Assembly (NCBI GenBank): GCA_001730095.1
Contig: MDLF01000074.1
Coordinates: 1 to 64,000, forward strand
DNA from: Rhodobacteraceae bacterium (ex Bugula neritina AB1)
GTDB lineage: Bacteria > Pseudomonadota > Alphaproteobacteria > Rhodobacterales > Rhodobacteraceae
Length of the DNA: 64,000 bases
Reading direction: 5' to 3'
Below, piece by piece: positions 1 through 64,000 of this stretch. Below the pieces are notes generated by a model that did no database searches, was not told where the DNA came from, and saw only the letters and a list, made by a program, of their open reading frames with translations. Made by a program: the position numbers and the translations under genes. Position 1 is the stretch's first letter. Every line of letters starts with the position of its first letter.

Positions 1-54
1 ACCATAGCGACCGCGGCGTGCAATACGCAGGCGGAGAATACCGCAAATTGCTTA
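1..54 (+). pseudogene. IS3-family transposase (orfB/rve integrase) fragment, cut by the window edge and by an insertion
   Basis: Reading from base 3, the frame gives HSDRGVQYAGGEYRKLL. This is the motif around the second catalytic Asp of IS3-family OrfB (HSDRG.QYA...Y..LL). The frame stops exactly where the next element begins at base 55, and no recognisable continuation is found after that element ends at 977. It is therefore a remnant interrupted by insertion. Only 17 residues are visible, so the IS group cannot be given. Confidence 0.6.
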
Positions 55-196
55 GGGTCTGGACTCATTGAGTTTCAAAGCCAGTAGATGACGAGAGCGG
101 CAAGTGCGATAGCTGACAGGAAGACTTTGGGGCAACGGTCGTACCGGGTTGCGACGCGCCGCCAGTCTTTGAGCCTGCCAAACATGATCTCGCATC

Positions 197-238
197 ACTG
201 CCCGGCAGTGCATTGCGCAGCAATGTCACGAGAGGGGC
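197..238 (+). repeat. 40-bp palindromic element, copy 1
   Basis: This insert in the transposase gene carries the core GCATTGCGCAGCAATGTC, whose centre can fold as CATTGC-GCA-GCAATG. It matches about 35 of 40 positions of the copy at 525-564, which lies in the opposite orientation. This copy also holds a second small inverted repeat formed by CACTGCC and GGCAGTG. Confidence 0.7.
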
Positions 239-524
239 GGTTCCGGCGTTTGTAGCGGCGCTTATCGTATTTCACCGGTTTCTTTCGCTGTCTCCGGCCT
301 GGGATGCAGGCACGTATCCCTTTGTCTTTCAAAGCGTCTCTGAACCAGTCGGCGTCGTAGCCACGGTCCCCGAGCAGCCAGTCGACATCTGGCAGGCTGC
401 TGAGCAGCGCCCGTGCGCCGATGTAATCGCTGACCTGACCGGCGGTGACGAACAGGTTCAGCGGTCGGCCGTGACTGTCGCAAATAGCGTGCAGCTTGGT
501 GTTCATCCCACCCTTGGTTCGCCC

Positions 525-564
525 CCTCTCGGGACATTGCTGCGCAATGCCCTGTCGGGCAAGG
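525..564 (-). repeat. 40-bp palindromic element, copy 2 (inverted relative to copy 1)
   Basis: This segment has the same core as 197-238, read on the opposite strand. It sits between the transposase codons for RGRLI and GRTKGG, which are normally adjacent in the IS427 group, so its boundaries can be inferred to within a few bases. Its length of 40 bp is not a multiple of three and shifts the reading frame. Confidence 0.7.
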
Positions 565-977
565 GATCAGGCGTCCACGCCCCCCTTTTTGACGGCCATG
601 CTGGTCGCTGTGCGGTGTGCCTTCAAATACGTTGCGTCGATCATCACGGTCTCTTCTTCGCCGTGCCCCGCGGCCAGACCCACCATCATCCGCGCGAAGA
701 TGCCCTTGTCACTCCACCGCTTCCAACGGTTGTACAGCGTCTTGTGTGGGCCGTAGGCCGCAGGGGCATCGCGCCAGCGTAAGCCATTTCGGTTGATGAA
801 GATAATCCCACTCAGAACACGCCGATCATCCACGCGGGGTTTGCCGTGGGACTTTGGGAAGAAGGGCTCAAGACGCGCCATCTGCGCGTCACTTAACCAG
901 AAAAGATCAGACATGTTCACCGCTCGTTTTCGAACCGTGAATCATGCCGCCAAGTGGAAATCAATGGGTCCTGACCC

Positions 978-1387
978 TAAAGACCGCCGCCTGCACGGTG
1001 AACACGAAGGTATGAGACCGAAAACTGGCTGCCTTGGGGGAGACCGGGCTTGGTGTGCATTCCTATGATGGCGCGCATTTTCTGGCCGTATGCCTGTGCG
1101 CAAACACCTAGCTGTTTCTGCGCTGGCGCAGGGTTGCGCTAGCTGCATGGCTGCATTGCCCTTAGCACCGAGGTAAGTGTGAAGAGCTTCACATAAACGC
1201 CTGACCATAGGCGTATTTCCGCAAATCAAAACCTGCCATCGGCAAAAAACCGCCTATGCAATACGGCTGAATTCGGCGCCGTTCTTTCAACCCTCATGGA
1301 GCTGGAAATCGCATGTTAGCCAAATTCCCGGCACTGCTCTCAGGGATGGAGAGGGACAGCGCCGACGGAACAGGAGACTCAAAAATA
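978..1387. other. Intergenic region upstream of the porin, no gene seen
   Basis: This 410-base stretch lies between the right end of the IS element and the porin start. No frame shows recognisable protein homology and the IS3 transposase does not resume here. It presumably holds the porin promoter and leader. I could not identify convincing -35/-10 boxes. Confidence 0.5.
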
Positions 1388-2506
1388 ATGAGCACCAAAT
1401 TTGCAGCACGCGCAGGCGCAGCGTCGCTGGCAGCAGCACTTGCGGCCCCTGCCTTTGCTGGCCCGACTTACACCAACGACACCGGTGGCAGCTTTCGCTG
1501 GTACGGTCAGTTCAACCCGGTTTACCAGTCCTTCGATGACGGCGAACAGGACTTCAACCGGCTGACCGACAACACGGCTTCCAACTCGCGTATCGGCTTC
1601 TGGCTGGAGCAGGCCTATGGCGCGAACACCCTGCGGTTCAACTTCGAGACCGCCCTTGGCTTTCGCGCTTCTGACGGGGTCAGCCAGACTTCGACCGGCG
1701 ACAATCTGAGCTGGGACCGTACCAACATCCGCCATGTGGACTTCCAGTTCGACACAGCACGCTATGGCCGCTTCTCGGCAGGTCAGGGCTCGATGGCCAC
1801 TGACGGCATCACCGGTGCGGATTTCTCTGGTACGGCCCTTGGCGCCTCCAACGCGGTGGCTGATTCTGCGGGCGGTTATGCCTTCCGCACCAGCGCAGGC
1901 GTGCTGAGCGGCGTGGACATCAGCGATGCGTTCACGGATCTGGACGGTGGCCGTCTGGGCCGTGTCCGTTACGATTCACCTGAGCTTGCTGGTTTCACCC
2001 TGTCGACGTCCTGGGGCACCGATGTTCTGCGCGACGCCAACGACCGCGAAAGCTATGACGTGGCAGTCCGCTGGGCCAATGATGACGCCGCAGGCTTTGC
2101 CATTGACACAGGCATCGGCGCCTCCTGGACTGAGGAAACCGGCCAGGCCGATTACCGCGACATCTCCGGCTCCTTTGCGGTGCTGCACAAGGCCACCGGC
2201 CTGTCGCTGAACATCGCTGCGGGCGAGCGTGACATCGCAGGCACCTATGCCTACGCCAAGCTGGGCTACTCGGCGGACCTGATCGCGGTCGGCTCGACCT
2301 CTTTCTCGGTCGATTATTATGACGGCTCCGACATGGTCACCACCGGCGACAGCGCCGAATCCTGGGGTGTTGCCGCCGTTCAGAAGATCGATGCCTACAA
2401 TGTCGAGACCTATGTGGCTTACCGCGACTATTCCTATGCTGACACCAGCGCCACGGCCTATCAGGACGCAAACGTCATCCTGGCCGGCGCCCGCTGGAAG
2501 TTCTGA
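1388..2506 (+). CDS. Outer-membrane porin (Rhodobacter-type)
   Basis: This 372-residue protein is predicted to form a trimeric beta-barrel channel for small hydrophilic solutes. Residues 1-24 are a clear signal peptide ending APAFA. The rest alternates short amphipathic segments such as [13 protein letters not shown] and [18 protein letters not shown]. The last residue is Phe (GARWKF), the usual BAM recognition signal of outer-membrane barrels. The ATG at 1388 was chosen because AGGAG lies at 1372-1376 and the signal peptide begins there; an in-frame ATG at 1313 would add 25 residues unlike a secretion signal. It appears monocistronic and ends at a strong terminator. Confidence 0.88.
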
Positions 2507-2534
2507 ACCGCCACTCCCTCGGTTTCAGATCAGG

Positions 2535-2563
2535 AAACACGCCCCTTTGCGGGCGTGTTTTTT
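2535..2563 (+). terminator. Rho-independent terminator of the porin gene
   Basis: ACACGCCC (2537-2544) pairs with GGGCGTGT (2551-2558) around a six-base loop, followed directly by a run of T. Confidence 0.9.
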
Positions 2564-2703
2564 CGTTTGCGGACCCGGAAACCTGCAGGATTGCACAGGA
2601 ATGGGGCAATCCCCCTTGCGCCGCCGGGCCGGGGGAAATAGAAGACCGCAAATTGTCTGGGGGCCCCTGCACGCAGGTGCCCCGAATCTCTATGGGGAAT
2701 AGG

Positions 2704-4035
2704 ATGCAGGTCACCGAGACGCTGAACGAAGGTTTGAAACGCGGCTACGCCATCACCGTCACCGCCGCCGAGCTGGACGCGAAGGTCAACGAAAAGCTGG
2801 TCGAAGCCCAGCCGGAAGTTGAAATGAAAGGTTTCCGCAAGGGTAAGGTGCCGATGGCACTGCTGAAAAAGCAGTTCGGCCAGCGCCTGATCGGCGAAGC
2901 CATGCAGGAAGCCGTCGATGGCGCCATGAACAAGCACTTCGAGGACAGCGGCGACCGTCCGGCGATGCAGCCCGACGTCAAGATGACCAACGAAGACTGG
3001 AAAGAAGGCGACGACGTCAACGTCGAGATGTCCTATGAGGCACTGCCGGAAATCCCCGAGGTCGACTTCTCCGGCGTTGAGCTGGAAAAGCTGGTTGTGA
3101 AGGCTGAGGACGAAGCCGTCACCGAAGCGCTGGCCAACCTGGCCGAGACCGCCAAGGAATTCGAAGCCCGCGAAGAGGGCGCAGCAGCCGAAGATGGCGA
3201 CCAGGTCGTGATCGATTTTGTGGGCCGCATCGACGGTGAAGCCTTTGACGGCGGCGCAGGCGATGACTACCCGCTGGCTCTGGGCTCCAACTCCTTCATC
3301 CCCGGCTTCGAAGAGCAGCTGGTCGGCACCAAAGCCGGTGAAGAAAAAGACGTGACCGTGTCCTTCCCCGAGGAATACGGCGCCGAGCACCTGGCCGGTA
3401 AAGAGGCCGTGTTCTCCTGCACCGTCAAGGAAGTCAAAGCGCCGAAAGCGGCTGAGATCGACGACGAGCTGGCCAAGAAATTCGGCGCCGACGATCTGGA
3501 CGCCCTGAAAGGTCAGATCAGCGAGCGTCTGGAAGCCGAATACGCCGGCGCCTCGCGCGCGATCATGAAGCGTGCGCTGCTGGACCAGCTGGACACCCTG
3601 GTTTCCTTCGACCTGCCGCCGTCGCTGGTGGAAGCCGAAGCCAAGCAGATCGCGCATCAGCTGTGGCACGAGGACAACCCGGAAGTGGAAGGCCACGACC
3701 ACGGCGAAATCGAAGCCACTGACGAGCACAACACCCTGGCCGAACGCCGCGTCCGCCTGGGCCTGCTGCTGGCCGAGCTGGGCCAGAAAGCCGAGGTCGA
3801 AGTGACCGACGCCGAAATGACTCAGGCGATCATGGCGCAGGCTCGCCAGTACCCGGGCCAGGAACGCCAGTTCTTCGAGTTCATCCAGCAGAACGCCCAG
3901 ATGCAGCAGCAGCTGCGCGCGCCGATCTTCGAAGACAAGGTTGTCGACCACATCGTCGAGCAGGCCAAAGTCTCCGAGAAAGAGGTCTCCAAGGACGATC
4001 TGCAGAAAGCTGTTGAGGAGCTGGAAGAGGAATAA
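2704..4035 (+). CDS. tig: Trigger factor, ribosome-associated chaperone
   Basis: This 443-residue protein binds the ribosome near the exit tunnel and shields nascent chains. The N-terminal ribosome-docking domain carries the signature GFRKGKVP at residues 43-50. An FKBP-type PPIase domain follows (about 155-240, with [20 protein letters not shown]), then the helical C-terminal substrate-binding arms, ending in an acidic tail. The start [10 protein letters not shown] is the usual one in alphaproteobacteria and has GGGGA just upstream; earlier in-frame ATGs would add atypical residues. In many genomes tig precedes clpP-clpX-lon, but here it is monocistronic, followed by a terminator and a convergent gene. 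Confidence 0.95.
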
Positions 4036-4059
4036 ACCTCTGACCTGCGTATCTTACGG

Positions 4060-4088
4060 AAAGGCCGCCCAAGGGGGCGGCCTTTTTC
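4060..4088 (+). terminator. Rho-independent terminator of tig
   Basis: AAGGCCGCCC (4061-4070) pairs with GGGCGGCCTT (4075-4084) over a four-base loop, followed by five T. It also sits downstream of the convergent gene ending at 4102. Confidence 0.9.
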
Positions 4089-4101
4089 GTTTCGGCGGCG
4101 G

Positions 4102-4785
4102 TCAGAGGATGACCCGCTCCTGCAGCCACAAAAGCGACGGGTAGGCGGCCAGCCAGACCCAGAAGAACCGGTTCAGCCCGAACAGGCAGGCATTGGCCAG
4201 ATGAAACAGGGCCGCAATGCACAGGGCCAGCACCAGTGCCTCGCGGCTGAACAGGGCCAGGGGGAACATGACTTCGAACAGGATGACGGCCCAGCCCATC
4301 CCCCAGAGCAGCCACGGGCGGTCCACAAGTCGCCGCAGGTCTTCGCTGACCGGATAGGCCGAAAAGCGGAACACATCCTGCAGCGCGCGCCCGGAGCGCC
4401 ATTCAGGATTGACGATTTTGACCTGGCCGGACATGAAGTAGCAGATCACCAGTTGCCCCGCGAGATAGGCCAAGGCGTATTCCTGCCAGTGTTCCTGCGG
4501 CAACCAGCGGGCGGCGGTCAGGCAGCACAGGATCAGAAGTCCCATCTTGTCACTGCCGCCATTGTAGGGGCCTTGAAACCGCCGCAGGATCAGCAGCGCC
4601 AGCAAGACCAACCCCAGCAGAACCCAGGGTGTGGCGACACCCAGCAGCAGCAATGCTGACAGCAGCAGCCGCGGACCGAATAGACCCCGTTCCTCCCGAA
4701 AGCCGGCCAGATGTTCGGCGCTTTGCTGCAAAAAGGCCAGAGCCAGTAGAATCTCGGTTGCGCGCAGGGCCAGGTCCAGCGTCAT
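4102..4785 (-). CDS. HTTM-like integral membrane protein
   Basis: This 227-residue, strongly hydrophobic protein has about five or six predicted membrane helices. The segment YNGGSDKMGLLILCCL resembles the NNGG-type motif of HTTM domains, found in vitamin K-dependent gamma-carboxylases and bacterial relatives, but the large lumenal carboxylase domain is absent. No catalytic activity should be assumed. The ATG at 4785 overlaps the stop of the upstream gene by four bases (ATGA), so the two are probably translationally coupled and may work as a pair. Function unknown. Confidence 0.65.
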   Translation of the reverse strand: MTLDLALRATEILLALAFLQQSAEHLAGFREERGLFGPRLLLSALLLLGVATPWVLLGLVLLALLILRRFQGPYNGGSDKMGLLILCCLTAARWLPQEHWQEYALAYLAGQLVICYFMSGQVKIVNPEWRSGRALQDVFRFSAYPVSEDLRRLVDRPWLLWGMGWAVILFEVMFPLALFSREALVLALCIAALFHLANACLFGLNRFFWVWLAAYPSLLWLQERVIL

Positions 4786-5228
4786 GCGGCAATCAGCCCG
4801 GCCAGCGGCTGCGGCTCCGACTGATAGGTCACGGCTTTGATGATCCCGCCGTCTTCGCCGCGATCCAGAAAGACCAGGCGAAACTGCAGCAACGGCAAAT
4901 GGCACGCGGGCGGCAGGCTGCGGGCGATTTCGGCGCTGATACGGCGCAGGATTTCCTGCTCGCTGTGCAATGTGGGTACGAGGGTCAGCCGCTCCGCACA
5001 GGACACAAGGAACAGGCTTTCGTTCCAACGCGGGTTCCACAGCAGGCGCTGCGCCATGGCCCGCAGTGGCAGATTCTGCGGCCGGGGGCGGAATTCCTGC
5101 CACTGGACAGCAACATCATCCAGACTGTTCAGCAGGGCCCATTCCACCCGGGGCGAAGGGTCCACCGATTGAAAGAACCGCCAGGAGGGCATCAGCGCGG
5201 GCAGCAGCAGTTTAAGAAGGCTCAGCAT
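4782..5228 (-). CDS. Conserved hypothetical protein coupled to the HTTM-like gene
   Basis: This 148-residue protein, starting MLSLLKLLLPALMPSWRFF, has one hydrophobic N-terminal stretch and a soluble remainder (WALLNSLDDVAVQWQEFRPRP and later ERLTLVPTLHSEQEILRRISAEIA). I do not recognise a named domain. Its stop overlaps the start of the HTTM-like gene, which suggests a joint function at the membrane. An in-frame GTG at 5294 would add 22 residues but lies at the edge of GC-rich repeat DNA without a ribosome-binding site, so the ATG at 5228 is preferred, with modest confidence. Confidence 0.6.
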   Translation of the reverse strand: MLSLLKLLLPALMPSWRFFQSVDPSPRVEWALLNSLDDVAVQWQEFRPRPQNLPLRAMAQRLLWNPRWNESLFLVSCAERLTLVPTLHSEQEILRRISAEIARSLPPACHLPLLQFRLVFLDRGEDGGIIKAVTYQSEPQPLAGLIAA

Positions 5229-5283
5229 GCGGGCAGTAAACCCGGCGGCAGTTAGAATTTCCCTAAAGTCCCTGGGGGTTGGT

Positions 5284-5405
5284 GGATCGGCCACTTGGCC
5301 GCGCGGGCGCTCCCGCCCGGCCTTGGCACCGTCCTGCGGACAGCGCCTGCGTCCCGTTGGGCCCGGCAGCGCCCCTGCGGGGCGCTGGGGGCCTTGCCTG
5401 CGACC
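5284..5405 (+). repeat. GC-rich intergenic repeat, copy A
   Basis: This stretch contains GCGCTCCCGCCC followed about 45 bases later by GTTGGGCCCGGCAGCGCC, then an inverted pair GCGCCCC/GGGGCGC. The two-block arrangement recurs at 40483-40570 and, on the other strand, at 56110-56285. Confidence 0.55.
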
Positions 5406-5409
5406 TGGG

Positions 5410-5880
5410 TCAGGGCAGCAGTCCGGTTTCTTTCAGCATGCCGCGGCGCTTGGCCTCAAAATAGTAGCCGCGGGAATAATGTTTCACAGCGTTGTCCTGG
5501 CTGCCATCAGAGATCAGCCAGGCGCCACGCAGGTATTTGACGGCAAATTCCAGGTTGGTATCGGCGTCCAACAGGTCCTTGGGCTGGCCGGTGAACCCCA
5601 TCGATCGCGCCGTCGCCGGAAGGATCTGCAAAAGCCCGTAGTACGGCCGATTTACGGCCCACGGCCTGTGTGTGCTTTCCCGGACCGCCAGCCGGTGCAC
5701 CAGGCTGCGCGGAACCTCGTAGTGATCGGCCCAATGATTGATCTTCTGGCGCAGCTCCGGCGTCTCATTGGGATAGAGCGGCGGATCAAACCGGGCCTCC
5801 TCCGGCGGAGAGGCGGTGCCTGCGCAGGCGGCCAGCGCCGCAGCGCCAGCAAGTAAAATCAATGTGCTTCGGCGCTTCAC
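5410..5880 (-). CDS. Lipoprotein lytic transglycosylase (SLT domain)
   Basis: This 156-residue enzyme is predicted to cleave peptidoglycan glycan strands non-hydrolytically, leaving anhydro-muropeptides. The N-terminus is a lipoprotein signal with lipobox LAAC; Cys19 would be lipidated. The catalytic Glu is probably Glu68 in LAVRESTHRPWAVN, followed by the family motif YYGLLQILPATARSMGF and a later NLEFAVKYLRGAW. It is short for the family, close to a minimal SLT domain plus linker. It is monocistronic and divergent from the RTX gene. Confidence 0.85.
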   Translation of the reverse strand: MKRRSTLILLAGAAALAACAGTASPPEEARFDPPLYPNETPELRQKINHWADHYEVPRSLVHRLAVRESTHRPWAVNRPYYGLLQILPATARSMGFTGQPKDLLDADTNLEFAVKYLRGAWLISDGSQDNAVKHYSRGYYFEAKRRGMLKETGLLP

Positions 5881-6098
5881 AGGGTCTCCGAAAACTGTTT
5901 CATCAGGTTAGACTAGCTGGTTCACCCACAGCCGCAACAGCCCAGAGTATCCGTCTTGCGTCAAGGGCAATCTGAGTAACAAACTGGGCTGCTTGTGCAG
6001 CAGTAGTTGCCATCATTGCATGACACAGACCGTTAACACAAAATTAACTGAAAACAGTGATCTGAAGTTTCTGCAGTTTTTTACAATATGGATTACAA
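5881..6098. promoter_or_regulatory. Divergent promoter region between the transglycosylase and the RTX gene
   Basis: This 218-base region is clearly richer in AT than its surroundings, especially 6020-6098 (runs of A and T including TTTTTTACAATATGG). It must drive the RTX gene, which has only a weak ribosome-binding site (GGA about nine bases before the ATG). No confident -35/-10 pair was assigned. Confidence 0.45.
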
Positions 6099-8771
6099 AT
6101 GAGCACTTCTCCTCAACTCGCTTCCTTAACTATCGTCGCCTATGACCCGTCCACTGCGGCTTTGCAGGATGGCGGGCGGATGCTGGTGTGGGCGTCCAGC
6201 GATGGCGACGGCACCGGCATCTGGGGCCAGCGCTATGATGCAGCAGGCACCGAAGTGGGGCCGATCTTCCAGATCAATACGACAACAGCAGGGGGGCAGA
6301 ATGACCCGGAGGTGATCACCGTGGAAGACGGCAGCCTGGTTGTGGTCTGGCAATCGGGCAGCATGCTTTACGGCCAGCGGCTGAATGCGGACGGCAGCCT
6401 GGCGGGCAGTGAGTTCGAGATCAGCGCGAGCGCCTATTCAGGCGGGCAGCGGGCGGATCAGCAGATTGCAGCGTTTCCGGATGGCGGTTTCGTGGTGACC
6501 TGGGTCGAGCACGGCAGCGACGGCAGCAATCTGGGGGTACTGGCGCGCCGCTACAATGCGGACGGCAGCGAGGCCGGGGAGGCCTTTGTGGTCAACACTT
6601 ATACCGGCAACCCGCAGGACGAGCCCTCGGTGACAGCGCTGAGCAATGGCGGCTTTGTGGTCAGCTGGTCCTCCGGCAGGGGCGTCTGGGGATACGATTC
6701 TTACGGAGAGATCTTTGCCCAGGCCTATGATGCGGATGGCAATCGGGTGGGCGGCGAATTCCACGTCAACACCACGACAGAGGGCGGCCAGGGCCGCTCG
6801 CAGGTGCTGGCGCAGGCGGATGGCAGCTATGTGATCCTGTGGCAGAACAGTTCCGGGGTGTCCTTGCAGGCCTATGCGGCCGATGGCACCGTGCTGGGCG
6901 GTGAGACCAACCTGCAGATGGGGGTGCCCGGCACTCTGAACACGGTGATTGCCCTGGATGGCGGCGGCTATGCGGTGCTGTGGAACGGTCCCAAAGCGCC
7001 GGATGGCACAATTCCGACTTACGTGCAGAGTTTCGATGCGACCGGCACGGCTCTCACCGCCTTGGAAACCATCGAGACCGGCAACACCAGGGGCTTCGTC
7101 TCAGATCTCGACCAACTGGAGAACGGCACTCTGCTGATGACCTGGGAGGGACCCGGCGGCGCCATTTACACCCAGGTTCTGGACGCACCGCCTGCCAGCG
7201 TGCCGGGTGACGGCCCGGTGGAGCAGGTCCCCACTGTCATCGTCGCCTATGACCCGTCCACTGCGGCTTTGCAGGATGGCGGGCGGATGCTGGTGTGGGC
7301 GTCCAGCGATGGCGACGGCACCGGCATCTGGGGCCAGCGCTATGATGCAGCAGGCACCGAAGTGGGGCCGATCTTCCAGATCAATACGACAACAACTGAC
7401 TACCAAACTAGCCCAGAAGCAATCACTCTGGAAGACGGCAGTGTCCTTGTCACCTGGGTGACAGGCTCCAGCCTGACCAATGGGCGTGGCGAACTTTACG
7501 CGCAGCGTGTGGATGCAGACGGCAAATTCGGGGATGAGATTGCCATCAATCCAAACAGCACGGCCAGCTACTCCAAAACAGCCGACATCACTGCTCTTGA
7601 GGACGGTGGCTATGCCATCGTCTGGTACGAATACCATGGCTCCAGCAGCAATCGCAGCGTGTACCTGCAGCAGTTTGAGGCTGATGGGACACCCGTGATC
7701 CACACTGATGCCGCCGGCACCCCGCTGACTGGCCCGGTGCGGGTCCCCGACCCTGCGTATTACAACCAAACGGACCCAGAAATCTTGGCTTTGAATGGCG
7801 GAGGCTACGTGGTGACTTGGACCGCAACCAAAGGCTTCTCTCAAGGCGTCGTGCTCAGTGACTCTGCCGGTGGCATTTACGGTCAGATGTTCAATGGGAA
7901 TGGTGCGCCGGCTGGCAGCGAGTTCCATGTGAATACGACCACTGCAGACGACCAGGAGCATTCGCGCATGGTTGCACTGGAAAATGGCGGCTTCATGGTT
8001 CTTTGGAAGCATGATGGCTCGCCGGATCAGCTGCGTTTCCAGAAGTTCTATAGCGACGGCACACCTTCCGGAGGCGAGGGCACTTTAGCAACCGGCGCAG
8101 CAATGACTGACATGGGTGCGGAATGGCAGGCCATTGGATTGTCTGACGGAGGCGTCGCTGTAGCTTGGCACAAGAGCAACGGCGATCTCTACGTGCAGTC
8201 GTTCGACGAAGCAGGCAATGCGCTGACAGATGTTGTGACGATCGAAACATCTAATGGCGCGAACTTCATCTCAGATCTTGATCAGCTATCAAGCGGCCAA
8301 TTGGTTGTGACCTGGGAGGAGGGCGGCGGAATATTTTCTCAGACCCTTTCTGCGCCCCCGCCTGTTCAAGATACTACTCTCAGCTCCGGCGATGACCTGT
8401 TCTTGGGCATTTCGGCCGGAGAATCCATTTTGGGACTTGAAGGAGCCGACACCATTGATGGCGGAGGCGACGACGACAGGATCGACGGTGGCAGCGGAGA
8501 TGACGTCCTCACCGGCGGCAGCGGGGCAGACACATTTGTGTTCAGCGCTTTATCCGGAACAGACACAATAACTGACTTCGAGACCGGCGCTGACCTGATC
8601 GAGATCAGCTCCGCTGGTCTGCAGGAAGGAACTGGCTTTTCAGATCTCATGCTGACTGACCTAGGGACCGATTTGCAGATCAGCTTTGCGGATCCAACTG
8701 TTGATACAGCCATCATTCTGACCGGGCTGAGCAGTTCGGATTTTTCGGAGGCCGATGTTATCTTCGTCTGA
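6099..8771 (+). CDS. RTX-type secreted protein with duplicated repeat module
   Basis: This 890-residue protein is probably exported by a type I secretion system. It consists of two homologous modules of about 370 residues (about 9-370 and 380-755). Each is built from units such as DGGRMLVWASSDGDG followed by IWGQRYDAAGTEVGPIFQIN, which recur as blades. The C-terminus (about 760-815) has a short run of Ca-binding nonapeptides (GLEGADTIDGG, DDDRIDGGSGDDVLTGGSGAD), then the TFVFSALSGTDTITDFETGADLIEIS segment typical of type I substrates. There is no Sec signal. No transporter genes lie in the window. The two modules begin with a perfectly identical 156-bp stretch. Adhesion or surface function is inference. 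Confidence 0.8.
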   Translation: MSTSPQLASLTIVAYDPSTAALQDGGRMLVWASSDGDGTGIWGQRYDAAGTEVGPIFQINTTTAGGQNDPEVITVEDGSLVVVWQSGSMLYGQRLNADGSLAGSEFEISASAYSGGQRADQQIAAFPDGGFVVTWVEHGSDGSNLGVLARRYNADGSEAGEAFVVNTYTGNPQDEPSVTALSNGGFVVSWSSGRGVWGYDSYGEIFAQAYDADGNRVGGEFHVNTTTEGGQGRSQVLAQADGSYVILWQNSSGVSLQAYAADGTVLGGETNLQMGVPGTLNTVIALDGGGYAVLWNGPKAPDGTIPTYVQSFDATGTALTALETIETGNTRGFVSDLDQLENGTLLMTWEGPGGAIYTQVLDAPPASVPGDGPVEQVPTVIVAYDPSTAALQDGGRMLVWASSDGDGTGIWGQRYDAAGTEVGPIFQINTTTTDYQTSPEAITLEDGSVLVTWVTGSSLTNGRGELYAQRVDADGKFGDEIAINPNSTASYSKTADITALEDGGYAIVWYEYHGSSSNRSVYLQQFEADGTPVIHTDAAGTPLTGPVRVPDPAYYNQTDPEILALNGGGYVVTWTATKGFSQGVVLSDSAGGIYGQMFNGNGAPAGSEFHVNTTTADDQEHSRMVALENGGFMVLWKHDGSPDQLRFQKFYSDGTPSGGEGTLATGAAMTDMGAEWQAIGLSDGGVAVAWHKSNGDLYVQSFDEAGNALTDVVTIETSNGANFISDLDQLSSGQLVVTWEEGGGIFSQTLSAPPPVQDTTLSSGDDLFLGISAGESILGLEGADTIDGGGDDDRIDGGSGDDVLTGGSGADTFVFSALSGTDTITDFETGADLIEISSAGLQEGTGFSDLMLTDLGTDLQISFADPTVDTAIILTGLSSSDFSEADVIFV
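6132..6287 (+). repeat. 156-bp perfect direct repeat inside the RTX gene, copy 1
   Basis: It is identical base for base to 7239-7394. The offset is 1107 bp (369 codons), so the reading frame is kept. It encodes 52 identical residues including GGRMLVWASSDGDGTGIWGQ. Confidence 0.95.
7239..7394 (+). repeat. 156-bp perfect direct repeat inside the RTX gene, copy 2
   Basis: Second copy of 6132-6287. The sequences diverge sharply just after both copies, although the modules remain homologous at protein level. This points to recent duplication or gene conversion of the first blade. Confidence 0.95.
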
Positions 8772-8788
8772 CGGAAAAGGAACCCTTA

Positions 8789-8827
8789 AGACCCGCCAAG
8801 CCATTTCTTGCGCGGGTCTGCTCTTTC
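8789..8827 (+). terminator. Candidate terminator of the RTX gene
   Basis: AGACCCGC (8789-8796) pairs with GCGGGTCT (8812-8819), followed by a weak pyrimidine-rich tail. It lies at the right end of the IS110-family element, so part of it may belong to that element or its target. Confidence 0.5.
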
Positions 8828-9768
8828 TAAACAGCAGGTCCAGCCAACCACTTCCGGTCTGCCTTTATTAGGGTGTTGGCAAGTATTATCAGTTTCCGCA
8901 TTACTGCCGTAATAGCGACCTTGGCCGGCTTTCCAGACGCAACGAGCCTTTCATACAGGACACGCATGTCCGGGTTATGGCGCGCAGCGACAAGTGCAGG
9001 CATATACATGGCGTGCCGCAGGACCGCCCGTCCGCCTTGAATGAAGGATTTCCCTTTCCATTTGCCGGATTCCCGCGTCATCGGAGCCAGTCCCGCCAGA
9101 CTTGCAACCTGTGATGAGGAAAGTGTCCCGATTTCCGGCATCTCCACCAGAACGGTAAGGGCAGTCACATCAGAAATTCCAGGAATACTGGTCAGGATTT
9201 CTTTGTACCGTTTCAGCTGATGATCCGCTGCGACTGCCCTGCGGATCTCGGCATCCAACTGTTTCACTTGACGCTCGATCTGGCGCAACTGTGCCGCACA
9301 CAGGCGTTTTAGCAGAGCGTCGGTCAGCACCTTCTGCCGGTTCAATGTGGCAGTGCTCTCCTTCATCAATCCTCTCCGGAACATGGCCATCTCGCGCAGG
9401 CTGGCAACAGTTTCCCGTTGAGGCTGCTGTGGTTCGAGATCTAGAGCAAATCCCATCCGTGCCAGCATGGCGGCATCAACCCGGTCTGTCTTGGCAAGAA
9501 TGCCAGCAGCCTGGGCAAAACGGCGCGCGTAAAGCGGGTTCACTTTGCAGATGGGGAGGCCCGCGTCATGCATCGCCTGCTCAAATGCTCGATGATAGGG
9601 GCCGGTCGGCTCAAGCACGATGATCTCCGGGCCAAGTTTGCGGAACCTGCGCACCAGACCTGCAAAACTGGCCTTCCTGTTCTTAACCGTCATCACGTCG
9701 CCCGCGGGCAGAACGTGAATATCCAGGTGGTCTTTGGAGACATCAACTCCGATGGTAAGTTTGGTCAT
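8827..9768 (-). CDS. IS110-family transposase (bridge-RNA-type recombinase)
   Basis: This 313-residue DEDD recombinase has a RuvC-like N-terminal domain with Asp9 (IGVDVSK), Glu53 (VLEPTGPYH), Asp95 and Asp98 (KTDRVDAAM). Its C-terminal Tnp_20 domain has the expected SIPGISDVTA helix-hairpin region and the Ser-containing motif (MTRESGKWKGK, then GGRAVLRHAMYM). All expected catalytic residues are present and the frame is intact, so the element may be active. ATG at 9768 was chosen (MTKLTIGVDVSK, AGGA just upstream); a start at 9792 would add eight residues. Characterised family members use a structured RNA from their own non-coding end to choose target and donor. Confidence 0.9.
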   Translation of the reverse strand: MTKLTIGVDVSKDHLDIHVLPAGDVMTVKNRKASFAGLVRRFRKLGPEIIVLEPTGPYHRAFEQAMHDAGLPICKVNPLYARRFAQAAGILAKTDRVDAAMLARMGFALDLEPQQPQRETVASLREMAMFRRGLMKESTATLNRQKVLTDALLKRLCAAQLRQIERQVKQLDAEIRRAVAADHQLKRYKEILTSIPGISDVTALTVLVEMPEIGTLSSSQVASLAGLAPMTRESGKWKGKSFIQGGRAVLRHAMYMPALVAARHNPDMRVLYERLVASGKPAKVAITAVMRKLIILANTLIKADRKWLAGPAV

Positions 9769-9792
9769 CTTTTCCTGTCCTATGCTTGTCAT

Positions 9793-9990
9793 GCGGGACG
9801 GTTGTGCCTCCCGCGTATCCGTTCAGGCCTTTTGGAAAAGACGGGGACGATCACACTCTAGCCCGGTACCGAGAACCTGCGCGTTCCCGATCCATCCCCG
9901 CCACCGCCCGGCATAAATGCCGTGCCGGACGGTGGCCCCAGTTTGCCAGTGGGGCCACGAAATTCATAAGACAAGCGCGGTCATTGTCAG
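9793..9990 (-). ncRNA. Candidate bridge RNA (seekRNA) region of the IS110-family element
   Basis: It lies immediately upstream of the transposase, where IS110-group elements encode the bridge RNA. It has strong nested hairpin potential. GTGGCCCCA (9932-9940) pairs with TGGGGCCAC (9950-9958) around a nine-base loop. CGGCAT/ATGCCG (9909-9922) forms another stem. CCACCG (9901-9906) can pair with CGGTGG just after position 9929. The exact RNA ends and guide loops cannot be set without the element boundaries. Confidence 0.4.
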
Positions 9991-10287
9991 GCCGGCAGGG
10001 AACCGCCCTTGGATGGCGCAGCGCGGACGACATCCGGCCTGCGGAGGATTTGGTCAAACTTTAATCATTAGACATTTGTTAAATATGGAAGCCCACTACA
10101 TATTGGGGATGCGCATTGAGGCAGAGACTAGCCTCAGGGCAATTTGCCCCTCACGCCTGGGGGGCAACTTTGCCAATCGGGCAGAAGGGGCCGCGGCTGT
10201 TTCCCAAAATTTCGCGGTCCCTACACGCTCAGCGCTGCCGGCACGGCGGCAGGCGAACCGGGCAGAAAAGACCGCACACGCGGCTGT
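9991..10287. other. Intergenic stretch between the IS110 element and a small ORF
   Basis: About 300 bases. The first part (to about 10110) is AT-rich and may contain the left end of the IS110 element. Further on is the small palindrome GGGCAATTTGCCC near 10139. No coding signal is seen in either direction. Confidence 0.4.
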
Positions 10288-10479
10288 TCAGAGATGTTTG
10301 CGCTCTTCTGCGGCAGGGCGCTGAAACAGGCTGTCCTCCGGTGTGATCAGCCCTTTGGGCACCAGATCAGAAATCGCTTCATTGCGAAATTCCGGCCGAT
10401 CAAATTTCTGCCCGCGCAGCAGGCGGAACAACAGCCGCCGGCGCAGAGCCAGCTCTTCACTTTCCAATGCGTCCAGCAT
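10288..10479 (-). CDS. Small hypothetical protein (63 aa)
   Basis: This charged 63-residue protein (MLDALESEELALRRRLLFRLLRGQKFDRPEF and later LVPKGLITPEDSLF) has no recognised domain. The ATG at 10479 has a good ribosome-binding site (AAAGGGGATG about eight bases upstream). It lies downstream of rplI on the same strand but beyond the rplI terminator, so it probably has its own promoter. The coding call rests on the Shine-Dalgarno and plausible composition only. Confidence 0.5.
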   Translation of the reverse strand: MLDALESEELALRRRLLFRLLRGQKFDRPEFRNEAISDLVPKGLITPEDSLFQRPAAEERKHL

Positions 10480-10605
10480 GGCACATCCCCTTTTTCACTC
10501 CACATGCCGAGTATTCTTGCTGAATACGGCAAACAGATGGTTATTCCGGGGCAGGGGATTTCTGTGCAATTTGCCGTGTCTTTTGCAGATGCCGCACGGG
10601 CATAG

Positions 10606-10633
10606 AAAAAGGCCGCCCAAAGGGCGGCCTTTC
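10606..10633 (-). terminator. Rho-independent terminator of the rpsF-rpsR-rplI operon
   Basis: AAAGGCCGCCC pairs with GGGCGGCCTTT on the minus strand and is followed by five T, 26 bases after the rplI stop. Confidence 0.9.
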
Positions 10634-10658
10634 CCATGTTTCACTGTCCCAAAAGGGA

Positions 10659-11267
10659 TCAGTTGGTTTCTTCGCCAGCGGCTTCGACCGGTGCGTCGTC
10701 GTCGTCAGACGCCGCAGAACCGATGTCGTCAAACAGCTCGGAGATCTCGTATTCCGCAGCGGCTTCCTCTTCGGCGGCCAGCTCCTGGATCGATTTGCCC
10801 GATGCCTGCAGTTCGGCTTCTTCTGCCGAACGCGCGACGTTCAGTTTGATGGTGGCTTCGACTTCCGGGTGCAGTTTCACAGAGACCGAATGCAGGCCGA
10901 GGTCCTTGATCGGAGAGATCAGGGCGACCTGTTTCTTGTCGACCGAGAAACCGTCCGCGGTTGCGGCTTCGGCTGCGTCGCGCGGGGTGACCGAGCCGTA
11001 CAGCGCGCCCGCATCCGATGCGGAGCGAATCACGATGAACTGCTGGCCGTCCAGCTTTGCTGCCAGAGCTTCGGCTTCTTTTTTGGTTTCCAGGTTGCGC
11101 GCTTCCAGCTGCGCTTTCTGGGCCTCGAAAGATGCGATATTGGCTTCGGAAGCTGTTTTCGCCTTGCCCTGCGGCAGCAGGAAGTTACGGGCGAACCCGG
11201 GCTTTACGTCAACGACGTCGCCCATCTGGCCCAGCTTTGCAACGCGCTCAAGAAGGATAACTTGCAT
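10659..11267 (-). CDS. rplI: 50S ribosomal protein L9
   Basis: This 202-residue protein begins with the typical L9 N-domain ([36 protein letters not shown]), followed by the long connecting helix and a C-terminal domain with [21 protein letters not shown]. It is longer than E. coli L9 (149 residues) because of an acidic, Ala-rich C-terminal tail of about 50 residues, which is common in Rhodobacteraceae. It is the last gene of rpsF-rpsR-rplI and starts 12 bases after rpsR. Confidence 0.97.
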
Positions 11268-11279
11268 GTGCCTATCTCC

Positions 11280-11507
11280 TTACTTCACAGCGTAGGGCAG
11301 CAGGGCGAGGAAGCGGGCGCGCTTGATAGCACGGGCCAGCTCACGCTGCTTCTTGGCCGAAACGGCGGTGATGCGCGAAGGCACGATCTTGCCACGCTCA
11401 GAGATGTAGCGCTGCAGAAGACGGGTGTCTTTGTAGTCGATTGCCGGTGCGTTGTCGCCCGAGAAGGGGCACACTTTGCGGCGGCGGAAAAACGGTTTGG
11501 CTGCCAT
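11280..11507 (-). CDS. rpsR: 30S ribosomal protein S18
   Basis: This 75-residue protein has the S18 signature ([20 protein letters not shown] then [20 protein letters not shown]) and a basic C-terminus. It binds 16S rRNA together with S6, encoded just upstream. AGGA-type spacing and operon position are normal. Confidence 0.97.
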
Positions 11508-11535
11508 GATTTAGCGTCCTTTTCTCAAGCTAAGA

Positions 11536-11889
11536 TCAGCGGCGCTCACGGCGATCGCCGCGTTCGTCGCGCTTCTGCATCTGGACCGAAGGGCCCTCGG
11601 CGTGCTCGTCGACCTTGATGGTCAGGACGCGCATCACGTCATCATGCAGACGCATCAGGCGCTCCATTTCCTGAATGGCGGCCGACGGTGCGTCGGTCTT
11701 CAGGAAGGCATAGTGGCCCTTGCGGTTCTTGTTGATCTTGTAGGCCATCGTTTTGACGCCCCAGTACTCCTGTTCGACCAGCTTGCCGCCGTTGTCGGAC
11801 AGAACAGCACCGAAATGTTCGATGAGGCCTTCTGCTTGCGAGTTGGACAGGTCCTGACGCGCAATCATGACATGCTCATAGAGTGGCAT
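11536..11889 (-). CDS. rpsF: 30S ribosomal protein S6
   Basis: This 117-residue protein starts MPLYEHVMIARQDLSNSQ and includes the conserved YWGVKTMAYKINKNRKGHYAFL segment. The ATG at 11889 has AGGAG nine bases upstream; a longer frame reaching 12090 begins in leader DNA. It is the first gene of the operon. A charged C-terminal tail (KRDERGDRRERR) is present. Confidence 0.97.
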   Translation of the reverse strand: MPLYEHVMIARQDLSNSQAEGLIEHFGAVLSDNGGKLVEQEYWGVKTMAYKINKNRKGHYAFLKTDAPSAAIQEMERLMRLHDDVMRVLTIKVDEHAEGPSVQMQKRDERGDRRERR

Positions 11890-11998
11890 GCGAACTCCTG
11901 TTTGTGTCTGGGCGCATTTCATAGACAGGGCATCCAAAGCTTCCGCTGCCCGGTCACGAGAGGCTGCGCGGATCGAAAATGTCGCGGAAGCAGGGCCT

Positions 11999-12026
11999 CC
12001 TATACAGGCCCGAGCCAAAAGAGCAA
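11999..12026 (-). promoter_or_regulatory. Candidate sigma-70-type promoter of rpsF-rpsR-rplI
   Basis: On the minus strand TTGCTC (12026-12021) and TATAGG (12004-11999) are separated by 16 bases. The same TATAGG -10 is proposed for acpP and the GTA cluster. The leader to rpsF would be about 105 bases. Confidence 0.5.
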
Positions 12027-12215
12027 GGCAAAAGGGCATTTGCTGCCGTCCGCAGCTGCCCGCCGCGGCAAAACCGCAGGTCTGCCCCATTGCTGCCGCA
12101 AAAGAGGGCTTCAGTCCTTAACGAAGCCTTAACGCGGATGAAGCCGCGGCGCAGCCCTCCCGCCAGAGGAGGCAGCCTGGCAGCAGAAACAGGACAGCAT
12201 CAGAAGGGCCGTCAA
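12027..12215. other. Intergenic part between the rpsF promoter and the next gene
   Basis: About 190 bases of the 326-base divergent gap between rpsF and the gene at 12216. It presumably holds the promoter of the rightward gene. No other feature is recognised. Confidence 0.4.
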
Positions 12216-12749
12216 ATGTCAGTGACAGAGCAAATCCCGCCGCAGGGCTCCGGCATGCCGGGCAGCCGGACATTTGGTTCCTTTGCAGAAGCGTCGCCGC
12301 TGAGCCTGCGGTTCGAAGCAAACTGGAAGGTGCGGATCGCAGCACTGCGGTTTTTGGGCGGGGCCATGATCCTTGGTGCAGCCGGTCTGTGGATTGTGCA
12401 GGGCTCCGGCACCGACCCAGAGATGGATCTGGTCCGCTTCGGCGTTTCGATTGCCTTTCTTCTGCTGGGTTTGGTGCTGATGACCGCCCATGAGCCGGCC
12501 GGCCATCCGGAGGCCTGTTTTGACCCTGTGCGCCGCGAACTGCGGCTTTTGAAATGTGATTCCAGTGGCCGCCCGCGGACTGTCCTGCGCCGCAGCTATG
12601 ATACATTGGGCGGCGTGCGGCTGGCGGCCAATTCGGTCCAGCTGTTTGAGGACGACGGCAGCCTGCTGATCGAATTGCCGCTGGACTCTGCTGCAGTGCG
12701 CAGCCAGCTGCGCGATCAGCTCAGCGGTGCCGTGCATATCATGACCTGA
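12216..12749 (+). CDS. Hypothetical inner-membrane protein
   Basis: This 177-residue protein has two predicted transmembrane helices (about 41-61 and 70-90), an N-terminal polar segment, and a C-terminal soluble part of about 85 residues with beta character (ACFDPVRRELRLLKCDSSGRPRTVLRRSYDTLGGVRLA). I do not recognise a family. AAGGG lies upstream of ATG 12216. It is divergent from the ribosomal operon and stands alone. Confidence 0.65.
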   Translation: MSVTEQIPPQGSGMPGSRTFGSFAEASPLSLRFEANWKVRIAALRFLGGAMILGAAGLWIVQGSGTDPEMDLVRFGVSIAFLLLGLVLMTAHEPAGHPEACFDPVRRELRLLKCDSSGRPRTVLRRSYDTLGGVRLAANSVQLFEDDGSLLIELPLDSAAVRSQLRDQLSGAVHIMT

Positions 12750-12904
12750 AACTTCCGACACGTTTGCGCGAGGACATGCGCTGGCGGCAGCTGCGGGTTT
12801 AATGTTCGCGTACTCACAGATAGTGTTGGAAATTACGGGCTTCCCTTCAGGGCGGCCCGGACCACATGTGTTGCCACAATGTTCATTCCAACGGAGCCTT
12901 TGAC

Positions 12905-13483
12905 ATGAAAAAGACCCTGCTTGCCGCCGTTTTGGCCGCCGCTGCAGCAACCGGCGCAGCCGCATCGCCTGAAAAATATGTTCTGGACGCAGGCCATAGC
13001 CAGATTCTCTTCGACTATAACCACCTGGGCTACTCGACCACCTGGGGCATGTTTTCGGGCTTCGAAGGCGAAATCATGTTCGACCAGGAAAATCCTGCGG
13101 CTTCCAGCGTCAATGTAACGATGCCGCTCAGCATGATGTTCACCGGCTGGCAGGCCCGGTTCGACCATTTCATGTCCAAGGATTTCTTTGAGGCGACAGA
13201 GGATGAGACCATCAGCTTTTCCTCCACCGCAATTGAAGTGACCGGTGACAGCACCGCCAAGATCACCGGCGACCTGACACTGAACGGTGTGACCAAGCCG
13301 GTTGTGCTGGATGCCAAGCTGAACCAGACCGGTGATCATCCCATGCGCAAGAAACCCTGGGCAGGCTTTGACGCCACTGCAACCGTACTGCGTTCCGATT
13401 TCAACCTGGGCCAGTTCGCGCCTTTCGTCAGCGATGAAGTGAATATCAAGATTTCCGTCGAAGCAATGAAAGCGGACGGCTGA
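12905..13483 (+). CDS. Secreted YceI-family lipocalin-like protein
   Basis: This 192-residue protein has a signal peptide of about 20-22 residues (MKKTLLAAVLAAAAATGAAA). The YceI beta-barrel motifs include YVLDAGHSQILFDYNHLGYSTTWGMFSGFEGEI and the C-terminal FVSDEVNIKISVEA. Members of the family bind polyisoprenoid lipids such as ubiquinone-like molecules in the periplasm. A second YceI domain lies about 290 bases away on the opposite strand, fused to cytochrome b561. The start at 12905 is where the signal peptide begins. Confidence 0.9.
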   Translation: MKKTLLAAVLAAAAATGAAASPEKYVLDAGHSQILFDYNHLGYSTTWGMFSGFEGEIMFDQENPAASSVNVTMPLSMMFTGWQARFDHFMSKDFFEATEDETISFSSTAIEVTGDSTAKITGDLTLNGVTKPVVLDAKLNQTGDHPMRKKPWAGFDATATVLRSDFNLGQFAPFVSDEVNIKISVEAMKADG

Positions 13484-13511
13484 TCCGCAGCACAAGTATC
13501 TGTGCAGACAA

Positions 13512-13546
13512 GGGCCGCCGGACTGAACAGGTCCGGCGGTCTTTTC
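13512..13546 (+). terminator. Terminator after the YceI gene
   Basis: CCGCCGGAC (13515-13523) pairs with GTCCGGCGG (13531-13539), followed by T-rich CTTTTCT. Confidence 0.85.
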
Positions 13547-13771
13547 TGTGCAGGGTCCGTGGCCGTGCCACGGGTCGGGCCGATGCGGATAGAAACCAGC
13601 CTGATACGCCTAGATGCTTTGCCAGGACTGAGTGCCCGATGCTTTCAGGGCCTGCGTTTTCCGGGCGTGCCCGGTATCTGCCCCAAAGAGAGGCTGGCAT
13701 CTGGAAAAAGACGGGTCTGAAACCGCACCGGCCTGCCAAAGCGCCGCCGGTGCGGACCACCGCAGCCGCAG

Positions 13772-15064
13772 CTATTGTTGTTGGCGTTGCGCTTCCAGTT
13801 CCACCATGACATCCACTGCAAAAGCGAGAGAGCTTTCATCGGCCAGGCTTTTGCCGACACCGAAATCCAGCCGGTTCAATGTCAGCCCGCCGGACATGAC
13901 CGCGGTGTCGCCTGTCAGATCCAGATCAAAGGGCAGGGTGGCCGGCACCGCCTGGCCCTTGATGGTCAGCGTGCCTGTGGCCTGGTAGCCCTCCGCCAGC
14001 TTTTCAATCTCTGCTGTGAACAGGGCCGTCGGGAAACGGGCGCTGTCAAAGTAATCAGCCCCCATTGCCTGCCCCGCGACCGAGCCCAGCTCAAGCGAAG
14101 GAATAGCGATTGTCACCTCCACCTTGCCGGCCGGGCCGGGGGCGGCTGGGTCCTCAAAGCTGATCACGGCTGCCCATTCGCCAAAGCTGCCATTGATCAC
14201 ACTGCCCATTTGGGTGACGGCAATGCCCAGCGTGCCGGATTGCACCGCCCAGCCGCTGCCCGCTGGCGGTGCGGCGGCGGCAACCGGGGCAGCGGCGCCT
14301 TCAGCTGCGTGCCCGTCGCTCTGTCCATCGCTCTGTGCGTGGCTCTGTCCGTGGCTGTGATCATGGCCGCCGTAAACGCCGATTGCTGCACCGCCGCCCA
14401 GCACAGCGCCCCAGACCGCCAGTGCCGCCAGCAACGGCAGCAGGTTATGCGCCTGGGCCGGCGGGTTGGGCAGACCGCCGCCGCCCGGCAGCATCCGCCG
14501 CAGCGTTGCATCGCGGTCAATCACATGGTGCTTCAGCGCGCCGGCTATATGCAGTCCCAATGCGGCTGCCAGCGTCCAGACCAGCAGCCAGTGCAACCCG
14601 CCAAAAAGCCCCGCCACATGCTCGGACTTGGCCACAAACGGCAGGCTCTGCCCGAAGGGCCACCAGATCGGCGCAAAGCCGGTGGTGGCCGCGTGGTGGA
14701 TCCAGCCCGTCAGCGGAACCGCCACCAAAGAGCCGTAAAGCAGCCAGTGCACCGTCTCTGCTGCCAGCGCCTCTGCCTTGCGGTCCGGGTGCAACAGGCC
14801 GGGTTTCGGCTGGCTCAGTGCCCAGAAAATGCGCAGCAGCGCGGTGAAGAACACGGCCACCCCCACGGTTTTGTGCAGCGAGAACAGCAGCGTTGCCCGC
14901 TCAATCACGGTCTGGCTGCCGTCAAAGCCGGGGCTCTGGATCTGATGCGCCAGCTCATTGGCGAAATACCCCAAGGGAAAGGCGGAGAAGATCAAAAGCA
15001 CCGTCAGCCAGTGGAAACCCTTGGCGACAGATCCGTAAGATGAAAACGTGTTGGAGCGGGACAT
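13772..15064 (-). CDS. Cytochrome b561 fused to a YceI domain
   Basis: This 430-residue protein has an N-terminal cytochrome b561 (about 8-190) with His residues in the membrane helices suited to di-heme binding (GFHWLTVLL, FSLHKTVGV, GLHWLLVW, LGLHIAGALKHH). A further helix at about 207-227 is followed by a His/Asp/Ser/Gln-rich linker (GGHDHSHGQSHAQSDG). The C-terminal YceI domain (about 268-425) should be periplasmic. The fusion suggests electron transfer between a quinone-like ligand held by YceI and the membrane cytochrome; that is inference. It is divergent from fabD and convergent with the standalone YceI gene. Confidence 0.9.
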   Translation of the reverse strand: MSRSNTFSSYGSVAKGFHWLTVLLIFSAFPLGYFANELAHQIQSPGFDGSQTVIERATLLFSLHKTVGVAVFFTALLRIFWALSQPKPGLLHPDRKAEALAAETVHWLLYGSLVAVPLTGWIHHAATTGFAPIWWPFGQSLPFVAKSEHVAGLFGGLHWLLVWTLAAALGLHIAGALKHHVIDRDATLRRMLPGGGGLPNPPAQAHNLLPLLAALAVWGAVLGGGAAIGVYGGHDHSHGQSHAQSDGQSDGHAAEGAAAPVAAAAPPAGSGWAVQSGTLGIAVTQMGSVINGSFGEWAAVISFEDPAAPGPAGKVEVTIAIPSLELGSVAGQAMGADYFDSARFPTALFTAEIEKLAEGYQATGTLTIKGQAVPATLPFDLDLTGDTAVMSGGLTLNRLDFGVGKSLADESSLAFAVDVMVELEAQRQQQ

Positions 15065-15231
15065 AGGGTGCTTTTCCTGGTCTGGGTCCGATTGCCCTTA
15101 CCCTAACCGCGCCTGTGCCGGATGCAACGCAGGGGGCTGTCCGCATGCGCACAGGTTTCGTGCAGCTTTGCTTGTACGTAAGGAAAAGGGCGGGTACATC
15201 AGGCAGAACGCTAAAACAGACGAGGTCATCA

Positions 15232-16164
15232 ATGACGATCGCATTCGTGTTTCCCGGGCAGGGCGCCCAGACCATCGGCATGGGCAAGGCGCTGGCCGAA
15301 GCCTATCCGGCCGCCAAGGCCGTCTTTGACGAGGTGGACAGCGCGCTTGGGGAAAGCCTGAGCCAGCTGATCTGGGAGGGCGACATCGAAACCCTGACCC
15401 TGACCCAGAACGCCCAGCCCGCCCTGATGGCCACTTCGATGGCCGCAATGCGCGCGCTGGAAGCTGAAGGCGTCACCATCAACAAGGCATCCTTTGTGGC
15501 AGGCCATTCGCTGGGCGAATATTCCGCACTGGCCGCCGCCGGTGCCATTTCGGTTGCCGACACCGCCCGCCTGCTGCGCACCCGTGGCCTGGCAATGCAA
15601 AGCGCCGTGCCAGTGGGCGAGGGCGCCATGGCCGCCATCCTCGGCCTTGACCTTGATGCCGTGCGCGCCGTGGCCGAAGAAGCCGCACAGGGCGAGGTCT
15701 GTCAGGCCGCCAACGACAACGACCCCACCCAGGTGGTGGTCTCCGGTGCCAAGGCCGCGGTAGAGCGCGCCGCAGTCATTGCCAAGGAAAAGGGCGCCAA
15801 ACGCGCCGTAATGCTGCCGGTGTCTGCACCTTTCCATTGCGCCCTGATGCAGCCCGCTGCAGATGCCATGGCCGAAGCGCTTGCGGGCGTGGATATCAAA
15901 TCCCCCGCCGTGCCGCTGATCGCCAACGTGCGCGCGGATGAGGTCACCAGCCCGGATGAGATCCGCCAACTGCTGGTGGAGCAGGTGACCGGTTCGGTGC
16001 GCTGGCGCGAAAGCGTGCAGGCGATGGGGGCCAAAGGCGTGACCGAGTTCTGGGAAATCGGTGCAGGCAAGGCCCTGTCCGGCATGATCCGCAAAATCGA
16101 CCGCGCCCTGGCCAGCCGTCAGGTGGGCACGCCCGAAGACGCAAAAGCGGCTTGCGAAGCTTAA
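15232..16164 (+). CDS. fabD: Malonyl-CoA:ACP transacylase
   Basis: This 310-residue enzyme loads malonyl groups onto ACP for fatty acid elongation. The nucleophile motif GHSLGE places the catalytic Ser at residue 93. The oxyanion GQGAQ motif is at 9-13, the His motif SAPFHCALM is present, and the NVRADEV segment follows. GAGG lies seven bases before ATG 15232. It is first in fabD-fabG, with acpP following after a longer gap. Confidence 0.97.
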   Translation: MTIAFVFPGQGAQTIGMGKALAEAYPAAKAVFDEVDSALGESLSQLIWEGDIETLTLTQNAQPALMATSMAAMRALEAEGVTINKASFVAGHSLGEYSALAAAGAISVADTARLLRTRGLAMQSAVPVGEGAMAAILGLDLDAVRAVAEEAAQGEVCQAANDNDPTQVVVSGAKAAVERAAVIAKEKGAKRAVMLPVSAPFHCALMQPAADAMAEALAGVDIKSPAVPLIANVRADEVTSPDEIRQLLVEQVTGSVRWRESVQAMGAKGVTEFWEIGAGKALSGMIRKIDRALASRQVGTPEDAKAACEA

Positions 16165-16222
16165 CTGGATTCTTCCGGTGCGGCCCGGCCGCTTCGGAGC
16201 ACAGACTTAAAGGACAATAGAT

Positions 16223-16960
16223 ATGTTTGACCTGACTGGTAAAAACGCCCTCGTAACCGGGGCTTCCGGCGGCATCGGTGGCGATATCGCCCGCGCCCTG
16301 CATGCAGCTGGCGCCACAGTGGCGCTGTCCGGCACCCGCGAAGAGCCGCTGAACGCGCTGGCCGCGGAACTGGGCGAGCGCGCCCATGTGGTGACCTGCA
16401 ACCTGTCCGATGCGGAATCGGTTGAGGCGCTGCCGAAACAGGCGGCAGAGGTGATGGGCTCGGTTGATATTCTGGTGAACAACGCAGGTATCACCCGCGA
16501 CAATCTCTTCATGCGGATGAAGGACGAGGAATGGCAGAGCGTGCTGGACGTGAACCTCACCTCCACCATGCGCCTGTGCCGCGGCGTTCTGCGCGGTATG
16601 ATGAAGGCGCGCTGGGGCCGCATCATCAACATCTCTTCCATCGTGGGCGCCACCGGCAACCCGGGCCAGGGCAATTACGCGGCGTCAAAGGCCGGCATGG
16701 TCGGCATGTCCAAATCGCTGGCCTATGAGGTCGCCAACCGCGGCATCACCGTTAACGCGGTTGCACCGGGTTTCATTGCCACCGCAATGACGGACAAGCT
16801 GAACGACAATCAGAAAGACGCGATCCTCACCCAGATCCCGGCTGGCCGCATGGGAGATTCGAAAGAAATCGCCTCTGCCGTGCTGTATCTTGCCAGTCAG
16901 GAAGCAGGTTATGTCACCGGCACCACGCTGCATGTGAACGGCGGCATGGCGATGCTCTGA
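16223..16960 (+). CDS. fabG: 3-oxoacyl-ACP reductase
   Basis: This 245-residue short-chain dehydrogenase reduces 3-ketoacyl-ACP with NADPH. The Rossmann motif TGASGGIG is at 12-19, NNAG at 86-89, and the catalytic set is Asn111, Ser138 (NISS), Tyr152 and Lys156. AAAGGA precedes the ATG. It lies 58 bases after fabD, probably in one transcript. Confidence 0.97.
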   Translation: MFDLTGKNALVTGASGGIGGDIARALHAAGATVALSGTREEPLNALAAELGERAHVVTCNLSDAESVEALPKQAAEVMGSVDILVNNAGITRDNLFMRMKDEEWQSVLDVNLTSTMRLCRGVLRGMMKARWGRIINISSIVGATGNPGQGNYAASKAGMVGMSKSLAYEVANRGITVNAVAPGFIATAMTDKLNDNQKDAILTQIPAGRMGDSKEIASAVLYLASQEAGYVTGTTLHVNGGMAML

Positions 16961-17359
16961 GCGCCAAGCCGATATGAAGACGTCAAGGGCCCTCTGCAGG
17001 GCCCTTTCCATCCGCCGCCAGCTGCTCTGCCGGTCAGGTTCCGACGCCAAGCGGTTGAAAAGCGGTGCAATTGCGAAAAAAAATCCGTTGGGTGCTTGCA
17101 GGCACTTGATCGAGAGGCCATCTGCACGCTTCATAGCAGCCAGACGCGGGCTGCGCCGGTTCACGTGACCAAGCGAAAACATTTGCCTTGGCCGTGGTCT
17201 ATGTTATAGGCGGCCCGTATCCACGCTGGCATTTCCTCAGGGAAGCACAGCATCGTCCCCGCCCGGCGGGGATCACACCGCCCGCTCCGGGCAAAACCAC
17301 GCCGCCCGAACGGGCAAGGGCAGAACTGGGCAGAGTGCCCTGAAAGACGAGGAATAGAC
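16961..17359. other. Intergenic region between fabG and acpP
   Basis: A hairpin AAGGGCCC/GGGCCCTT (16985-17006, weak T tail) could end the fabD-fabG transcript. The centre has no coding signal. The acpP promoter and a leader of about 150 bases containing several GC-rich inverted repeats (17245-17310) follow. Confidence 0.5.
17183..17210 (+). promoter_or_regulatory. Candidate promoter of acpP
   Basis: TTGCCT (17183-17188) and TATAGG (17205-17210) are separated by 16 bases. The predicted transcript starts near 17217, leaving an unusually long leader of about 140 bases before acpP. Confidence 0.5.
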
Positions 17360-17593
17360 ATGAGCGACGTCGCAGACCGCGTAAAAAAGATCGTTGTTGA
17401 GCACCTGGGTGTTGAAGAAGACAAGGTCACCGAAAACGCCTCCTTCATCGACGATCTGGGCGCAGACAGCCTGGACACCGTGGAACTGGTGATGGCGTTT
17501 GAAGAAGAGTTCGGCATCGAGATCCCGGACGACGCAGCCGAAACCATCCAGACCTTCGGCGACGCGGTTAAGTTCATCTCCGAAGCGTCCTAA
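17360..17593 (+). CDS. acpP: Acyl carrier protein
   Basis: This 77-residue acidic helical protein carries the growing acyl chain. Ser37 in [25 protein letters not shown] receives the 4'-phosphopantetheine arm. Start and length are standard. Its partner fabF, normally the next gene, is displaced about 3 kb downstream here. Confidence 0.98.
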
Positions 17594-17619
17594 GCCACGC
17601 TTCCGGATGACCGGATTGG

Positions 17620-17652
17620 GCGGCGCTCTCCTGCACGGAGGGCGCCGTTTTC
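17620..17652 (+). terminator. Terminator of acpP
   Basis: CGGCGC (17621-17626) with CTCC pairs with GGAGGGCGCCG (ending 17647), followed by TTTTC. Confidence 0.8.
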
Positions 17653-17845
17653 TGTTGTCTTTTCATGTTGCTGATTCTGCTGCTGCGGCAATCTGGCGTC
17701 TTGCGTGTCTGGGTTGTGTTTGCGCTACCGGTTTGGCGCGAATTCCACGCCGCAATTGTTACATAAAAGGTCAGGATACGCCGTATCGGAGGGGAAAATC
17801 CGTGCTACTCTGACCCCAAGAGGCAAAACAGAGGAGATTGGCATT

Positions 17846-18589
17846 ATGATTATCTACCCCACGATGGAAATTCAGAACGGCCGTTGCGTGACCCTCGAAA
17901 AAGGCCGCTTGGATGAGCCGATGATTTGGCATGTCGACCCGGTTGAAACCGCCAAGGGCTTTGCTGCGTCTGGGGCGGAATGGATGCATCTGACTGATTT
18001 CAATGCAATCGAAGGGGACGACAGCAACGATGAACTGATACAGGACATCATCCGCGGCGCTGGTATCCCGGTCCAGCTGGGCGGCGGCATGCGCTCGCGC
18101 GAACAGGTTGAATACTGGATCGACAAAGGGGCAGGGCGTGTTGTGATCGGCACGCTGGCCGCACGTGATCCGCAGCTTGTGCAAGAGCTTGCAAAGCATC
18201 ATCCGGATCAGATCGTGCTTTCTGTTGATGTTTTCCAGGGTCAGGTCATGACGGACGGCTGGCGCCAATCCGGCGCCTTTACGCCCGAGGCCTACCTGGA
18301 AGCCTTCGAAGGCGCGCCTTTTGCAGGCATCATCATCACCGATATCGATTCCGATGTGTCTGACACAGAGGCGCAGATGGGGCTGATCTCACATCTTGCT
18401 TCGCTGGTGAAACAGCCGGTGATCGCCAGCGGACTGGTGCGCAACGCCGATGATATCTCGCGGCTGAAATACATCAGCAACATCTCCGGCGTTCAGGTCG
18501 GACGTGCCCTGTTCCGCAAAACCATTTCAGTCGAGGATGCGCTGGCTGTGGCCCGCCCGGAACCGGAACCGGTTGCTGAATTTCAGTAA
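17846..18589 (+). CDS. HisA-like TIM-barrel protein (divergent paralogue)
   Basis: This 247-residue protein belongs to the HisA/HisF barrel family and aligns along its whole length with HisA (ProFAR isomerase): MIIYPTMEI, QLGGGMRSREQVEYWIDKGAGRVVIGTLA, SVDVFQGQVMTDGWRQS, VQVGRALF. The first catalytic Asp of HisA (position 8, usually PAIDL) is Glu here; the second (Asp128) is kept. The usual Gly-Gly phosphate motif near the C-terminus reads ASGLV. It lies outside any his operon. It may have a related isomerase or sugar-phosphate role rather than histidine synthesis. GAGGAG lies nine bases before ATG 17846; an upstream in-frame start at 17705 is rejected. Confidence 0.8.
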   Translation: MIIYPTMEIQNGRCVTLEKGRLDEPMIWHVDPVETAKGFAASGAEWMHLTDFNAIEGDDSNDELIQDIIRGAGIPVQLGGGMRSREQVEYWIDKGAGRVVIGTLAARDPQLVQELAKHHPDQIVLSVDVFQGQVMTDGWRQSGAFTPEAYLEAFEGAPFAGIIITDIDSDVSDTEAQMGLISHLASLVKQPVIASGLVRNADDISRLKYISNISGVQVGRALFRKTISVEDALAVARPEPEPVAEFQ

Positions 18590-19272
18590 GGACTAGATCA
18601 GGTGCGCCCGTCAGCGGGCGCCCCTGATGCTTTCTGGCGCAGCCAGCCCTGCCGCGCGGCACAGGGTTTGTCCGCCGCAGCGCCACTACCGTCTTGTCGG
18701 GGTAGCTGCCACTTTTCTCTGCTTTCTCAAACGCTGCGCGGGGTCCCGGGCGATGCAGGCGCTTGGCTGTGTTCAGGCTGTTTGACCCCTTCAGGCAATG
18801 TTGCAGGCGGGCGGTTTATGGCCGCGAATAGATCCGCGCAGGGTGCAGCGCGATTTGGCCAAAGAAAAAGGATGACGCCTGTGCTCTCCTTTCGGCGCAG
18901 GCCCAGACCAGAGCCGGACCACAGCCGGGCCGCGCCTAAGCTTCTGGAAACACCGGGACGTCTCGGGCTTTTGCACCGGCAGTCCTGTGCAGTTTTATGA
19001 TTGCGGGCAGTCAGGAAAATACGGGGTGCATAGGGGGCAAATACGGGCATGCTGGCAAAAATCCAGGCAGGCAGCTATGCCAATCTAGGCAGGTAGCTAC
19101 GCCAGTTTGCTCAGCCCGCGTCCCCCAAAAGCCTAAGCCGCATCGCCGACCACTGGGCGGCCGCAGCCTGCAGCGCGCAAGCGTGCCGGGACTGGAACGC
19201 CCGGCTCACATGACGTGGCGGGCGGGGCAAAAATGCTTCCCCGCTCCGGGAGAGGCGCAGAAAGCCAGCGGT
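18590..19272. other. Long intergenic region, no gene seen
   Basis: In these 683 bases the only structures seen are a GC-rich hairpin right after the HisA-like gene (GCGCCCG/CGGGCGC, 18604-18621, without T tail) and a 22-bp imperfect tandem repeat (19065-19108). Open frames on both strands look like random high-GC frames, with Arg/Pro/Ser-rich translations and no motif. A decayed gene cannot be excluded. Confidence 0.5.
19065..19108 (+). repeat. 22-bp imperfect tandem repeat, two copies
   Basis: AGGCAGGCAGCTATGCCAAT and AGGCAGGTAGCTACGCCAGT, each with two further bases, lie head to tail. No function is evident. Confidence 0.7.
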
Positions 19273-20145
19273 TTACATTCCGTAGCGGACTTCTTCACGG
19301 ATGCCGCCTTCTTCCATCGGGAATTCCTCCAGCAGACGGTGTAGTTGCATGAAATTGAAATCGTTGACAAATTTCACGCCGATATAGTCTTGGGTCTTCC
19401 AGCGCACCTGCGCGTCTATTGTGTAGCCGCCGAATTGCAGCCGCACCCGCCCGGATGCCTCGCACTGGGTGTTTGGGCGTACCTTGGCACCCGCCCTGCT
19501 TAGATCCACCAGATGGGCGCGCACGGTTTGCCCGTCGGCCGTAACCACACAGGGCACCGCGCAGGGATAGCGTTTGGTGCGGCGGATTTTTCGGATACCG
19601 ATCCGGTCCAGGAAGTACAGAATGCTGCCGCCCAGCACCAGAAAGGACACCCAGGCCACCGCAGCATTGATGATTTGCTGCCGCTGCCGCGCGTCATTTG
19701 CGTTGATCGCCACCAGCTTGCTGCCGAACCCGTCTTCCTTGATCTGATCGCAGGGCAGGGCTTCGACCATGCGGCCGTATCTGAACAGCAAGTCGCGCAG
19801 CCCCATGTGCCGGGCGCTTTCCTGAGTTGCCAGGCGGCCCTGTCTGGACAGCATTTGCAGCAGAACCGTGCTTTGCTTCATCAGTTTCAGGGTGTCAGCT
19901 TCCACTTGCTGAATGCCAACGGCCCGCATCCGCTGTTTCAGGGGGGCAGGCGGATTCATTCTGATCCAGCTTTTCAGCTGCGGCACGTAAAACGGGCTTT
20001 TCCCGGTCTCCAGATAAGCAAGAAACCCGGCAGAGGCCCGATTCAGGTCTGACAGGTCCTCGTGCACCGGGCAGGACGCCTGTGCCCGATCTGGCTGAAG
20101 GGTCAGGGTCAGCAAAACAACAGCTGTCGCAAGCCATTTTCGCAT
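19273..20145 (-). CDS. Membrane-anchored PilZ-domain protein
   Basis: This 290-residue protein has a signal peptide (about 1-23, ending AQA) and a periplasmic alpha-helical region (about 25-155). A single transmembrane helix (about 160-179) is followed by a cytoplasmic PilZ domain (about 185-280). The c-di-GMP-binding motifs are both present: RRTKR at 188-192 (RxxxR) and DLSRAG at 214-219 (DxSxxG). It could couple an envelope signal to cytoplasmic c-di-GMP, or the reverse; this is inference. ATG 20145 has GAGGA upstream. It lies divergent from fabF, breaking the usual acpP-fabF adjacency. Confidence 0.85.
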   Translation of the reverse strand: MRKWLATAVVLLTLTLQPDRAQASCPVHEDLSDLNRASAGFLAYLETGKSPFYVPQLKSWIRMNPPAPLKQRMRAVGIQQVEADTLKLMKQSTVLLQMLSRQGRLATQESARHMGLRDLLFRYGRMVEALPCDQIKEDGFGSKLVAINANDARQRQQIINAAVAWVSFLVLGGSILYFLDRIGIRKIRRTKRYPCAVPCVVTADGQTVRAHLVDLSRAGAKVRPNTQCEASGRVRLQFGGYTIDAQVRWKTQDYIGVKFVNDFNFMQLHRLLEEFPMEEGGIREEVRYGM

Positions 20146-20577
20146 TGCAGGGTGTTCCTCACGTCTTTCCGAAGGCCAGATTGGCACAAAGTTGCAAATT
20201 TGAGGTTAATGCAGATGCTGGTTGGGACAGACCGGACAGCCCGGTTGAAATGTGCCACAGGAGGCTGGGCCTGGCGGCGCCCGACAGACGCCGCATTCCG
20301 GAACCTGCTGGAAAAATCGGCAAAAAGAAGCGGGCTGGAGCGTAAATGGCCCAGAACTCCAGCCCGCTACTGGCACTCCACAAGGACGGATGCCGAGTCT
20401 ACCAATTTGATAAGTTCAGCCTAGAAGAGAGTGGTTAAATAACCGTTCTCTCGGATATGGAATGCAACCATCTCCTATTTTTCGCGACGTGTTTCCAGCT
20501 GCCAGCCCGCTCTTGCACACGGTTGCCATTCCAAGCTATTTGGACGGACGGATTGCCGAGGCAAAGGAGAGCAAGGA
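20146..20577. other. Divergent regulatory region between the PilZ gene and fabF
   Basis: No coding signal is seen in these 432 bases. The right part (20390-20530) is AT-rich and contains an extended palindrome; the promoter of fabF-mltG should be here. Confidence 0.45.
20426..20451. promoter_or_regulatory. 26-bp palindrome upstream of fabF (possible operator)
   Basis: GAGAGTGGTTA (20427-20437) faces TAACCGTTCTC (20440-20450) across two A bases, and the flanking A/T also pairs. Nine of the 11 pairs are Watson-Crick and two are G-T. It lies 127 bases before fabF. It could be a repressor site or a transcript hairpin. Confidence 0.4.
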
Positions 20578-21843
20578 ATGCGCCGAGTAGTAGTCACCGG
20601 ACTGGGCCTGGTCACCCCGCTGGCCAGCGGAGTAGAAGAAACCTGGTCGCGGCTGCTGGATGGACAGTCGGGAGCCGGCCCGATCACCCTGTTTGATGCC
20701 GAAGCCAGCGGTGTCGCCACGACTTACGCCTGCGAAGTTCCCCGCGGCGACGGCTCTGAAGGCACCTTCAGCCCGGACGACTGGGTGATCAAGAAAGAGC
20801 AGAAGAAAATCGACGATTTCATCCTTTATGGCATCGCAGCCGCCGACATGGCCGTGCGCGACGCCGGCTGGACGCCCGAGGATGAGGACAGCCGCCTGCG
20901 CACCGGCGTGATGATCGGCTCGGGCATCGGCGGGCTGTCGTCGATCGCTGACACGGCGGTGATGATCAAGGAGAAGGGCCCGCGCCGGGTCTCCCCCTTC
21001 TTTATTCCCGGCGCGCTGATCAACCTGATCTCCGGCCAGGTCTCGATCCGCTTCGGTTTCAAGGGGCCGAACCATTCGGTTGTGACCGCGTGCTCGACTG
21101 GCGCCCACGCCATCGGCGACGCGGCCCGTCTGATCAAATCCGGTGATGCCGATGTGATGATCGCAGGCGGCGCCGAGGCGGCGATTTGCGAAATCGGCAT
21201 TGCCGGCTTCAACGCCTGCAAGGCGCTGTCGACCAAACGCGCCGACGACCCCAAGGCCGCTTCGCGCCCCTATGACGCTGACCGCGACGGTTTTGTCATG
21301 GGCGAGGGCGCCGGGGTTGTGGTTCTGGAAGACTACGAACACGCCAAGGCCCGCGGTGCCAGGATCTATGCCGAAGTACTGGGCTATGGCCTGTCGGGCG
21401 ACGCCTACCACATCACCGCTCCCTCCGAGGACGGCGAGGGCGGCGAACGCTCGATGAAGGCGGCGCTGGCCAACGCAGGCCTGGAGGCTTCTGCCATCGA
21501 TTACATCAACGCCCATGGCACCTCGACCATGGCGGACACCATCGAACTGGGCGCTGTGGAACGGCTGCTGGGCGATCACGCGGGCAATGTCACCATGTCC
21601 TCGACCAAATCCGCCACCGGCCACCTGTTGGGCGCTGCCGGCGCGATTGAGGCGATCTTCTCGATTCTGGCGATCCGCGATCAGGTGGCGCCGCCGACCA
21701 TCAACCTCGACAATCCCGCGGTTGAAACCCCGGTCGACCTGGCCCCCAATGCCAAACGCGCGCGCAAGATCGACGTGGCCCTGTCCAACTCCTTTGGCTT
21801 TGGCGGCACCAATGCGTCGGTTCTCTTCGGAAAGCCTGACTGA
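20578..21843 (+). CDS. fabF: 3-oxoacyl-ACP synthase II
   Basis: This 421-residue condensing enzyme extends acyl-ACP with malonyl-ACP. The catalytic triad is Cys172 (VVTACSTGAHAIGDA), His313 (NAHGTSTMADT) and His349 (KSATGHLLGAAG). The C-terminal SNSFGFGGTNASVLF is canonical. AAGGAG lies 12 bases upstream of the ATG. The stop overlaps the mltG start by one base (TGATG), a common alphaproteobacterial pair. Confidence 0.97.
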   Translation: MRRVVVTGLGLVTPLASGVEETWSRLLDGQSGAGPITLFDAEASGVATTYACEVPRGDGSEGTFSPDDWVIKKEQKKIDDFILYGIAAADMAVRDAGWTPEDEDSRLRTGVMIGSGIGGLSSIADTAVMIKEKGPRRVSPFFIPGALINLISGQVSIRFGFKGPNHSVVTACSTGAHAIGDAARLIKSGDADVMIAGGAEAAICEIGIAGFNACKALSTKRADDPKAASRPYDADRDGFVMGEGAGVVVLEDYEHAKARGARIYAEVLGYGLSGDAYHITAPSEDGEGGERSMKAALANAGLEASAIDYINAHGTSTMADTIELGAVERLLGDHAGNVTMSSTKSATGHLLGAAGAIEAIFSILAIRDQVAPPTINLDNPAVETPVDLAPNAKRARKIDVALSNSFGFGGTNASVLFGKPD

Positions 21844-23000
21844 TGTGGCGCAGCCTCGCCTCCAACATGCTGACTGTCCTGATCGCCGCCCTGTTTCTGC
21901 TGGGCGGCCTCATCCTGTGGGGCCAGTCGCAGTATCAGGCCGAGGGCCCGCTGGACAGCGCCATCTGCCTGCGCGTAGAGCGCGGCTCCAATATGGTCCG
22001 TGTCAGCCGTGATCTGGAAGCGCAGGGGGCTGTGTCCTCTGGCACCATCTTCCGCCTTGGCGCCAAATACAGCGAGAAAACAGCTCAGTTGAAGGCTGGC
22101 AGCTTTCTGGTGGAGCCGGGGTCGTCGATGGAGCAGATTATGGGTGAGATCACCCAATCCGGCGCCTCAACCTGCGGCACGGAAATCGTCTACCGCATCG
22201 GTGTGACCCGCACCCAGGCCGAAGTGCGGGAGCTGGACCCTGCGACCAATAAATTTGTTGAGAAGGCAGAGTTCATCCTGGGTGAGGGCGATGTGCCGTC
22301 CGAGTACACCGAGACCCGCCAGGAGGCCGACACCCGCTACCGTATCGCATTGGCCGAAGGCGTGACCAGCTGGCAGGTTGTCGAGGCGCTGAAAGCGATG
22401 GATGTGCTGGCCGGAGCGCCGGGCGAACGCCCGGGCGAAGGCCTGCTGGCACCGGACAGCTATGAGGTCACCCCGGGCACCGAACGGGCCGCTGTTCTGG
22501 CCGAAATGCAGCAACGCCAGCAAATGCGCATCAACGCCGCCTGGGAAGGCCGCGCAAGCGATGCCGCCGTCACCAGCCCGGAAGAGATGCTGATCCTCGC
22601 TTCGATCATCGAGAAGGAAACCGGCGTCGCCGAGGAACGTGGCATGGTGGCGTCTGTGTTTACCAACCGCCTCAACCGCGGCATGCGGCTGCAGACCGAC
22701 CCGACGGTGATTTATGGCGTCACCAAGGGCGAGGGGACCCTGGGCCGTGGCCTGCGCCAAAGCGAGCTGCGCAAGGCAACCCCCTGGAACACCTATGTGA
22801 TCGAAGGTCTGCCCCCCACACCCATCGCCAATCCAGGCATGGCCAGTCTGGAGGCGGCGGTGAACCCAGAGACCACGGGCTATGTGTTCTTTGTTGCCGA
22901 CGGCACCGGCGGCCACGCCTTTGCGGAAACGCTGGACCAGCACAACCGCAATGTCGCCAAATGGCGCGAGATCGAAGCCCAGCGGCAGCAGAACAACTGA
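21843..23000 (+). CDS. mltG: Endolytic murein transglycosylase MltG
   Basis: This 385-residue protein has one N-terminal membrane anchor (about 9-28), a LysM-like segment, and a YceG catalytic domain. The catalytic Glu is about residue 257 in LASIIEKETG, followed by SVFTNRLNRGMRLQTDPTVIYG and the C-terminal PIANPGMASLEAAVNP. The enzyme cleaves nascent glycan strands and sets their length. It is coupled to fabF by a one-base overlap. Confidence 0.95.
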   Translation: MWRSLASNMLTVLIAALFLLGGLILWGQSQYQAEGPLDSAICLRVERGSNMVRVSRDLEAQGAVSSGTIFRLGAKYSEKTAQLKAGSFLVEPGSSMEQIMGEITQSGASTCGTEIVYRIGVTRTQAEVRELDPATNKFVEKAEFILGEGDVPSEYTETRQEADTRYRIALAEGVTSWQVVEALKAMDVLAGAPGERPGEGLLAPDSYEVTPGTERAAVLAEMQQRQQMRINAAWEGRASDAAVTSPEEMLILASIIEKETGVAEERGMVASVFTNRLNRGMRLQTDPTVIYGVTKGEGTLGRGLRQSELRKATPWNTYVIEGLPPTPIANPGMASLEAAVNPETTGYVFFVADGTGGHAFAETLDQHNRNVAKWREIEAQRQQNN

Positions 23001-23074
23001 GGCTGCGGTCTTGCTTCCAAAAGGGCATAGGGCTTTCGGGTGAAACCGCTATCGCTCACGCCCCCACAACGCGC

Positions 23075-23115
23075 AAAAAAGCGATCAGAACAGTTTTGTT
23101 CTGATCGCTTTTTGG
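23075..23115. terminator. Strong bidirectional terminator between mltG and the convergent gene
   Basis: AAAAAAGCGATCAGAAC pairs with GTTCTGATCGCTTTTT over a short loop. A on one side and T on the other allow termination in both directions. Confidence 0.9.
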
Positions 23116-23208
23116 ATCCTGACCTTGTGATTATAACTGCCTGCAAGTGGCGAAACACCGCTGCGAACTGGTATCACGCTGACTGATGGCGTCCGCTGAC
23201 AGGTCAGG

Positions 23209-23946
23209 TCAAAGCATGTCCGGTGCTTTGGGAACAACCATGGAGTCTTTGTCGGCAGGCGTTGAATCGGGTTTCCCAGAGTCGGTCTGCGTTTGCGACT
23301 GAATGTTAGCGGCGCCACGTGCCTGGTCTGCCTCCAACCTCCTCACATCTAGCTTAAGCTGAGCGATTTCTCTTCGGGATTTCATCAGTTCATTGTACCT
23401 GGCCATCACCTCTTCAAAACTCCGGTCCGGTTCCGGTTGCGGTGGAAGGCTAGTGGGCCCTTTCAGCGGAGACGTCTCCATTTTTTCAAATTGTTCCTCC
23501 TCAGATTGGGTTTTTAGTGCCTTCTTCGCGTCCTGGGTTTTGAACTCTTGCTCCAGCTTGGCGACAGCTTCGTCGTATTCCGCAAAAATCGGGGATAAGG
23601 ACAAATCATTCTCAGCAGCAGCGCGGGATTGCGGCGTCGGCATCTGTAGCGGCGGCAAGCTCGGCCGCCCGGGCTGGCCAGTCTTTGGACGAGTGGCCGG
23701 CAAGGCATTTTCACCGTTCCCGGTTTCTTGCTGCATGCGCGCGTTTCGGGATTGAGGCACCAGTTCCTGTGATTCCGCCCCCCCGCTTGCAAAGACGCTG
23801 TGCTGGCTGGGCCGACCACTGGGCGCCTGCTGGGCAGCTTGCGCAGCGCGGCTGGCTCCTTCGCGGCTTCTGCTTGCTGGCGCAGGCGCTGCGCTGATAT
23901 CGTTCTGAACACGAGGGCTCTTAGCCCCGTCAATCGAATTGACCAT
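23209..23946 (-). CDS. Hypothetical protein, low-complexity with a coiled coil
   Basis: This 245-residue protein has no recognised domain. It is Pro/Ser/Gln-rich over residues 15-110, then has a charged coiled coil (about 115-155, EYDEAVAKLEQEFKTQDAKKAL) and a second one (about 172-205, SFEEVMARYNELMKSRREIAQ). There is no signal peptide or membrane helix. AAGGGGA lies seven bases before the ATG, so translation is likely. Base composition is less GC-rich than the neighbours. It lies downstream of the PAS gene on the same strand but 271 bases away. Confidence 0.6.
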   Translation of the reverse strand: MVNSIDGAKSPRVQNDISAAPAPASRSREGASRAAQAAQQAPSGRPSQHSVFASGGAESQELVPQSRNARMQQETGNGENALPATRPKTGQPGRPSLPPLQMPTPQSRAAAENDLSLSPIFAEYDEAVAKLEQEFKTQDAKKALKTQSEEEQFEKMETSPLKGPTSLPPQPEPDRSFEEVMARYNELMKSRREIAQLKLDVRRLEADQARGAANIQSQTQTDSGKPDSTPADKDSMVVPKAPDML

Positions 23947-24217
23947 GGATATCCCCTTTTCGGAGATCAGCCTGACTGTTCAGGTTGTGAATTTGAAATC
24001 ACTAAAACCTATTTTTCGCGTCCGGAGTGTGCTCTCTCAGGTATCTGCTCGCTGGGTTTGACAGGGCCAGTAGCCGCGCATTGCGTGCCACTGGTGTCCA
24101 AACTGCTGCATGTCAGCCTGATAACATCCTGAAAAACAGCCGTATTCCCCGCGCTCCTGTACCCTGTCAGCCGCGCAATCTGCCTAATGCGTGGTCTGGA
24201 AACAGCAGTCCCGGCCT

Positions 24218-25450
24218 CTAGGCTGCCATGTCCTGCTTTGGCTCGCGGATCTCAGCGCAAAGCTGCGAAATCGTGTCCAGACGCCGCGAAATCCGCTCTT
24301 GAAAGGACCCCAGCTGATCAATGATGTCGGACAGCGTGGCGCCATCCCGTGGCAGCCTGGCGCTTTCGATCTTGCACAAGACCCTGGTAGAGCTGAGCCC
24401 CAGGAACTGGCGCCGCATAGTTTCGCAGGCACGGGTGATACGCTCGGCTTCCCTGTCAACTTCCTTGAGCTCCATACGGGCGCCTGCCACCTGCGCCTTG
24501 GTCAGCTGGCTGAGGATGTCCTGTTCCGCGCGCAGATCAATACCGCCCAAATCCCGGCGCTCGCGCTGCAGCTGGTCGTCGCATTCGGTCAGTATGCGGG
24601 CCATGCCTTCTACAAACAGGCTCTGGTTCACCAGTTCCTTGATCTTCGCAAAATCGCTGTCCTCTCCCATCACATGCGTGGAAAACCAGGTCGACATCTC
24701 GCGCGACATTGACCCGTAATTCTGGGACAGGACGGTCACCGGCCCGCCTGCCGGTTCAATTCTGGACGCAATCACGCGCAGGTTATGCGGAATGGTCCGC
24801 ATGGCGGAAAAATCGTCAATCAGCCCTTTGGTCTCGGTGACAAGAACCTCAGAGTTTTTCAGTTTCTGCCGCAATGCGTGGATCGTGGCATCCGGCGCAG
24901 CCTCTAGGCCTGCATCCCGGCTTTCCAGTTCTTCGCTCATGGCGTGCGCGGCAAATTCCCGGTACGAGTCGAAGCCCAGACCGGCCAGCCAGGCCAGCAG
25001 CCTGTCGCGGCTCTCTTCCGGGCTCAGGCCGCCCTCCTGCTCAGCCTGCAACAGATCGCCATAGCCCTGCTTGACCGTGTCAAACAGGCTGCTGCTGGGT
25101 TTGATGCGGACAGACAGATACCCATCCTCGCATGGCGCAACCACCGCAAACACCCAGTAATACAGGCCGTCCTTCGACTTGTTCTTTACGTAGGCGCCAA
25201 TGAATTCGCCGTTCTGGATGGTGTCCCAGAACAGCTGGAAAACACCACGCGGCATATCCGGATGGCGGATGATCTTATGCGGCGCGCCCACAAGATCGTC
25301 CCAATCAAAACCAGAAACCCGGCGAAAGATGTCATTGCCGGTTTTGATCACACCGCGGTCATCGGTCCTCGAAAAGAAGATCTCGTCAAGCGCAAAGGGG
25401 GCTTCGCCATTTGCCGGACGCCGCTCGATCCGTCGGTCTGTAGTGGTCAT
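24218..25450 (-). CDS. Soluble PAS-domain protein (Aer-like PAS, no methyl-accepting domain)
   Basis: This 410-residue protein has an N-terminal PAS domain (about 20-125) closely patterned on aerotaxis-type PAS sensors (RGVIKTGNDIFRRVSGF, APHKIIRHPDMPRGVFQLFWDTI, KNKSKDGLYYWVFAVVAP). It continues with a helical region (about 140-410) but has no recognisable MCP signalling hairpin, kinase or GGDEF domain. Flavin or heme binding is possible by analogy. The output partner is unknown. The ATG at 25450 (GGAGA upstream) is preferred over an in-frame GTG at 25474. Confidence 0.75.
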   Translation of the reverse strand: MTTTDRRIERRPANGEAPFALDEIFFSRTDDRGVIKTGNDIFRRVSGFDWDDLVGAPHKIIRHPDMPRGVFQLFWDTIQNGEFIGAYVKNKSKDGLYYWVFAVVAPCEDGYLSVRIKPSSSLFDTVKQGYGDLLQAEQEGGLSPEESRDRLLAWLAGLGFDSYREFAAHAMSEELESRDAGLEAAPDATIHALRQKLKNSEVLVTETKGLIDDFSAMRTIPHNLRVIASRIEPAGGPVTVLSQNYGSMSREMSTWFSTHVMGEDSDFAKIKELVNQSLFVEGMARILTECDDQLQRERRDLGGIDLRAEQDILSQLTKAQVAGARMELKEVDREAERITRACETMRRQFLGLSSTRVLCKIESARLPRDGATLSDIIDQLGSFQERISRRLDTISQLCAEIREPKQDMAA

Positions 25451-25608
25451 TCCATGTCTCCAGTGGTTTTTCACGCGTCCTGTCGCTGTGGATAGCCGAT
25501 GGAGAGTTAAATAGGGCTTAAGTTATTGCGGTACCTTTACGCTGCCTGTCCGCCAGTGCAGAGGATTGCCCGTTGCCTGGCCACCGTACGCACCTCTGGC
25601 TGTAACCC

Positions 25609-25637
25609 TTGACATTTGCTGTGAAATCCCGTATAGG
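25609..25637 (+). promoter_or_regulatory. Near-consensus promoter of the GTA cluster
   Basis: TTGACA (25609-25614) and TATAGG (25632-25637) are separated by exactly 17 bases, giving a transcript start near 25644 and a leader of about 100 bases before g1. It is the best sigma-70-like match seen in the window. Confidence 0.6.
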
Positions 25638-25661
25638 TTGTAGTGCAGCTGGAAGAAACAT

Positions 25662-25711
25662 GGACGGCCCCGGACCCTTTTTTCCGCCGGTGGCCGTCCT
25701 GTCTTTCTCTC
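25662..25711 (+). promoter_or_regulatory. Leader hairpin before GTA g1 (possible attenuator)
   Basis: GGACGGCC (25662-25669) plus CCGG (25670-25673) pairs with CCGG (25687-25690) and GGCCGTCC (25692-25699), a 12-bp stem with a one-base bulge. It is followed by the T-rich tail TGTCTTTCTCTC. It begins about 18 bases after the predicted start site. An intrinsic-terminator-like attenuator or RNA-stabilising hairpin would fit. Confidence 0.45.
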
Positions 25712-25744
25712 GTGCGGACAATAACGCATGAGGCAGAACATCCC

Positions 25745-26152
25745 ATGACAAACCACACCAACGGCCCGGCACCGGATCAGCCGCAACCGGGCCGGACAGC
25801 GGAACCGGACGGCGGCGCCGTCCTGCAGCGGCAGGTGCATTACACTGCCGATCTCCTGCAATCCCTACAGCAGAGCATACACCGCCTGCGCAACGAAGCA
25901 GAGGAGCTACGGGAGCAGCTCGAAACCAACGGGGCCGATGAAACAACCGGTGCCAAGGGGCAGATCAGCCGTCTGGAACAGCTGATCCGCGAATGCCAGA
26001 AAGTGGAGAGACTCCTTGCAGAACAAAGCACCGAATTCGCCCGCCTGCTCAAATCCGAACACGAACTCGATCTCGTCGCGGCGCGCGCAGCTGTCGAGCT
26101 CGGACTTTCTCGCCTGCGTGCCGCCCTCGCTCCTGAGCTGCTTCTTGAATGA
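25745..26152 (+). CDS. g1: GTA small terminase subunit (g1)
   Basis: This 135-residue protein is helical and charged, with a long coiled coil (HRLRNEAEELREQLETNGA and ISRLEQLIRECQKVERLLAEQ) like the TerS-type gene that opens Rhodobacter capsulatus GTA clusters. It is expected to cooperate with the large terminase in packaging random host DNA. ATG 25745 follows a moderate GAGG; an in-frame GTG at 25643 lies at the predicted transcript start and is rejected. The 3' end overlaps g2. Confidence 0.75.
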   Translation: MTNHTNGPAPDQPQPGRTAEPDGGAVLQRQVHYTADLLQSLQQSIHRLRNEAEELREQLETNGADETTGAKGQISRLEQLIRECQKVERLLAEQSTEFARLLKSEHELDLVAARAAVELGLSRLRAALAPELLLE

Positions 26153-27431
26153 GCTGGACCGTAAATCTTTGTGTGCGCTGCCGCATCTCTTCGACATCTG
26201 GGCGCTGGATCACCAGCGCCCGCCGGACGGGGACTGGCGCGCCTGGGTGATCCTGGGGGGGCGCGGCGCAGGCAAGACGCGGGCAGGGGCTGAATGGGTC
26301 CGCTCGCTGGCCGAAGGGGCCAGACCTCATGACCTCGGAACGGCCCGGCGCATCGCGCTGGTGGCGGAAACCTATGATCAGGTGCGCGATGTGATGGTCC
26401 ACGGCGACAGCGGTATCCTGGCCTGTTCCCCGCCCGACCGTCGCCCCAGGTGGAAGGCGTCGGAACGCAAGCTGATCTGGCCCAACGGGGCTGAGGCGCA
26501 GGCCTTCTCGGCCCACGACCCAGAGGCCCTGCGCGGCCCCCAGTTCGATGCCGCCTGGGCGGATGAGCTGGCCAAATGGAAGAAGGGGCAGGACAGCTGG
26601 GACATGCTGCAATTTGCCCTGCGGCTGGGGCAGGACCCCCGCGTCTGTGTCACCACGACTCCGCGCAGCGCAGCGGTGCTGAAACGGCTTCTGGCCTCAC
26701 CCAGCACCGTGACCACCCACGCGCCCACCGAAGCCAACCGCGCCAATCTCGCAGCGTCTTTCCTGGCAGAGGTGCGCGAACGCTACGCTGGCTCCCGATT
26801 GGGCCGCCAGGAGCTGGACGGGGTGCTGCTGTCGGATATCGAGGGCGCGCTCTGGACCACTGCGGCGCTGGAAGCAGCCAAAGCGGCAGAGGCGCCACCG
26901 TTGGACCGGGTAGTGGTCGCCGTCGACCCGGCGGTCAGCGCAGGCAAGAGGTCCGACGCCTGCGGTATCGTGGTGGCGGGCGCCGTCACCCAGGGTCCGC
27001 CGCAGGACTGGCAGGCCTTTGTGCTGGCGGATTGCACCGTGCAGGGCGCCACGCCGATGACCTGGGCGCAGGCGGTGATTGACGCCCGCGACCGTTTTGG
27101 CGCTGACCGGGTGGTGGCAGAGGTCAATCAGGGCGGCGCTCTGGTCGAGACCGTGCTGCGCCAGGCCGACGCGCTGGTGCCGTTCCGTGCGCTCCATGCG
27201 CGTAAGGGGAAATCCGCCCGCGCCGAGCCGGTGGCGGCCCTCTACGAACAGGGCCGGGTGCGCCACCTTCCGGGACTGGGCGATCTGGAGGACCAGATGT
27301 GCCAGATGACCCCACAGGGGTTTTGCGGCAGCGGCTCTCCCGACCGGGTCGATGCGCTGGTCTGGGCCCTGCATGAGCTGATCATCCAGCCCGCCGCCAA
27401 TCTGCGCAGGCCGCAGGTCAGGGTGCTGTAA
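26118..27431 (+). CDS. g2: GTA large terminase / packaging ATPase-nuclease (g2)
   Basis: This protein has about 437 residues. Walker A is GGRGAGKT at 47-54. The ATPase part continues with ADELAKWKKGQDSWDMLQFALR and VCVTTTPRSAAVLKRLL. The nuclease domain has VVVAVDPAVSAGKRSDACG, VVAEVNQGGALVE and DRVDALVWAL. The start is uncertain. The family normally begins a few residues before LSC-L...ALPHLFDFWAL, so the GTG at 26118 is preferred, overlapping g1 by 35 bases. It drives headful packaging of host DNA. Confidence 0.92.
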   Translation: MPPSLLSCFLNELDRKSLCALPHLFDIWALDHQRPPDGDWRAWVILGGRGAGKTRAGAEWVRSLAEGARPHDLGTARRIALVAETYDQVRDVMVHGDSGILACSPPDRRPRWKASERKLIWPNGAEAQAFSAHDPEALRGPQFDAAWADELAKWKKGQDSWDMLQFALRLGQDPRVCVTTTPRSAAVLKRLLASPSTVTTHAPTEANRANLAASFLAEVRERYAGSRLGRQELDGVLLSDIEGALWTTAALEAAKAAEAPPLDRVVVAVDPAVSAGKRSDACGIVVAGAVTQGPPQDWQAFVLADCTVQGATPMTWAQAVIDARDRFGADRVVAEVNQGGALVETVLRQADALVPFRALHARKGKSARAEPVAALYEQGRVRHLPGLGDLEDQMCQMTPQGFCGSGSPDRVDALVWALHELIIQPAANLRRPQVRVL

Positions 27432-27755
27432 CATCCCCAGTAAACGACCGCCTGGCCGCTCGGCCGGGCAGCGCCCGTCCCGCCCTCTGTCATGCCAGAG
27501 GCGTGCTTGCAGCACGATGGGGCGGGCGCTTCGCTTCCCACCCCGCCGGGACCGGCGCTGCCCTCAGCATGATGCAACACGCCTTGGCTGGGAATTAAAT
27601 TCAGTTATTTCAATGCTCTATGGGTGGGTGTTGCGTACCCGCCGTACGCACCGCTTGCCAAATCTTCAGCCCTTTCTGGCCTTAATGATCCTTAGCAAAG
27701 GCGCATCAGCCCAAGGGCCAACAGCGCCACCCACCAACAACCTGAGGAGCGGACC
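27432..27755. other. Enlarged g2-g3 intergenic region with GC-rich repeats
   Basis: 324 bases separate two GTA genes that are usually close. The first half (27450-27560) is GC-rich with CGGCCGGGCAGCGCCC and several inverted repeats, resembling dispersed repeats elsewhere in the window. Near 27635-27655 a hairpin TGCGTAC/GTACGCA occurs. CTGAGGAG near the end is the g3 ribosome-binding site. No gene is seen. Confidence 0.55.
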
Positions 27756-29000
27756 ATGGTCTTTGACCTGCTGCGGCGCAAAACGCCGGACCCCCGGAAA
27801 CCGGGCCCCAACACTCCGGGCCCCAACACTCCGGACCTGGAACAGAAGGCCAGCCAGACCGCCCGCGTGGTCTCCTGGCACGGTGCCGGCCGCATCGCCT
27901 GGAGCCCGCGCGACACCGTTTCCCTGACCCGCAGCGGCTATGCCGGCAATCCGGTCACCCATCGGGTGATCCGGCTGATTGCCGAGGCCGCCGCCGCCGT
28001 GCCGCTGGTGCTGCAGGACAGCCGCCAGCGCTATGACACCCATCCCTGGATGACCTTGCTGGGGCGCCCCAATCCGGCCCAGACCCAGGCCGAGATGCTG
28101 GAAGCGCTCTATGGTCACCTGCTGCTGTCCGGCAACGCCTATATCGAAATGGTCGCGGCAGAAGATGACACCCCGGCAGAACTGCATGTGCTGCGTTCAG
28201 ACCGGATGAATGTGGTTCCCGGCCCTGACGGCTGGCCGGCAGGCTTTGATTATGTGGTTGGCGGGCGCAAGCACCGCTTTACCACTGATCCGGTCAAATC
28301 CCCGGTCTGCCACATCAAAAACTTCCATCCCCAGGACGACCACTACGGCCTGTCCTCCCTGCAATCGGCGGCAATGGCGATCGACGTCCACAACGCTGCC
28401 TCGCGCTGGTCCAAGGCGCTTTTGGACAACGCAGCCCGTCCCTCCGGCGCGCTGGTCTGGACTGGCTCCGACGGTCAGGGGCAGATGTCAGAAGATCAAT
28501 TCCGGCATCTAAGCGAAGAGATTCAAACGAATTTTCAAGGCGCCAATAATGCCGGTCGCCCGATGGTGCTGGAGGGTGGACTGGACTGGAAGCCGATGGG
28601 ATTTTCGCCCTCGGACATGGAGTTCCAGAAAACCAAGGACACCGCCGCCCGTGAGATTGCACTGGCCTTCGGGGTGCCGCCGATGCTGATCGGCATCCCC
28701 GGCGATGCAACTTACGCCAATTACCAGGAGGCCCACCGCGCCTTCTATCGGCTGACCGTGCTGCCCTTGGTCACCAAGGTGACGGCCGCGCTGGGGGACT
28801 GGCTGGCCGGCTGGACAGGTGAGGTTCTGACCCTGAAACCGGACCCGGATCAGCTGCCCGCCCTTGCAGCGGAGCGTGAGGCACAGTGGCGCCGGGTCGT
28901 CTCTGCGGACTTCCTCACAGCGGCGGAAAAGCGGCAGCTTCTGGGGTTGCCCGCAGAAGCTCCGGCTGCGCCGCAGGCGGAGGGCGGACAGGATGACTGA
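27756..29000 (+). CDS. g3: GTA portal protein, HK97 family (g3)
   Basis: This 414-residue protein forms the dodecameric DNA channel at one capsid vertex. Conserved segments include SGYAGNPVTHRVIRLIAEAAAAVPLVL, LYGHLLLSGNAYIE, HIKNFHP..DHYGLSSLQSAA and the C-terminal FGVPPMLIGIPGDATYANYQEA. The N-terminus has a duplicated GPNTP encoded by a 15-bp tandem repeat (27801-27830). AGGAG lies upstream. Confidence 0.95.
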   Translation: MVFDLLRRKTPDPRKPGPNTPGPNTPDLEQKASQTARVVSWHGAGRIAWSPRDTVSLTRSGYAGNPVTHRVIRLIAEAAAAVPLVLQDSRQRYDTHPWMTLLGRPNPAQTQAEMLEALYGHLLLSGNAYIEMVAAEDDTPAELHVLRSDRMNVVPGPDGWPAGFDYVVGGRKHRFTTDPVKSPVCHIKNFHPQDDHYGLSSLQSAAMAIDVHNAASRWSKALLDNAARPSGALVWTGSDGQGQMSEDQFRHLSEEIQTNFQGANNAGRPMVLEGGLDWKPMGFSPSDMEFQKTKDTAAREIALAFGVPPMLIGIPGDATYANYQEAHRAFYRLTVLPLVTKVTAALGDWLAGWTGEVLTLKPDPDQLPALAAEREAQWRRVVSADFLTAAEKRQLLGLPAEAPAAPQAEGGQDD

Positions 29001-29217
29001 GCACCCGATGCACGCCTTTGACTGTTCACCGGGATTGCGCCTGTCCGCCCATGAACGGGTGGCCCAGATCCAGAACGACGCCGTGAACCGCCGCCTTGAT
29101 CGGATTGAACAGATGATGGAGCGGCTGGAGAAACGCCTCTGGCTCACCGTCTATGGTGTCGCGGCCGTTATCCTGGCGCAGGCCTTTCAATCCTTTCTGA
29201 CGGTTCAAATGCCGTAA
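28993..29217 (+). CDS. g3.5: GTA small membrane-associated head protein (g3.5)
   Basis: This 74-residue protein has a coiled-coil stretch (VNRRLDRIEQMMERLEKRL) followed by one transmembrane helix (LTVYGVAAVILAQAFQSFL). It corresponds in position and layout to g3.5 of RcGTA clusters, annotated there as a GTA head-formation protein. It overlaps the portal stop by eight bases, suggesting coupling. Confidence 0.8.
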   Translation: MTEHPMHAFDCSPGLRLSAHERVAQIQNDAVNRRLDRIEQMMERLEKRLWLTVYGVAAVILAQAFQSFLTVQMP

Positions 29218-29240
29218 CTCCAATGACTTGCGAGGCTTAG

Positions 29241-29807
29241 ATGATGCAGGGAACACCCCAGCTGGAACATAAATTCGCACGCTTCGGCGAGGATCTCTCG
29301 CTGAAGGACGCAACTGAAATCAAAGGCTATGCCAGCCTGTTCGGCCAGACCGATCAGGGCGGCGATATGGTGGTGCGCGGCGCCTATGCGGCCTCGCTCA
29401 AGGCGCTTAGGGATCAGGGCCGCACGGTCAAGATGCTGTGGCAGCACGACCCGGCCCAGCCCATCGGCGTCTGGGACGAGGTGCGCGAGGACAAGCGCGG
29501 ACTGTATGTGCAGGGCCGTATCCTCACCGCCACGCCCAAGGGCGCAGAGGCCGCCGCCCTGATCGCCGCAGGGGCCATCGACGGCCTCTCCATCGGGTAC
29601 CGCACCCAAAAGGCTGCCCGTGCCCAGGATGGCACCCGCCACCTGACCCAGGTGGAGCTGTGGGAGGTGTCGCTGGTCACTTTCCCGATGCTGCCCGCGG
29701 CGCGGGTGGCGGCGAAATCCTCCACCGATGCGCAAGCGCAAGCCTTGCGCGCAGTGGCTGACGGCCTGCGCCAGATCACCCGCGGCCTCAAAACCGGCCA
29801 GACCTGA
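29241..29807 (+). CDS. g4: GTA prohead maturation protease, HK97 type (g4)
   Basis: This 188-residue serine protease trims the capsid protein N-terminus during head maturation. The likely catalytic residues are His69 (MLWQHDPAQPIG), Ser117 (GAIDGLSIGYRT) and an acidic residue in QVELWEVSLVTFPM (about 139-142). GAGG precedes the start; two adjacent ATGs (29241, 29244) are possible. Confidence 0.93.
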   Translation: MMQGTPQLEHKFARFGEDLSLKDATEIKGYASLFGQTDQGGDMVVRGAYAASLKALRDQGRTVKMLWQHDPAQPIGVWDEVREDKRGLYVQGRILTATPKGAEAAALIAAGAIDGLSIGYRTQKAARAQDGTRHLTQVELWEVSLVTFPMLPAARVAAKSSTDAQAQALRAVADGLRQITRGLKTGQT

Positions 29808-29853
29808 AACAGGCCAGATCCAAAAACAGGCCAGACCCAAAACAGGACAGACA
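29790..29853 (+). repeat. Four tandem copies of a 16-17-bp unit across the g4-g5 junction
   Basis: The unit AAAACAGGCCAGACC recurs four times with small changes, starting inside the last codons of g4. The last copy (AAAACAGGACAGAC) supplies the AGGA of the g5 ribosome-binding site. Confidence 0.8.
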
Positions 29854-29855
29854 AC

Positions 29856-31037
29856 ATGAGCAATCAAGACCTCCCGGCCCAAACCGGGGACGCAGCGCCC
29901 CTGGCGTATGAAGTGAAACAGGCCATCACCGGCTTTATTCATGAATTCAAGGGGTTTCAGGACGACGTGCAATCAAGGCTGAAACAGGCAGAAGAGCGAG
30001 TGACCATGCTGGACCGTAAGACAATCAATCAGAACCGCCCCCATCTGGCAGCCAGCCAGGACCCGGGCGCCCCGCATCAGAAGGCGTTCAACGCCTATCT
30101 GCGCAACGGCGACGACGACGGCCTGCGCGGCCTTGAGCTGGAGGGCAAATCCATGTCCACCGCCGTGGGCAGCGACGGCGGCTATCTGGTCGACCCGCAG
30201 ACCTCCGACACCGTCAAGGCGGTGCTGAACGCCTCCGCTTCAATCCGCGCCGTGGCCTCTGTGGTACATGTGGAGGCGACCTCCTATGACGTGCTGATCG
30301 ACCACAGCGAAATGGGCGCCGGCTGGGCCAATGAAACCGGCCCGTCGGCGGAAACCTCCACCGGCAACATCGACCGCATTTCCATCCCCCTGCATGAGCT
30401 GAGCGCATTGCCCAAAGCATCGCAGCGGCTTCTGGATGACAGCGCTTTCGACATCGAGGGCTGGCTGGCCGGCCGTATCGCCGACAAATTCGCGCGGTCA
30501 GAGGCGGATGCTTTCATCAACGGCGACGGCGTCGATAAACCCACCGGCTTTCTGAACCACAATGTCGAGGAAAACGACAGCTGGACCTGGGGCAACATCG
30601 GCTACAAGGCAACCGGCGTCGATGGTGAGATCGGCAATGGCGATGCGATCATTGATCTGGTCTATGCGCTGGGGGCGGAATACCGTGCCAATGCCACCTT
30701 CATCATGAACTCCAAGACCGCAGGAATGCTGCGGAAATTGAAAGACGCCGATGGCCGCTTCCTGTGGTCCGACGGTCTGGCGGCCGGCGAACCTGCGCGC
30801 CTCATGGGCTACCCGGTGCTGATCGCCGAGGACATGCCGGACCCGGGCGTTAACAGCTTCCCCATCGCCTTTGGCGACTTCCACGCCGGCTACACCATTG
30901 CCGAACGTCCGGACCTGCGCGTCCTGCGCGACCCGTTCAGCGCCAAACCACATGTGTTGTTTTACGCAACCAAGCGCGTCGGCGGCGATGTCAGCGATTT
31001 TGCCGCGATCAAGCTGATGAAATTCAGCGTGAGCTGA
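29856..31037 (+). CDS. g5: GTA major capsid protein, HK97 fold (g5)
   Basis: This 393-residue protein builds the small oblate RcGTA-type head. The first ~100 residues form a delta-domain-like, partly coiled region (FIHEFKGFQDDVQSRLKQAE) likely removed by g4. The mature domain begins near MSTAVGSDGGYLVDPQTSD and includes ALPKASQRLLDDSAFDIEGWL and INGDGVDKPTGFLNH, typical of HK97-like capsids. A gap of 173 bases follows before g6. Confidence 0.95.
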   Translation: MSNQDLPAQTGDAAPLAYEVKQAITGFIHEFKGFQDDVQSRLKQAEERVTMLDRKTINQNRPHLAASQDPGAPHQKAFNAYLRNGDDDGLRGLELEGKSMSTAVGSDGGYLVDPQTSDTVKAVLNASASIRAVASVVHVEATSYDVLIDHSEMGAGWANETGPSAETSTGNIDRISIPLHELSALPKASQRLLDDSAFDIEGWLAGRIADKFARSEADAFINGDGVDKPTGFLNHNVEENDSWTWGNIGYKATGVDGEIGNGDAIIDLVYALGAEYRANATFIMNSKTAGMLRKLKDADGRFLWSDGLAAGEPARLMGYPVLIAEDMPDPGVNSFPIAFGDFHAGYTIAERPDLRVLRDPFSAKPHVLFYATKRVGGDVSDFAAIKLMKFSVS

Positions 31038-31210
31038 CGCTTGCGCTGATGGCGGACCGGCAGCCCGGTCCGCCGGTCGGCACGCACCACCATAGTCCCT
31101 GCCGTCTAGCTGCTCCCCTCCGTCCGAGCGGCAGGGACCGGTGCGTGCCGGCCAAATCTTCAACGGACAGCAGTTCAGGGCCGACACAGGGGAAGGCCCG
31201 CAGGAGTGAG

Positions 31211-31813
31211 ATGATGATGCTGAGCGAAGTGACCCCCGTGCCCGAGGCCGCCCTGCCGCTGGCCCAGTTCAAGGCGCATCTGCGTCTGGGCACCGGCTTT
31301 GGCGAGGACAGCCTGCAGGACGAGGTGCTGTTTGGCTTCTTGCGCGCCGCCCTGGCCGCGATCGAAGCAAGGACCAGCAAGGCTTTGATAACCCGCGACT
31401 TTGAGCTGGAGATCCGCCACTGGCGCGACCGCAGCCGAATGGTGCTGCCCATCGCCCCGGTGCAGGCGGTGTCAGAGGTGATGATCCGTGACGCGGCTGG
31501 CAGTGATACGGTTCTGGACACTGCGGACTACCGGCTTGAGCCGGACAGTCAGCGCCCCTGCCTGTGTCCCGCAGGCCGCCTGCTGCCCGCAATCCCGACC
31601 GGCGGTCTGGCGCGGATCAGCCTTCAGGCCGGCATGGCTGCGGAGTGGGGCGGCTTGCCCGCTGATCTGGCGCAGGCGGTGATGCTGCTGGCGGCGCATT
31701 ACTATGAATACCGGGCCGACACGGGCCTGCATGGCGGCTGCATGCCCTTTGGCGTCACCAGCTTGATCGAACGCTACCGCGCCCTGCGGCTCAGCCTGGG
31801 AGGCCTGGCATGA
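31211..31813 (+). CDS. g6: GTA head-tail adaptor (g6)
   Basis: This protein of about 200 residues is of the phage head-tail connector type (phiE125 gp8 family). It has LPLAQFKAHLRLGTGFGEDSLQDEVLFGFLRAA near the N-terminus and QAVMLLAAHYYEYR near the end. In the RcGTA particle the equivalent protein is the adaptor ring under the portal. AGGAG is at 31202-31206 and three consecutive ATGs (31211, 31214, 31217) are possible starts. Its stop overlaps g7 by four bases. Confidence 0.88.
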   Translation: MMMLSEVTPVPEAALPLAQFKAHLRLGTGFGEDSLQDEVLFGFLRAALAAIEARTSKALITRDFELEIRHWRDRSRMVLPIAPVQAVSEVMIRDAAGSDTVLDTADYRLEPDSQRPCLCPAGRLLPAIPTGGLARISLQAGMAAEWGGLPADLAQAVMLLAAHYYEYRADTGLHGGCMPFGVTSLIERYRALRLSLGGLA

Positions 31814-32142
31814 AACAGCCCCCGAACCTGACCCGCAAGCTGGTGCTCGAAGATCCCCAGCGCGTCCCCGACGGCGCCGGCGGCTATACCGAGACCTGGG
31901 TGGCGCTAGGCACCCACTGGGCAGAGGTGAAATCCCTTAGCGGGCGTCTGAACAGGGACAGCCTGTCTTTGCAGAAATACCGCATCACACTGCGGTCAAC
32001 TCCGGCTGGCTTTGCGTCCAGACCGCGTCCCGATCAACGGTTCCGCGATGAAAGCCGCCTCTACCGCATTGATGCGGTTGCGGAAAACGGCGCAAGTGCG
32101 CGCTACCTCACCTGTTTCGCGGTTGAGGAGGTAAGCGGATGA
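31810..32142 (+). CDS. g7: GTA head-tail stopper (g7)
   Basis: This 110-residue protein is of the phage head-closure family (LVLEDPQRVPDGAGGYTETWVALGTHWAEVKSL, then YRITLRSTP..PRPDQRFR). It is predicted to form the stopper ring between adaptor and tail. It is linked by ATGA overlaps to both g6 and g8. Confidence 0.88.
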   Translation: MKQPPNLTRKLVLEDPQRVPDGAGGYTETWVALGTHWAEVKSLSGRLNRDSLSLQKYRITLRSTPAGFASRPRPDQRFRDESRLYRIDAVAENGASARYLTCFAVEEVSG

Positions 32143-32546
32143 CCTATGCCATCGCAGGCGGGCTGCAATCCGCCGTCTATACCCATCTGTCCGGCGACGC
32201 GGGCCTCACGACACTGGTTGGCGGCGCGATCTATGACGCCATTCCCGCCGGCCCGTTGCCGCAGACCTATGTGGCGCTGGGGTCAGAGGAGGTGCTGGAC
32301 CGCTCTGACGGGACCGCAGGTGGGGCTGAGCACCGGTTTTTCGTCACCGTTACCACCGACACCGCGGGGTTTGCCGGGGCCAAGGCCGCTGCTGCAGCGG
32401 TCTGCGACGCTCTGGTGGGGGCTGCGGTGCCGCTGCCGCGCGGCCAGCTGACGGGCCTGTGGTTCGACCGGGCCAAGGCAGAGCGGCTGGCCACTGGCGG
32501 CAGGCAGATCACCCTGCGGTTCCGGGCGCGTGTGGACGACGTCTGA
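32139..32546 (+). CDS. g8: GTA tail terminator, DUF3168 (g8)
   Basis: This 135-residue protein has the DUF3168 pattern (LQSAVYTHLSGDAGLTTLVGGAIYDAIP, PQTYVALGSEEV, then TGLWFDRAKAERLATGGRQITLRFRARV). In RcGTA it caps the tail tube at the head side. It is translationally coupled to g7. Confidence 0.9.
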   Translation: MTYAIAGGLQSAVYTHLSGDAGLTTLVGGAIYDAIPAGPLPQTYVALGSEEVLDRSDGTAGGAEHRFFVTVTTDTAGFAGAKAAAAAVCDALVGAAVPLPRGQLTGLWFDRAKAERLATGGRQITLRFRARVDDV

Positions 32547-32592
32547 GCTGCAGAAACATATAGAAACCAATTGAAATACATGGAGAATCCCC

Positions 32593-33006
32593 ATGACCGT
32601 CCAAAACGGCAAAGACCTCTTGGTCAAAGTGGATATGAATGGCGCCGGCCTGTTTGAAACCATCGCGGGCCTGCGCGCCACGCGGATCAGTTTCAACGCC
32701 GAAAGCGTCGATGTGACCAGCCTCGAAAGCCAGGGCGGCTGGCGCGAGCTGCTGGCCGGTGCCGGCGTGCGTTCGGCCAGTATCTCTGGCTCCGGCATTT
32801 TCCGGGACGCGGATACCGACGAACGCGCCCGACAGCTGTTCTTTGATGGGCTCACGCCGGAGTTCCAGGTGATCATCCCCGACTTCGGTATTGTTCAGGG
32901 GTCGTTCCAGGTCACAGCGCTTGAATATGCAGGCAGCCACAATGGCGAAGCAACCTATGAGCTGTCGCTGGCCAGCGCCGGACAGCTCAGCTTTGCGGCG
33001 GTGTGA
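32593..33006 (+). CDS. g9: GTA major tail tube protein (g9)
   Basis: This 137-residue protein starts MTVQNGKDLLVKVDM and contains SFNAESVDVTSLESQGGWRELLAGAGVRSASISGSGIF, a pattern typical of phage tail tube proteins of the TP901-1 type. It polymerises into the short flexible tail. GGAGA precedes the ATG. Confidence 0.92.
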   Translation: MTVQNGKDLLVKVDMNGAGLFETIAGLRATRISFNAESVDVTSLESQGGWRELLAGAGVRSASISGSGIFRDADTDERARQLFFDGLTPEFQVIIPDFGIVQGSFQVTALEYAGSHNGEATYELSLASAGQLSFAAV

Positions 33007-33009
33007 TCA

Positions 33010-33330
33010 ATGGTGAATCCACATGCAGGCGAGGCGGAATTAGGCGTCAATGGAACAGCTTATGCGTTGAAGTTGACGCTGGGGTCACTGGCGAGCCTGG
33101 AGGCTGTGCTGGAGGAAGGCACGCTGGTTGATCTGGTGCAGCGGTTTGAGCAGGGCCGGTTTTCCGCCCGCGATGTGCTGGCGCTGCTGGCGGCTGGGCT
33201 GCAGGGCGGCGGTCACAATCTCAGCCGCGAAGATCTCGCCGCAGCAACCATAGACGGCGGCCCGATGCAGGCGGCGCGGGTGGCGGCAGAACTGCTGGTG
33301 CGCAGCTTTGCCGTGCCAGATCAGCCATGA
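33010..33330 (+). CDS. g10: GTA gene g10, tail assembly chaperone-like
   Basis: This 106-residue protein of the gene-transfer-agent family shows LGVNGTAYALKLTLGSLASLEAVLEEG and DVLALLAAGLQGGGHNLS. Position between tail tube and tape measure is that of tail assembly chaperones in siphophages. It begins three bases after g9 and overlaps the next gene by four bases. Confidence 0.82.
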   Translation: MVNPHAGEAELGVNGTAYALKLTLGSLASLEAVLEEGTLVDLVQRFEQGRFSARDVLALLAAGLQGGGHNLSREDLAAATIDGGPMQAARVAAELLVRSFAVPDQP

Positions 33331-33542
33331 GCGCGCTCGACTGGCCTGCGCTGATGCGCGCCGGAATGGCGGGGCTGAAACTGCTGCCACGCGATTTCTG
33401 GCAGCTAACGCCGGCGGAACTGCGGCTGATGCTCGGCGAGACGGCAGCGCCGTCGCCCCTGGGCCGGGACCGGCTGGCAGCGTTGATGCAGGACTTCCCC
33501 GATCTGCCGCCGCCAAGCAACAAGGAGACAACAGATGACTGA
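33327..33542 (+). CDS. g10.1: GTA gene g10.1, second tail chaperone-like protein
   Basis: This 71-residue protein has the short conserved pattern DWPALMRAGMAGLKLLPRDFWQLTPAELRLMLG of GTA/phage tail assembly chaperones. It overlaps g10 (ATGA) and the tape measure gene (8 bases), suggesting stoichiometric coupled translation. Confidence 0.82.
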   Translation: MSALDWPALMRAGMAGLKLLPRDFWQLTPAELRLMLGETAAPSPLGRDRLAALMQDFPDLPPPSNKETTDD

Positions 33543-34194
33543 CTCATCCTCGATGGCCGAACTGGAATTACAGGGCGAAGCTTTGGGAGAAGCGCTGGAC
33601 GGCGCCTCTGGAATGGCGGCAACCTTTGCAGAAGTGCTGGGGCGGGTGAAAGAAGGGTTTTCCGAGACCGGACGCGATGCACAGATCCTGGATCGCAGTC
33701 TTTCCAAAGGCTTGCGGCGTGCCTTTGACGATCTTCTGTTTGACGGTGCCAATCTGTCAGAGGCGATGGACACGCTGGCGCGGTCGATGATCCGAACCAC
33801 CTATAACGCCGCAATGAAACCGGTGATGAACCATGCCGGCGGCATGCTCACCGACGGGCTGACCGCGCTGATCGGAAACATCCTGCCCTTTGCCAATGGC
33901 GCCGCCTTTAGCCAGGGCAAGGTGATGCCCTTTGCCAAGGGCGGCATCGTGACCGGCCCAACAACATTTCCCATGCGCGGCGCCACCGGGCTGATGGGCG
34001 AAGCGGGACCAGAGGCAATCCTGCCGCTGACACGCGGCGCTGACGGCTCGTTGGGCGTGCGCAGCCAGGGCGGCGGCGCGGTGAATGTGGTGATGAATGT
34101 CACCACCCCGGACGTCAAAGGCTTTGAACGCAGCCGCAGCCAGATCGCCGCACAGCTGTCACGGGCGCTGTCTCGCGGCGGGCGAAACCGTTAA
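33535..34194 (+). CDS. g11: GTA tape measure protein (g11)
   Basis: This 219-residue protein is very short for a tape measure, as expected for the short RcGTA tail. It has a helical N-terminal half and a Gly-rich C-terminal half with ANGAAFSQGKVMPFAKGGIVTGPTTFPM and GLMGEAGPEAILPL, motifs shared with phage tape measure C-termini. It overlaps g10.1 by eight bases. Confidence 0.9.
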   Translation: MTDSSSMAELELQGEALGEALDGASGMAATFAEVLGRVKEGFSETGRDAQILDRSLSKGLRRAFDDLLFDGANLSEAMDTLARSMIRTTYNAAMKPVMNHAGGMLTDGLTALIGNILPFANGAAFSQGKVMPFAKGGIVTGPTTFPMRGATGLMGEAGPEAILPLTRGADGSLGVRSQGGGAVNVVMNVTTPDVKGFERSRSQIAAQLSRALSRGGRNR

Positions 34195-34211
34195 GGATGG
34201 AGGGTAACACA

Positions 34212-34844
34212 ATGAATTTCCACGAAGTCCGATTTCCCGCCTCGCTCAGCTTCGGCTCTGTCGGCGGGCCCGAACGGCGCACCGATGTGGTGACGCTGGC
34301 CAATGGGTTCGAGGAACGCAACACCCCCTGGGCGCATTCCCGACGTCGCTATGACGCTGGGCTGGGGCTGCGCGCGCTGGAGGACATTGAAACTCTGATC
34401 GCCTTTTTTGAGGCCCGGCAGGGACAGCTATACGGCTTTCGCTGGAAGGATTGGAGCGACTATAAATCTGCCAGGCCCAGCGCGGCAGTGGCATTTGACG
34501 ACCAGGAAATTGCCATTGGCGACGGCAGCACGGTGACCTTCCAGCTGGCCAAGACCTACCGGTCTGGCGTCTTCACCTATCAGCGCCCGATTGCCAAGCC
34601 GGTGGCGGGCAGCGTGCGGGTGGGGATCGAGCAGGATGAGCTGCGCGAGGGCGTCGATTACGAACTCGATACAGCCACCGGGTTTATCACCCTGGCGCAC
34701 CCGCCAGAGACGGGCCTCAGCATCAATGCCGGGTTCGAATTTGACGTGCCGGTGCGGTTCGACACTGCCAGCATCCAGACCAGCGTGGCCTCGTTTCAGG
34801 CTGGTGAGGCGCCTGCGGTTCCGGTGGTGGAGGTTCGGGTATGA
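34212..34844 (+). CDS. g12: GTA distal tail protein, DUF2460 (g12)
   Basis: This 210-residue protein has the DUF2460 pattern (FHEVRFPASLSFGSVGGPERRTDVVTL, RRRYDAGLGLRALEDIETLIAFFEAR, LYGFRWKDWSDYKS). It forms the hexameric ring at the tail tip. ATG 34212 (MNFHEV) has GGAGGG upstream. It overlaps g13 by four bases. Confidence 0.9.
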   Translation: MNFHEVRFPASLSFGSVGGPERRTDVVTLANGFEERNTPWAHSRRRYDAGLGLRALEDIETLIAFFEARQGQLYGFRWKDWSDYKSARPSAAVAFDDQEIAIGDGSTVTFQLAKTYRSGVFTYQRPIAKPVAGSVRVGIEQDELREGVDYELDTATGFITLAHPPETGLSINAGFEFDVPVRFDTASIQTSVASFQAGEAPAVPVVEVRV

Positions 34845-35728
34845 CACGTTTTCCCAATGACTTGCAGTCTCATCTTCAATCCGGAATCACCACGGTGTGC
34901 CGGGCCTGGGCGCTGCGCCGCAAAGACGGTCCTGTGCTGGGTTTTACCGACCATGACTGTGTGCTGCGCTTTGAAGGCATCGACTTTCAGCCCGGCAGCG
35001 GGCTGACCGCGCGGGCGGTGAGCCAGGCCACTGGTCTGTCCGTCGACAACACCGAGGCGCTGGGGGTGCTGAACGATGCCGCCGTGCGCGAAGAGGATAT
35101 CGAAGCAGGCCGGTTCGATGGCGCCGACGTGCGCTGTTGGCTGGTCAACTGGCAGGATGTGTCAATGCGCTGGCTGCAGTTTCGCGGCTCAATCGGTGAA
35201 ATCCGCCGGGCAGGCGGTGCCTTTGAAGCTGAGTTGCGCGGCCTGACAGAGATGCTCAATCAGCCGCTGGGGCGGATCTATCAGAAGCCCTGCACAGCGG
35301 TGCTGGGCGACGGTGGCTGCCGGTTTGATCTGAACACACCGGGCTACGCCGCTGATCTTACAGTGGAAAATGTGGATTTCAGGGCTGAATTTCGCTGGGA
35401 CGCCCTGCCGGGGTTTGAGCCTGACTGGTTCGACGGTGGGCGGCTGACGGTGCTGAGCGGCGCGGCCAAGGGCCTTTGGGCGGCGGTGAAGGCGGATCAG
35501 AGCACGGCGGCGGGGCGCCGGATCGTGCTTTGGGAACCCATTCGCGCGGCGGTGTCTGTGGGCGACAGCGTCCGGCTGGAGGCCGGCTGTGACAAACGTA
35601 TGGAGACCTGTCGGCTGAAGTTTAACAATCTGCTGAATTTTCAGGGGTTTCCCGACATTCCGGGCGAGGACTGGATCATGGCGGTGCCGCGCCAGTCGGG
35701 CCTGAACAGCGGAGGCAGCAGGCGATGA
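34841..35728 (+). CDS. g13: GTA baseplate hub protein, DUF2163 (g13)
   Basis: This 295-residue protein has DUF2163 and a C-terminal conserved region (ALRRKDGPVLGFTDHDCVLRFEG, LGRIYQKPCTAVLGDGGCRFDL, EAGCDKRMETCRLKFNNLLNFQGFPDIPGED). The Cys pairs PC...GGC and GC....TC resemble the metal-cluster Cys of lambda gpL-type hub proteins, so a bound iron-sulfur cluster is possible; that is inference. ATGA overlaps link it to g12 and g14. Confidence 0.9.
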   Translation: MTRFPNDLQSHLQSGITTVCRAWALRRKDGPVLGFTDHDCVLRFEGIDFQPGSGLTARAVSQATGLSVDNTEALGVLNDAAVREEDIEAGRFDGADVRCWLVNWQDVSMRWLQFRGSIGEIRRAGGAFEAELRGLTEMLNQPLGRIYQKPCTAVLGDGGCRFDLNTPGYAADLTVENVDFRAEFRWDALPGFEPDWFDGGRLTVLSGAAKGLWAAVKADQSTAAGRRIVLWEPIRAAVSVGDSVRLEAGCDKRMETCRLKFNNLLNFQGFPDIPGEDWIMAVPRQSGLNSGGSRR

Positions 35729-36261
35729 GCAGGGTGGTCAGGGCCGCACGGGGCTGGATTGGCACGCCTTATGTGCATCAGGCCTCCTGCAAGGGAGCGG
35801 GCTGCGACTGCCTGGGCCTGATCCGTGGCCTGTGGCGGGAGCTGTGCGGGGCCGAACCCGAAGCGCCGCCTGCCTATACAATGGACTGGTCCGAACCGCA
35901 GGGAGCAGAGGCGCTGTGGCAGGCCGCCACCCGGCATCTGGCGGCCAAGCCGCTGCATGAGGCCGCCGTCGGCGATGTAATCCTGTTCCGAATGCGAGAG
36001 GGCTCGGTGGCCAAGCATCTGGGGGTGCAGGCTGCGGTCACAGAACCGCGGGCTGCGCTCGGCCCGGCGGAGAGGGAACGAAGCAGCCGCCCCGAGGGGG
36101 GCAGCACAGGCGCTGTCCGACCTGTCAGCCGGGCGGAACTTTGCAGCAATACTCCGTCCTTTATCCACGCCTATGCCGGCCACGGGGTTGTCGAAAGCCC
36201 GCTGAGCCCGCCCTGGCAGCGCCGCATCGTGGCGCGGTTTCATTTCCCCGGCATGTCCTGA
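35725..36261 (+). CDS. g14: GTA NlpC/P60 cell-wall peptidase (g14) with an in-frame insert
   Basis: This 178-residue peptidase helps the particle cross the recipient's peptidoglycan. The catalytic Cys is about residue 29 (GCDCLGL); a His of the triad is probably His98 (SVAKHLG), with IHAY at 148. Relatives run directly from K-H-x-G-I-x-A to the xxxIHAY segment. Here about 40 residues (about 105-143, AALGPAERERSSRPEGGSTG and following) intervene, rich in Arg, Pro, Ser and Gly. The underlying DNA (about 36037-36154) is GC-rich with inverted repeats (CCGCCCC near GGGGGGC). It looks like an inserted repeat element kept in frame. Activity is not clearly lost. Confidence 0.85.
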   Translation: MSRVVRAARGWIGTPYVHQASCKGAGCDCLGLIRGLWRELCGAEPEAPPAYTMDWSEPQGAEALWQAATRHLAAKPLHEAAVGDVILFRMREGSVAKHLGVQAAVTEPRAALGPAERERSSRPEGGSTGAVRPVSRAELCSNTPSFIHAYAGHGVVESPLSPPWQRRIVARFHFPGMS

Positions 36262-36277
36262 CAAAGGAGCTGATCTG

Positions 36278-39200
36278 ATGGCAACCATTCTTCTCTCTGC
36301 GGCCGGTGCGGCGGTTGGCGGCGCAATTGGCGGCACCGTGGCGGGCCTGTCCTCGGCGGTGATCGGCCGTGCCGCGGGCGCCACCCTGGGCCGGATGATC
36401 GACGAGCGCCTTCTGGGCTCCGGTGCCGATCCGGTGGAAACCGGCAAAGTGGACCGTTTTCGTCTGACCCAGGCAAGTGCCGGCGCGCCCATGGCGCAGG
36501 TCTATGGCCGGATGCGGCTGGGCGGGCAGGTAATCTGGTCCTCGCGGTTTCTGGAAACCTCTACTGTCAGCGGCGGCGGCGGCAAGGGCCGGCCGTCTCA
36601 GCCGCAGGTGACCAGCTACAGCTACACGGTGTCGCTGGCGGTGGCGCTGTGCGGCGGTGAAATCGCCAGTGTTTCGCGGGTCTGGGCCGATGGCGAGGAA
36701 GTGGCGCCGAAGGATCTGAACATGACCGTCTACCGCGGCACGGCAGATCAGTTGCCGGATCCGGTGATGGAGGCGGTCGAAGGCGCAGGCCAGGTGCCCG
36801 CCTATCGCGGAACCGCCTATGTGGTGATGGAAAACCTGGATCTGGCGCGGTTCGGCAACCGGGTGCCGCAGTTTTCCTTTGATGTGCTGCGCCCCGAACA
36901 GCCTGCCAGCAGCACCTTTGACCAGGATCTGGGGCAGATCGTGCAGGGCGTTGCCCTGTTGCCCGGCTCTGGCGAGTATTCGCTGGCTGCGGATGTGGTG
37001 CAGTATACTGGCGGGCCGGGGGACGCCAAACCGGCCAATGAACATACGCCCTCGGGGTTAAGCGACCTCAAGACCTCGCTGAATGCGCTGGAGGCGGAGC
37101 TGCCGTCCTGCGGGGCGGTCTCGTTGATTGTGTCATGGTTCGGCGGTGATCTGCGCTGTGGCAGCTGCACGCTGCAGCCCAAGGTGGAGCATAAGGACGC
37201 CGAAGGCAGCATCCCCTGGACCGTGAGCGGCGTCACCCGCGCGGAGGCGGAGGAGGTTCTGAAACAGGACGGTGTGCCGCTTTATGGCGGCACCCCGGCA
37301 GATGCCGCGGTGGTTCAGTCGATCCGCGAGATGCAGGCGCGCGGCCTGCGGGTGATGTTTTACCCGTTCATTCTGATGGATCAGGCCGAAGGCAACACGC
37401 TGCCCGATCCCTGGACCGGCGGCACCAGCCAGCCGCATCTTCCCTGGCGTGGGCGCATTACCCTGTCGCAGGCACCGGGTCGGGGCGGCTCACCTGACGG
37501 CAGCGCCGTGGCGGATGCAGAAGTGGCGGCGTTCTTCGGGACCGTCACCGCTGCGGATTTCACCCTGGGTGATGGCAGCGTCACCTATGCCGGACCGCCA
37601 GAGTGGAGCCTTAGCCGGTTCATCCTGCACAATGCGGCGCTATGCGCGGCCGCAGGCGGGGTGGAGGCCTTTTGCATCAGCTCCGAGATGCGTGCCTTGA
37701 CCCAGATCCGCGGCGCTGCGGGTTTCCCTGCGGTGGCGGCTTTGCGGGCGCTGGCGGCAGAGGTGCGGCTGCTGCTGGGGCCGGACACCAGGATCGGCTA
37801 TGCCGCAGACTGGTCGGAGTACTGGGGCTATCAGTCGCCCGAGGGCGACCGCTACTTTCATCTGGACCCTCTGTGGGCAGATGAAAACATCGATTTCATC
37901 GGCATCGACAATTACATGCCGCTGTCCGACTGGCGCGATGAGGAGAACCACCTGGACGCACAGGCCGGGGCGCCGTCGATCTATGATACCGGGTATCTTC
38001 GCGGCAATGTGGAGGGCGGCGAAGGGTTTGACTGGTATTACCATTCACCAGAAGCGCGGGCAGCGCAGATCCGCACCCCGATTACCGACGGGGCGCATGA
38101 TGAGCCCTGGGTGTGGCGCTACAAGGATATTCGCAGCTGGTGGATGCAGGAACATCACGAGCGCATTGGCGGCCTGCGGCAGGCGCAGCCCACCGCCTGG
38201 GTGCCGCAGTCCAAACCGGTGTGGTTCACGGAGCTCGGCTGTGCTGCTATCGACAAAGGCACCAATCAGCCGAATAAATTCCTGGACCCGAAAAGTTCGG
38301 AGTCAAAACTTCCGCGTTACTCCAATGGCTTGCGGGATGATTTGATGCAGATCCAATATCTGCGCGCGTTTCTGGGCCACTGGGGCGAGGATGCGAACAA
38401 CCCGCTGTCAGAGGAATATGAAGGGCGGATGCTGGATCTGTCCAATGCCTATGTCTGGGCCTGGGACGCGCGCCCTTTTCCGGCCTTTCCATCGCGGGTG
38501 GAGATTTGGAACGACGGCGACAACTATCTGCGTGGCCATTGGCTGAACGGGCGGGCCGGGCAGCGCACGCTGGCCTCTGTGGTGGAGGAGATTTGCCGTG
38601 CAGCCGGGCTGGATCAGATCGATGTAACCGGGCTGAACGGCGTGGTGCATGGGTTTACGAACCCGGATGTGTCAGATGCGCGTGCGGCGCTGCAGCCCTT
38701 GATGCTGCGGCATGGGTTTGACGCGGTGGAGCGGGACGGGGTGCTGATGTTCCGGATGCGCAAGGGAACCGGCGCAGAGGCGCTGGCGCTGGAGCATTTG
38801 GCCGACAGTGACGAGATCGGCGGCAGCCTGGAGCTGGCGCGCTCTGGCGACGCGGAGCTGGCAGGGCGGGTGCGGCTTCGGTTCACCGAATGGGGCGGCG
38901 ATCATGCGGCCGGCTCGGTGGAGGCGGTGCTGCCGGATGAGGCAACCCACAGCGTCAGCCAGAATGAGCTGCCGCTGGCGCTGACCCGCGCCGAAGCCCG
39001 TCAGACTGTCAGCCGCTGGTTGGCGGAAGCGCGGGTTTCGCGGGATATTGCGCGGTTTGCGCTGCCGCCCTCTTTGCTGCATCTGGGCGCCGGGGATGTG
39101 ATCGCGCTGCCGCTGGAGGGCAGGGACCAGCTGTATCGTATCGACCGGGTGGAGCAGGCCGAAGCACAGACAGTGGAGGCAGTGCGGATCGAGCCCGGCA

Positions 39201-40192
39201 CCTATGATCTGGCGGCGGTGGCAGAGGAGCTGCCGGGGGTAAACGCCTTTGCCGCGCCGGGGCCGGTGCTGCCCTTGTTCCTGGATCTGCCGCTGATACG
39301 CGGGGATGAGGTGCCGCATGCGCCGCATCTGGCGGTGACGGCGCGGGCCTGGCCGGGGAGTGTGGCGGTCTACGGGTCACAAGCGGATGAGAATTATGTT
39401 CTGGAAGAGGTGATCGCGGCGCGGCAGGTGGTGGGGGTCACCCAAACGCCGCTGTTTGCAGCCGGGGCCGGGCGCTGGGATCTGGGTGCGGACCTGCAGG
39501 TCAGGCTGATCTCTGGCGACCTGGAGAGCCGCTCGGCTGCGGCGGTGCTGAACGGCGCCAATGTGGCTGCCATCGGCGATGGCAGCCCGGGCAACTGGGA
39601 GCTGTTGCAATTCCGCGAGGCTGAATTGATTGCGCCGCAGACCTATCTGCTGCGCGGTCGGCTGCGCGGCCAGCAGGGCACGGATGCGATGATGCCGGAG
39701 GTCTGGCCTGCGGGCTCCTATATTGTGCTGCTGGACGGCACGCTGGTGCAGGCAGAACTGGCGCCGGAGCAGCGCCGCCGTCTGCGGCACTATCGCATCG
39801 GCCCGGCGCGGCGGGCGTTGGAAGATCCGTCGTATGTGCATCTGCAGGAAGCGTTTGAAGGCATCGGCCTGCGCCCCTATGCGCCGGTGCATCTGCGGCT
39901 GGCAGGGGGGCTTGGCACGGATATCCCTGTCAGCTGGATACGCCGCAGCCGGGTTGAGGGGGACAGCTGGGACCTGGAGGAGGTGCCGTTGGGCGAGGAG
40001 ATTGAAGCCTATCGCATCCGGGTGATGCGCGGCGGCACTGTTCTGCGGGAGGCAAGCTCTGCCACGCCGTTCTGGACCTATCCGGCGGCGGCACAGGTGC
40101 TGGATGGCGCGCAGGCGGGCGATATTCTGGAAGTGGCGCAGCGGTCGGCGCGGTTTGGCGCCGGGCCGGCGGCGCGGGCCGAGCTGGGCTGA
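36278..40192 (+). CDS. g15: GTA megatron, baseplate and tail-tip protein (g15)
   Basis: This 1304-residue protein is the largest GTA component and forms the tail tip that contacts the recipient. The N-terminus has a Gly/Ala-rich hydrophobic segment (AAGAAVGGAIGGTVAGLSSA) of membrane-penetrating character, then a beta-rich hub-like part (YGRMRLGGQVIWSSRFLET). A GTA TIM-barrel-like domain occupies about 400-720 (FCISSEMRALT, DWSEYWGY, IDNYMPLSDWRDEENHLD, PVWFTELGCAAIDKGTNQP). Phage tail and C-terminal receptor-binding-like domains follow. AAAGGAG precedes the ATG. Its length is normal for the family. Confidence 0.95.
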   Translation: MATILLSAAGAAVGGAIGGTVAGLSSAVIGRAAGATLGRMIDERLLGSGADPVETGKVDRFRLTQASAGAPMAQVYGRMRLGGQVIWSSRFLETSTVSGGGGKGRPSQPQVTSYSYTVSLAVALCGGEIASVSRVWADGEEVAPKDLNMTVYRGTADQLPDPVMEAVEGAGQVPAYRGTAYVVMENLDLARFGNRVPQFSFDVLRPEQPASSTFDQDLGQIVQGVALLPGSGEYSLAADVVQYTGGPGDAKPANEHTPSGLSDLKTSLNALEAELPSCGAVSLIVSWFGGDLRCGSCTLQPKVEHKDAEGSIPWTVSGVTRAEAEEVLKQDGVPLYGGTPADAAVVQSIREMQARGLRVMFYPFILMDQAEGNTLPDPWTGGTSQPHLPWRGRITLSQAPGRGGSPDGSAVADAEVAAFFGTVTAADFTLGDGSVTYAGPPEWSLSRFILHNAALCAAAGGVEAFCISSEMRALTQIRGAAGFPAVAALRALAAEVRLLLGPDTRIGYAADWSEYWGYQSPEGDRYFHLDPLWADENIDFIGIDNYMPLSDWRDEENHLDAQAGAPSIYDTGYLRGNVEGGEGFDWYYHSPEARAAQIRTPITDGAHDEPWVWRYKDIRSWWMQEHHERIGGLRQAQPTAWVPQSKPVWFTELGCAAIDKGTNQPNKFLDPKSSESKLPRYSNGLRDDLMQIQYLRAFLGHWGEDANNPLSEEYEGRMLDLSNAYVWAWDARPFPAFPSRVEIWNDGDNYLRGHWLNGRAGQRTLASVVEEICRAAGLDQIDVTGLNGVVHGFTNPDVSDARAALQPLMLRHGFDAVERDGVLMFRMRKGTGAEALALEHLADSDEIGGSLELARSGDAELAGRVRLRFTEWGGDHAAGSVEAVLPDEATHSVSQNELPLALTRAEARQTVSRWLAEARVSRDIARFALPPSLLHLGAGDVIALPLEGRDQLYRIDRVEQAEAQTVEAVRIEPGTYDLAAVAEELPGVNAFAAPGPVLPLFLDLPLIRGDEVPHAPHLAVTARAWPGSVAVYGSQADENYVLEEVIAARQVVGVTQTPLFAAGAGRWDLGADLQVRLISGDLESRSAAAVLNGANVAAIGDGSPGNWELLQFREAELIAPQTYLLRGRLRGQQGTDAMMPEVWPAGSYIVLLDGTLVQAELAPEQRRRLRHYRIGPARRALEDPSYVHLQEAFEGIGLRPYAPVHLRLAGGLGTDIPVSWIRRSRVEGDSWDLEEVPLGEEIEAYRIRVMRGGTVLREASSATPFWTYPAAAQVLDGAQAGDILEVAQRSARFGAGPAARAELG

Positions 40193-40497
40193 TGCGCCCG
40201 GTTCTGCCCGGCGATGTGTCGGCGGTTGCGCGGGCGCTGCTGATGGTGCCGCCCCCTGAGCGCCCGGCTCTGTGCCGCCGCATTTTCGGCGGCGCAGTTG
40301 AGGCCGCGGCCCATTGCCGGCTGATTGGCCGTCTGCATCCGCGCTGGGGCGACGGCAGTCTGAACGCGGCAGCCCGGCGGTACGTGCTGGCGGACGAGCC
40401 TTTTCTGGATGATCCGCATTATCTGCAGTGCACCCGGCTGGTGCTGCGGGAGCTTGCGGCGGCGCATGAGAGGAGTGGGGAAGCTCCCGCCCGCTGA
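40192..40497 (+). CDS. Small conserved protein trailing the GTA cluster
   Basis: This 101-residue protein (MRPVLPGDVSAVARALLMVPPPERPALCRRI and NAAARRYVLADEPFLDDPHYLQC) follows g15 with a one-base TGATG overlap. Similar small proteins trail GTA clusters in Rhodobacteraceae. Function is unknown. Composition and coupling support it as real. Confidence 0.75.
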   Translation: MRPVLPGDVSAVARALLMVPPPERPALCRRIFGGAVEAAAHCRLIGRLHPRWGDGSLNAAARRYVLADEPFLDDPHYLQCTRLVLRELAAAHERSGEAPAR

Positions 40498-40570
40498 CCC
40501 GCGCAGGAAACCTGCGCCGCCAGCGGTTGGGCCCGGCGCTGCCTGCCTGCGGCAGCGGCGCGGCGGGATT
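40483..40570 (+). repeat. GC-rich intergenic repeat, copy B
   Basis: It has AGCTCCCGCCCG followed by GGTTGGGCCCGGCGCTGCC in the same order and orientation as copy A near 5300. Further inverted pairs (GCGCAGG/CCTGCGC) lie between the two blocks. Confidence 0.55.
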
Positions 40571-40866
40571 GCTGAGGGCGGGCGCAAGTTGGCGGCGGCG
40601 CGCCTGGCGCCTTGGCCATCGCCGGGGCTTGGCAGGTATTCATACGCACCGGACCGCGCGCCTTCAGTGGCGGCGGCGCATCCACGCCCTTCGACTTCTG
40701 GCCCGGGGTGTCTTTGGCGGCCAGCGCTGCCAGACGGGCGGTGGTCTGATGTTTCCACGCGGTTCCCGCCCGACTCATTCATATCAAAAATATGCCTCAT
40801 CACAGCTTTGCGTTTGCTGCAAAGCACCTTAGATGGGTAGTCTGAGCGCAGAAAGGACGTTGGCCC
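40498..40866. other. Intergenic region between the GTA cluster and cysE
   Basis: In these 369 bases the first 75 are repeat copy B. The middle is GC-rich without a convincing gene, although a minus-strand frame around 40640-40778 (AAKDTPGQKSKGVDAPPP) might be a fragment of something. The last 90 bases are AT-richer and should carry the cysE promoter. Confidence 0.45.
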
Positions 40867-41688
40867 ATGGCAAAAACACAGCAAGCTGTTACCCCGGTGG
40901 ATCCCGTTTGGAGCCGAATTACCCGCGAAGCTGAGGAGGCCGTTGCCACCCAGCCGCTGATGGGCGGGCTGATCCATGCCTGTATTCTGCATCACAAGTC
41001 CTTGCAGAAGGCGCTGTCCTACCGGATTTCCGCCAAACTGTCGTCCAATGAGATGTCGATGGTGATCCTGCGGGAAATCGTGGACGATGCCTATGCGGCC
41101 TGCCCGGAACTGGTGGAGTCAGCACGCGCCGACCTGATGGCGATCAACGAGCGCGACCCTGCCAGCCACCGGCTGCTGCAGCCGATCCTGTATTTCAAGG
41201 GCTTCCAGGCTGTGCAGGCCTACCGGGTCAGCCATTACCTGTGGGATCAGGGGCAAAAGGATCTGGCCTTTTTCTTTCAGATGCGCACGTCTGAAATCTT
41301 TGGGATCGACATCCATCCAGGCGCCCGCATCGGCAAGGGGATCATGATCGATCATGCCCATTCCATTGTGATCGGCGAGACCGCGGTGGTGGGTGACAAT
41401 GTGTCGATGCTGCATTCGGTGACTCTGGGCGGCACTGGCAAGGAAGAAGAGGACCGCCATCCCAAGATCGGCGATGGGGTGCTGATCGGTGCCGGCGCAA
41501 AGGTGCTGGGCAACATCAAGGTCGGCCACTGCAGCCGCATTGCCGCCGGATCAGTGGTGCTGCAGGAAATACCGCCCTGCACGACAGTGGCCGGGGTGCC
41601 TGCCAGGATCGTTGGCGAAGCAGGCTGCGACCAGCCTTCTATCAACATGGACCAGGTGGTGCCGGCGGGATCGCCAGCCGCAGAGTGA
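40867..41688 (+). CDS. cysE: Serine O-acetyltransferase
   Basis: This 273-residue enzyme makes O-acetylserine for cysteine synthesis. The N-terminal helical SATase domain (about 10-140) is followed by the left-handed beta-helix of hexapeptide repeats (FGIDIHPGARIGKGIMIDHAHSIVIGETAVVGDNV, LGGTGKEEEDRHPKIGDGVLIGAGA). Catalytic His residues lie in DIHPG and DHAH. The C-terminal tail after GVPARIVG is 25-30 residues. It is monocistronic with its own terminator. Confidence 0.95.
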   Translation: MAKTQQAVTPVDPVWSRITREAEEAVATQPLMGGLIHACILHHKSLQKALSYRISAKLSSNEMSMVILREIVDDAYAACPELVESARADLMAINERDPASHRLLQPILYFKGFQAVQAYRVSHYLWDQGQKDLAFFFQMRTSEIFGIDIHPGARIGKGIMIDHAHSIVIGETAVVGDNVSMLHSVTLGGTGKEEEDRHPKIGDGVLIGAGAKVLGNIKVGHCSRIAAGSVVLQEIPPCTTVAGVPARIVGEAGCDQPSINMDQVVPAGSPAAE

Positions 41689-41737
41689 AACGCCTGGCGG
41701 CAGGCCTGGTATTTTGAGTATTTGGGGAAAGATGAAG

Positions 41738-41762
41738 GGGAAGCGGGTTCGCTTCCCTTTTT
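41738..41762 (+). terminator. Terminator of cysE
   Basis: GGGAAGCG (41738-41745) pairs with CGCTTCCC (41750-41757) across a GGTT loop, followed by five T. Confidence 0.9.
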
Positions 41763-41859
41763 GGGTCCGATGGGGGGCGGGCGTTTTGCGCTTTGCGTTT
41801 CAGCGAGCCCTGCGCGGGATGAGGACGCCGCCGCTGTCGCGGTATCGGCGTTTGTAGCT

Positions 41860-42440
41860 GGTGTTGCGCTGACGGCCTGCAACACCCGGATCATGATGCT
41901 GAGGTTTCTGTTCGGAAAGACCTGCAGACGAGACATACATGCAGTTCTGTACCCAGCCCCGGATGTCACCGGTGGTATTGAGTGTCGAGGATGTCTTTGA
42001 GCTGCTTAGAAGTGTCGGGCGGCGCCTAGCATTTCCTATGGTGCTGGGTTGCGGGTGTCGCAGGTCTGCACGCTCAAGCCTTTTGATGTGGACAGTGGCT
42101 GGATGCGCATTCATGTTGATCAGCGCAAGGGGCGCAAGGGGCGCAAGGGGCGCAAGGGGCGCAAGGGGCGCAAGGATTGGAAGGATCGGAAGGTGATGCT
42201 GTCGCCTGATCTGCCTGATCTGCTGCGGGCGTATTGGCGTGAGGCACGGCCCGAAGGCAGGCTGTTTCCCATTGTCCGGCAGATGACGCCTGCATTGCCC
42301 AGAGGGGGCGGCCCAAGATCAATCCTGTGACACCGGTGCAATTGGACCAAGCGTTCAACTTGGCCACACATCCGGTTGGCATTTCAAAGCCAGCCACCAA
42401 AATAGATCCGGGACATGGTGCGCCTGTTTGAAGCGCTTGC
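41860..42440 (+). pseudogene. Decayed tyrosine recombinase (IS91-associated type)
   Basis: Pieces of one site-specific integrase are spread over several frames: MMLRFLFGKTCRRDI (around 41895), PRMSPVVLSVEDVFELLRSV (around 41957), then RVSQVCTLKPFDVDSGWMRI, KVMLSPDLPDLLRAYWREAR and GRLFPIV (42049-42270), then INPVTPVQLDQAF (around 42320). In intact relatives these run as LRFFF, LPVVLSPEEV, GLRVSEVVSLK, QGKGRKDRYVMLSPQLLELLR, LFPG and NPLT..QLNRA. The catalytic HxLR and Tyr region is not recognisable. A 9-bp tandem repeat expands the GRK motif. Confidence 0.7.
42122..42175 (+). repeat. 9-bp tandem repeat, five perfect copies plus one variant
   Basis: The unit GGCGCAAGG occurs five times from 42131 to 42175, preceded by a variant copy at 42122-42130. 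In the recombinase frame each unit encodes GRK, expanding a conserved QGKGRKDR motif. It is a replication-slippage tract. Confidence 0.95.
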
Positions 42441-42824
42441 AACCTTGCAGGGCCGCTCGCTCTGACAAGGATCCCGGGCATGTCAATCTGAGCCAGTCCA
42501 AAGTGATAGCGCGGATTGAGGCTTGCCGAATGGTGCCACGCGGCGGGGATGTGGGCAGGCAATCTCGGGGCGGGGTAGACCGTGGCGTTGGCTGTCGTCC
42601 GGAGAAATGATTGGGATTGCTTTTCTTCCGGCCCTATCATGGATCGGTCCTGTTCTGACTTCGTAGAGGAGCAAGACCCCAGCCGGGAACAGCTGCAACA
42701 AGCGGTGGCATCGCGACGACAGCCTGCGCTCTGGCTGTCAAGTTTCTTTGAACGATAAGCCGTCGAACACACGCTGGCGTCCCCCTGAGAGTTCCGATAG
42801 CTTTCCCGCAAAGGGAGAATTGAG
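42441..42824. other. Non-coding stretch upstream of the HD-domain gene
   Basis: In these 384 bases of lower GC, open frames on both strands have no recognisable motif. The segment is probably part of the decayed mobile DNA carrying the recombinase remnant. The promoter of the HD gene should be near its right end. Confidence 0.4.
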
Positions 42825-43517
42825 ATGGCAGAATCTGGCGTAGGCCAAAGGGCGTTGGAACTTTCTGATGTGCAAGGAATTGTTGATGTCATCCAGCTGG
42901 CAGAGAACCTAAAGACTGAAATGCGCCATAGCTGGCTTTCAAACGGCAGACAGGAAAGCGTGGCAGAGCATACATGGCTGATGACGATTGCTGCAGTGTT
43001 AATGTCACCCTATCTCGAACATCCCGTAGACTTAGGTCACACACTTAAACTGATAGCCCTGCATGATATCGCCGAGGCGATTACAGGGGATATTCCGTAT
43101 TTTGAGGAAAGCTCTCGCAAAGATACCAAGCTCCAGGACGAAGCCGAAGCCATGAAACAGATGCAGGCAATGCTTCCCAGTGCCTCTGGAGAACTGCTGC
43201 TGGCACTTTGGCGCGAATACGAAGACTGCGAGACCCCTGAAGCTAAGTTCGCGAGGGCGCTCGACAAGCTGGAGGTACAGCTCCAGCATAATCTGGCGGA
43301 CATGCAAACCTGGACGGAACAGGAATTTGGTCTCGTATATACCAAGATGGACGCTGAATGCGCATATGACGCCTCTCTGAGAGCCCTTCTGGCAGTCATC
43401 AGGTCAAGAGCGGAACACAAGATGATACAAGCCGGACATGACCCATCAGCGATAAAGGCAGCCGCAACTTTAACGAAAGTCACATCTGACGAAGCCCCGG
43501 AAATACCCAGGGCTTGA
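42825..43517 (+). CDS. HD-domain phosphohydrolase (YfbR/HDDC2-like 5'-deoxynucleotidase)
   Basis: This 230-residue protein has metal-binding HD residues: His49 (ESVAEHTW), His80-Asp81 (IALHDIAEAITGDIP) and Asp147 (FARALDKLEV), the same order as in YfbR and HDDC2 nucleotidases that dephosphorylate dNMPs. MRHSW (33-37) matches the conserved basic/aromatic site before the first His. Codon use is less GC-rich than in neighbouring genes and it follows a decayed recombinase, suggesting horizontal acquisition. GGGAGA lies upstream of the ATG. Substrate is inferred from the family only. Confidence 0.85.
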   Translation: MAESGVGQRALELSDVQGIVDVIQLAENLKTEMRHSWLSNGRQESVAEHTWLMTIAAVLMSPYLEHPVDLGHTLKLIALHDIAEAITGDIPYFEESSRKDTKLQDEAEAMKQMQAMLPSASGELLLALWREYEDCETPEAKFARALDKLEVQLQHNLADMQTWTEQEFGLVYTKMDAECAYDASLRALLAVIRSRAEHKMIQAGHDPSAIKAAATLTKVTSDEAPEIPRA

Positions 43518-43533
43518 CGAGACTGGCCCCAGT

Positions 43534-43567
43534 AAAAAAGCCCCGGCGATGAGGCCGCGGCTTTTTC
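43534..43567. terminator. Bidirectional terminator between the HD gene and pdhC
   Basis: AAAAAGCC (43535-43542) pairs with GGCTTTTT (43559-43566) with further GC pairing inside. It has T runs on both strands. Confidence 0.85.
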
Positions 43568-43591
43568 TGTTCTTGTGATGTCGCGGCTTTC

Positions 43592-44902
43592 TTAGGCCAG
43601 CATCACCATCGGGTTTTCCAGGTTGTCGACGATCGCTTTCAGCAGATCTGCCCCCAGGGCGCCGTCGATGACGCGGTGGTCGACCGACATGGTGACGCTC
43701 ATCACTGTGGCGACCTTCAGCTCGCCGTCGGCGCCCACCACAGGTTTCTTGACGCCTGCGCCCACTGCCAGAATGCCTGCGTGCGGCGGGTTCACGATGG
43801 CGTCGAAATTGTCGATGCCAAACATGCCAAGGTTGGAAATGGCAAAGCTGCCGCCCTGGTATTCATGCGGTGCCAGCTTGCGGTCTCGGGCGCGCGACGC
43901 CAGGTCTTTCATCTCTGCCGAGAGCGTCGAGAGCGATTTTCTGTCGCTGTCCTGCAGGACCGGGGTGAACAACCCACCCTCGATGGCGACGGCCACGGCC
44001 ACATCGGAGGCTTTCATTTTCAGCACCCGGTCGCCGGCCCAGACGGCGTTGGCGTCCGGCACTGCCTGCAGCGCCAGCGCAACCGCCTTGATGATGAAAT
44101 CATTGACCGAGAGCTTCACGCCGCGGCTCTCAAGCTGCTTGTTCAGCTGGGCGCGGAACGCCAGCAGCGCATCCAGCTGGATATCGCGACGCAGGTAGAA
44201 GTGCGGGATGGTCTGCTTGGCCTCGGTCAGGCGGGCGGCGATGGTCTTGCGCATGCCGTCCAGCGAGACTTCCTCGTAGGCACGGGTTTCATACATGCGG
44301 GCGACCATATCGGCGGAGGGGCCTGCGGCCGGGGTGGGCGACGTAGCAGGCGCTGCTGCGGCAGGTGCCGGAGCGGAGGCGGGTGCGGCGGCCTGCGGTT
44401 GCGCGTCGATCACATCGGCCTTGACGATGCGGCCCTTGGGGCCGGAGCCTTTGATCTGGCTCAGGTCCAGGCCCTTGTCCGCGGCGATGCGGCGCGCCAG
44501 GGGTGAGGCGAAAATACGGCTGCCATCGGATGCTGCCGGTGCCGCCGGGGCAGGAGCCGCCGTGGCAGGAGAGGGGGTGGCTGCGGGCCCCGGCTCTGCT
44601 GCCGGTGCGGCTGGTGCTGCGGCTGCGGCAGGCGTGCTGCCGATGGCATCTGCGCTTTCGCCGTCTTCCAGCAGCACGGCGATGGGCGTGTTCACCTTCA
44701 CGCCTTCAGCGCCTTCGGCGATCAGGATCTTGCCAACCACGCCTTCGTCCACGGCTTCAAATTCCATGGTGGCCTTGTCGGTTTCGATCTCGGCGATCAG
44801 GTCGCCAGAGGAGACGGTGTCGCCTTCCTTGACCAGCCATTTGGCAAGGGTGCCTTCCTCCATGGTGGGAGAAAGCGCGGGCATCAGGATTTCAGTGGGC
44901 AT
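43592..44902 (-). CDS. pdhC: Pyruvate dehydrogenase E2, dihydrolipoamide acetyltransferase
   Basis: This 436-residue protein forms the core of the pyruvate dehydrogenase complex. Its one lipoyl domain (about 1-80) has the lipoylated Lys43 in ETDKATMEF. An Ala/Pro-rich linker, a peripheral-subunit-binding domain (about 133-168, [34 protein letters not shown]) and the acetyltransferase domain follow, with the active-site motif [11 protein letters not shown]. It is third in the pdhA-pdhB-pdhC operon, 15 bases after pdhB. Confidence 0.96.
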
Positions 44903-44917
44903 ACTTCTCGCGCTCCC

Positions 44918-46294
44918 TTACCGGTAGGTCACTTGCTTCACGGCTGCGACCACCTCATCCGTGGTGATCAGCGCGTGGCGTTCCAGGTTGGCGGCATAGG
45001 GCATCGGGACGTCCTTGCCGGTGCAGGTCACAACCGGCGCGTCCAGATAGTCAAACGCCTGCTGCATCACTTCTGACGCGATGTAGCTGCCAACGGAACC
45101 TTGCGGCCAGCCTTCCTCGACGGTCACCAGACGATTGGTTTTCTGGACCGAGGCAATGACAGTGGGCAGATCCATCGGGCGCAGGGTGCGCAGGTCGATG
45201 ACCTCGGCTGAGATGCCGTCCTCTGCCAGTTTGTCGGCGGCTTCCAGCGCGTATTTCATGCCAATGCCAAACGAGACGATGGTGGCGTCAGAACCTTCGC
45301 GCCAGATCCGGGCCTTGCCAAACGGCACGGTGAAATCATCCAGTTTCGGCACTTCAAAGCTTTGGCCATAGAGGATTTCATTCTCCAGGAAGATCACCGG
45401 GTTGTTGTCGCGGATTGCGGTTTTCATCAGGCCCTTGGCGTCGGCGGCCGAGTAGGGCATCGCCACCTTCAGGCCCGGGATCTGCATGTACCAGGCGGCA
45501 TAGTCCTGGGAGTGCTGGGCGCCGACACGGGCGGCGGCGCCGTTGGGGCCGCGGAACACCATGGGTGCGCCCATCTGGCCGCCGGACATATACAACGTCT
45601 TGGCCGCCGAGTTGATGATGTGGTCAATCGCCTGCATGGCGAAGTTGAAGGTCATGAACTCGACAATCGGGCGCAGGCCGCCAAAGGCAGCACCGGTGGC
45701 AATGCCAGCAAAACCGTGTTCGGTGATCGGGGTATCGATCACCCGCTTGGCGCCGAATTCGTCCAACAGGCCCTGGCTGACCTTATAGGCGCCCTGGTAT
45801 TCGGCGACTTCTTCCCCCATCAGGAACACGTCTTCGTCCCGGCGCATTTCCTCGGCCATGGCGTCGCGCAGGGCTTCACGCACAGTGGTCTGCACCATCT
45901 CGGTGCCTTCCGGGTAATCCGGTTCCAGGGTCACCGAGGCAAGCGGTTGGGGCGCGGCAGCAGCGGCGGGGGCTGCGGGCGCCGCAGGTGTCCCGGCCGC
46001 CGGCGCTTCGCTGGCAGCGGGCGCAGCAGATGCGGTGGCATCGTAGCTTTCGCCGTCTTCCAGCAGCACGGCGATGGGCGTGTTCACCTTCACGCCTTCG
46101 GTGCCTTCACCGATCAGGATCTTGCCGACGGTCCCTTCGTCCACGGCTTCGAATTCCATCGTGGCCTTGTCGGTTTCGATTTCGGCGAGGATATCGCCAG
46201 AGCTTACGGTATCGCCTTCCTTGACCAGCCATTTGGCCAGGGTGCCTTCCTCCATGGTCGGCGACAGGGCGGGCATCAGGATTTCAGTTGCCAT
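44918..46294 (-). CDS. pdhB: Pyruvate dehydrogenase E1 beta subunit with N-terminal lipoyl domain
   Basis: This 458-residue protein has a lipoyl domain at 1-80 (Lys43 in ETDKATMEF), an Ala/Pro linker and then a transketolase-like E1 beta domain ([40 protein letters not shown]...). A lipoyl domain on E1 beta is an alphaproteobacterial feature. The lipoyl-coding DNA is very similar to that of pdhC, including identical blocks. It is 16 bases from pdhA. Confidence 0.96.
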
Positions 46295-46310
46295 GTCTTG
46301 TTCTTCCCTC

Positions 46311-47300
46311 TCAGGCGTAGATGTCGGTCCAGAGTTCGTCCAGGGCGGGCTCGGGGCTTTCCTTGGCGAAATCTGCGGATTTGTTGACGATCTCCTTGAT
46401 CTCCTTGTCGATCGCCTTGAGATCCTCTTCGGTGGCGTGCTTGCCGGTCAGCAGCATCTCGCGGACCTGCTCGATCGGGTCGCGCTCCTCGCGCATTTTC
46501 TGGACCTCTTCGCGGGTGCGGTACTTGGCCGGATCCGACATGGAGTGGCCGCGGTAGCGGTAGGTTTTCACCTCGAGGATGTAGGGCCCATTGCCGCTGC
46601 GGCAGTGGGCTACGGCGCGCTCGCCGGCGTCTTTCACGGACAGGACATTCATGCCGTCCACCGCTTCGCCCGGAATGCCGAACGCCTTGCCGCGTTCCCA
46701 GATCTCGGCGCTGGAGGTGGACCGCTGCTGGGCGGTGCCCATGGCGTATTGGTTGTTTTCAATGACGAAGATCACCGGCAGCTTCCACAGGGCGGCCATG
46801 TTGAAAGTCTCGTAGACCTGACCCTGGTTGGCGGCGCCATCGCCGAAATAGGCAAAGGTCACGCGGCCGTTGTCTTTGTATTTGTCGGCAAAGGCCAGGC
46901 CTGCGCCCAGTGGCACCTGAGCGCCGACGATGCCGTGGCCGCCATAGAAATGTTTCTCTTTCGAGAACATATGCATGGAGCCGCCCTTGCCCTTGGAATA
47001 GCCGCCCTCGCGTCCGGTGAGTTCGGCCATCACCCCGTCGGGGTTCATGCCGCAGGCCAGCATATGGCCGTGGTCGCGGTAAGAGGTAATCCGCTTGTCG
47101 CCATCCTCGGCTGCGGCCTCGAGACCCACAACAACCGCTTCCTGACCGATATAGAGGTGGCAAAAGCCCCCGATCAGCCCCATGCCGTAGAGCTGGCCCG
47201 ATTTTTCCTCGAATCGGCGGATCAGCAGCATCTCGCGGTAGTGTTTTTTCAGTTCTTCGGCAGAAACGTTTGGTTTCTTAGCGCTTTTTCTAGCGGCCAT
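46311..47300 (-). CDS. pdhA: Pyruvate dehydrogenase E1 alpha subunit
   Basis: This 329-residue subunit binds thiamine diphosphate. The ThDP motif is [31 protein letters not shown] (GDG...NN). The phosphorylation-loop-like segment [20 protein letters not shown] is present. ATG 47300 follows GGGAGC; a longer frame starting at 47345 is not needed. It is first in the pdh operon, reading leftward. Confidence 0.96.
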
Positions 47301-47667
47301 GGTGGTCAGCTCCCCCTGAAGGCTAGATAGTTTAGTGTTAAACAAATTGATAGCCGGTTTTGACGCGGCTGAATAGTGTTATTCTGCCGCGGGGTGAAGC
47401 AGGGGTAAAGATCCGTGGCAGGGCGCGTAAATCTACAACAATTAGCGGTTGCTGCAGGGCGCGCGCACGCTGGCCTAGCGCGCGCCGCCGACCCGGAGTC
47501 CCGCGCTACAAAGGCGGGGCGGAGCGATTGTCTCTACGGGAAATTTTATTGGCTTCAGTTATGGCGTCCTGCCGGGCAGGATGGGCTATGCCGCCGCAAA
47601 GGCTCGGTTGCTGGAAATGCCCTGCTGCCGACTTCTGCGCGGCCGGCGGCAATATCTGTAGGACAGA
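47301..47667. other. Intergenic region between pdhA and ftsB
   Basis: 367 bases without a convincing gene. A hairpin GCGCGCGC (47459-47466) with GCGCGCGC (47478-47485) is present. The right part lies just after the ftsB stop; the left part should hold the pdhA promoter. Confidence 0.45.
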
Positions 47668-47967
47668 TCAGCGGATCACGATCTCGTCCGCGCGGACGAG
47701 ACCGAGAACCGTGCGTGCCTGTTCGTCGAGGAGGTCGAGGTCGAGGTAGTCGTCGGACAGGCGGCGAGTCAGGTTTTCCATCCCGCCAATGCGGGACTGG
47801 AGACGGCCGAGATCGTGCTGAAGTTCTTCTGCTTCGGCCTTGATCTCGACCCGCCTGAACAGACCGAAGTCGCCCTGCACCGCCGCAAAGGTGAAGTAAG
47901 CGCTGAGCGCAAATGCGATGGCAAAAAAGGCGATGGCGCCCAACGAAGGGCGGTTGCTTAGGGTCAC
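47668..47967 (-). CDS. ftsB: Septum formation initiator, FtsB/DivIC family
   Basis: This 99-residue protein has one N-terminal membrane helix (about 10-30) followed by a coiled coil (RRVEIKAEAEELQHDLGRLQSRIGGMENL) and a short conserved tail (DLDLLDEQARTVLGLVRADEIVI). FtsB bridges FtsQ and FtsL in the divisome. The location upstream of pdhA is usual in alphaproteobacteria. Confidence 0.9.
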   Translation of the reverse strand: MTLSNRPSLGAIAFFAIAFALSAYFTFAAVQGDFGLFRRVEIKAEAEELQHDLGRLQSRIGGMENLTRRLSDDYLDLDLLDEQARTVLGLVRADEIVIR

Positions 47968-48136
47968 TTTGGAGGTGCCTGTATGTTACTGCTTACGTTG
48001 TATTTTGCACCGTTTGCCGGCGTCTGAAACCACTATGCCACAGCCGAATCGGCTTGGGAATCCCAAAACTGTCCACAGGGGCGATTTTCTGGACCTGAGC
48101 CTGAGCCAATGCACAGGTCCGGCAGATGCGGGGCGG

Positions 48137-49279
48137 TCAAAGGATCATGTCCTGCAGTGCTTTGGGATGGTTGGTGATCTGCTCATAGCCGCTGTCGGTG
48201 ATAATGAAGCTGTCGCCGACCTGAGCACGGAATGTGTCGGTCGAGACGGAGCCGTCGACCGCAAAAACCATGCCGGGCTGCAAAAGGGTGGTGTCGCCGG
48301 TCACCAGCTGCGGGCGTTCCAAGAAGCTGAAGCCGGTGGCACGGCCGCAGCGGAACGGGTAACTGAAGCCTGCGTCCTGGATCACTTCGGCATAGGCACG
48401 ATGCACCGCCTGCGCCTCGACGCCGGGGCCGAGAACGTCCAGCGCGGCCTTCTGGCTGGCAACGGCCACGTCGTAGATGCGGGCTTGTTCGGGGTCTGCC
48501 TCGCCAATCCAGAAGGTGCGGTCAAACCCCAGTTTGAAGCGGTGGAAATTGGTCATGCCGCAAAAGCAGAGGAAGACGGGTTCTCCCTGCTGCATGACGC
48601 GGGTGGAGGCGCGGTGGTGGGTTTTTGTTATGTCGCGACCGGATGCCATGATCTGCAGAAAATGGGTGGCGGGGGACATGTTGGCGTCGCTGTAATGGGC
48701 GCGCAGCAGATCCGCAGCGCTGCGGGTGCCAGCCTGGGAGGTGGCGATGGCGACTTCGAACTCCGGCACGCCTGCGGCTATGGCGCCGCGGCCTGCGGCC
48801 ATCATGGCACCTGCAACCTGGCCTGCGTGGCGGGCCAGCTGAAGCTCCTCTGCCGATTTGATCATTCTGAGACCGGAGAGCGCCGGGACGATGCTGGTGA
48901 TGTCCTTGCCCCCGGCAAGGTCATCAACGCAGGTGCGCACCATCGGCGGCATGTGGTCAGGCTCCAGCGCGATGCGGGCAGCGCCGGCCACGGCGCCGGG
49001 CAATTCGGCGCGCCACTCGGCGCCTTCACCGTCGTTCCAGGCTGCGATACGGTCCACATGGGCCACTTCCTCGGCCATCACCACATCGATCACCGGGGTG
49101 ATCAGCAGGGATTGCCCGTCGCGCGGGATCACAAGAATGGTCGGGCGGCCAAACTCCATATGCAGATAGTCGTAATAGCCGGTCAGGTAATAGACGCTGT
49201 CGTCATCGGTGATCAGAGCCACGTCAATCGCGGTCTCTTCCATTTTCTGCCGCAGGCGGGTCATGCGTTCCTGAAACAT
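48137..49279 (-). CDS. M24-family (creatinase/aminopeptidase P-like) protein lacking the metal site
   Basis: This 380-residue protein has a creatinase N-terminal domain (about 1-130) and a pita-bread C-terminal domain (about 145-380). M24 metal ligands are poorly conserved. FDRTFWIGE keeps only part of the Asp pair, GRATGFSFLERP has Arg where the ligand His is normal, and DGSVSTDTFRAQVGDSF replaces the usual E...E region. It is therefore more likely a creatinase-type or other non-metal hydrolase than a prolidase. Substrate is unknown; neighbours (ftsB, pgk) give no clue. Confidence 0.8.
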   Translation of the reverse strand: MFQERMTRLRQKMEETAIDVALITDDDSVYYLTGYYDYLHMEFGRPTILVIPRDGQSLLITPVIDVVMAEEVAHVDRIAAWNDGEGAEWRAELPGAVAGAARIALEPDHMPPMVRTCVDDLAGGKDITSIVPALSGLRMIKSAEELQLARHAGQVAGAMMAAGRGAIAAGVPEFEVAIATSQAGTRSAADLLRAHYSDANMSPATHFLQIMASGRDITKTHHRASTRVMQQGEPVFLCFCGMTNFHRFKLGFDRTFWIGEADPEQARIYDVAVASQKAALDVLGPGVEAQAVHRAYAEVIQDAGFSYPFRCGRATGFSFLERPQLVTGDTTLLQPGMVFAVDGSVSTDTFRAQVGDSFIITDSGYEQITNHPKALQDMIL

Positions 49280-49362
49280 CCCGGTGCCTCCCTGATCCGG
49301 ATTTCTGAGATCGACGCTAGAGGCAAGCTGTGGCGTGCGGCAAAGGTTTTATTGTCCCAAGA

Positions 49363-49395
49363 CAAAAAAACGCCCCGGCGGGAAGGCCAGGGCGC
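49363..49395 (-). terminator. Terminator of pgk
   Basis: On the minus strand GCGCCCTGGC pairs with GCCGGGGCG, followed by seven T. Confidence 0.88.
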
Positions 49396-49422
49396 GATGC
49401 TGCGCAGGGCAGGGCCTGCGGT

Positions 49423-50613
49423 TTACTGGTCCAGCGCCGCGACGCCGGGGAGCTCCTTGCCTTCCATCCATTCCAGAAAGGCGCCGCCTGCCGTGGAAAT
49501 ATAGGTAAAGTCGCCCGCCGCACCGGAGGCATTGAGGGCCGCCACGGTATCGCCGCCGCCGGCAACCGAGATCAGCTGACCGGAGCGGGTCATCGCCGCC
49601 GCCTTGAGCGCTGCGGCGTTGGTGGCGGCGTCGAAGGGTTCCAGTTCAAACGCGCCCAGCGGGCCGTTCCAGATCAGGGTTTTGCTGTTTTCGAACACCT
49701 GGTTGATGCGGGCCAGGCTGTCGGGGCCTGCGTCCAGGATCATACCATCCTCGGGGCATTGGTCGGCTGGCAGGATCTCATGTTCAGCGTGGGCTTCAAA
49801 TTTCTTTGCCACGACGATGTCGGAGGGCAGGATGATCTCGCAGCCTGCGGCCTCAGCCTTGGCGAGGATTTCGGCGGCGGTGTCTTTCATGATGCGCTCG
49901 GCCAGCGAGATGCCGACCGGCAGGCCCTTGGCGACCAGGAAAGTGTTGGCCATGCCGCCGCCGATCACCAGGTGGTCGACCTTCTCGATCAGGTTGCCCA
50001 AGAGCTCCAGCTTGGTGGAGACTTTGGCACCGCCGACAACGGCAGTCACCGGGCGCTGGGGCTGGCCCAGGGCGCTTTCCAGGGCTTCCAGTTCGGCCTG
50101 CATCAGACGGCCGGCGCAGGCGGGCAGCAGGCGGGCGATGGCCTCAGTCGAGGAATGCGCGCGATGGGCGGCGGAGAAGGCGTCGTTGCAGTAGACCTCG
50201 CCCAGGCGCGCCATGCCGGCCGCCAGTTCGGGGTCGTTCTTGGTCTCAGCCGCGTGAAAGCGGGTGTTTTCCAGCAGCAGCACCTCGCCCGGCTGCAGGG
50301 CATCTGCGGCAGCTTCGGCGCCGGCACCGATGCAGTCGGCGGCAAACAGCACCTTGGTTTCAAAGGCCCGTTCCAGCGTCGGCACCAGCTGGTTCAGCGA
50401 CAGATTCTCGCGGCGTTCGCCGCCGGGACGGCCAAAGTGGGCCAGCAGGATCGGCTTGCCGCCGGCGGCCAGAATGTCGGCCACAGTGGGAGCGATGCGG
50501 CGGATGCGGGTGGAGTCGGTCACCACGCCGTCGACGATCGGCACGTTGATATCCACACGCACCAGTACGCGCTTGCCGTTCAGGTCCATGTCGTCGAGTG
50601 TTTTCCAGCCCAT
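49423..50613 (-). CDS. pgk: Phosphoglycerate kinase
   Basis: This 396-residue enzyme transfers phosphate between 1,3-bisphosphoglycerate and ADP. The N-terminal signature is [16 protein letters not shown], followed by [19 protein letters not shown] and [12 protein letters not shown]. The nucleotide loop is in [17 protein letters not shown] and GGGDTVAAL. Length is standard. It is divergent from the cyclophilin pair. Confidence 0.97.
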
Positions 50614-50752
50614 CGTGAGCGTCCCCTATGATGAAAGTGCAGGTAAATCCGCGCGTTGTTTCGGGGGTTTTTACGCATCAGTCAATGCTCCCTTGGCATT
50701 TGGCGGCGCTGCCCTTACTTATCTGTGCAAATTTCGACGACAGGAGGGCCAG

Positions 50753-51259
50753 ATGGCCGACATTAAAGATCCCGAAAACACCGTCATCATTGAGCTGAAA
50801 GACGGCAATGTTGTTATCGAACTGCTGCCCGATGTGGCGCCCAAGCATTCCGAACGCATGAAGGAACTGGCCCGCGCCGGCGAATATGACAATGTCTGTT
50901 TCCATCGGGTGATCGACGGCTTCATGGCGCAGACCGGCGATGTGGCCAATGGCGACATGGAAGACGGGTTCAACATCCGTATGGCGGGCACTGGCGGCTC
51001 TGATCTGCCGAACCTGCCGGCTGAATTCTCCAAGCTGCCGCATGACCGGGGGACCCTAGGGGCTGCGCGCTCTGCCAACCCGGACAGCGCCAATTCGCAG
51101 TTCTTCATCAATTTCAAGGACAACCACTTCCTGAACGGCCAGTACACCGTTTACGGCCGTGTCATCGAAGGCATGGAGCATGTGGATGCAATCACCAAAG
51201 GCGAGCCGCCTGCGAACCCGGACCGGATGATCTCGGTCAAGGTTGCTGCGGATGCTTAA
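50753..51259 (+). CDS. Cytoplasmic cyclophilin-type peptidyl-prolyl isomerase
   Basis: This 168-residue cyclophilin has the catalytic FHRVIDGFMAQTGD and SANSQFFINF segments and GQYTVYGRVIEGMEHVDAI. It has no signal peptide. ATG 50753 has AGGAGGG upstream. It overlaps the next cyclophilin gene by eight bases, so the cytoplasmic and secreted paralogues are expressed together. Confidence 0.93.
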   Translation: MADIKDPENTVIIELKDGNVVIELLPDVAPKHSERMKELARAGEYDNVCFHRVIDGFMAQTGDVANGDMEDGFNIRMAGTGGSDLPNLPAEFSKLPHDRGTLGAARSANPDSANSQFFINFKDNHFLNGQYTVYGRVIEGMEHVDAITKGEPPANPDRMISVKVAADA

Positions 51260-51800
51260 GCGCCTGTCTCTGGTGGCGCTGCTGGCAGCAGGGCCTGCCT
51301 TTGCTGCCGGCCTGGAGGTCCAGGTTGAAGGCGAAGCCAATGGCACCATCAAGATCGACCTCTTTGAGGATGTGGCGCCCAAACATGTGGAGCAGATCAC
51401 CGCGCTGGCGGCAGAAGGCCAATATGATGGCGTGGTGTTCCACCGGGTGATCGACGGCTTCATGGCGCAGACCGGCGATGTCGAGTTCGGCCGGATCGGC
51501 GGCGACATGAGCTATGCCGGGCGCGGCGGTTCCAGCCGTCCGGATCTGCCTGCGGAATTCTCGGATCTGCCGTTCGACCGCGGTGTGGTCGGCATGGCGC
51601 GCTCGCAAAGCCCGAACAGTGCCAATTCGCAGTTCTTCATCATGTTCGATGCGGGCCATTTCCTGAACGGCCAGTACACGGTTGTCGGCAAGGTAACCGA
51701 AGGCATGGATGTGGTCGACGCCATCAAGCGCGGCGCCGGCAACAACGGTTCGGTGGTCGGACAGCCGGATGCGATGACCAAGGTGACCGTGACCGAGTAA
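51252..51800 (+). CDS. Periplasmic cyclophilin-type peptidyl-prolyl isomerase
   Basis: This 182-residue cyclophilin has a signal peptide (MLKRLSLVALLAAGPAFA). It contains FHRVIDGFMAQTGD, SANSQFFIMF and GQYTVVGKVTEGMDVVDAIK. It is a tandem paralogue of the preceding gene, with long stretches of similar DNA. The ATG at 51252 lies inside the end of the upstream gene; an in-frame TTG at 51243 is less likely. Confidence 0.92.
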   Translation: MLKRLSLVALLAAGPAFAAGLEVQVEGEANGTIKIDLFEDVAPKHVEQITALAAEGQYDGVVFHRVIDGFMAQTGDVEFGRIGGDMSYAGRGGSSRPDLPAEFSDLPFDRGVVGMARSQSPNSANSQFFIMFDAGHFLNGQYTVVGKVTEGMDVVDAIKRGAGNNGSVVGQPDAMTKVTVTE

Positions 51801-51825
51801 TCCGGTCCTGTTTCGGAAAACGCAC

Positions 51826-51862
51826 AGGCCCGCGCCCGAAGATCCGGGGGCGGGCCTTTTTT
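51826..51862 (+). terminator. Terminator of the cyclophilin pair
   Basis: AGGCCCGCGCCC pairs with GGGGGCGGGCCT and is followed by six T. Confidence 0.9.
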
Positions 51863-51953
51863 GCGGCCTGCGCTGACAGGCGATCACAAGCCCGTGCTTA
51901 CCTCTGTTCCCGGCGTCTTTGCTTCCTTTTAATGACGTGGGGAGGTGAGAGCC

Positions 51954-52743
51954 ATGTTCAGAAGCTTGCTGGTGTGCATGACGTTGCTGCTGCCGTGGAG
52001 TGTGAAGGCTGATCCGCAGGTCTGGCAGAAGGAGTGGCCGCAGACCGACTTTAGCCGCAGCAGCGTGCCTGACTGGACGCAGATTCGCTCAGGCGGGGTG
52101 CGCAAAGACGGCATTCCGGCGCTGGACAGGCCGCAATTTGTCGAGGCCCCAGAAGCGCGAAATCTGAAGCCACGAGAGCCGGTGATCACCCTGGAACTGG
52201 AGGGTGCTCCTGCGCGGGCGTATCCGCTGCGCTATCTGACCTGGCATGAGATCGTGAATGATGTGGTGGCGGGGGTGTCGCTGGCGGTGACCTATTGCCC
52301 GCTGTGCAATTCGGCGGTGAGTTTTGACCGGCGCACGGCGGTTGGCACGCTGAGTTTCGGTGTCAGCGGCAAGCTGCGGCATTCAGACATGGTGATGTAT
52401 GACCGCGAAAGCCAGAGCTGGTGGCAGCAGGCGACCGGTACAGGCATCGTGGGCCGACTGACTGGCACGCAGTTGAAGACACTGCCCAGCTGGGTCGAGA
52501 GCTGGCAGCCGCGCCTGGCCGCTGGAACGGCTGGCCAGGGAAGGTGAAATCCGTGACGCCGGACTGGTGCTGAGCTGGCGGTCAGGACAGGCGTCAGCGC
52601 TGGACACGGGGCGGCTGGCGCAGGGGCGCGACATCGGGTCTGTCCGGGTGCGCAACGCACAGGGTCTGGATGTGGCACATGACATCATCTTCGCCTTTGC
52701 CTACCACGCCTTTTGGCCGGACGGTCGCTGGATGGTGAAATAG
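51954..52743 (+). pseudogene. DUF3179-family protein gene with internal out-of-frame deletion
   Basis: The first frame (51954-52547) has a signal peptide (MFRSLLVCMTLLLPWSVKA) and the DUF3179 N-terminal two thirds: YLTWHEIVNDVVAGVSLAVTYCPLCNSAVSFDRR and GKLRHSDMVMYDRESQSWWQQATG. After PSWVESW it runs into unrelated residues and stops. The family C-terminus continues in another frame (about 52506-52743): RAWPLERLAREGEIRDAGLVLSW, GQASALDTG, GSVRVRNAQGLDVAHDIIFAFAYHAFWPDG. The usual middle segment (roughly 80-100 residues between these blocks) is absent. A single deletion with frame change explains this. GGGGAGG precedes ATG 51954. Confidence 0.75.
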
Positions 52744-52774
52744 CCGCGCTGCGGGGAAGCGACGCAGACACAAG

Positions 52775-52805
52775 AAACGCCACGGGGGCAGCCCCGCGGC
52801 GTTCT
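52775..52805. terminator. Hairpin between the convergent DUF3179 and bactofilin genes
   Basis: AACGCC and CGGGG pair with CCCCG and GGCGTT around a four-base loop. T runs are poor, so termination efficiency is uncertain. Confidence 0.55.
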
Positions 52806-52852
52806 GGTGGTCTCTGTCAGACCCGGCCTTGTCCGGCCAGGCCTGTTACGGT

Positions 52853-53410
52853 TCAGCTTTCGGCCTTATGTGCTTTGGTTGCGGCCTGTACAGCTGCCGA
52901 GGGCGTCGGTGCTGCTGCGGCGGCGGGCGCCGGTGCGGCAGCCGGTGCGGATTTGCGGCCGCCCGGGTTCAACGGATCGTCCTGGCGCTGCACGGAGCCT
53001 TCAAAATGGGCGCCGCTTTCGATGGCAATGGTCTTGTGAATAATGTCGCCTTCGACCCGCGCAGTGGAGGTCAGGCGGACCTTCAGGCCGCGCACACGGC
53101 CGACGATGCGGCCGTTGATCACCACGTCATCAGCGGTGATTTCACCCTTGATGGTGGCGGTTTCGCCAACGGTCAGCAGATGCGCGCGGATGTCGCCTTC
53201 GACGGTGCCTTCGACCTGGATGTCGCCGGTGGTCTTGACGTTGCCGGTGATGTGCAGGTCCGAGCTGAGCAGCGATGCGGCGGGCTTGGCCTTGGGCATG
53301 CTGGAAGTATAATCACTGGGAGCTGGCGCCGCTGCCGGTGCTGCGGCGGGTGCCGGGGTTGCTTCGGCCTGCTTCGGACCAGGCTCATTGATCTTGGATT
53401 TAGAAAACAT
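52853..53410 (-). CDS. Bactofilin
   Basis: This 185-residue bactofilin (DUF583) is a cytoskeletal beta-helix protein that polymerises without nucleotide. The core (about 45-145) shows repeated turns LHITGNVKTTGDIQVEGTVEGDI, TIKGEITADDVVINGRIVGRV and ARVEGDIIHKTIAIESGAHFEGSV. Both flanks are Pro/Ala-rich and disordered, as in bactofilins. The start overlaps the end of the M23 peptidase gene by 11 bases, a pairing typical for cell-shape bactofilins. Confidence 0.95.
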   Translation of the reverse strand: MFSKSKINEPGPKQAEATPAPAAAPAAAPAPSDYTSSMPKAKPAASLLSSDLHITGNVKTTGDIQVEGTVEGDIRAHLLTVGETATIKGEITADDVVINGRIVGRVRGLKVRLTSTARVEGDIIHKTIAIESGAHFEGSVQRQDDPLNPGGRKSAPAAAPAPAAAAAPTPSAAVQAATKAHKAES

Positions 53411-54731
53411 TTCTTGCAGCCTTGATGTAGATCATGGGGTTTACGGGTTGCCCGTTGACCCGCACCTCATAGTGGAGGTGGGTCCCGGTGGATCGTCCGG
53501 AGTTACCCATATCAGCAATGTGATCCCCGCGCGAGACCCTTTGGCCCTTAGTCACGCGGAGTTTCGAGTTATGGGCGTATCTTGTTTCGATGCCGAAAGC
53601 ATGGCGGATGGTGACCAGCCTGCCGTAGCCGGACTGCCAGCCTGAGTGGGTGACAACACCGTCGGCGGTGGCAAAGATATCGGTGCCGGTGCTGCCGGCA
53701 AAGTCAGAGCCTTTGTGCAGGCGGCGGCCGCCAGTTTTCGGGTCGCGACGGTAGCCGAAGCCAGAGGTCTGCCGCACAAGGCCAAGGTTCACCGGCGTTG
53801 CAAACGGCGCCTGCTGCGCAGCCAGCCGGTACAGGTTCAGCTGGTCGAGTTTGGCCAGAATTGCATTGGCGCGCAGCGTTTCAGGGGCCGGATCCTCGCC
53901 ACGGGTGGACATCGCCAGCGGCTCCAGCGGGCCGCCCTGTCCGTTGTAGCCGCGCCGCACCTGCTCAAGGATGTTTTCTGGCGGCATGCCTGCATTGCGA
54001 AACATCTTGTCGAGCGGGCTGACGGACACAGTGACGGCCTCTTCCAGCTGCCGGAAAATCTGGCTGTTGCGCTCATTCATCAGCTGGATCTCCAGCTCCA
54101 GTTCGTCGCGCTGTGCCAGAGCGCCCTGGGCATCAGCCAGAATCTGGTCGCGTTCGGTCGCGGTGTCGGCCAAGGCACCTGCCAGCAGATCCATCTGCGC
54201 TTCGGCGCTTGCCATGACAGCATGCGGGCTGGTGCCGTCCTCGGTCTGTTCCTTCAGCTGCGCCAGGGCTTTGCGGGCGCCGTCACGCTGGGTCATTGTG
54301 TCGCGCAGGGTGGTCTGGATCACCTCGATACCGGTTTCCAGCTCGCGGCGGCGGGTTTCAGAGGCCAGCAGCTCTGACTGCATCACCGAGATCTGCGCCA
54401 GCGCGGCATTGAACCGCTCCTGCGCGGCCAGCGCTTCTTCGGCGCGGGAATCGCGTTCGGCAGAAATGGCGTTGAGACGGGTGCGATAGGTCTGCTGGTC
54501 GCGTTTGGCCAGTTCGCGGAAATTGCCGGAACCGATGCTGTCCATCAGGACGATGGCTGTGGCGACAATTGACCAGGCGACAAACAGGGTGGCGCCGGCC
54601 ACGGCGACCAGCTGGGTTTCAGAACGCAGCCGGATAAAACGTGTGTCAGTGTCGGACTTCAGGAACACCCGCCGCTCCGGGAATCGGCGTTCGAGAAAAC
54701 TGTGAATTCTGATCGCGAACCTTGTGCGCAA
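53400..54731 (-). CDS. M23-family membrane-bound peptidoglycan endopeptidase
   Basis: This 443-residue protein has a short cytoplasmic N-terminus, one membrane helix (about 42-64), a long coiled coil (about 75-235) and a C-terminal LytM/M23 domain. The zinc motifs HKGSDFAG (HxxxD) and HLHYEVRVNG (HxH) are both present, so the enzyme may be active. It is organised like the M23 partners of bactofilins that shape the cell wall. It is translationally coupled to the bactofilin gene. Confidence 0.93.
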   Translation of the reverse strand: MRTRFAIRIHSFLERRFPERRVFLKSDTDTRFIRLRSETQLVAVAGATLFVAWSIVATAIVLMDSIGSGNFRELAKRDQQTYRTRLNAISAERDSRAEEALAAQERFNAALAQISVMQSELLASETRRRELETGIEVIQTTLRDTMTQRDGARKALAQLKEQTEDGTSPHAVMASAEAQMDLLAGALADTATERDQILADAQGALAQRDELELEIQLMNERNSQIFRQLEEAVTVSVSPLDKMFRNAGMPPENILEQVRRGYNGQGGPLEPLAMSTRGEDPAPETLRANAILAKLDQLNLYRLAAQQAPFATPVNLGLVRQTSGFGYRRDPKTGGRRLHKGSDFAGSTGTDIFATADGVVTHSGWQSGYGRLVTIRHAFGIETRYAHNSKLRVTKGQRVSRGDHIADMGNSGRSTGTHLHYEVRVNGQPVNPMIYIKAARNVF

Positions 54732-55199
54732 CTGTTGTGTCCTGTCCCAGCTTCAAGGCGGGCCGCACAAGCTGCTCCGCCTCCTTGGCCGAAGTAATTA
54801 GACAGGGCGGCGCAATTGGGCAAGCCTGTTGACCCTTCTGCAGCGACAGCCGCCGGTGGCGGCGGAAGATAGGCGGAAAATTGCCGAGTTGATCTGTGCT
54901 GTGGCCCGGGCGGGACACCTGCGGTTTTCCGTCAGCAAGGGCGGGGCGACAGCTGAAGGACGATGGGCGTGTGCGGCCAGAGCAGGAAGAGGAACAGGAA
55001 CTGGGGCTTTGGTGCGGCGGGGTCTTTTGCTGCGGAGACGGAAAGTGGGCCCCCGTTTTGGGTCCGAAAATACGTTGGCCAGAAAATACCGCCCGCAGCG
55101 CGCAGACGCCCAAGCTGCAAGAATGGACTGCGCCTGTTGAGCAAGCCAGACAGACTGTTGGACCAGCCAGCCTGTCTGGCTTCCTGGGTCTGCGCGCGT
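54732..55199. other. Intergenic region between the M23 and DUF455 genes
   Basis: 468 bases with no convincing gene. The right end has a long hairpin, AAGCCAGACAG (about 55143-55153) with CTGTCTGGCTT (about 55172-55182), just after the DUF455 stop. It may end that transcript although it lacks a T tail. The left end should contain the M23-bactofilin promoter. Confidence 0.45.
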
Positions 55200-56042
55200 T
55201 TACCAGCCCGGCAGCGGTTTTACCTGATCTGCCAGTGGCCAGTAGAAATCCGGTGGCAGGCCGGCATCGGCGCGCTTTTCTTCGTTGAAAGGCGGCTTCA
55301 GCGCGCCGCGGAAATATGTGCGCACCAGGGAGTGGAATGTCTCTTTGGGGTCCAGGTTGTCCCTGCCGCACAGGAAATTGAACCATTTGGAGCCATAGGC
55401 AACATGGGCCACTTCTTCGGCATAGATCAGCTCCAGTGCCGCGACAGCCTGCGGCAGCTGCGCCTTGCGGAAAATATCGATCATGCCGGGGGTTACATCG
55501 AGGCCACGGGCCTCCAGCACCATCGGCACCACCGCAAGACGGCCCATCAGATCATCTACCGTGTCTTCGGCGGCGCGCCACATGCCGGCATGGGCGGGCA
55601 GGGCGCCGTAGTGGCTGCCCAGAGCCTCAAGGCAGTCGCACATCAGGTTGAAATGTTTTGATTCTTCATCCGCGGCCTTGACCCAGTCGTCGAAGAATCC
55701 CAGCGGCATTGGCACATGGGAAAACCGGGCAATGATGTCCCAGTGCAGATCGACGGCATTCAGTTCGATATGAGCAACCGCATGCAGCAATGCGATGCGG
55801 CCGGCTTCAGAGCCGGGCTTGCGTTTGGGCACATCGCGGGGGGTCAGGAGTTCGGGTTGGTCCGGGCGGGCTGGGTGCAGCGGCGGACGGGCGGTGCCGA
55901 CCGGGATCTGCGGTGCTGCGCCGGTGCGGCTGGCCACCCATTCCGCAGCATGGCGGCGTGACAGGGCGGTCTTGGCGCGCCCGTCAGCTGTGGTCAGCAC
56001 CTCTGCGGCGCGTTCGGCAAGCGAAAGGGGCTGATCGGTCAT
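55200..56042 (-). CDS. DUF455-family ferritin-like protein
   Basis: This 280-residue protein has a ferritin-like four-helix bundle. Its putative di-iron ligands are HIELNAVDLHWD (E and H), DEESKHFNLM (E..H) and EEVAHVAYG (E..H). Family members have been linked to oxidative metabolism, but the reaction is not established. The N-terminus (about 1-75) is a less conserved extension. It appears monocistronic. Confidence 0.85.
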   Translation of the reverse strand: MTDQPLSLAERAAEVLTTADGRAKTALSRRHAAEWVASRTGAAPQIPVGTARPPLHPARPDQPELLTPRDVPKRKPGSEAGRIALLHAVAHIELNAVDLHWDIIARFSHVPMPLGFFDDWVKAADEESKHFNLMCDCLEALGSHYGALPAHAGMWRAAEDTVDDLMGRLAVVPMVLEARGLDVTPGMIDIFRKAQLPQAVAALELIYAEEVAHVAYGSKWFNFLCGRDNLDPKETFHSLVRTYFRGALKPPFNEEKRADAGLPPDFYWPLADQVKPLPGW

Positions 56043-56109
56043 GCTGGGCTCCTGTCCTGAAAGGTGGCTTTTGCAGCGGGTTCACCTGATTTGGGCGGCA
56101 AAGTCCAGA

Positions 56110-56290
56110 GCGGAACGGCAGCGCTCCCGCGCCTGCGGGGGATCAGCAGTCTGATCCCCCTGGCAGCCTTGGGCATGGCAGCGCGCGTTCCGCGCGCTGC
56201 GCGCCGCCCGGTAGGGCGGCGCCGGGCCCAACAGTGAGGGCCGTGCCCGTCAGGGCGGGGGCAGAACTGGCGGGAGCGCTTCGCCCCAAT
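56110..56290 (-). repeat. GC-rich intergenic repeat, copy C, with additional palindromes
   Basis: On the minus strand AAGCGCTCCCGCC is followed by TGTTGGGCCCGGCGCCGCC, the same two blocks as copies A and B. Additional palindromes (GGGGGATCAG with CTGATCCCCC, and GCGCGCGTTCCGCGCGC) lie beside it. The whole gap between DUF455 and bcp is of this kind. Confidence 0.55.
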
Positions 56291-56305
56291 CCTGCTGTGC
56301 CGGTT

Positions 56306-56767
56306 TCAGAGGGCGCGGACCGCTTCCAGCACCTCTGCTGCGTGGCCGTCGACCTTTACCTTGCGCCAGACCCGGGCAATCCGACCATCGGCGCCGATCA
56401 GGAAAGTGGAGCGCTCGATGCCCCAGTGTTTCTTGCCGTACATGCTCTTTTCGGCCCAGACGCCATAGTCCTCGCAGACGGTGCTGTCTGCATCCGACAA
56501 CAGCGGCGTGGTCAGCCCGTGTTTGGCGGTAAAATTCTCATGCTTCTTCAGACTGTCCTTGGAAATCCCGAAAACGTGAGCGCCTGCATCGGCGAATGCC
56601 TGCAAAGTCTCTGAAAAGGCGATGGATTCTTTGGTGCAGCCGGGCGTATTGTCGCGGGGATAGAAGAACAGCACCACAGGCGCGCCTGTGAGGCTGGATA
56701 ATGTGACCTCTCCGCCGCCGCCGCGGGGCAGGGTAAAGGAAGGGGCGGGATCTGAAATGTCGAGCAT
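56306..56767 (-). CDS. bcp: Thiol peroxidase of the Bcp/PrxQ family
   Basis: This 153-residue peroxiredoxin reduces peroxides. The peroxidatic Cys44 is in NTPGCTKES. The PrxQ resolving Cys five residues later is missing (Ile49 position), and Cys98 (STVCEDYGVW) is the only other Cys, so the enzyme may be 1-Cys or atypical. ATG 56767 has AGGAG upstream. It is divergent from the large AsmA-like gene with a 50-base gap. Confidence 0.93.
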   Translation of the reverse strand: MLDISDPAPSFTLPRGGGGEVTLSSLTGAPVVLFFYPRDNTPGCTKESIAFSETLQAFADAGAHVFGISKDSLKKHENFTAKHGLTTPLLSDADSTVCEDYGVWAEKSMYGKKHWGIERSTFLIGADGRIARVWRKVKVDGHAAEVLEAVRAL

Positions 56768-56817
56768 TGGCCTGTCTCCTGACTTATGCGCAAATCTTTG
56801 CGCGGCGACCATAGCCC

Positions 56818-59800
56818 ATGAGCAGCAAAGGGAAAGCTGAGATCAATACCGCCGGCGAGAATAACCGCGCCGCCGCTGAGGCGGTGCCTGTGCCGGGCCC
56901 CGGAGAGGACAGGGCGGAGCTTGCGCAGGCAGGTCCGCACCGCCGCCGCTGGAGCCTGTTGCAGGGGCTGGTCTGGCTGCTGGCGCTGGTGTCATTTCTC
57001 GGCGCGGGTGCGATCTATTTCGGGATCGGTACCAGGCTGGAAGCACCGGATTGGCTGCGCGGCCGGGTGGAAACGCGGATTGAACAGCATCTGAACGGTC
57101 TGCAGATCGAGTTTGGCGCCATTCACATGGTCGTAAACAAAGGCTGGCGGCCGCGGGTGAGCCTGCAGGACGTGGTGCTGCGGCATCCGGACGGCAGTGT
57201 TTTTGCCCAGCTGGCAGATGCTGAGGCGAGCCTGGCCATGCGGCCTTTGCTGCGGGGGCAGATACAGCCCAAGCGGATTGCGCTGAGCGGGCTTTTTGCG
57301 GCACTGCGGCGCAATGGCGATGGCTCTTTCGCGCTGAGCTTTGCGGATGGCGCCGTGCCGTCGCGGCGTGCCGCCAGCCTGGTGGAGCTGATCGAGCAAT
57401 GGGACAGTCAGCTGCAAAAGCCGGTTCTGGCGGCGCTGACAGAGGTTGAAACCAGTGAGCTGACGCTGTCCTACACCGACGACCGGCTGGGCCGTGGCTG
57501 GACTCTGGACGGCGGTCTGATCGGGTTGCAGCGGCAGGGCAGCTCAGTGTCGCTGTCGTCGGTGTTCTCGGTGCTCAGCGGGCGCGGCGATGTGGGCACG
57601 GTGGAGGCCAGCTATGCCTCTGAGATCGGCAGTCCAGAGGCAGAGTTCGGCGTGCTGGTGTCGGATATCGCCAGCGAGGACATCGCGGTGCAAAGCCCGG
57701 CGCTTGGCTGGCTTGGTGTGCTGCGGGCGCCGATTTCCGGGTCATTGCGCGGCGGCGTCGATGAGGCCGGGGCGGTGCTGCCGGTGCAGGCCAGCCTGCG
57801 GATCGGCGAAGGGGTGATCCAGCCCGCTGCACAGACCCGCCCGGTGCCAATCACCGGGGCGCGCAGCTATTTCACCTATGATCCGGCCCGACAGGAGCTG
57901 GCGTTTTCCGAACTTGCCGTGCAAAGCGGCTGGGGATCGGGCGTGATGCAGGGGCAGGCCAGCCTCGACGGGATTGAAAACGGACAGCTGGCCGGGCTGG
58001 TGGGGCAGCTGCGCTTTACCAATCTGGAGCTGAACCCGCGCCGCCTGTTTGAAACACCGGTGAAATTTCCGGCAGTGGATGCGGATTTTGATCTCAGGCT
58101 CAAACCGTTTCAGCTGCGTCTGGGGGAAATGCTGGTGCGCGACGGGGACAGCCGGATCCACTTTGACGGCACTGTCGGGGTCGGCAGCGGCGGCTGGGAC
58201 TATGATCTGAACGGCAGTGTAGACCGGGCAGAGGTTGCGCGCATCAAGGAACTGTGGCCATCGGTGCTGGCGCCCAAGCCGCGGGAGTGGGTGCGCGAGA
58301 ACCTGCATGCCGGTCAGCTGCGCGATGTCGGGTTCCATTTGCGCGGGCGCAGCAGCGGCAAGCCGTTTGTCAGTCTGGATCTGGCGTTTGAGGACACCGA
58401 AGTGGTGTTTCAGAAATTCATGCCGCCGGTTCGGGGTGGGTCGGGACAGCTGAGCCTGTACGGCGAGCGGTTTGTGGTCACCGCGTCCGGTGGCACCGTG
58501 ACAGCCGGTCAGGGCGGCGATGTCGAGGTTGCCGGATCTTCCTTCATCATTCCGGATGTGTCAGCCAAAGAGGGCACGCCGGGGATCGCCCGTATCAAGG
58601 CGAAGGGCTCAGCCACCGCCGCGCTGTCGCTGCTGAACCGGGAGCCGCTGCAGGTGATGGACAAAGCCGGCCTGCCGGTGGATCTGGCAGAGGGAATGGT
58701 GGACGCCCAAGGCACGCTGTCGCTGCCCCTGCAAAAAGACATTCCGGTAGAGGACATTCTTTATCACTATCGCGGCACCGTGCGCGGGATGCTGTCTGAC
58801 ACGCTGGTTCCGGGGCATACAGCGAAGGCCGCTCTGCTTCATGTTGAGGGTGACCAGGGCCAGGTGCGGATCAGCGGTACTGGCAGCCTGTCGGGCATCC
58901 CTCTGAGTGCCGGCTGGCAGCAGGAGATCGGCAAGGATGCAGCACCGGACAGCCGCGTCGAGGGGCAGATCGAACTGTCGGCTGCTGCGGTTGAGGCCTT
59001 TCGTATCGGGCTGCCGCCGGGTGCGGTTTCCGGCAAGGCCCAGGGCCGCTATGCGGTGGATCTGAAGCCCGGTGTGCCGCCGCGGCTGTCGCTGGAGTCG
59101 GATTTGGTGGGGGCAGGCCTGCGCATTCCGGAAATCAGCTGGCGCAAGCGGGAAACGGCGGCTGGCAAGCTGTCGATGACGGCCACTTTGGGGGGAACCG
59201 CGACGGTGGACCGGCTGGAGTTGCAGGCACCGGGGCTGTCGGCCGCAGGCCGGGTGACCACCCATACCACCGGCGGGCTAAACCAGGCTGTTTTCACCTC
59301 GGCGCGTGCCGGTGACTGGTTCCGGGGGGCGGTGACCTTTCACGGGCGCGGCGCAGCAGCGCCGGCGATTGAAGTGACCAGCGGCCAGCTGGATCTGAAC
59401 AAATCCCCGTTTTCCGATAGCACCAGCGGCGGAGGCGGCAGCAGCGGCAGTACCAGCGCGGTTCCGGTCACGCTTCGGCTGCAAAATCTGCAGGTGACGG
59501 AAAGCATCGGGCTGCAAAATTTTCAGGGCCGCTTTTCCACGCACGGCGGCATGAACGGGGAATTCACCGCCCGGCTCAACGGCGGGACGCCGGTGGCCGG
59601 GACCTTGGTGCCACAGAACGGCGGCACAGCCTCGCGCATCCGGTCCAATGACGCAGGCGGGGTGTTCCGTTCTGCCGGGATGTTTGAGCATGGCCGGGGC
59701 GGCAGTTTTGACATGACGCTGGTTCCGGTCGGCAAGGCGGGCGAATATGACGGCAGGGTCAATGTGAAAAACATCCGGGTGAAGAATGCCCCGTCCATGG

Positions 59801-60282
59801 CGGCGATTCTCAATGCAATCAGCCTGGTGGGGCTGTTGGATGAGATGACCGGCCAGGGCATTCTGTTCACCAGCATGGCAGGACGGTTCCGGCTGGGGGA
59901 TTCGCATCTGATCCTGCATCAGAGCAGCGCAGTTGGCCCGTCGATGGGTCTGTCTTTGGACGGCAATTACGATCTGAACAGCAGCCGGCTGAACATGCGC
60001 GGGGTGATTTCGCCGGTCTATTTGCTGAATGCGATCGGGCGGGTGCTGTCGCCACGCGATGGCGAGGGGCTGTTCGGTTTCACCTTCACCCTGCGCGGCA
60101 CGGCGAATGATCCGTCTGTTTCGGTCAACCCGCTGGCTGGGCTTGCGCCGGGCTTTCTGCGGGAGGTGTTCCGCGGGCCTGCACCGAAGGTGCCGGGCGA
60201 CAGCCGGGCCTTTTCTGCGGACGGAAAAGAGCTGGAAGACGGCGAAGAGCTGGTCCGCACGCCGCCGGGGGCCAACAAGTGA
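56818..60282 (+). CDS. Large AsmA-like/DUF3971 envelope protein
   Basis: This 1154-residue protein has one N-terminal membrane helix (about 46-70) and a very long beta-rich periplasmic part, matching DUF3971/AsmA-like (YhdP, TamB-related) proteins. Conserved stretches include [58 protein letters not shown] and the C-terminal [31 protein letters not shown]. Relatives form hydrophobic grooves thought to carry phospholipid to the outer membrane. A Gly/Ser-rich insert lies near 865-880. Confidence 0.88.
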
Positions 60283-60343
60283 TCCCGGCTGCCGACAAAG
60301 AACGGCATGGATTTTCCCCGCTGCACATCTTATAGCGCGCGCC

Positions 60344-61426
60344 ATGAAACTCAGTGACTTCGACTTCGACCTGCCTGACGACCTGATTGCCACCCGGCCT
60401 GCAAACCCGCGCAGCTCTGCCCGGCTGCTGGTCGCAGACGGCAGTGACCTGCATGACGGGCAGGTGACCGACCTGATCCGCTGGCTGCGTCCGGGCGACC
60501 GGCTGGTGCTGAATGACACCAAGGTCATTCCGGCCCGCCTGAGCGGGCTGCGCCACCGCGACAGCGCACAGGGGCCTGTGGCCGCCAAGATCGAAGCGAC
60601 CCTGCTTGAGCCGCGCGCCGATGGCAGCTGGGCCGCACTGCTGAAACCGCTGAAGAAAATCCGCACAGGTGAGGAAATAATCTTCTCCGCTGATCTGAGT
60701 GCAACCCTGGAGGCCATCGAAGACGGCCAGGGGCATTTGCGGTTCAATCTGAGCGGCACGGATTTTGACAGCGCCCTGGCCGCGGCCGGCGCGATGCCGC
60801 TGCCGCCCTATATCGCCGCCAAACGCGCCGCAGATGAACAGGACAAGACCGATTACCAGACGGTCTGGGCAAAAAACACCGGCGCGGTGGCGGCGCCCAC
60901 GGCCTCGCTGCATTTCGATGCGCCGCTGCTGGCCGCGCTGAAAGAGCGCGGGGTCGAATTTTCCTATGTCACCCTGCATGTGGGGGCGGGGACTTTTCTG
61001 CCGGTTAAGGTTGAGGATGTGACCACCCACAGGATGCATGCGGAATGGGGCAGGGTGAGCCCGCAGGCCGCGCAGGAAATCGCCGCCACCAAGGCGGCGG
61101 GCGGGCGGGTGATACCGGTCGGCACCACGGCGCTGCGGCTGATTGAAAGCGCGGCCATTGGCGGGAAAATCAAACCGTGGGAAGGGGATACAGATATCTT
61201 TATCTACCCTGGCTTTGCGTTTCAGGCCGCTGATGCGCTGATGACAAATTTCCACCTGCCGAAATCGACGCTCTTGATGCTGGTTTCTGCCCTGATGGGG
61301 CAGGAGGGCATACGGCGCATTTATTCCCATGCCGTAGACAACCGGTACCGGTTCTTCTCCTATGGGGATGCGTCGCTTTTGATCCCGGCGAAGGCGAATA
61401 CGCCTCAGAAATGCGGCGCGGAATAG
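60344..61426 (+). CDS. queA: S-adenosylmethionine:tRNA ribosyltransferase-isomerase
   Basis: This 360-residue enzyme builds epoxyqueuosine on tRNA. Family motifs are [95 protein letters not shown] and [18 protein letters not shown]. It starts 61 bases after the AsmA-like gene and may share its transcript. Confidence 0.96.
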
Positions 61427-61597
61427 TAGACAAGCGCAGCAATGATGATCCTTTATGGCGCATAGAGGGTTCATAATACTGAAACCAAAATCTGAGATGC
61501 CGGTCCTGCGGGTCAAACCGCCCGGAGCGAACTATCCATTGTGATGGCAGCCTGTTCCCTTGCGGAGGGCTGCTTTTCTTTCGAAGGAGGCATGGAA

Positions 61598-62872
61598 ATG
61601 CTGCAGGTGCTGTCGAGCGCATGGGCGCTGCTGCTTGGAATGATGCTGCTGATGGTCGGCAACGGCCTGCAGGGCACCATGCTGGGTGTGCGCGGCGAGA
61701 TCGAGGGCTTTGCCACCTTCGAGATGTCGATTGTGATGGCTGCGTATTTCGCGGGCTTTCTGGGTGGGTCGCGGCTGGCGCCGGAGATGATCCGCCGGGT
61801 TGGCCATGTCCGGGTGTTTGCGGCGCTGGCGTCCTTTATCTCTGCTGTGATGATCCTGTATCCGGTTCTGCCCAACACTGTCGCATGGGGTCTGGGCCGG
61901 GTGATCATCGGGTTCTGTTTCTCGGGCGTGTATGTGACAGCTGAAAGCTGGCTGAACAACGCTGCCGACAACTCCAACCGGGGCAAGGCGCTGTCGCTGT
62001 ACATGATCGTGCAGATGATCGGCATTATTACCGCGCAGGGCCTGATCCAGATCGGGGATCCCGGCGGCTATGAAGCCTTTGTCATCGCTTCGATCCTGGT
62101 TTCGATTTCCTTTGGGCCGATTCTGCTGTCGATCTCGCCGACCCCGGCTTTTGACACCACCAAGCCGATGACCTTGAAGGAGCTGATGAAGATCTCGCCG
62201 CTGGGCTGTGTCGGCATGTTCCTGCTGGGCGGCGTGTTCTCGGCGCAGTTCGGTATGAGTTCGGTATACGGAGCCGCCGCCGGGCTGACCCTGATGGAGC
62301 TGTCGATCTTCATCGCCACCTTCTATATCGGCGCAACCATCCTGCAGTATCCGCTGGGCTGGATTTCGGACCGTATGGACCGCCGTATCCTGATTTTCGT
62401 TGTCGCGCTGGTCGGCGGTTTCGGCGCTGTGGCGGGCTTCTTCTTGGGGGGTGACTTCAAGATGCTGCTGGTTGCAGCCTTCTTTATCGGCGGGCTGTCC
62501 AATCCGCTGTATTCCCTGCTGATCGCCTATACCAACGATTATCTGGATCACGACGACATGGCTGCGGCTTCGGGCGGTCTGGTGTTCATCAACGGGCTTG
62601 GCGCCATTGCCGGTCCGATGATCACCGGCTGGCTGATGGCGGATTCAGTCTTCGGCCCGGCGGGGTTCTTTGCCTTTATCGCGGCCCTGATGTTCGTGAT
62701 GGCTGCCTATGCCGCCTACAGGGCGACTCAGCGTGCAGCAATCCCGGTTGAAGAAACAGGCAGCTTTACCGTGATGTCGCCGACAGCAACGCCAGTTGCG
62801 GTGGAATTTGCCCAGGAATACGCCATCGAGACTGAGCTGGAGGAGCAGGAAACTGCCAATGAAGAGAGCTGA
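61598..62872 (+). CDS. Major facilitator superfamily transporter
   Basis: This 424-residue protein has 12 predicted membrane helices and an acidic C-terminal tail (about 390-424). The motif GWISDRMDRRILIFVVAL in the cytoplasmic loop after helix 8 matches MFS motif A (G..sDr.dRR). The type resembles YcaD/Bcr-like permeases (AESWLNNAADNSNRGKALSLYMI), but the substrate is unknown. The second ATG at 61598 is preferred because AGGAGG (61585-61590) is seven bases upstream, whereas ATG 61592 is too close. Confidence 0.88.
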   Translation: MLQVLSSAWALLLGMMLLMVGNGLQGTMLGVRGEIEGFATFEMSIVMAAYFAGFLGGSRLAPEMIRRVGHVRVFAALASFISAVMILYPVLPNTVAWGLGRVIIGFCFSGVYVTAESWLNNAADNSNRGKALSLYMIVQMIGIITAQGLIQIGDPGGYEAFVIASILVSISFGPILLSISPTPAFDTTKPMTLKELMKISPLGCVGMFLLGGVFSAQFGMSSVYGAAAGLTLMELSIFIATFYIGATILQYPLGWISDRMDRRILIFVVALVGGFGAVAGFFLGGDFKMLLVAAFFIGGLSNPLYSLLIAYTNDYLDHDDMAAASGGLVFINGLGAIAGPMITGWLMADSVFGPAGFFAFIAALMFVMAAYAAYRATQRAAIPVEETGSFTVMSPTATPVAVEFAQEYAIETELEEQETANEES

Positions 62873-63011
62873 TTGCGCTAACCATCCGAAATTGTGAGGA
62901 TTATTTCACACAGCCCCCTTGCCTGTTGCAATTTGTGACCCAAGCTTACTTGTAAAGCTACTGTAAAATGGCCTGAAGATAGGGTCAGGAAAACACTTGG
63001 AGTTACGACCG

Positions 63012-63590
63012 ATGGCTGGTCCCGAAGAGATACTTGCATTCTGGCTCGACGAAGTCGGAGAGAAGGGGTGGTATCTGCAGGATGACGCGCTGGATCAACA
63101 GATCCGCGAGAAGTTTCAAAAAACCTGGGAGGCAGCCTGCGAAGGCACGTTTTCCTTCTGGCTCACTTACCCGAGCGGAACCCTGGCCTATATCATCCTG
63201 ATGGACCAGTTCGCGCGGAACATGTTCCGCGGCGAAGCCCGGGCGTTTGCAACGGACCGCGCCGCGCTGTCGTCGGCGAAGGTTGCGGTCAACAAGCGGT
63301 GGGACATGAAGATTGATGAACCGGCCCGCCAGTTCTTCTACCTTCCGCTGATGCATTCTGAAAACCTGTGCGATCAGGAACGCTGCATCCGTCTGATGAT
63401 GGAACGGATGCCGAAGACCGGCGCCAGCAATTTGCTGCATGCCCGCGCGCATCGCGAAGTGATCCGCCAGTTCGGCCGCTTCCCCTACCGCAACGAGGCC
63501 CTGCGCCGCGCCAGCACGACCCCGGAGCGGGATTATGTCATGGCAGGCGGCTACGGCGAAACCATGCGGCAGATCCAGGCAGTCGGCTGA
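63012..63590 (+). CDS. DUF924-family protein
   Basis: This 192-residue soluble helical protein shows the DUF924 signature (ILAFWLDEVGEKGWY, ILMDQFARNMFRGEARAFATD, FFYLPLMHSENLCDQERC, GRFPYRNEALRR). The fold resembles TPR-like helical bundles and the biochemical role is unknown. ATG 63012 has GGAG nine bases upstream; an in-frame TTG at 62997 is rejected. It ends at a strong terminator. Confidence 0.9.
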   Translation: MAGPEEILAFWLDEVGEKGWYLQDDALDQQIREKFQKTWEAACEGTFSFWLTYPSGTLAYIILMDQFARNMFRGEARAFATDRAALSSAKVAVNKRWDMKIDEPARQFFYLPLMHSENLCDQERCIRLMMERMPKTGASNLLHARAHREVIRQFGRFPYRNEALRRASTTPERDYVMAGGYGETMRQIQAVG

Positions 63591-63612
63591 CAGCGCTGCG
63601 TGTGAGACATTT

Positions 63613-63647
63613 ATAAGCCGCGCCCTGAGGAGGGGCGCGGCTTTTTC
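63613..63647 (+). terminator. Terminator of the DUF924 gene
   Basis: AAGCCGCGCCC (63615-63625) pairs with GGGCGCGGCTT (63633-63643), then T run. Confidence 0.92.
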
Positions 63648-63666
63648 ATTGGGTCCGACGGTTACG

Positions 63667-63705
63667 GGCCTCAGTCTCCGGCCTCAGTTTCCGGCTTCAG
63701 TTTCT
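63667..63705 (+). repeat. Three tandem 13-bp copies at the 3' end of the last gene
   Basis: GGCCTCAGTCTCC, GGCCTCAGTTTCC and GGCTTCAGTTTCT lie head to tail. On the minus strand each copy contains ACTGA; the last supplies the stop codon of the partial gene. Confidence 0.85.
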
Positions 63706-64000
63706 GGTCGCAGCGCAGCTGCCATCCTGGCGAATCCATGCGGCGGTGCTGATCAACCGACCGGCCAGGTCCGCAGCCCCAGCCTGGGCCGCCTGTGCCG
63801 CCGCTTCCTGCGGCAGGGTCCGCAGTGCATTCAGATGGGTTTGAATATTCTCCAGCCGCGCCTCTATCCGGGATAGGCGATGGGCTGTTCCTGTCTCGGG
63901 TGTGGCCTGCACTGCCCCTCGAACTTCGGCCATCTCCTGCTGCAGCTCTGTCACAGCTGTGGTCAGCGGTGCCACGGCTCCTGCAATCTGAGAGGCCCTG
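63697..64000 (-). CDS. Partial coiled-coil protein, N-terminus outside the window
   Basis: The visible C-terminal ~100 residues include VTELQQEMAEVRGAVQATPE and AHRLSRIEARLENIQTHLNALRTL, a coiled coil followed by an Ala-rich helix and a short tail ending TRN. The frame stays open to the window edge (RASQIAGAVAPL), so the GTG at 63975 is probably not the start. Function not recognisable. Confidence 0.5.
   Translation of the reverse strand, partial: RASQIAGAVAPLTTAVTELQQEMAEVRGAVQATPETGTAHRLSRIEARLENIQTHLNALRTLPQEAAAQAAQAGAADLAGRLISTAAWIRQDGSCAATRN

Follow-up and report, generated by a model that had tools for sequence, protein, structure and literature searches.

Small mobile palindromes with a strong preference for insertion sequence genes in Rhodobacterales

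The window (the whole stretch of 64,000 nucleotides that was analysed) carries an IS element of the IS5 family, IS427 group, whose transposase gene is interrupted by two short palindromic segments (Table 1). Both segments are confirmed as true insertions. IS copies of Salipiger, Marinovum and Paracoccus show the exact empty sites without target duplication, and the IS copy on contig C99 of the same genome lacks the second insert and represents an internal empty site. Element 1 lies 3' of ATC, at the Arg codon that precedes Ile-Glu in R-N-R-I-E-I-M-F-G. In the Leisingera NJS204 copy its 41 nt account for the entire net gain. The window copy has an extra base, which brings the net gain to 42 and keeps the phase, with an in-frame TGA present. 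Element 2 follows CTGATC immediately past the orfA stop and breaks the frame. Alignment reveals just two further differences in the orfB end piece, one of 1 nt at element 1 and one of 10 nt at the 3' end. The open reading frame adjoining the IS (1313-2506) resembles, by eye, an outer-membrane porin.

The first-pass annotation had recognised two true insertions in opposite orientations in this gene, and both the insertions and their orientation stand, with the exact ends corrected to those of Table 1. The gene has indeed been hit twice, but the pair is not private to it: both inserts are found at identical places in a second IS copy of the genome (C52) and in the Leisingera NJS204 copy. Two further points need qualifying. 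Element 1 lies next to the Glu of the Y(2)R(3)E(6)K signature, not on it, and the 290-bp segment between the elements, which had been thought able to flip between their inverted arms (199-237 and 523-561; 39 nt, 92% complementary, spacing 285 nt), was not found inverted in any of the IS copies aligned.

Table 1. The interrupted IS element of the window and its parts
Feature	Position	Strand	Basis
Host IS, IS5 family / IS427 group	52..980	(-)	homology to plasmid IS5 family transposase
Terminal inverted repeats of the host IS, about 20 bp	52-71 and 961-980		read by eye
Hairpin element 1 (F1 family), 41 nt	197..237	(+)	empty site in relatives; covariance model match 192-238, E 1.9e-12
Hairpin element 2 (F1 family), 40 nt	525..564	(-)	empty site in C99 and relatives; covariance model match 522-568, E 1.9e-13
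orfA part of the transposase (MSDLFWL ... KKGGVDA), open	567..920	(-)	alignment to uninterrupted Salipiger copy
Middle of orfB (RTKGGMNTKLHA ... RRNR), flanked by both elements	238..524	(-)	sequence and alignment
End of orfB (EIMFGRLKDWRR ... VIYWL), severed by element 1	75..196	(-)	read from sequence

The core shared by the two inserts, CATTGCGCAGCAATG, is not limited to this gene: the genome contains eight exact occurrences in all and eight more with one mismatch, two of which we judge to be chance matches; the reversed pattern, used as a control, gave none. An alignment and a covariance model were built from 13 copies of this genome. In this alignment 97.4% of the stem cells are paired, both partners of six pairs have changed, and none of 500 shuffles attained the observed covariation score; template-switch correction of palindromes can be an alternative source of such pair covariation. 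The elements, referred to here as the F1 family, are roughly 35-46 nt long and consist of a conserved 5' part (C-R-YTGCCCGGCAG), a variable paired stem-loop and a conserved 3' part (GAGAGGGG), with the consensus CATCCACTGCCCGGCAGGGCATTGCGnAGCAATGTCCCGAGAGGGG for the copies of this genome. Among 160 distinct junctions there are 113 different variable cores, and these are predicted to fold with a mean energy of -11.1 kcal/mol, compared to -3.8 for shuffles. A mobile small palindrome, as had been proposed from the window, is supported. No known RNA family was matched by the elements at the five loci searched. The hairpin family is real and apparently undescribed: a text search, with most subscription papers outside its scope, listed no paper that describes it in its title or the opening of its abstract, and two core strings occurred in none of the papers searched.

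The covariance model detects at least 35 copies in this genome at E < 0.07, followed by a gap to 0.6, when the best 150 of 4647 candidates are scored; a decayed copy at C58:5173 lies outside this list of 35. As 150 candidates were scored per genome, the copy numbers given here for all genomes are lower bounds. Among the 25 genomes searched, all 16 of the genus (this one included) were matched at E <= 0.01, with 1 to 104 matches each, the numbers being at least 104 in G002, at least 91 in G009 and at least 21 in G007; the sole match in G008 (E 0.009, in a helix-turn-helix gene) is probably due to chance. None of the nine genomes from other families of the class was matched. Matches were found in 105 of 72,556 plasmid records, of which the 60 listed are from Rhodobacterales genera, and in at least 119 stretches of a GTDB scan, where nearly all of the 80 listed titles are Rhodobacterales, the exceptions being Labrenzia, Rhizobium straminoryzae and a Rhodospirillales MAG. 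Isolated phages contributed partial and weak matches in 2 of 50,697 records, none covering 80% of the element. The element, widespread among marine members of the order, has been found almost exclusively in Rhodobacterales.

Within these genomes the hairpins reside mostly in IS genes, a preference far stronger than the first-pass annotation had guessed. In this genome, 34 of the 35 copies are located in IS genes, labels which were read from the peptides by eye with Pfam tallies as an aid; the hosts are IS66, IS5/IS427, other IS5 types, IS3, IS30 and IS1182-like elements, and the lone copy elsewhere is flanked by a GDP-mannose dehydratase-type gene on one side and a gene of the YdjM type on the other. 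When 125 matches from this genome, its relatives and two plasmids were sorted into 78 site groups, the flank peptides (150 of 156 were run) belonged mostly to Pfam transposase families, and an IS21 helper, IS91-type and integrase domains were also present among the 25 of 47 families listed. IS family names that go beyond Pfam domain names are presumptive assignments. In a clade-wide blastp test, for which the IS library was built from element contexts, an IS-context flank was detected for 88 of 131 copies and for 11 of 289 random positions taken from the same stretches more than 2 kb from an element (Fisher 1e-44). For 43 clade contexts left unlabelled, 95 of 160 candidate peptides were run through Pfam, with four contexts having no peptide in the run, and Pfam and reading by eye, with Pfam tallies again only aiding the eye, added 27 copies in IS256, IS6, IS481, IS630, IS110, ISL3 and other elements. 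Taken together, 115 of the 131 clade-wide copies are in ISs (blastp, Pfam and eye), and about ten IS families act as hosts.

The remaining 16 copies have no visible IS gene alongside and comprise one in a RelE-type gene, copies in intergenic places, unassigned cases, one copy whose contig is very short and one match that is probably due to chance. F1 elements were seen in a RelE-type toxin-antitoxin gene at L231:1345-1383 and L342:1472-1510. In addition, three contigs of a viral collection (L340, L344 and L345) contain a short F1 form inside phage DNA methylase genes, identified as such by eye, in which the reading frame is kept; L340 and L345 share one insertion site. The hosts are thus mostly, not only, ISs.

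Across 160 distinct junctions, the element is mostly preceded by NRTC, with C at position -2 in 98%, and the signal in the 3' flank amounts to at most 0.27 bits. The four bases 5' of C-R-YTGCC are most commonly CATC, CGTC, GATC, CATG or TGTC (CATC 46, CGTC 23, GATC 11 and TGTC 8 of the 160). At the IS427 sites examined, RTC is already there before insertion and therefore belongs to the target, and no target duplication was found at the empty sites of IS427 and the other ISs compared. As the NRTC target is so short, it does not by itself explain the preference for ISs. Both orientations relative to the host gene occur (22 to 30, with 26 not assigned). The net length is not a multiple of three in 11 of the 13 site-and-variant combinations measured against an empty site; in-frame cases are the three phage methylase copies and one 39-nt insert in an IS3 element.

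The same nucleotide has been struck repeatedly in diverged ISs, in some cases at or within one or two codons of an Asp or Glu; these residues at or near the recurrent sites we take to be catalytic. In one IS5-type, the insertion point is identical to the nucleotide (L-V|D-S-T-G) in 14 of the 16 members of a site group, and by our own grouping five hairpin (stem) types are present among them. In IS427, four variants are found at site 451, which is occupied by element 2 in the window, three at site 378 (M-I|D-A-T), and a single one, with up to 4 differences, at site 739, which is occupied by element 1. On a FastTree tree of 22 IS427 copies, in which the deep nodes are weak, the occupied state requires at least four changes for site 739, at least five for one site-451 variant and at least five for site 378.

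In diverged pairs of IS427 copies that share both the insertion site and the variant, 46-66% of the silent sites differ, but only 0-4 of the 40-41 hairpin bases. Third-position divergence near sites 739 and 451 does not dip toward the insert, which makes conversion with flanking homology unlikely, and on this ground spread by gene conversion was set aside. The simplest reading of these sequence comparisons is that the ISs diverged uninterrupted and that the hairpins would have arrived later, repeatedly and at the same places. Leaving aside two pairs, one near-identical and one close, dN/dS is 0.04-0.12 in the diverged interrupted pairs and 0.03-0.06 in uninterrupted pairs; we take the low values of the interrupted pairs to reflect divergence that preceded insertion, although they would also agree with genes that function despite the interruption. 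A 1-nt deletion is present even in two of the four reference copies without inserts. The counts for close pairs are small, and sums across copies count shared changes repeatedly: 13 replacing versus 3 silent differences for the IS427 copies of G009, a ratio of 0.36 and two stops for G005 versus NJS204, 0 replacing and 2 silent differences for the IS3 copies of G009, 1 replacing and 0 silent for the G002 copies, and no differences for the IS66 and D. shibae close pairs.

Interrupted ISs occur in multiple copies, and several of them hold three to five hairpins. In G003, eight IS3 copies with two elements each are 100% identical over a 350-nt probe that includes the hairpin; no uninterrupted kin was found with this probe, and no further defect was seen in the copy that was read. 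These copies make the strongest argument for an interrupted IS that still functions; they may be active by themselves, or the master copy may have been lost. Their ratio of 0.10 was considered as a sign of a functional interrupted gene and rejected as an artefact of one 43-nt tract. The eight copies (L143-L146, L148, L154, L159 and L164) form two haplotypes that differ by 9 changes in this tract, a very short conversion-like patch located 429-471 nt past the start of the first element and about 12 nt beyond the second hairpin.

An IS5-type of G002 is present in eight copies that are about 100% identical over the probe, seven of them full length, with about five hairpins each. All seven copies examined contain lesions outside the hairpins (a 1-nt deletion in five, a different frame break in two), and the eighth does not include the region. 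L178 and L190 on the one hand and L139, L140, L142, L184 and L196 on the other represent two differently broken lineages, each multi-copy. Similarly, five IS427 copies at different places in G009 share a 2-nt deletion outside the hairpins, a sixth being without that part. Because of these frame lesions the copies of G002 and G009 can hardly be autonomous, which points to mobilisation in trans; interrupted ISs still multiply, probably in trans. On the D. shibae plasmid pDSHI04 a two-hairpin IS427 copy is found three times (about 2480-2833, 56261-56614 and 65155-65508; L094/L099), in stretches without listed genes.

That small mobile palindromes exist with an extraordinary preference for IS genes is well supported. 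We consider it probable that they are non-autonomous mobile hairpins of Rhodobacterales, which enter IS genes overwhelmingly, would silence them and would move in trans. The hairpin enters DNA precisely, mostly 3' of NRTC, in either orientation and without target duplication; the IS copy struck would thereby be silenced. Interrupted IS copies might keep moving by means of transposase supplied in trans and would carry their hairpins to new places and new hosts, where further hairpins could gather. The enzyme that moves the hairpin would be encoded elsewhere and would act on the hairpin at the level of DNA, as the mixed orientation and the almost signal-free 3' flank suggest. No such enzyme was found, and mobilisation in trans is put forward as an inference.

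Several other explanations are conceivable. The view that the two segments are normal components which this IS has always had deserves practically no credence: they are common to two IS copies here and one in Leisingera NJS204, but uninterrupted copies are present in four other records and the same hairpins occur in unrelated IS families, so that empty sites and other hosts refute this reading. Alternatively, the interrupted transposases might work, if the hairpin were skipped during translation, spliced from the transcript or, in a fraction of the cells, excised precisely from the DNA. The multiple copies of interrupted ISs, some with several hairpins, would be consistent with this, as would the eight G003 IS3 copies, identical over the probe, in which no lesion was seen besides the two elements, and also the fact that 10 of 18 interrupted IS427 rows are free of coding indels, leaving aside the elements and minor differences next to them or at the 3' end, although two of these ten have in-frame stops. 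We nevertheless think that working transposases are quite improbable. A strand-specific RNA mechanism would hardly allow both orientations, some recent interrupted pairs show relaxed change, the low ratio of the G003 IS3 copies is artefactual, and the multi-copy ISs of G002 and G009 have further frame lesions. Moreover, the stems vary widely between sites but are nearly constant for a given site and variant, a pattern more in keeping with recent arrival than with long residence under constraint. An unlikely explanation, to which we nonetheless give some weight, is a homing-like spread, in which a given variant would be steered, by a guide or in a manner similar to reverse splicing, to its own site in a particular IS family. 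ISs would then serve as hosts because they are most often present as many diverged copies per cell. The occurrence of one variant at site 739 in eight IS427 copies and of one at site 451 in six, on separate branches, would agree with homing, as would flanks that are diverged right to the insert without a co-conversion dip. However, what appears to be the site-451 variant is also located at site 710 in L341, several variants, and even members of a second hairpin family (see below), may occupy a single site, and the deep nodes of the tree are weak.

There is very little to recommend the notion that the hairpins are REPs moved by a REP-associated transposase (RAYT), as the first-pass annotation had surmised, or kin of the alphaproteobacterial CGTC-tagged REPs. 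Size, hairpin structure and the lack of target duplication agree with it, and the 5' bases CATC, CGTC, GATC and TGTC recall the CGTC tag (PMC3733652). However, none of the 16 genus genomes encodes a RAYT over the cut-off, for which reason mobilisation by RAYT was dismissed, and the GTAG tetranucleotide is absent from the 5' foot in the 160 junctions. One or more Y1_Tnp matches were obtained for this genome, G003, G004, G006, G009 and G015, and none for G002 or G007 with their at least 104 and at least 21 element matches; the sole Y1 gene found in this genome belongs to an IS200 (L047, C54:32615-32974), which has its own, different 5' hairpin. The GTAG and CGTC superfamilies of REPs are described as hairpins of 20-40 nt with one asymmetric end (PMC3733652, PMC8266576). 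CGTC REPs are described there as commonest in alphaproteobacteria, with a stem that starts with A-T and a CCA tail, and REPs as lying mostly between genes, CGTC repeats beside transposase genes being regarded as fortuitous (PMC3733652). Compared with these descriptions, the hairpins differ in their stem rules and tail (CATCCACTGCCCGGCAGGGCATTGCGnAGCAATGTCCCGAGAGGGG shows neither an A-T start nor a CCA tail), in the absence of RAYT from the 16 genus genomes and in their intragenic residence (34 of 35 in IS genes); in contrast to the tag of CGTC REPs, which is part of the repeat, the RTC already stands in the uninterrupted IS427 targets that were examined, and CGTC precedes 23 of 160 elements.

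The likely non-autonomous mobile hairpins share individual features with several other known systems. No resident IS that could be a parent of the MITE type was recognised in the loci retrieved, and target duplication, another mark of MITEs, does not accompany the hairpins at the empty sites. Solitary 5' halves lacking a 3' end close by were considered in these loci as possible ends of a parent; those inspected looked like complete or decayed elements or like chance matches. Elements of the IS200/IS605 type, which use HUH Y1 transposases, insert 3' of a short target, carry a hairpin and produce no target duplication. The hairpins are similar to them in having NRTC on their 5' side, no target duplication and a nearly signal-free 3' flank. 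RPEs insert in frame in ordinary genes. In a review, these repeats of Rickettsia are described as palindromic, mobile and located inside protein genes, with a length of 105-146 bp (PMC2229807). Measured against this account, the hairpins resemble RPEs in being palindromic and in protein genes, and the three phage methylase copies keep the frame, so that the RPE likeness put forward in the first-pass annotation holds for those three; the hairpins are, however, shorter, usually break the frame and are mostly found in genes of mobile elements.

The nearest precedent, albeit a looser one, is RUP of Streptococcus pneumoniae, which the same review describes as a small non-autonomous repeat in more than six IS families that inactivates transposases (PMC2229807). 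RUP is 107 bp long, has terminal inverted repeats, uses TA target sites like IS630-Spn1 and has 108 intergenic occurrences, and the possibility that it keeps transposase genes in check is raised as a question in the review (PMC2229807). Both RUP and the hairpins break ISs of many families. In contrast to RUP as portrayed there, the hairpins are about 35-46 nt long, make no target duplication, have no parent IS that was found and are mostly in IS genes. The translational bypass inserts of Magnusiomyces mitochondria are likewise short, frame-breaking and present at many places in coding genes (PMC5009743). Unlike these, the hairpins show no evidence of bypass, occur in both orientations and are mostly in mobile genes.

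A second hairpin family (F2) was found in the same ISs, at L131 and L199 (G009), L142 (G002), L117 and L335. Its elements, of which a handful of examples define the family, are about 43-50 nt long and have the ends AGTGA-GG and GAAC around another variable hairpin. It is conceivable, though rather doubtful, that the two belong to a clade-wide homing-like superfamily of at least F1 and F2, which would specifically seek the transposase genes of many unrelated IS families at recurring sites, including catalytic codons, and act as a natural brake on ISs, with the specificity provided by a trans factor or by the variable hairpin. We know of no general bacterial device for locating and disrupting ISs that differ in their chemistry. 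Residence mostly in IS genes and recurrence at one nucleotide, sometimes at a catalytic codon, make the question whether a parasite of parasites restrains ISs directly testable. The hairpins may also account for some of the transposase pseudogenes and truncated open reading frames of Rhodobacterales, and may provide ready markers of IS history. In one case, an F2 element occupies about the site that holds an F1 element in a homologous IS.
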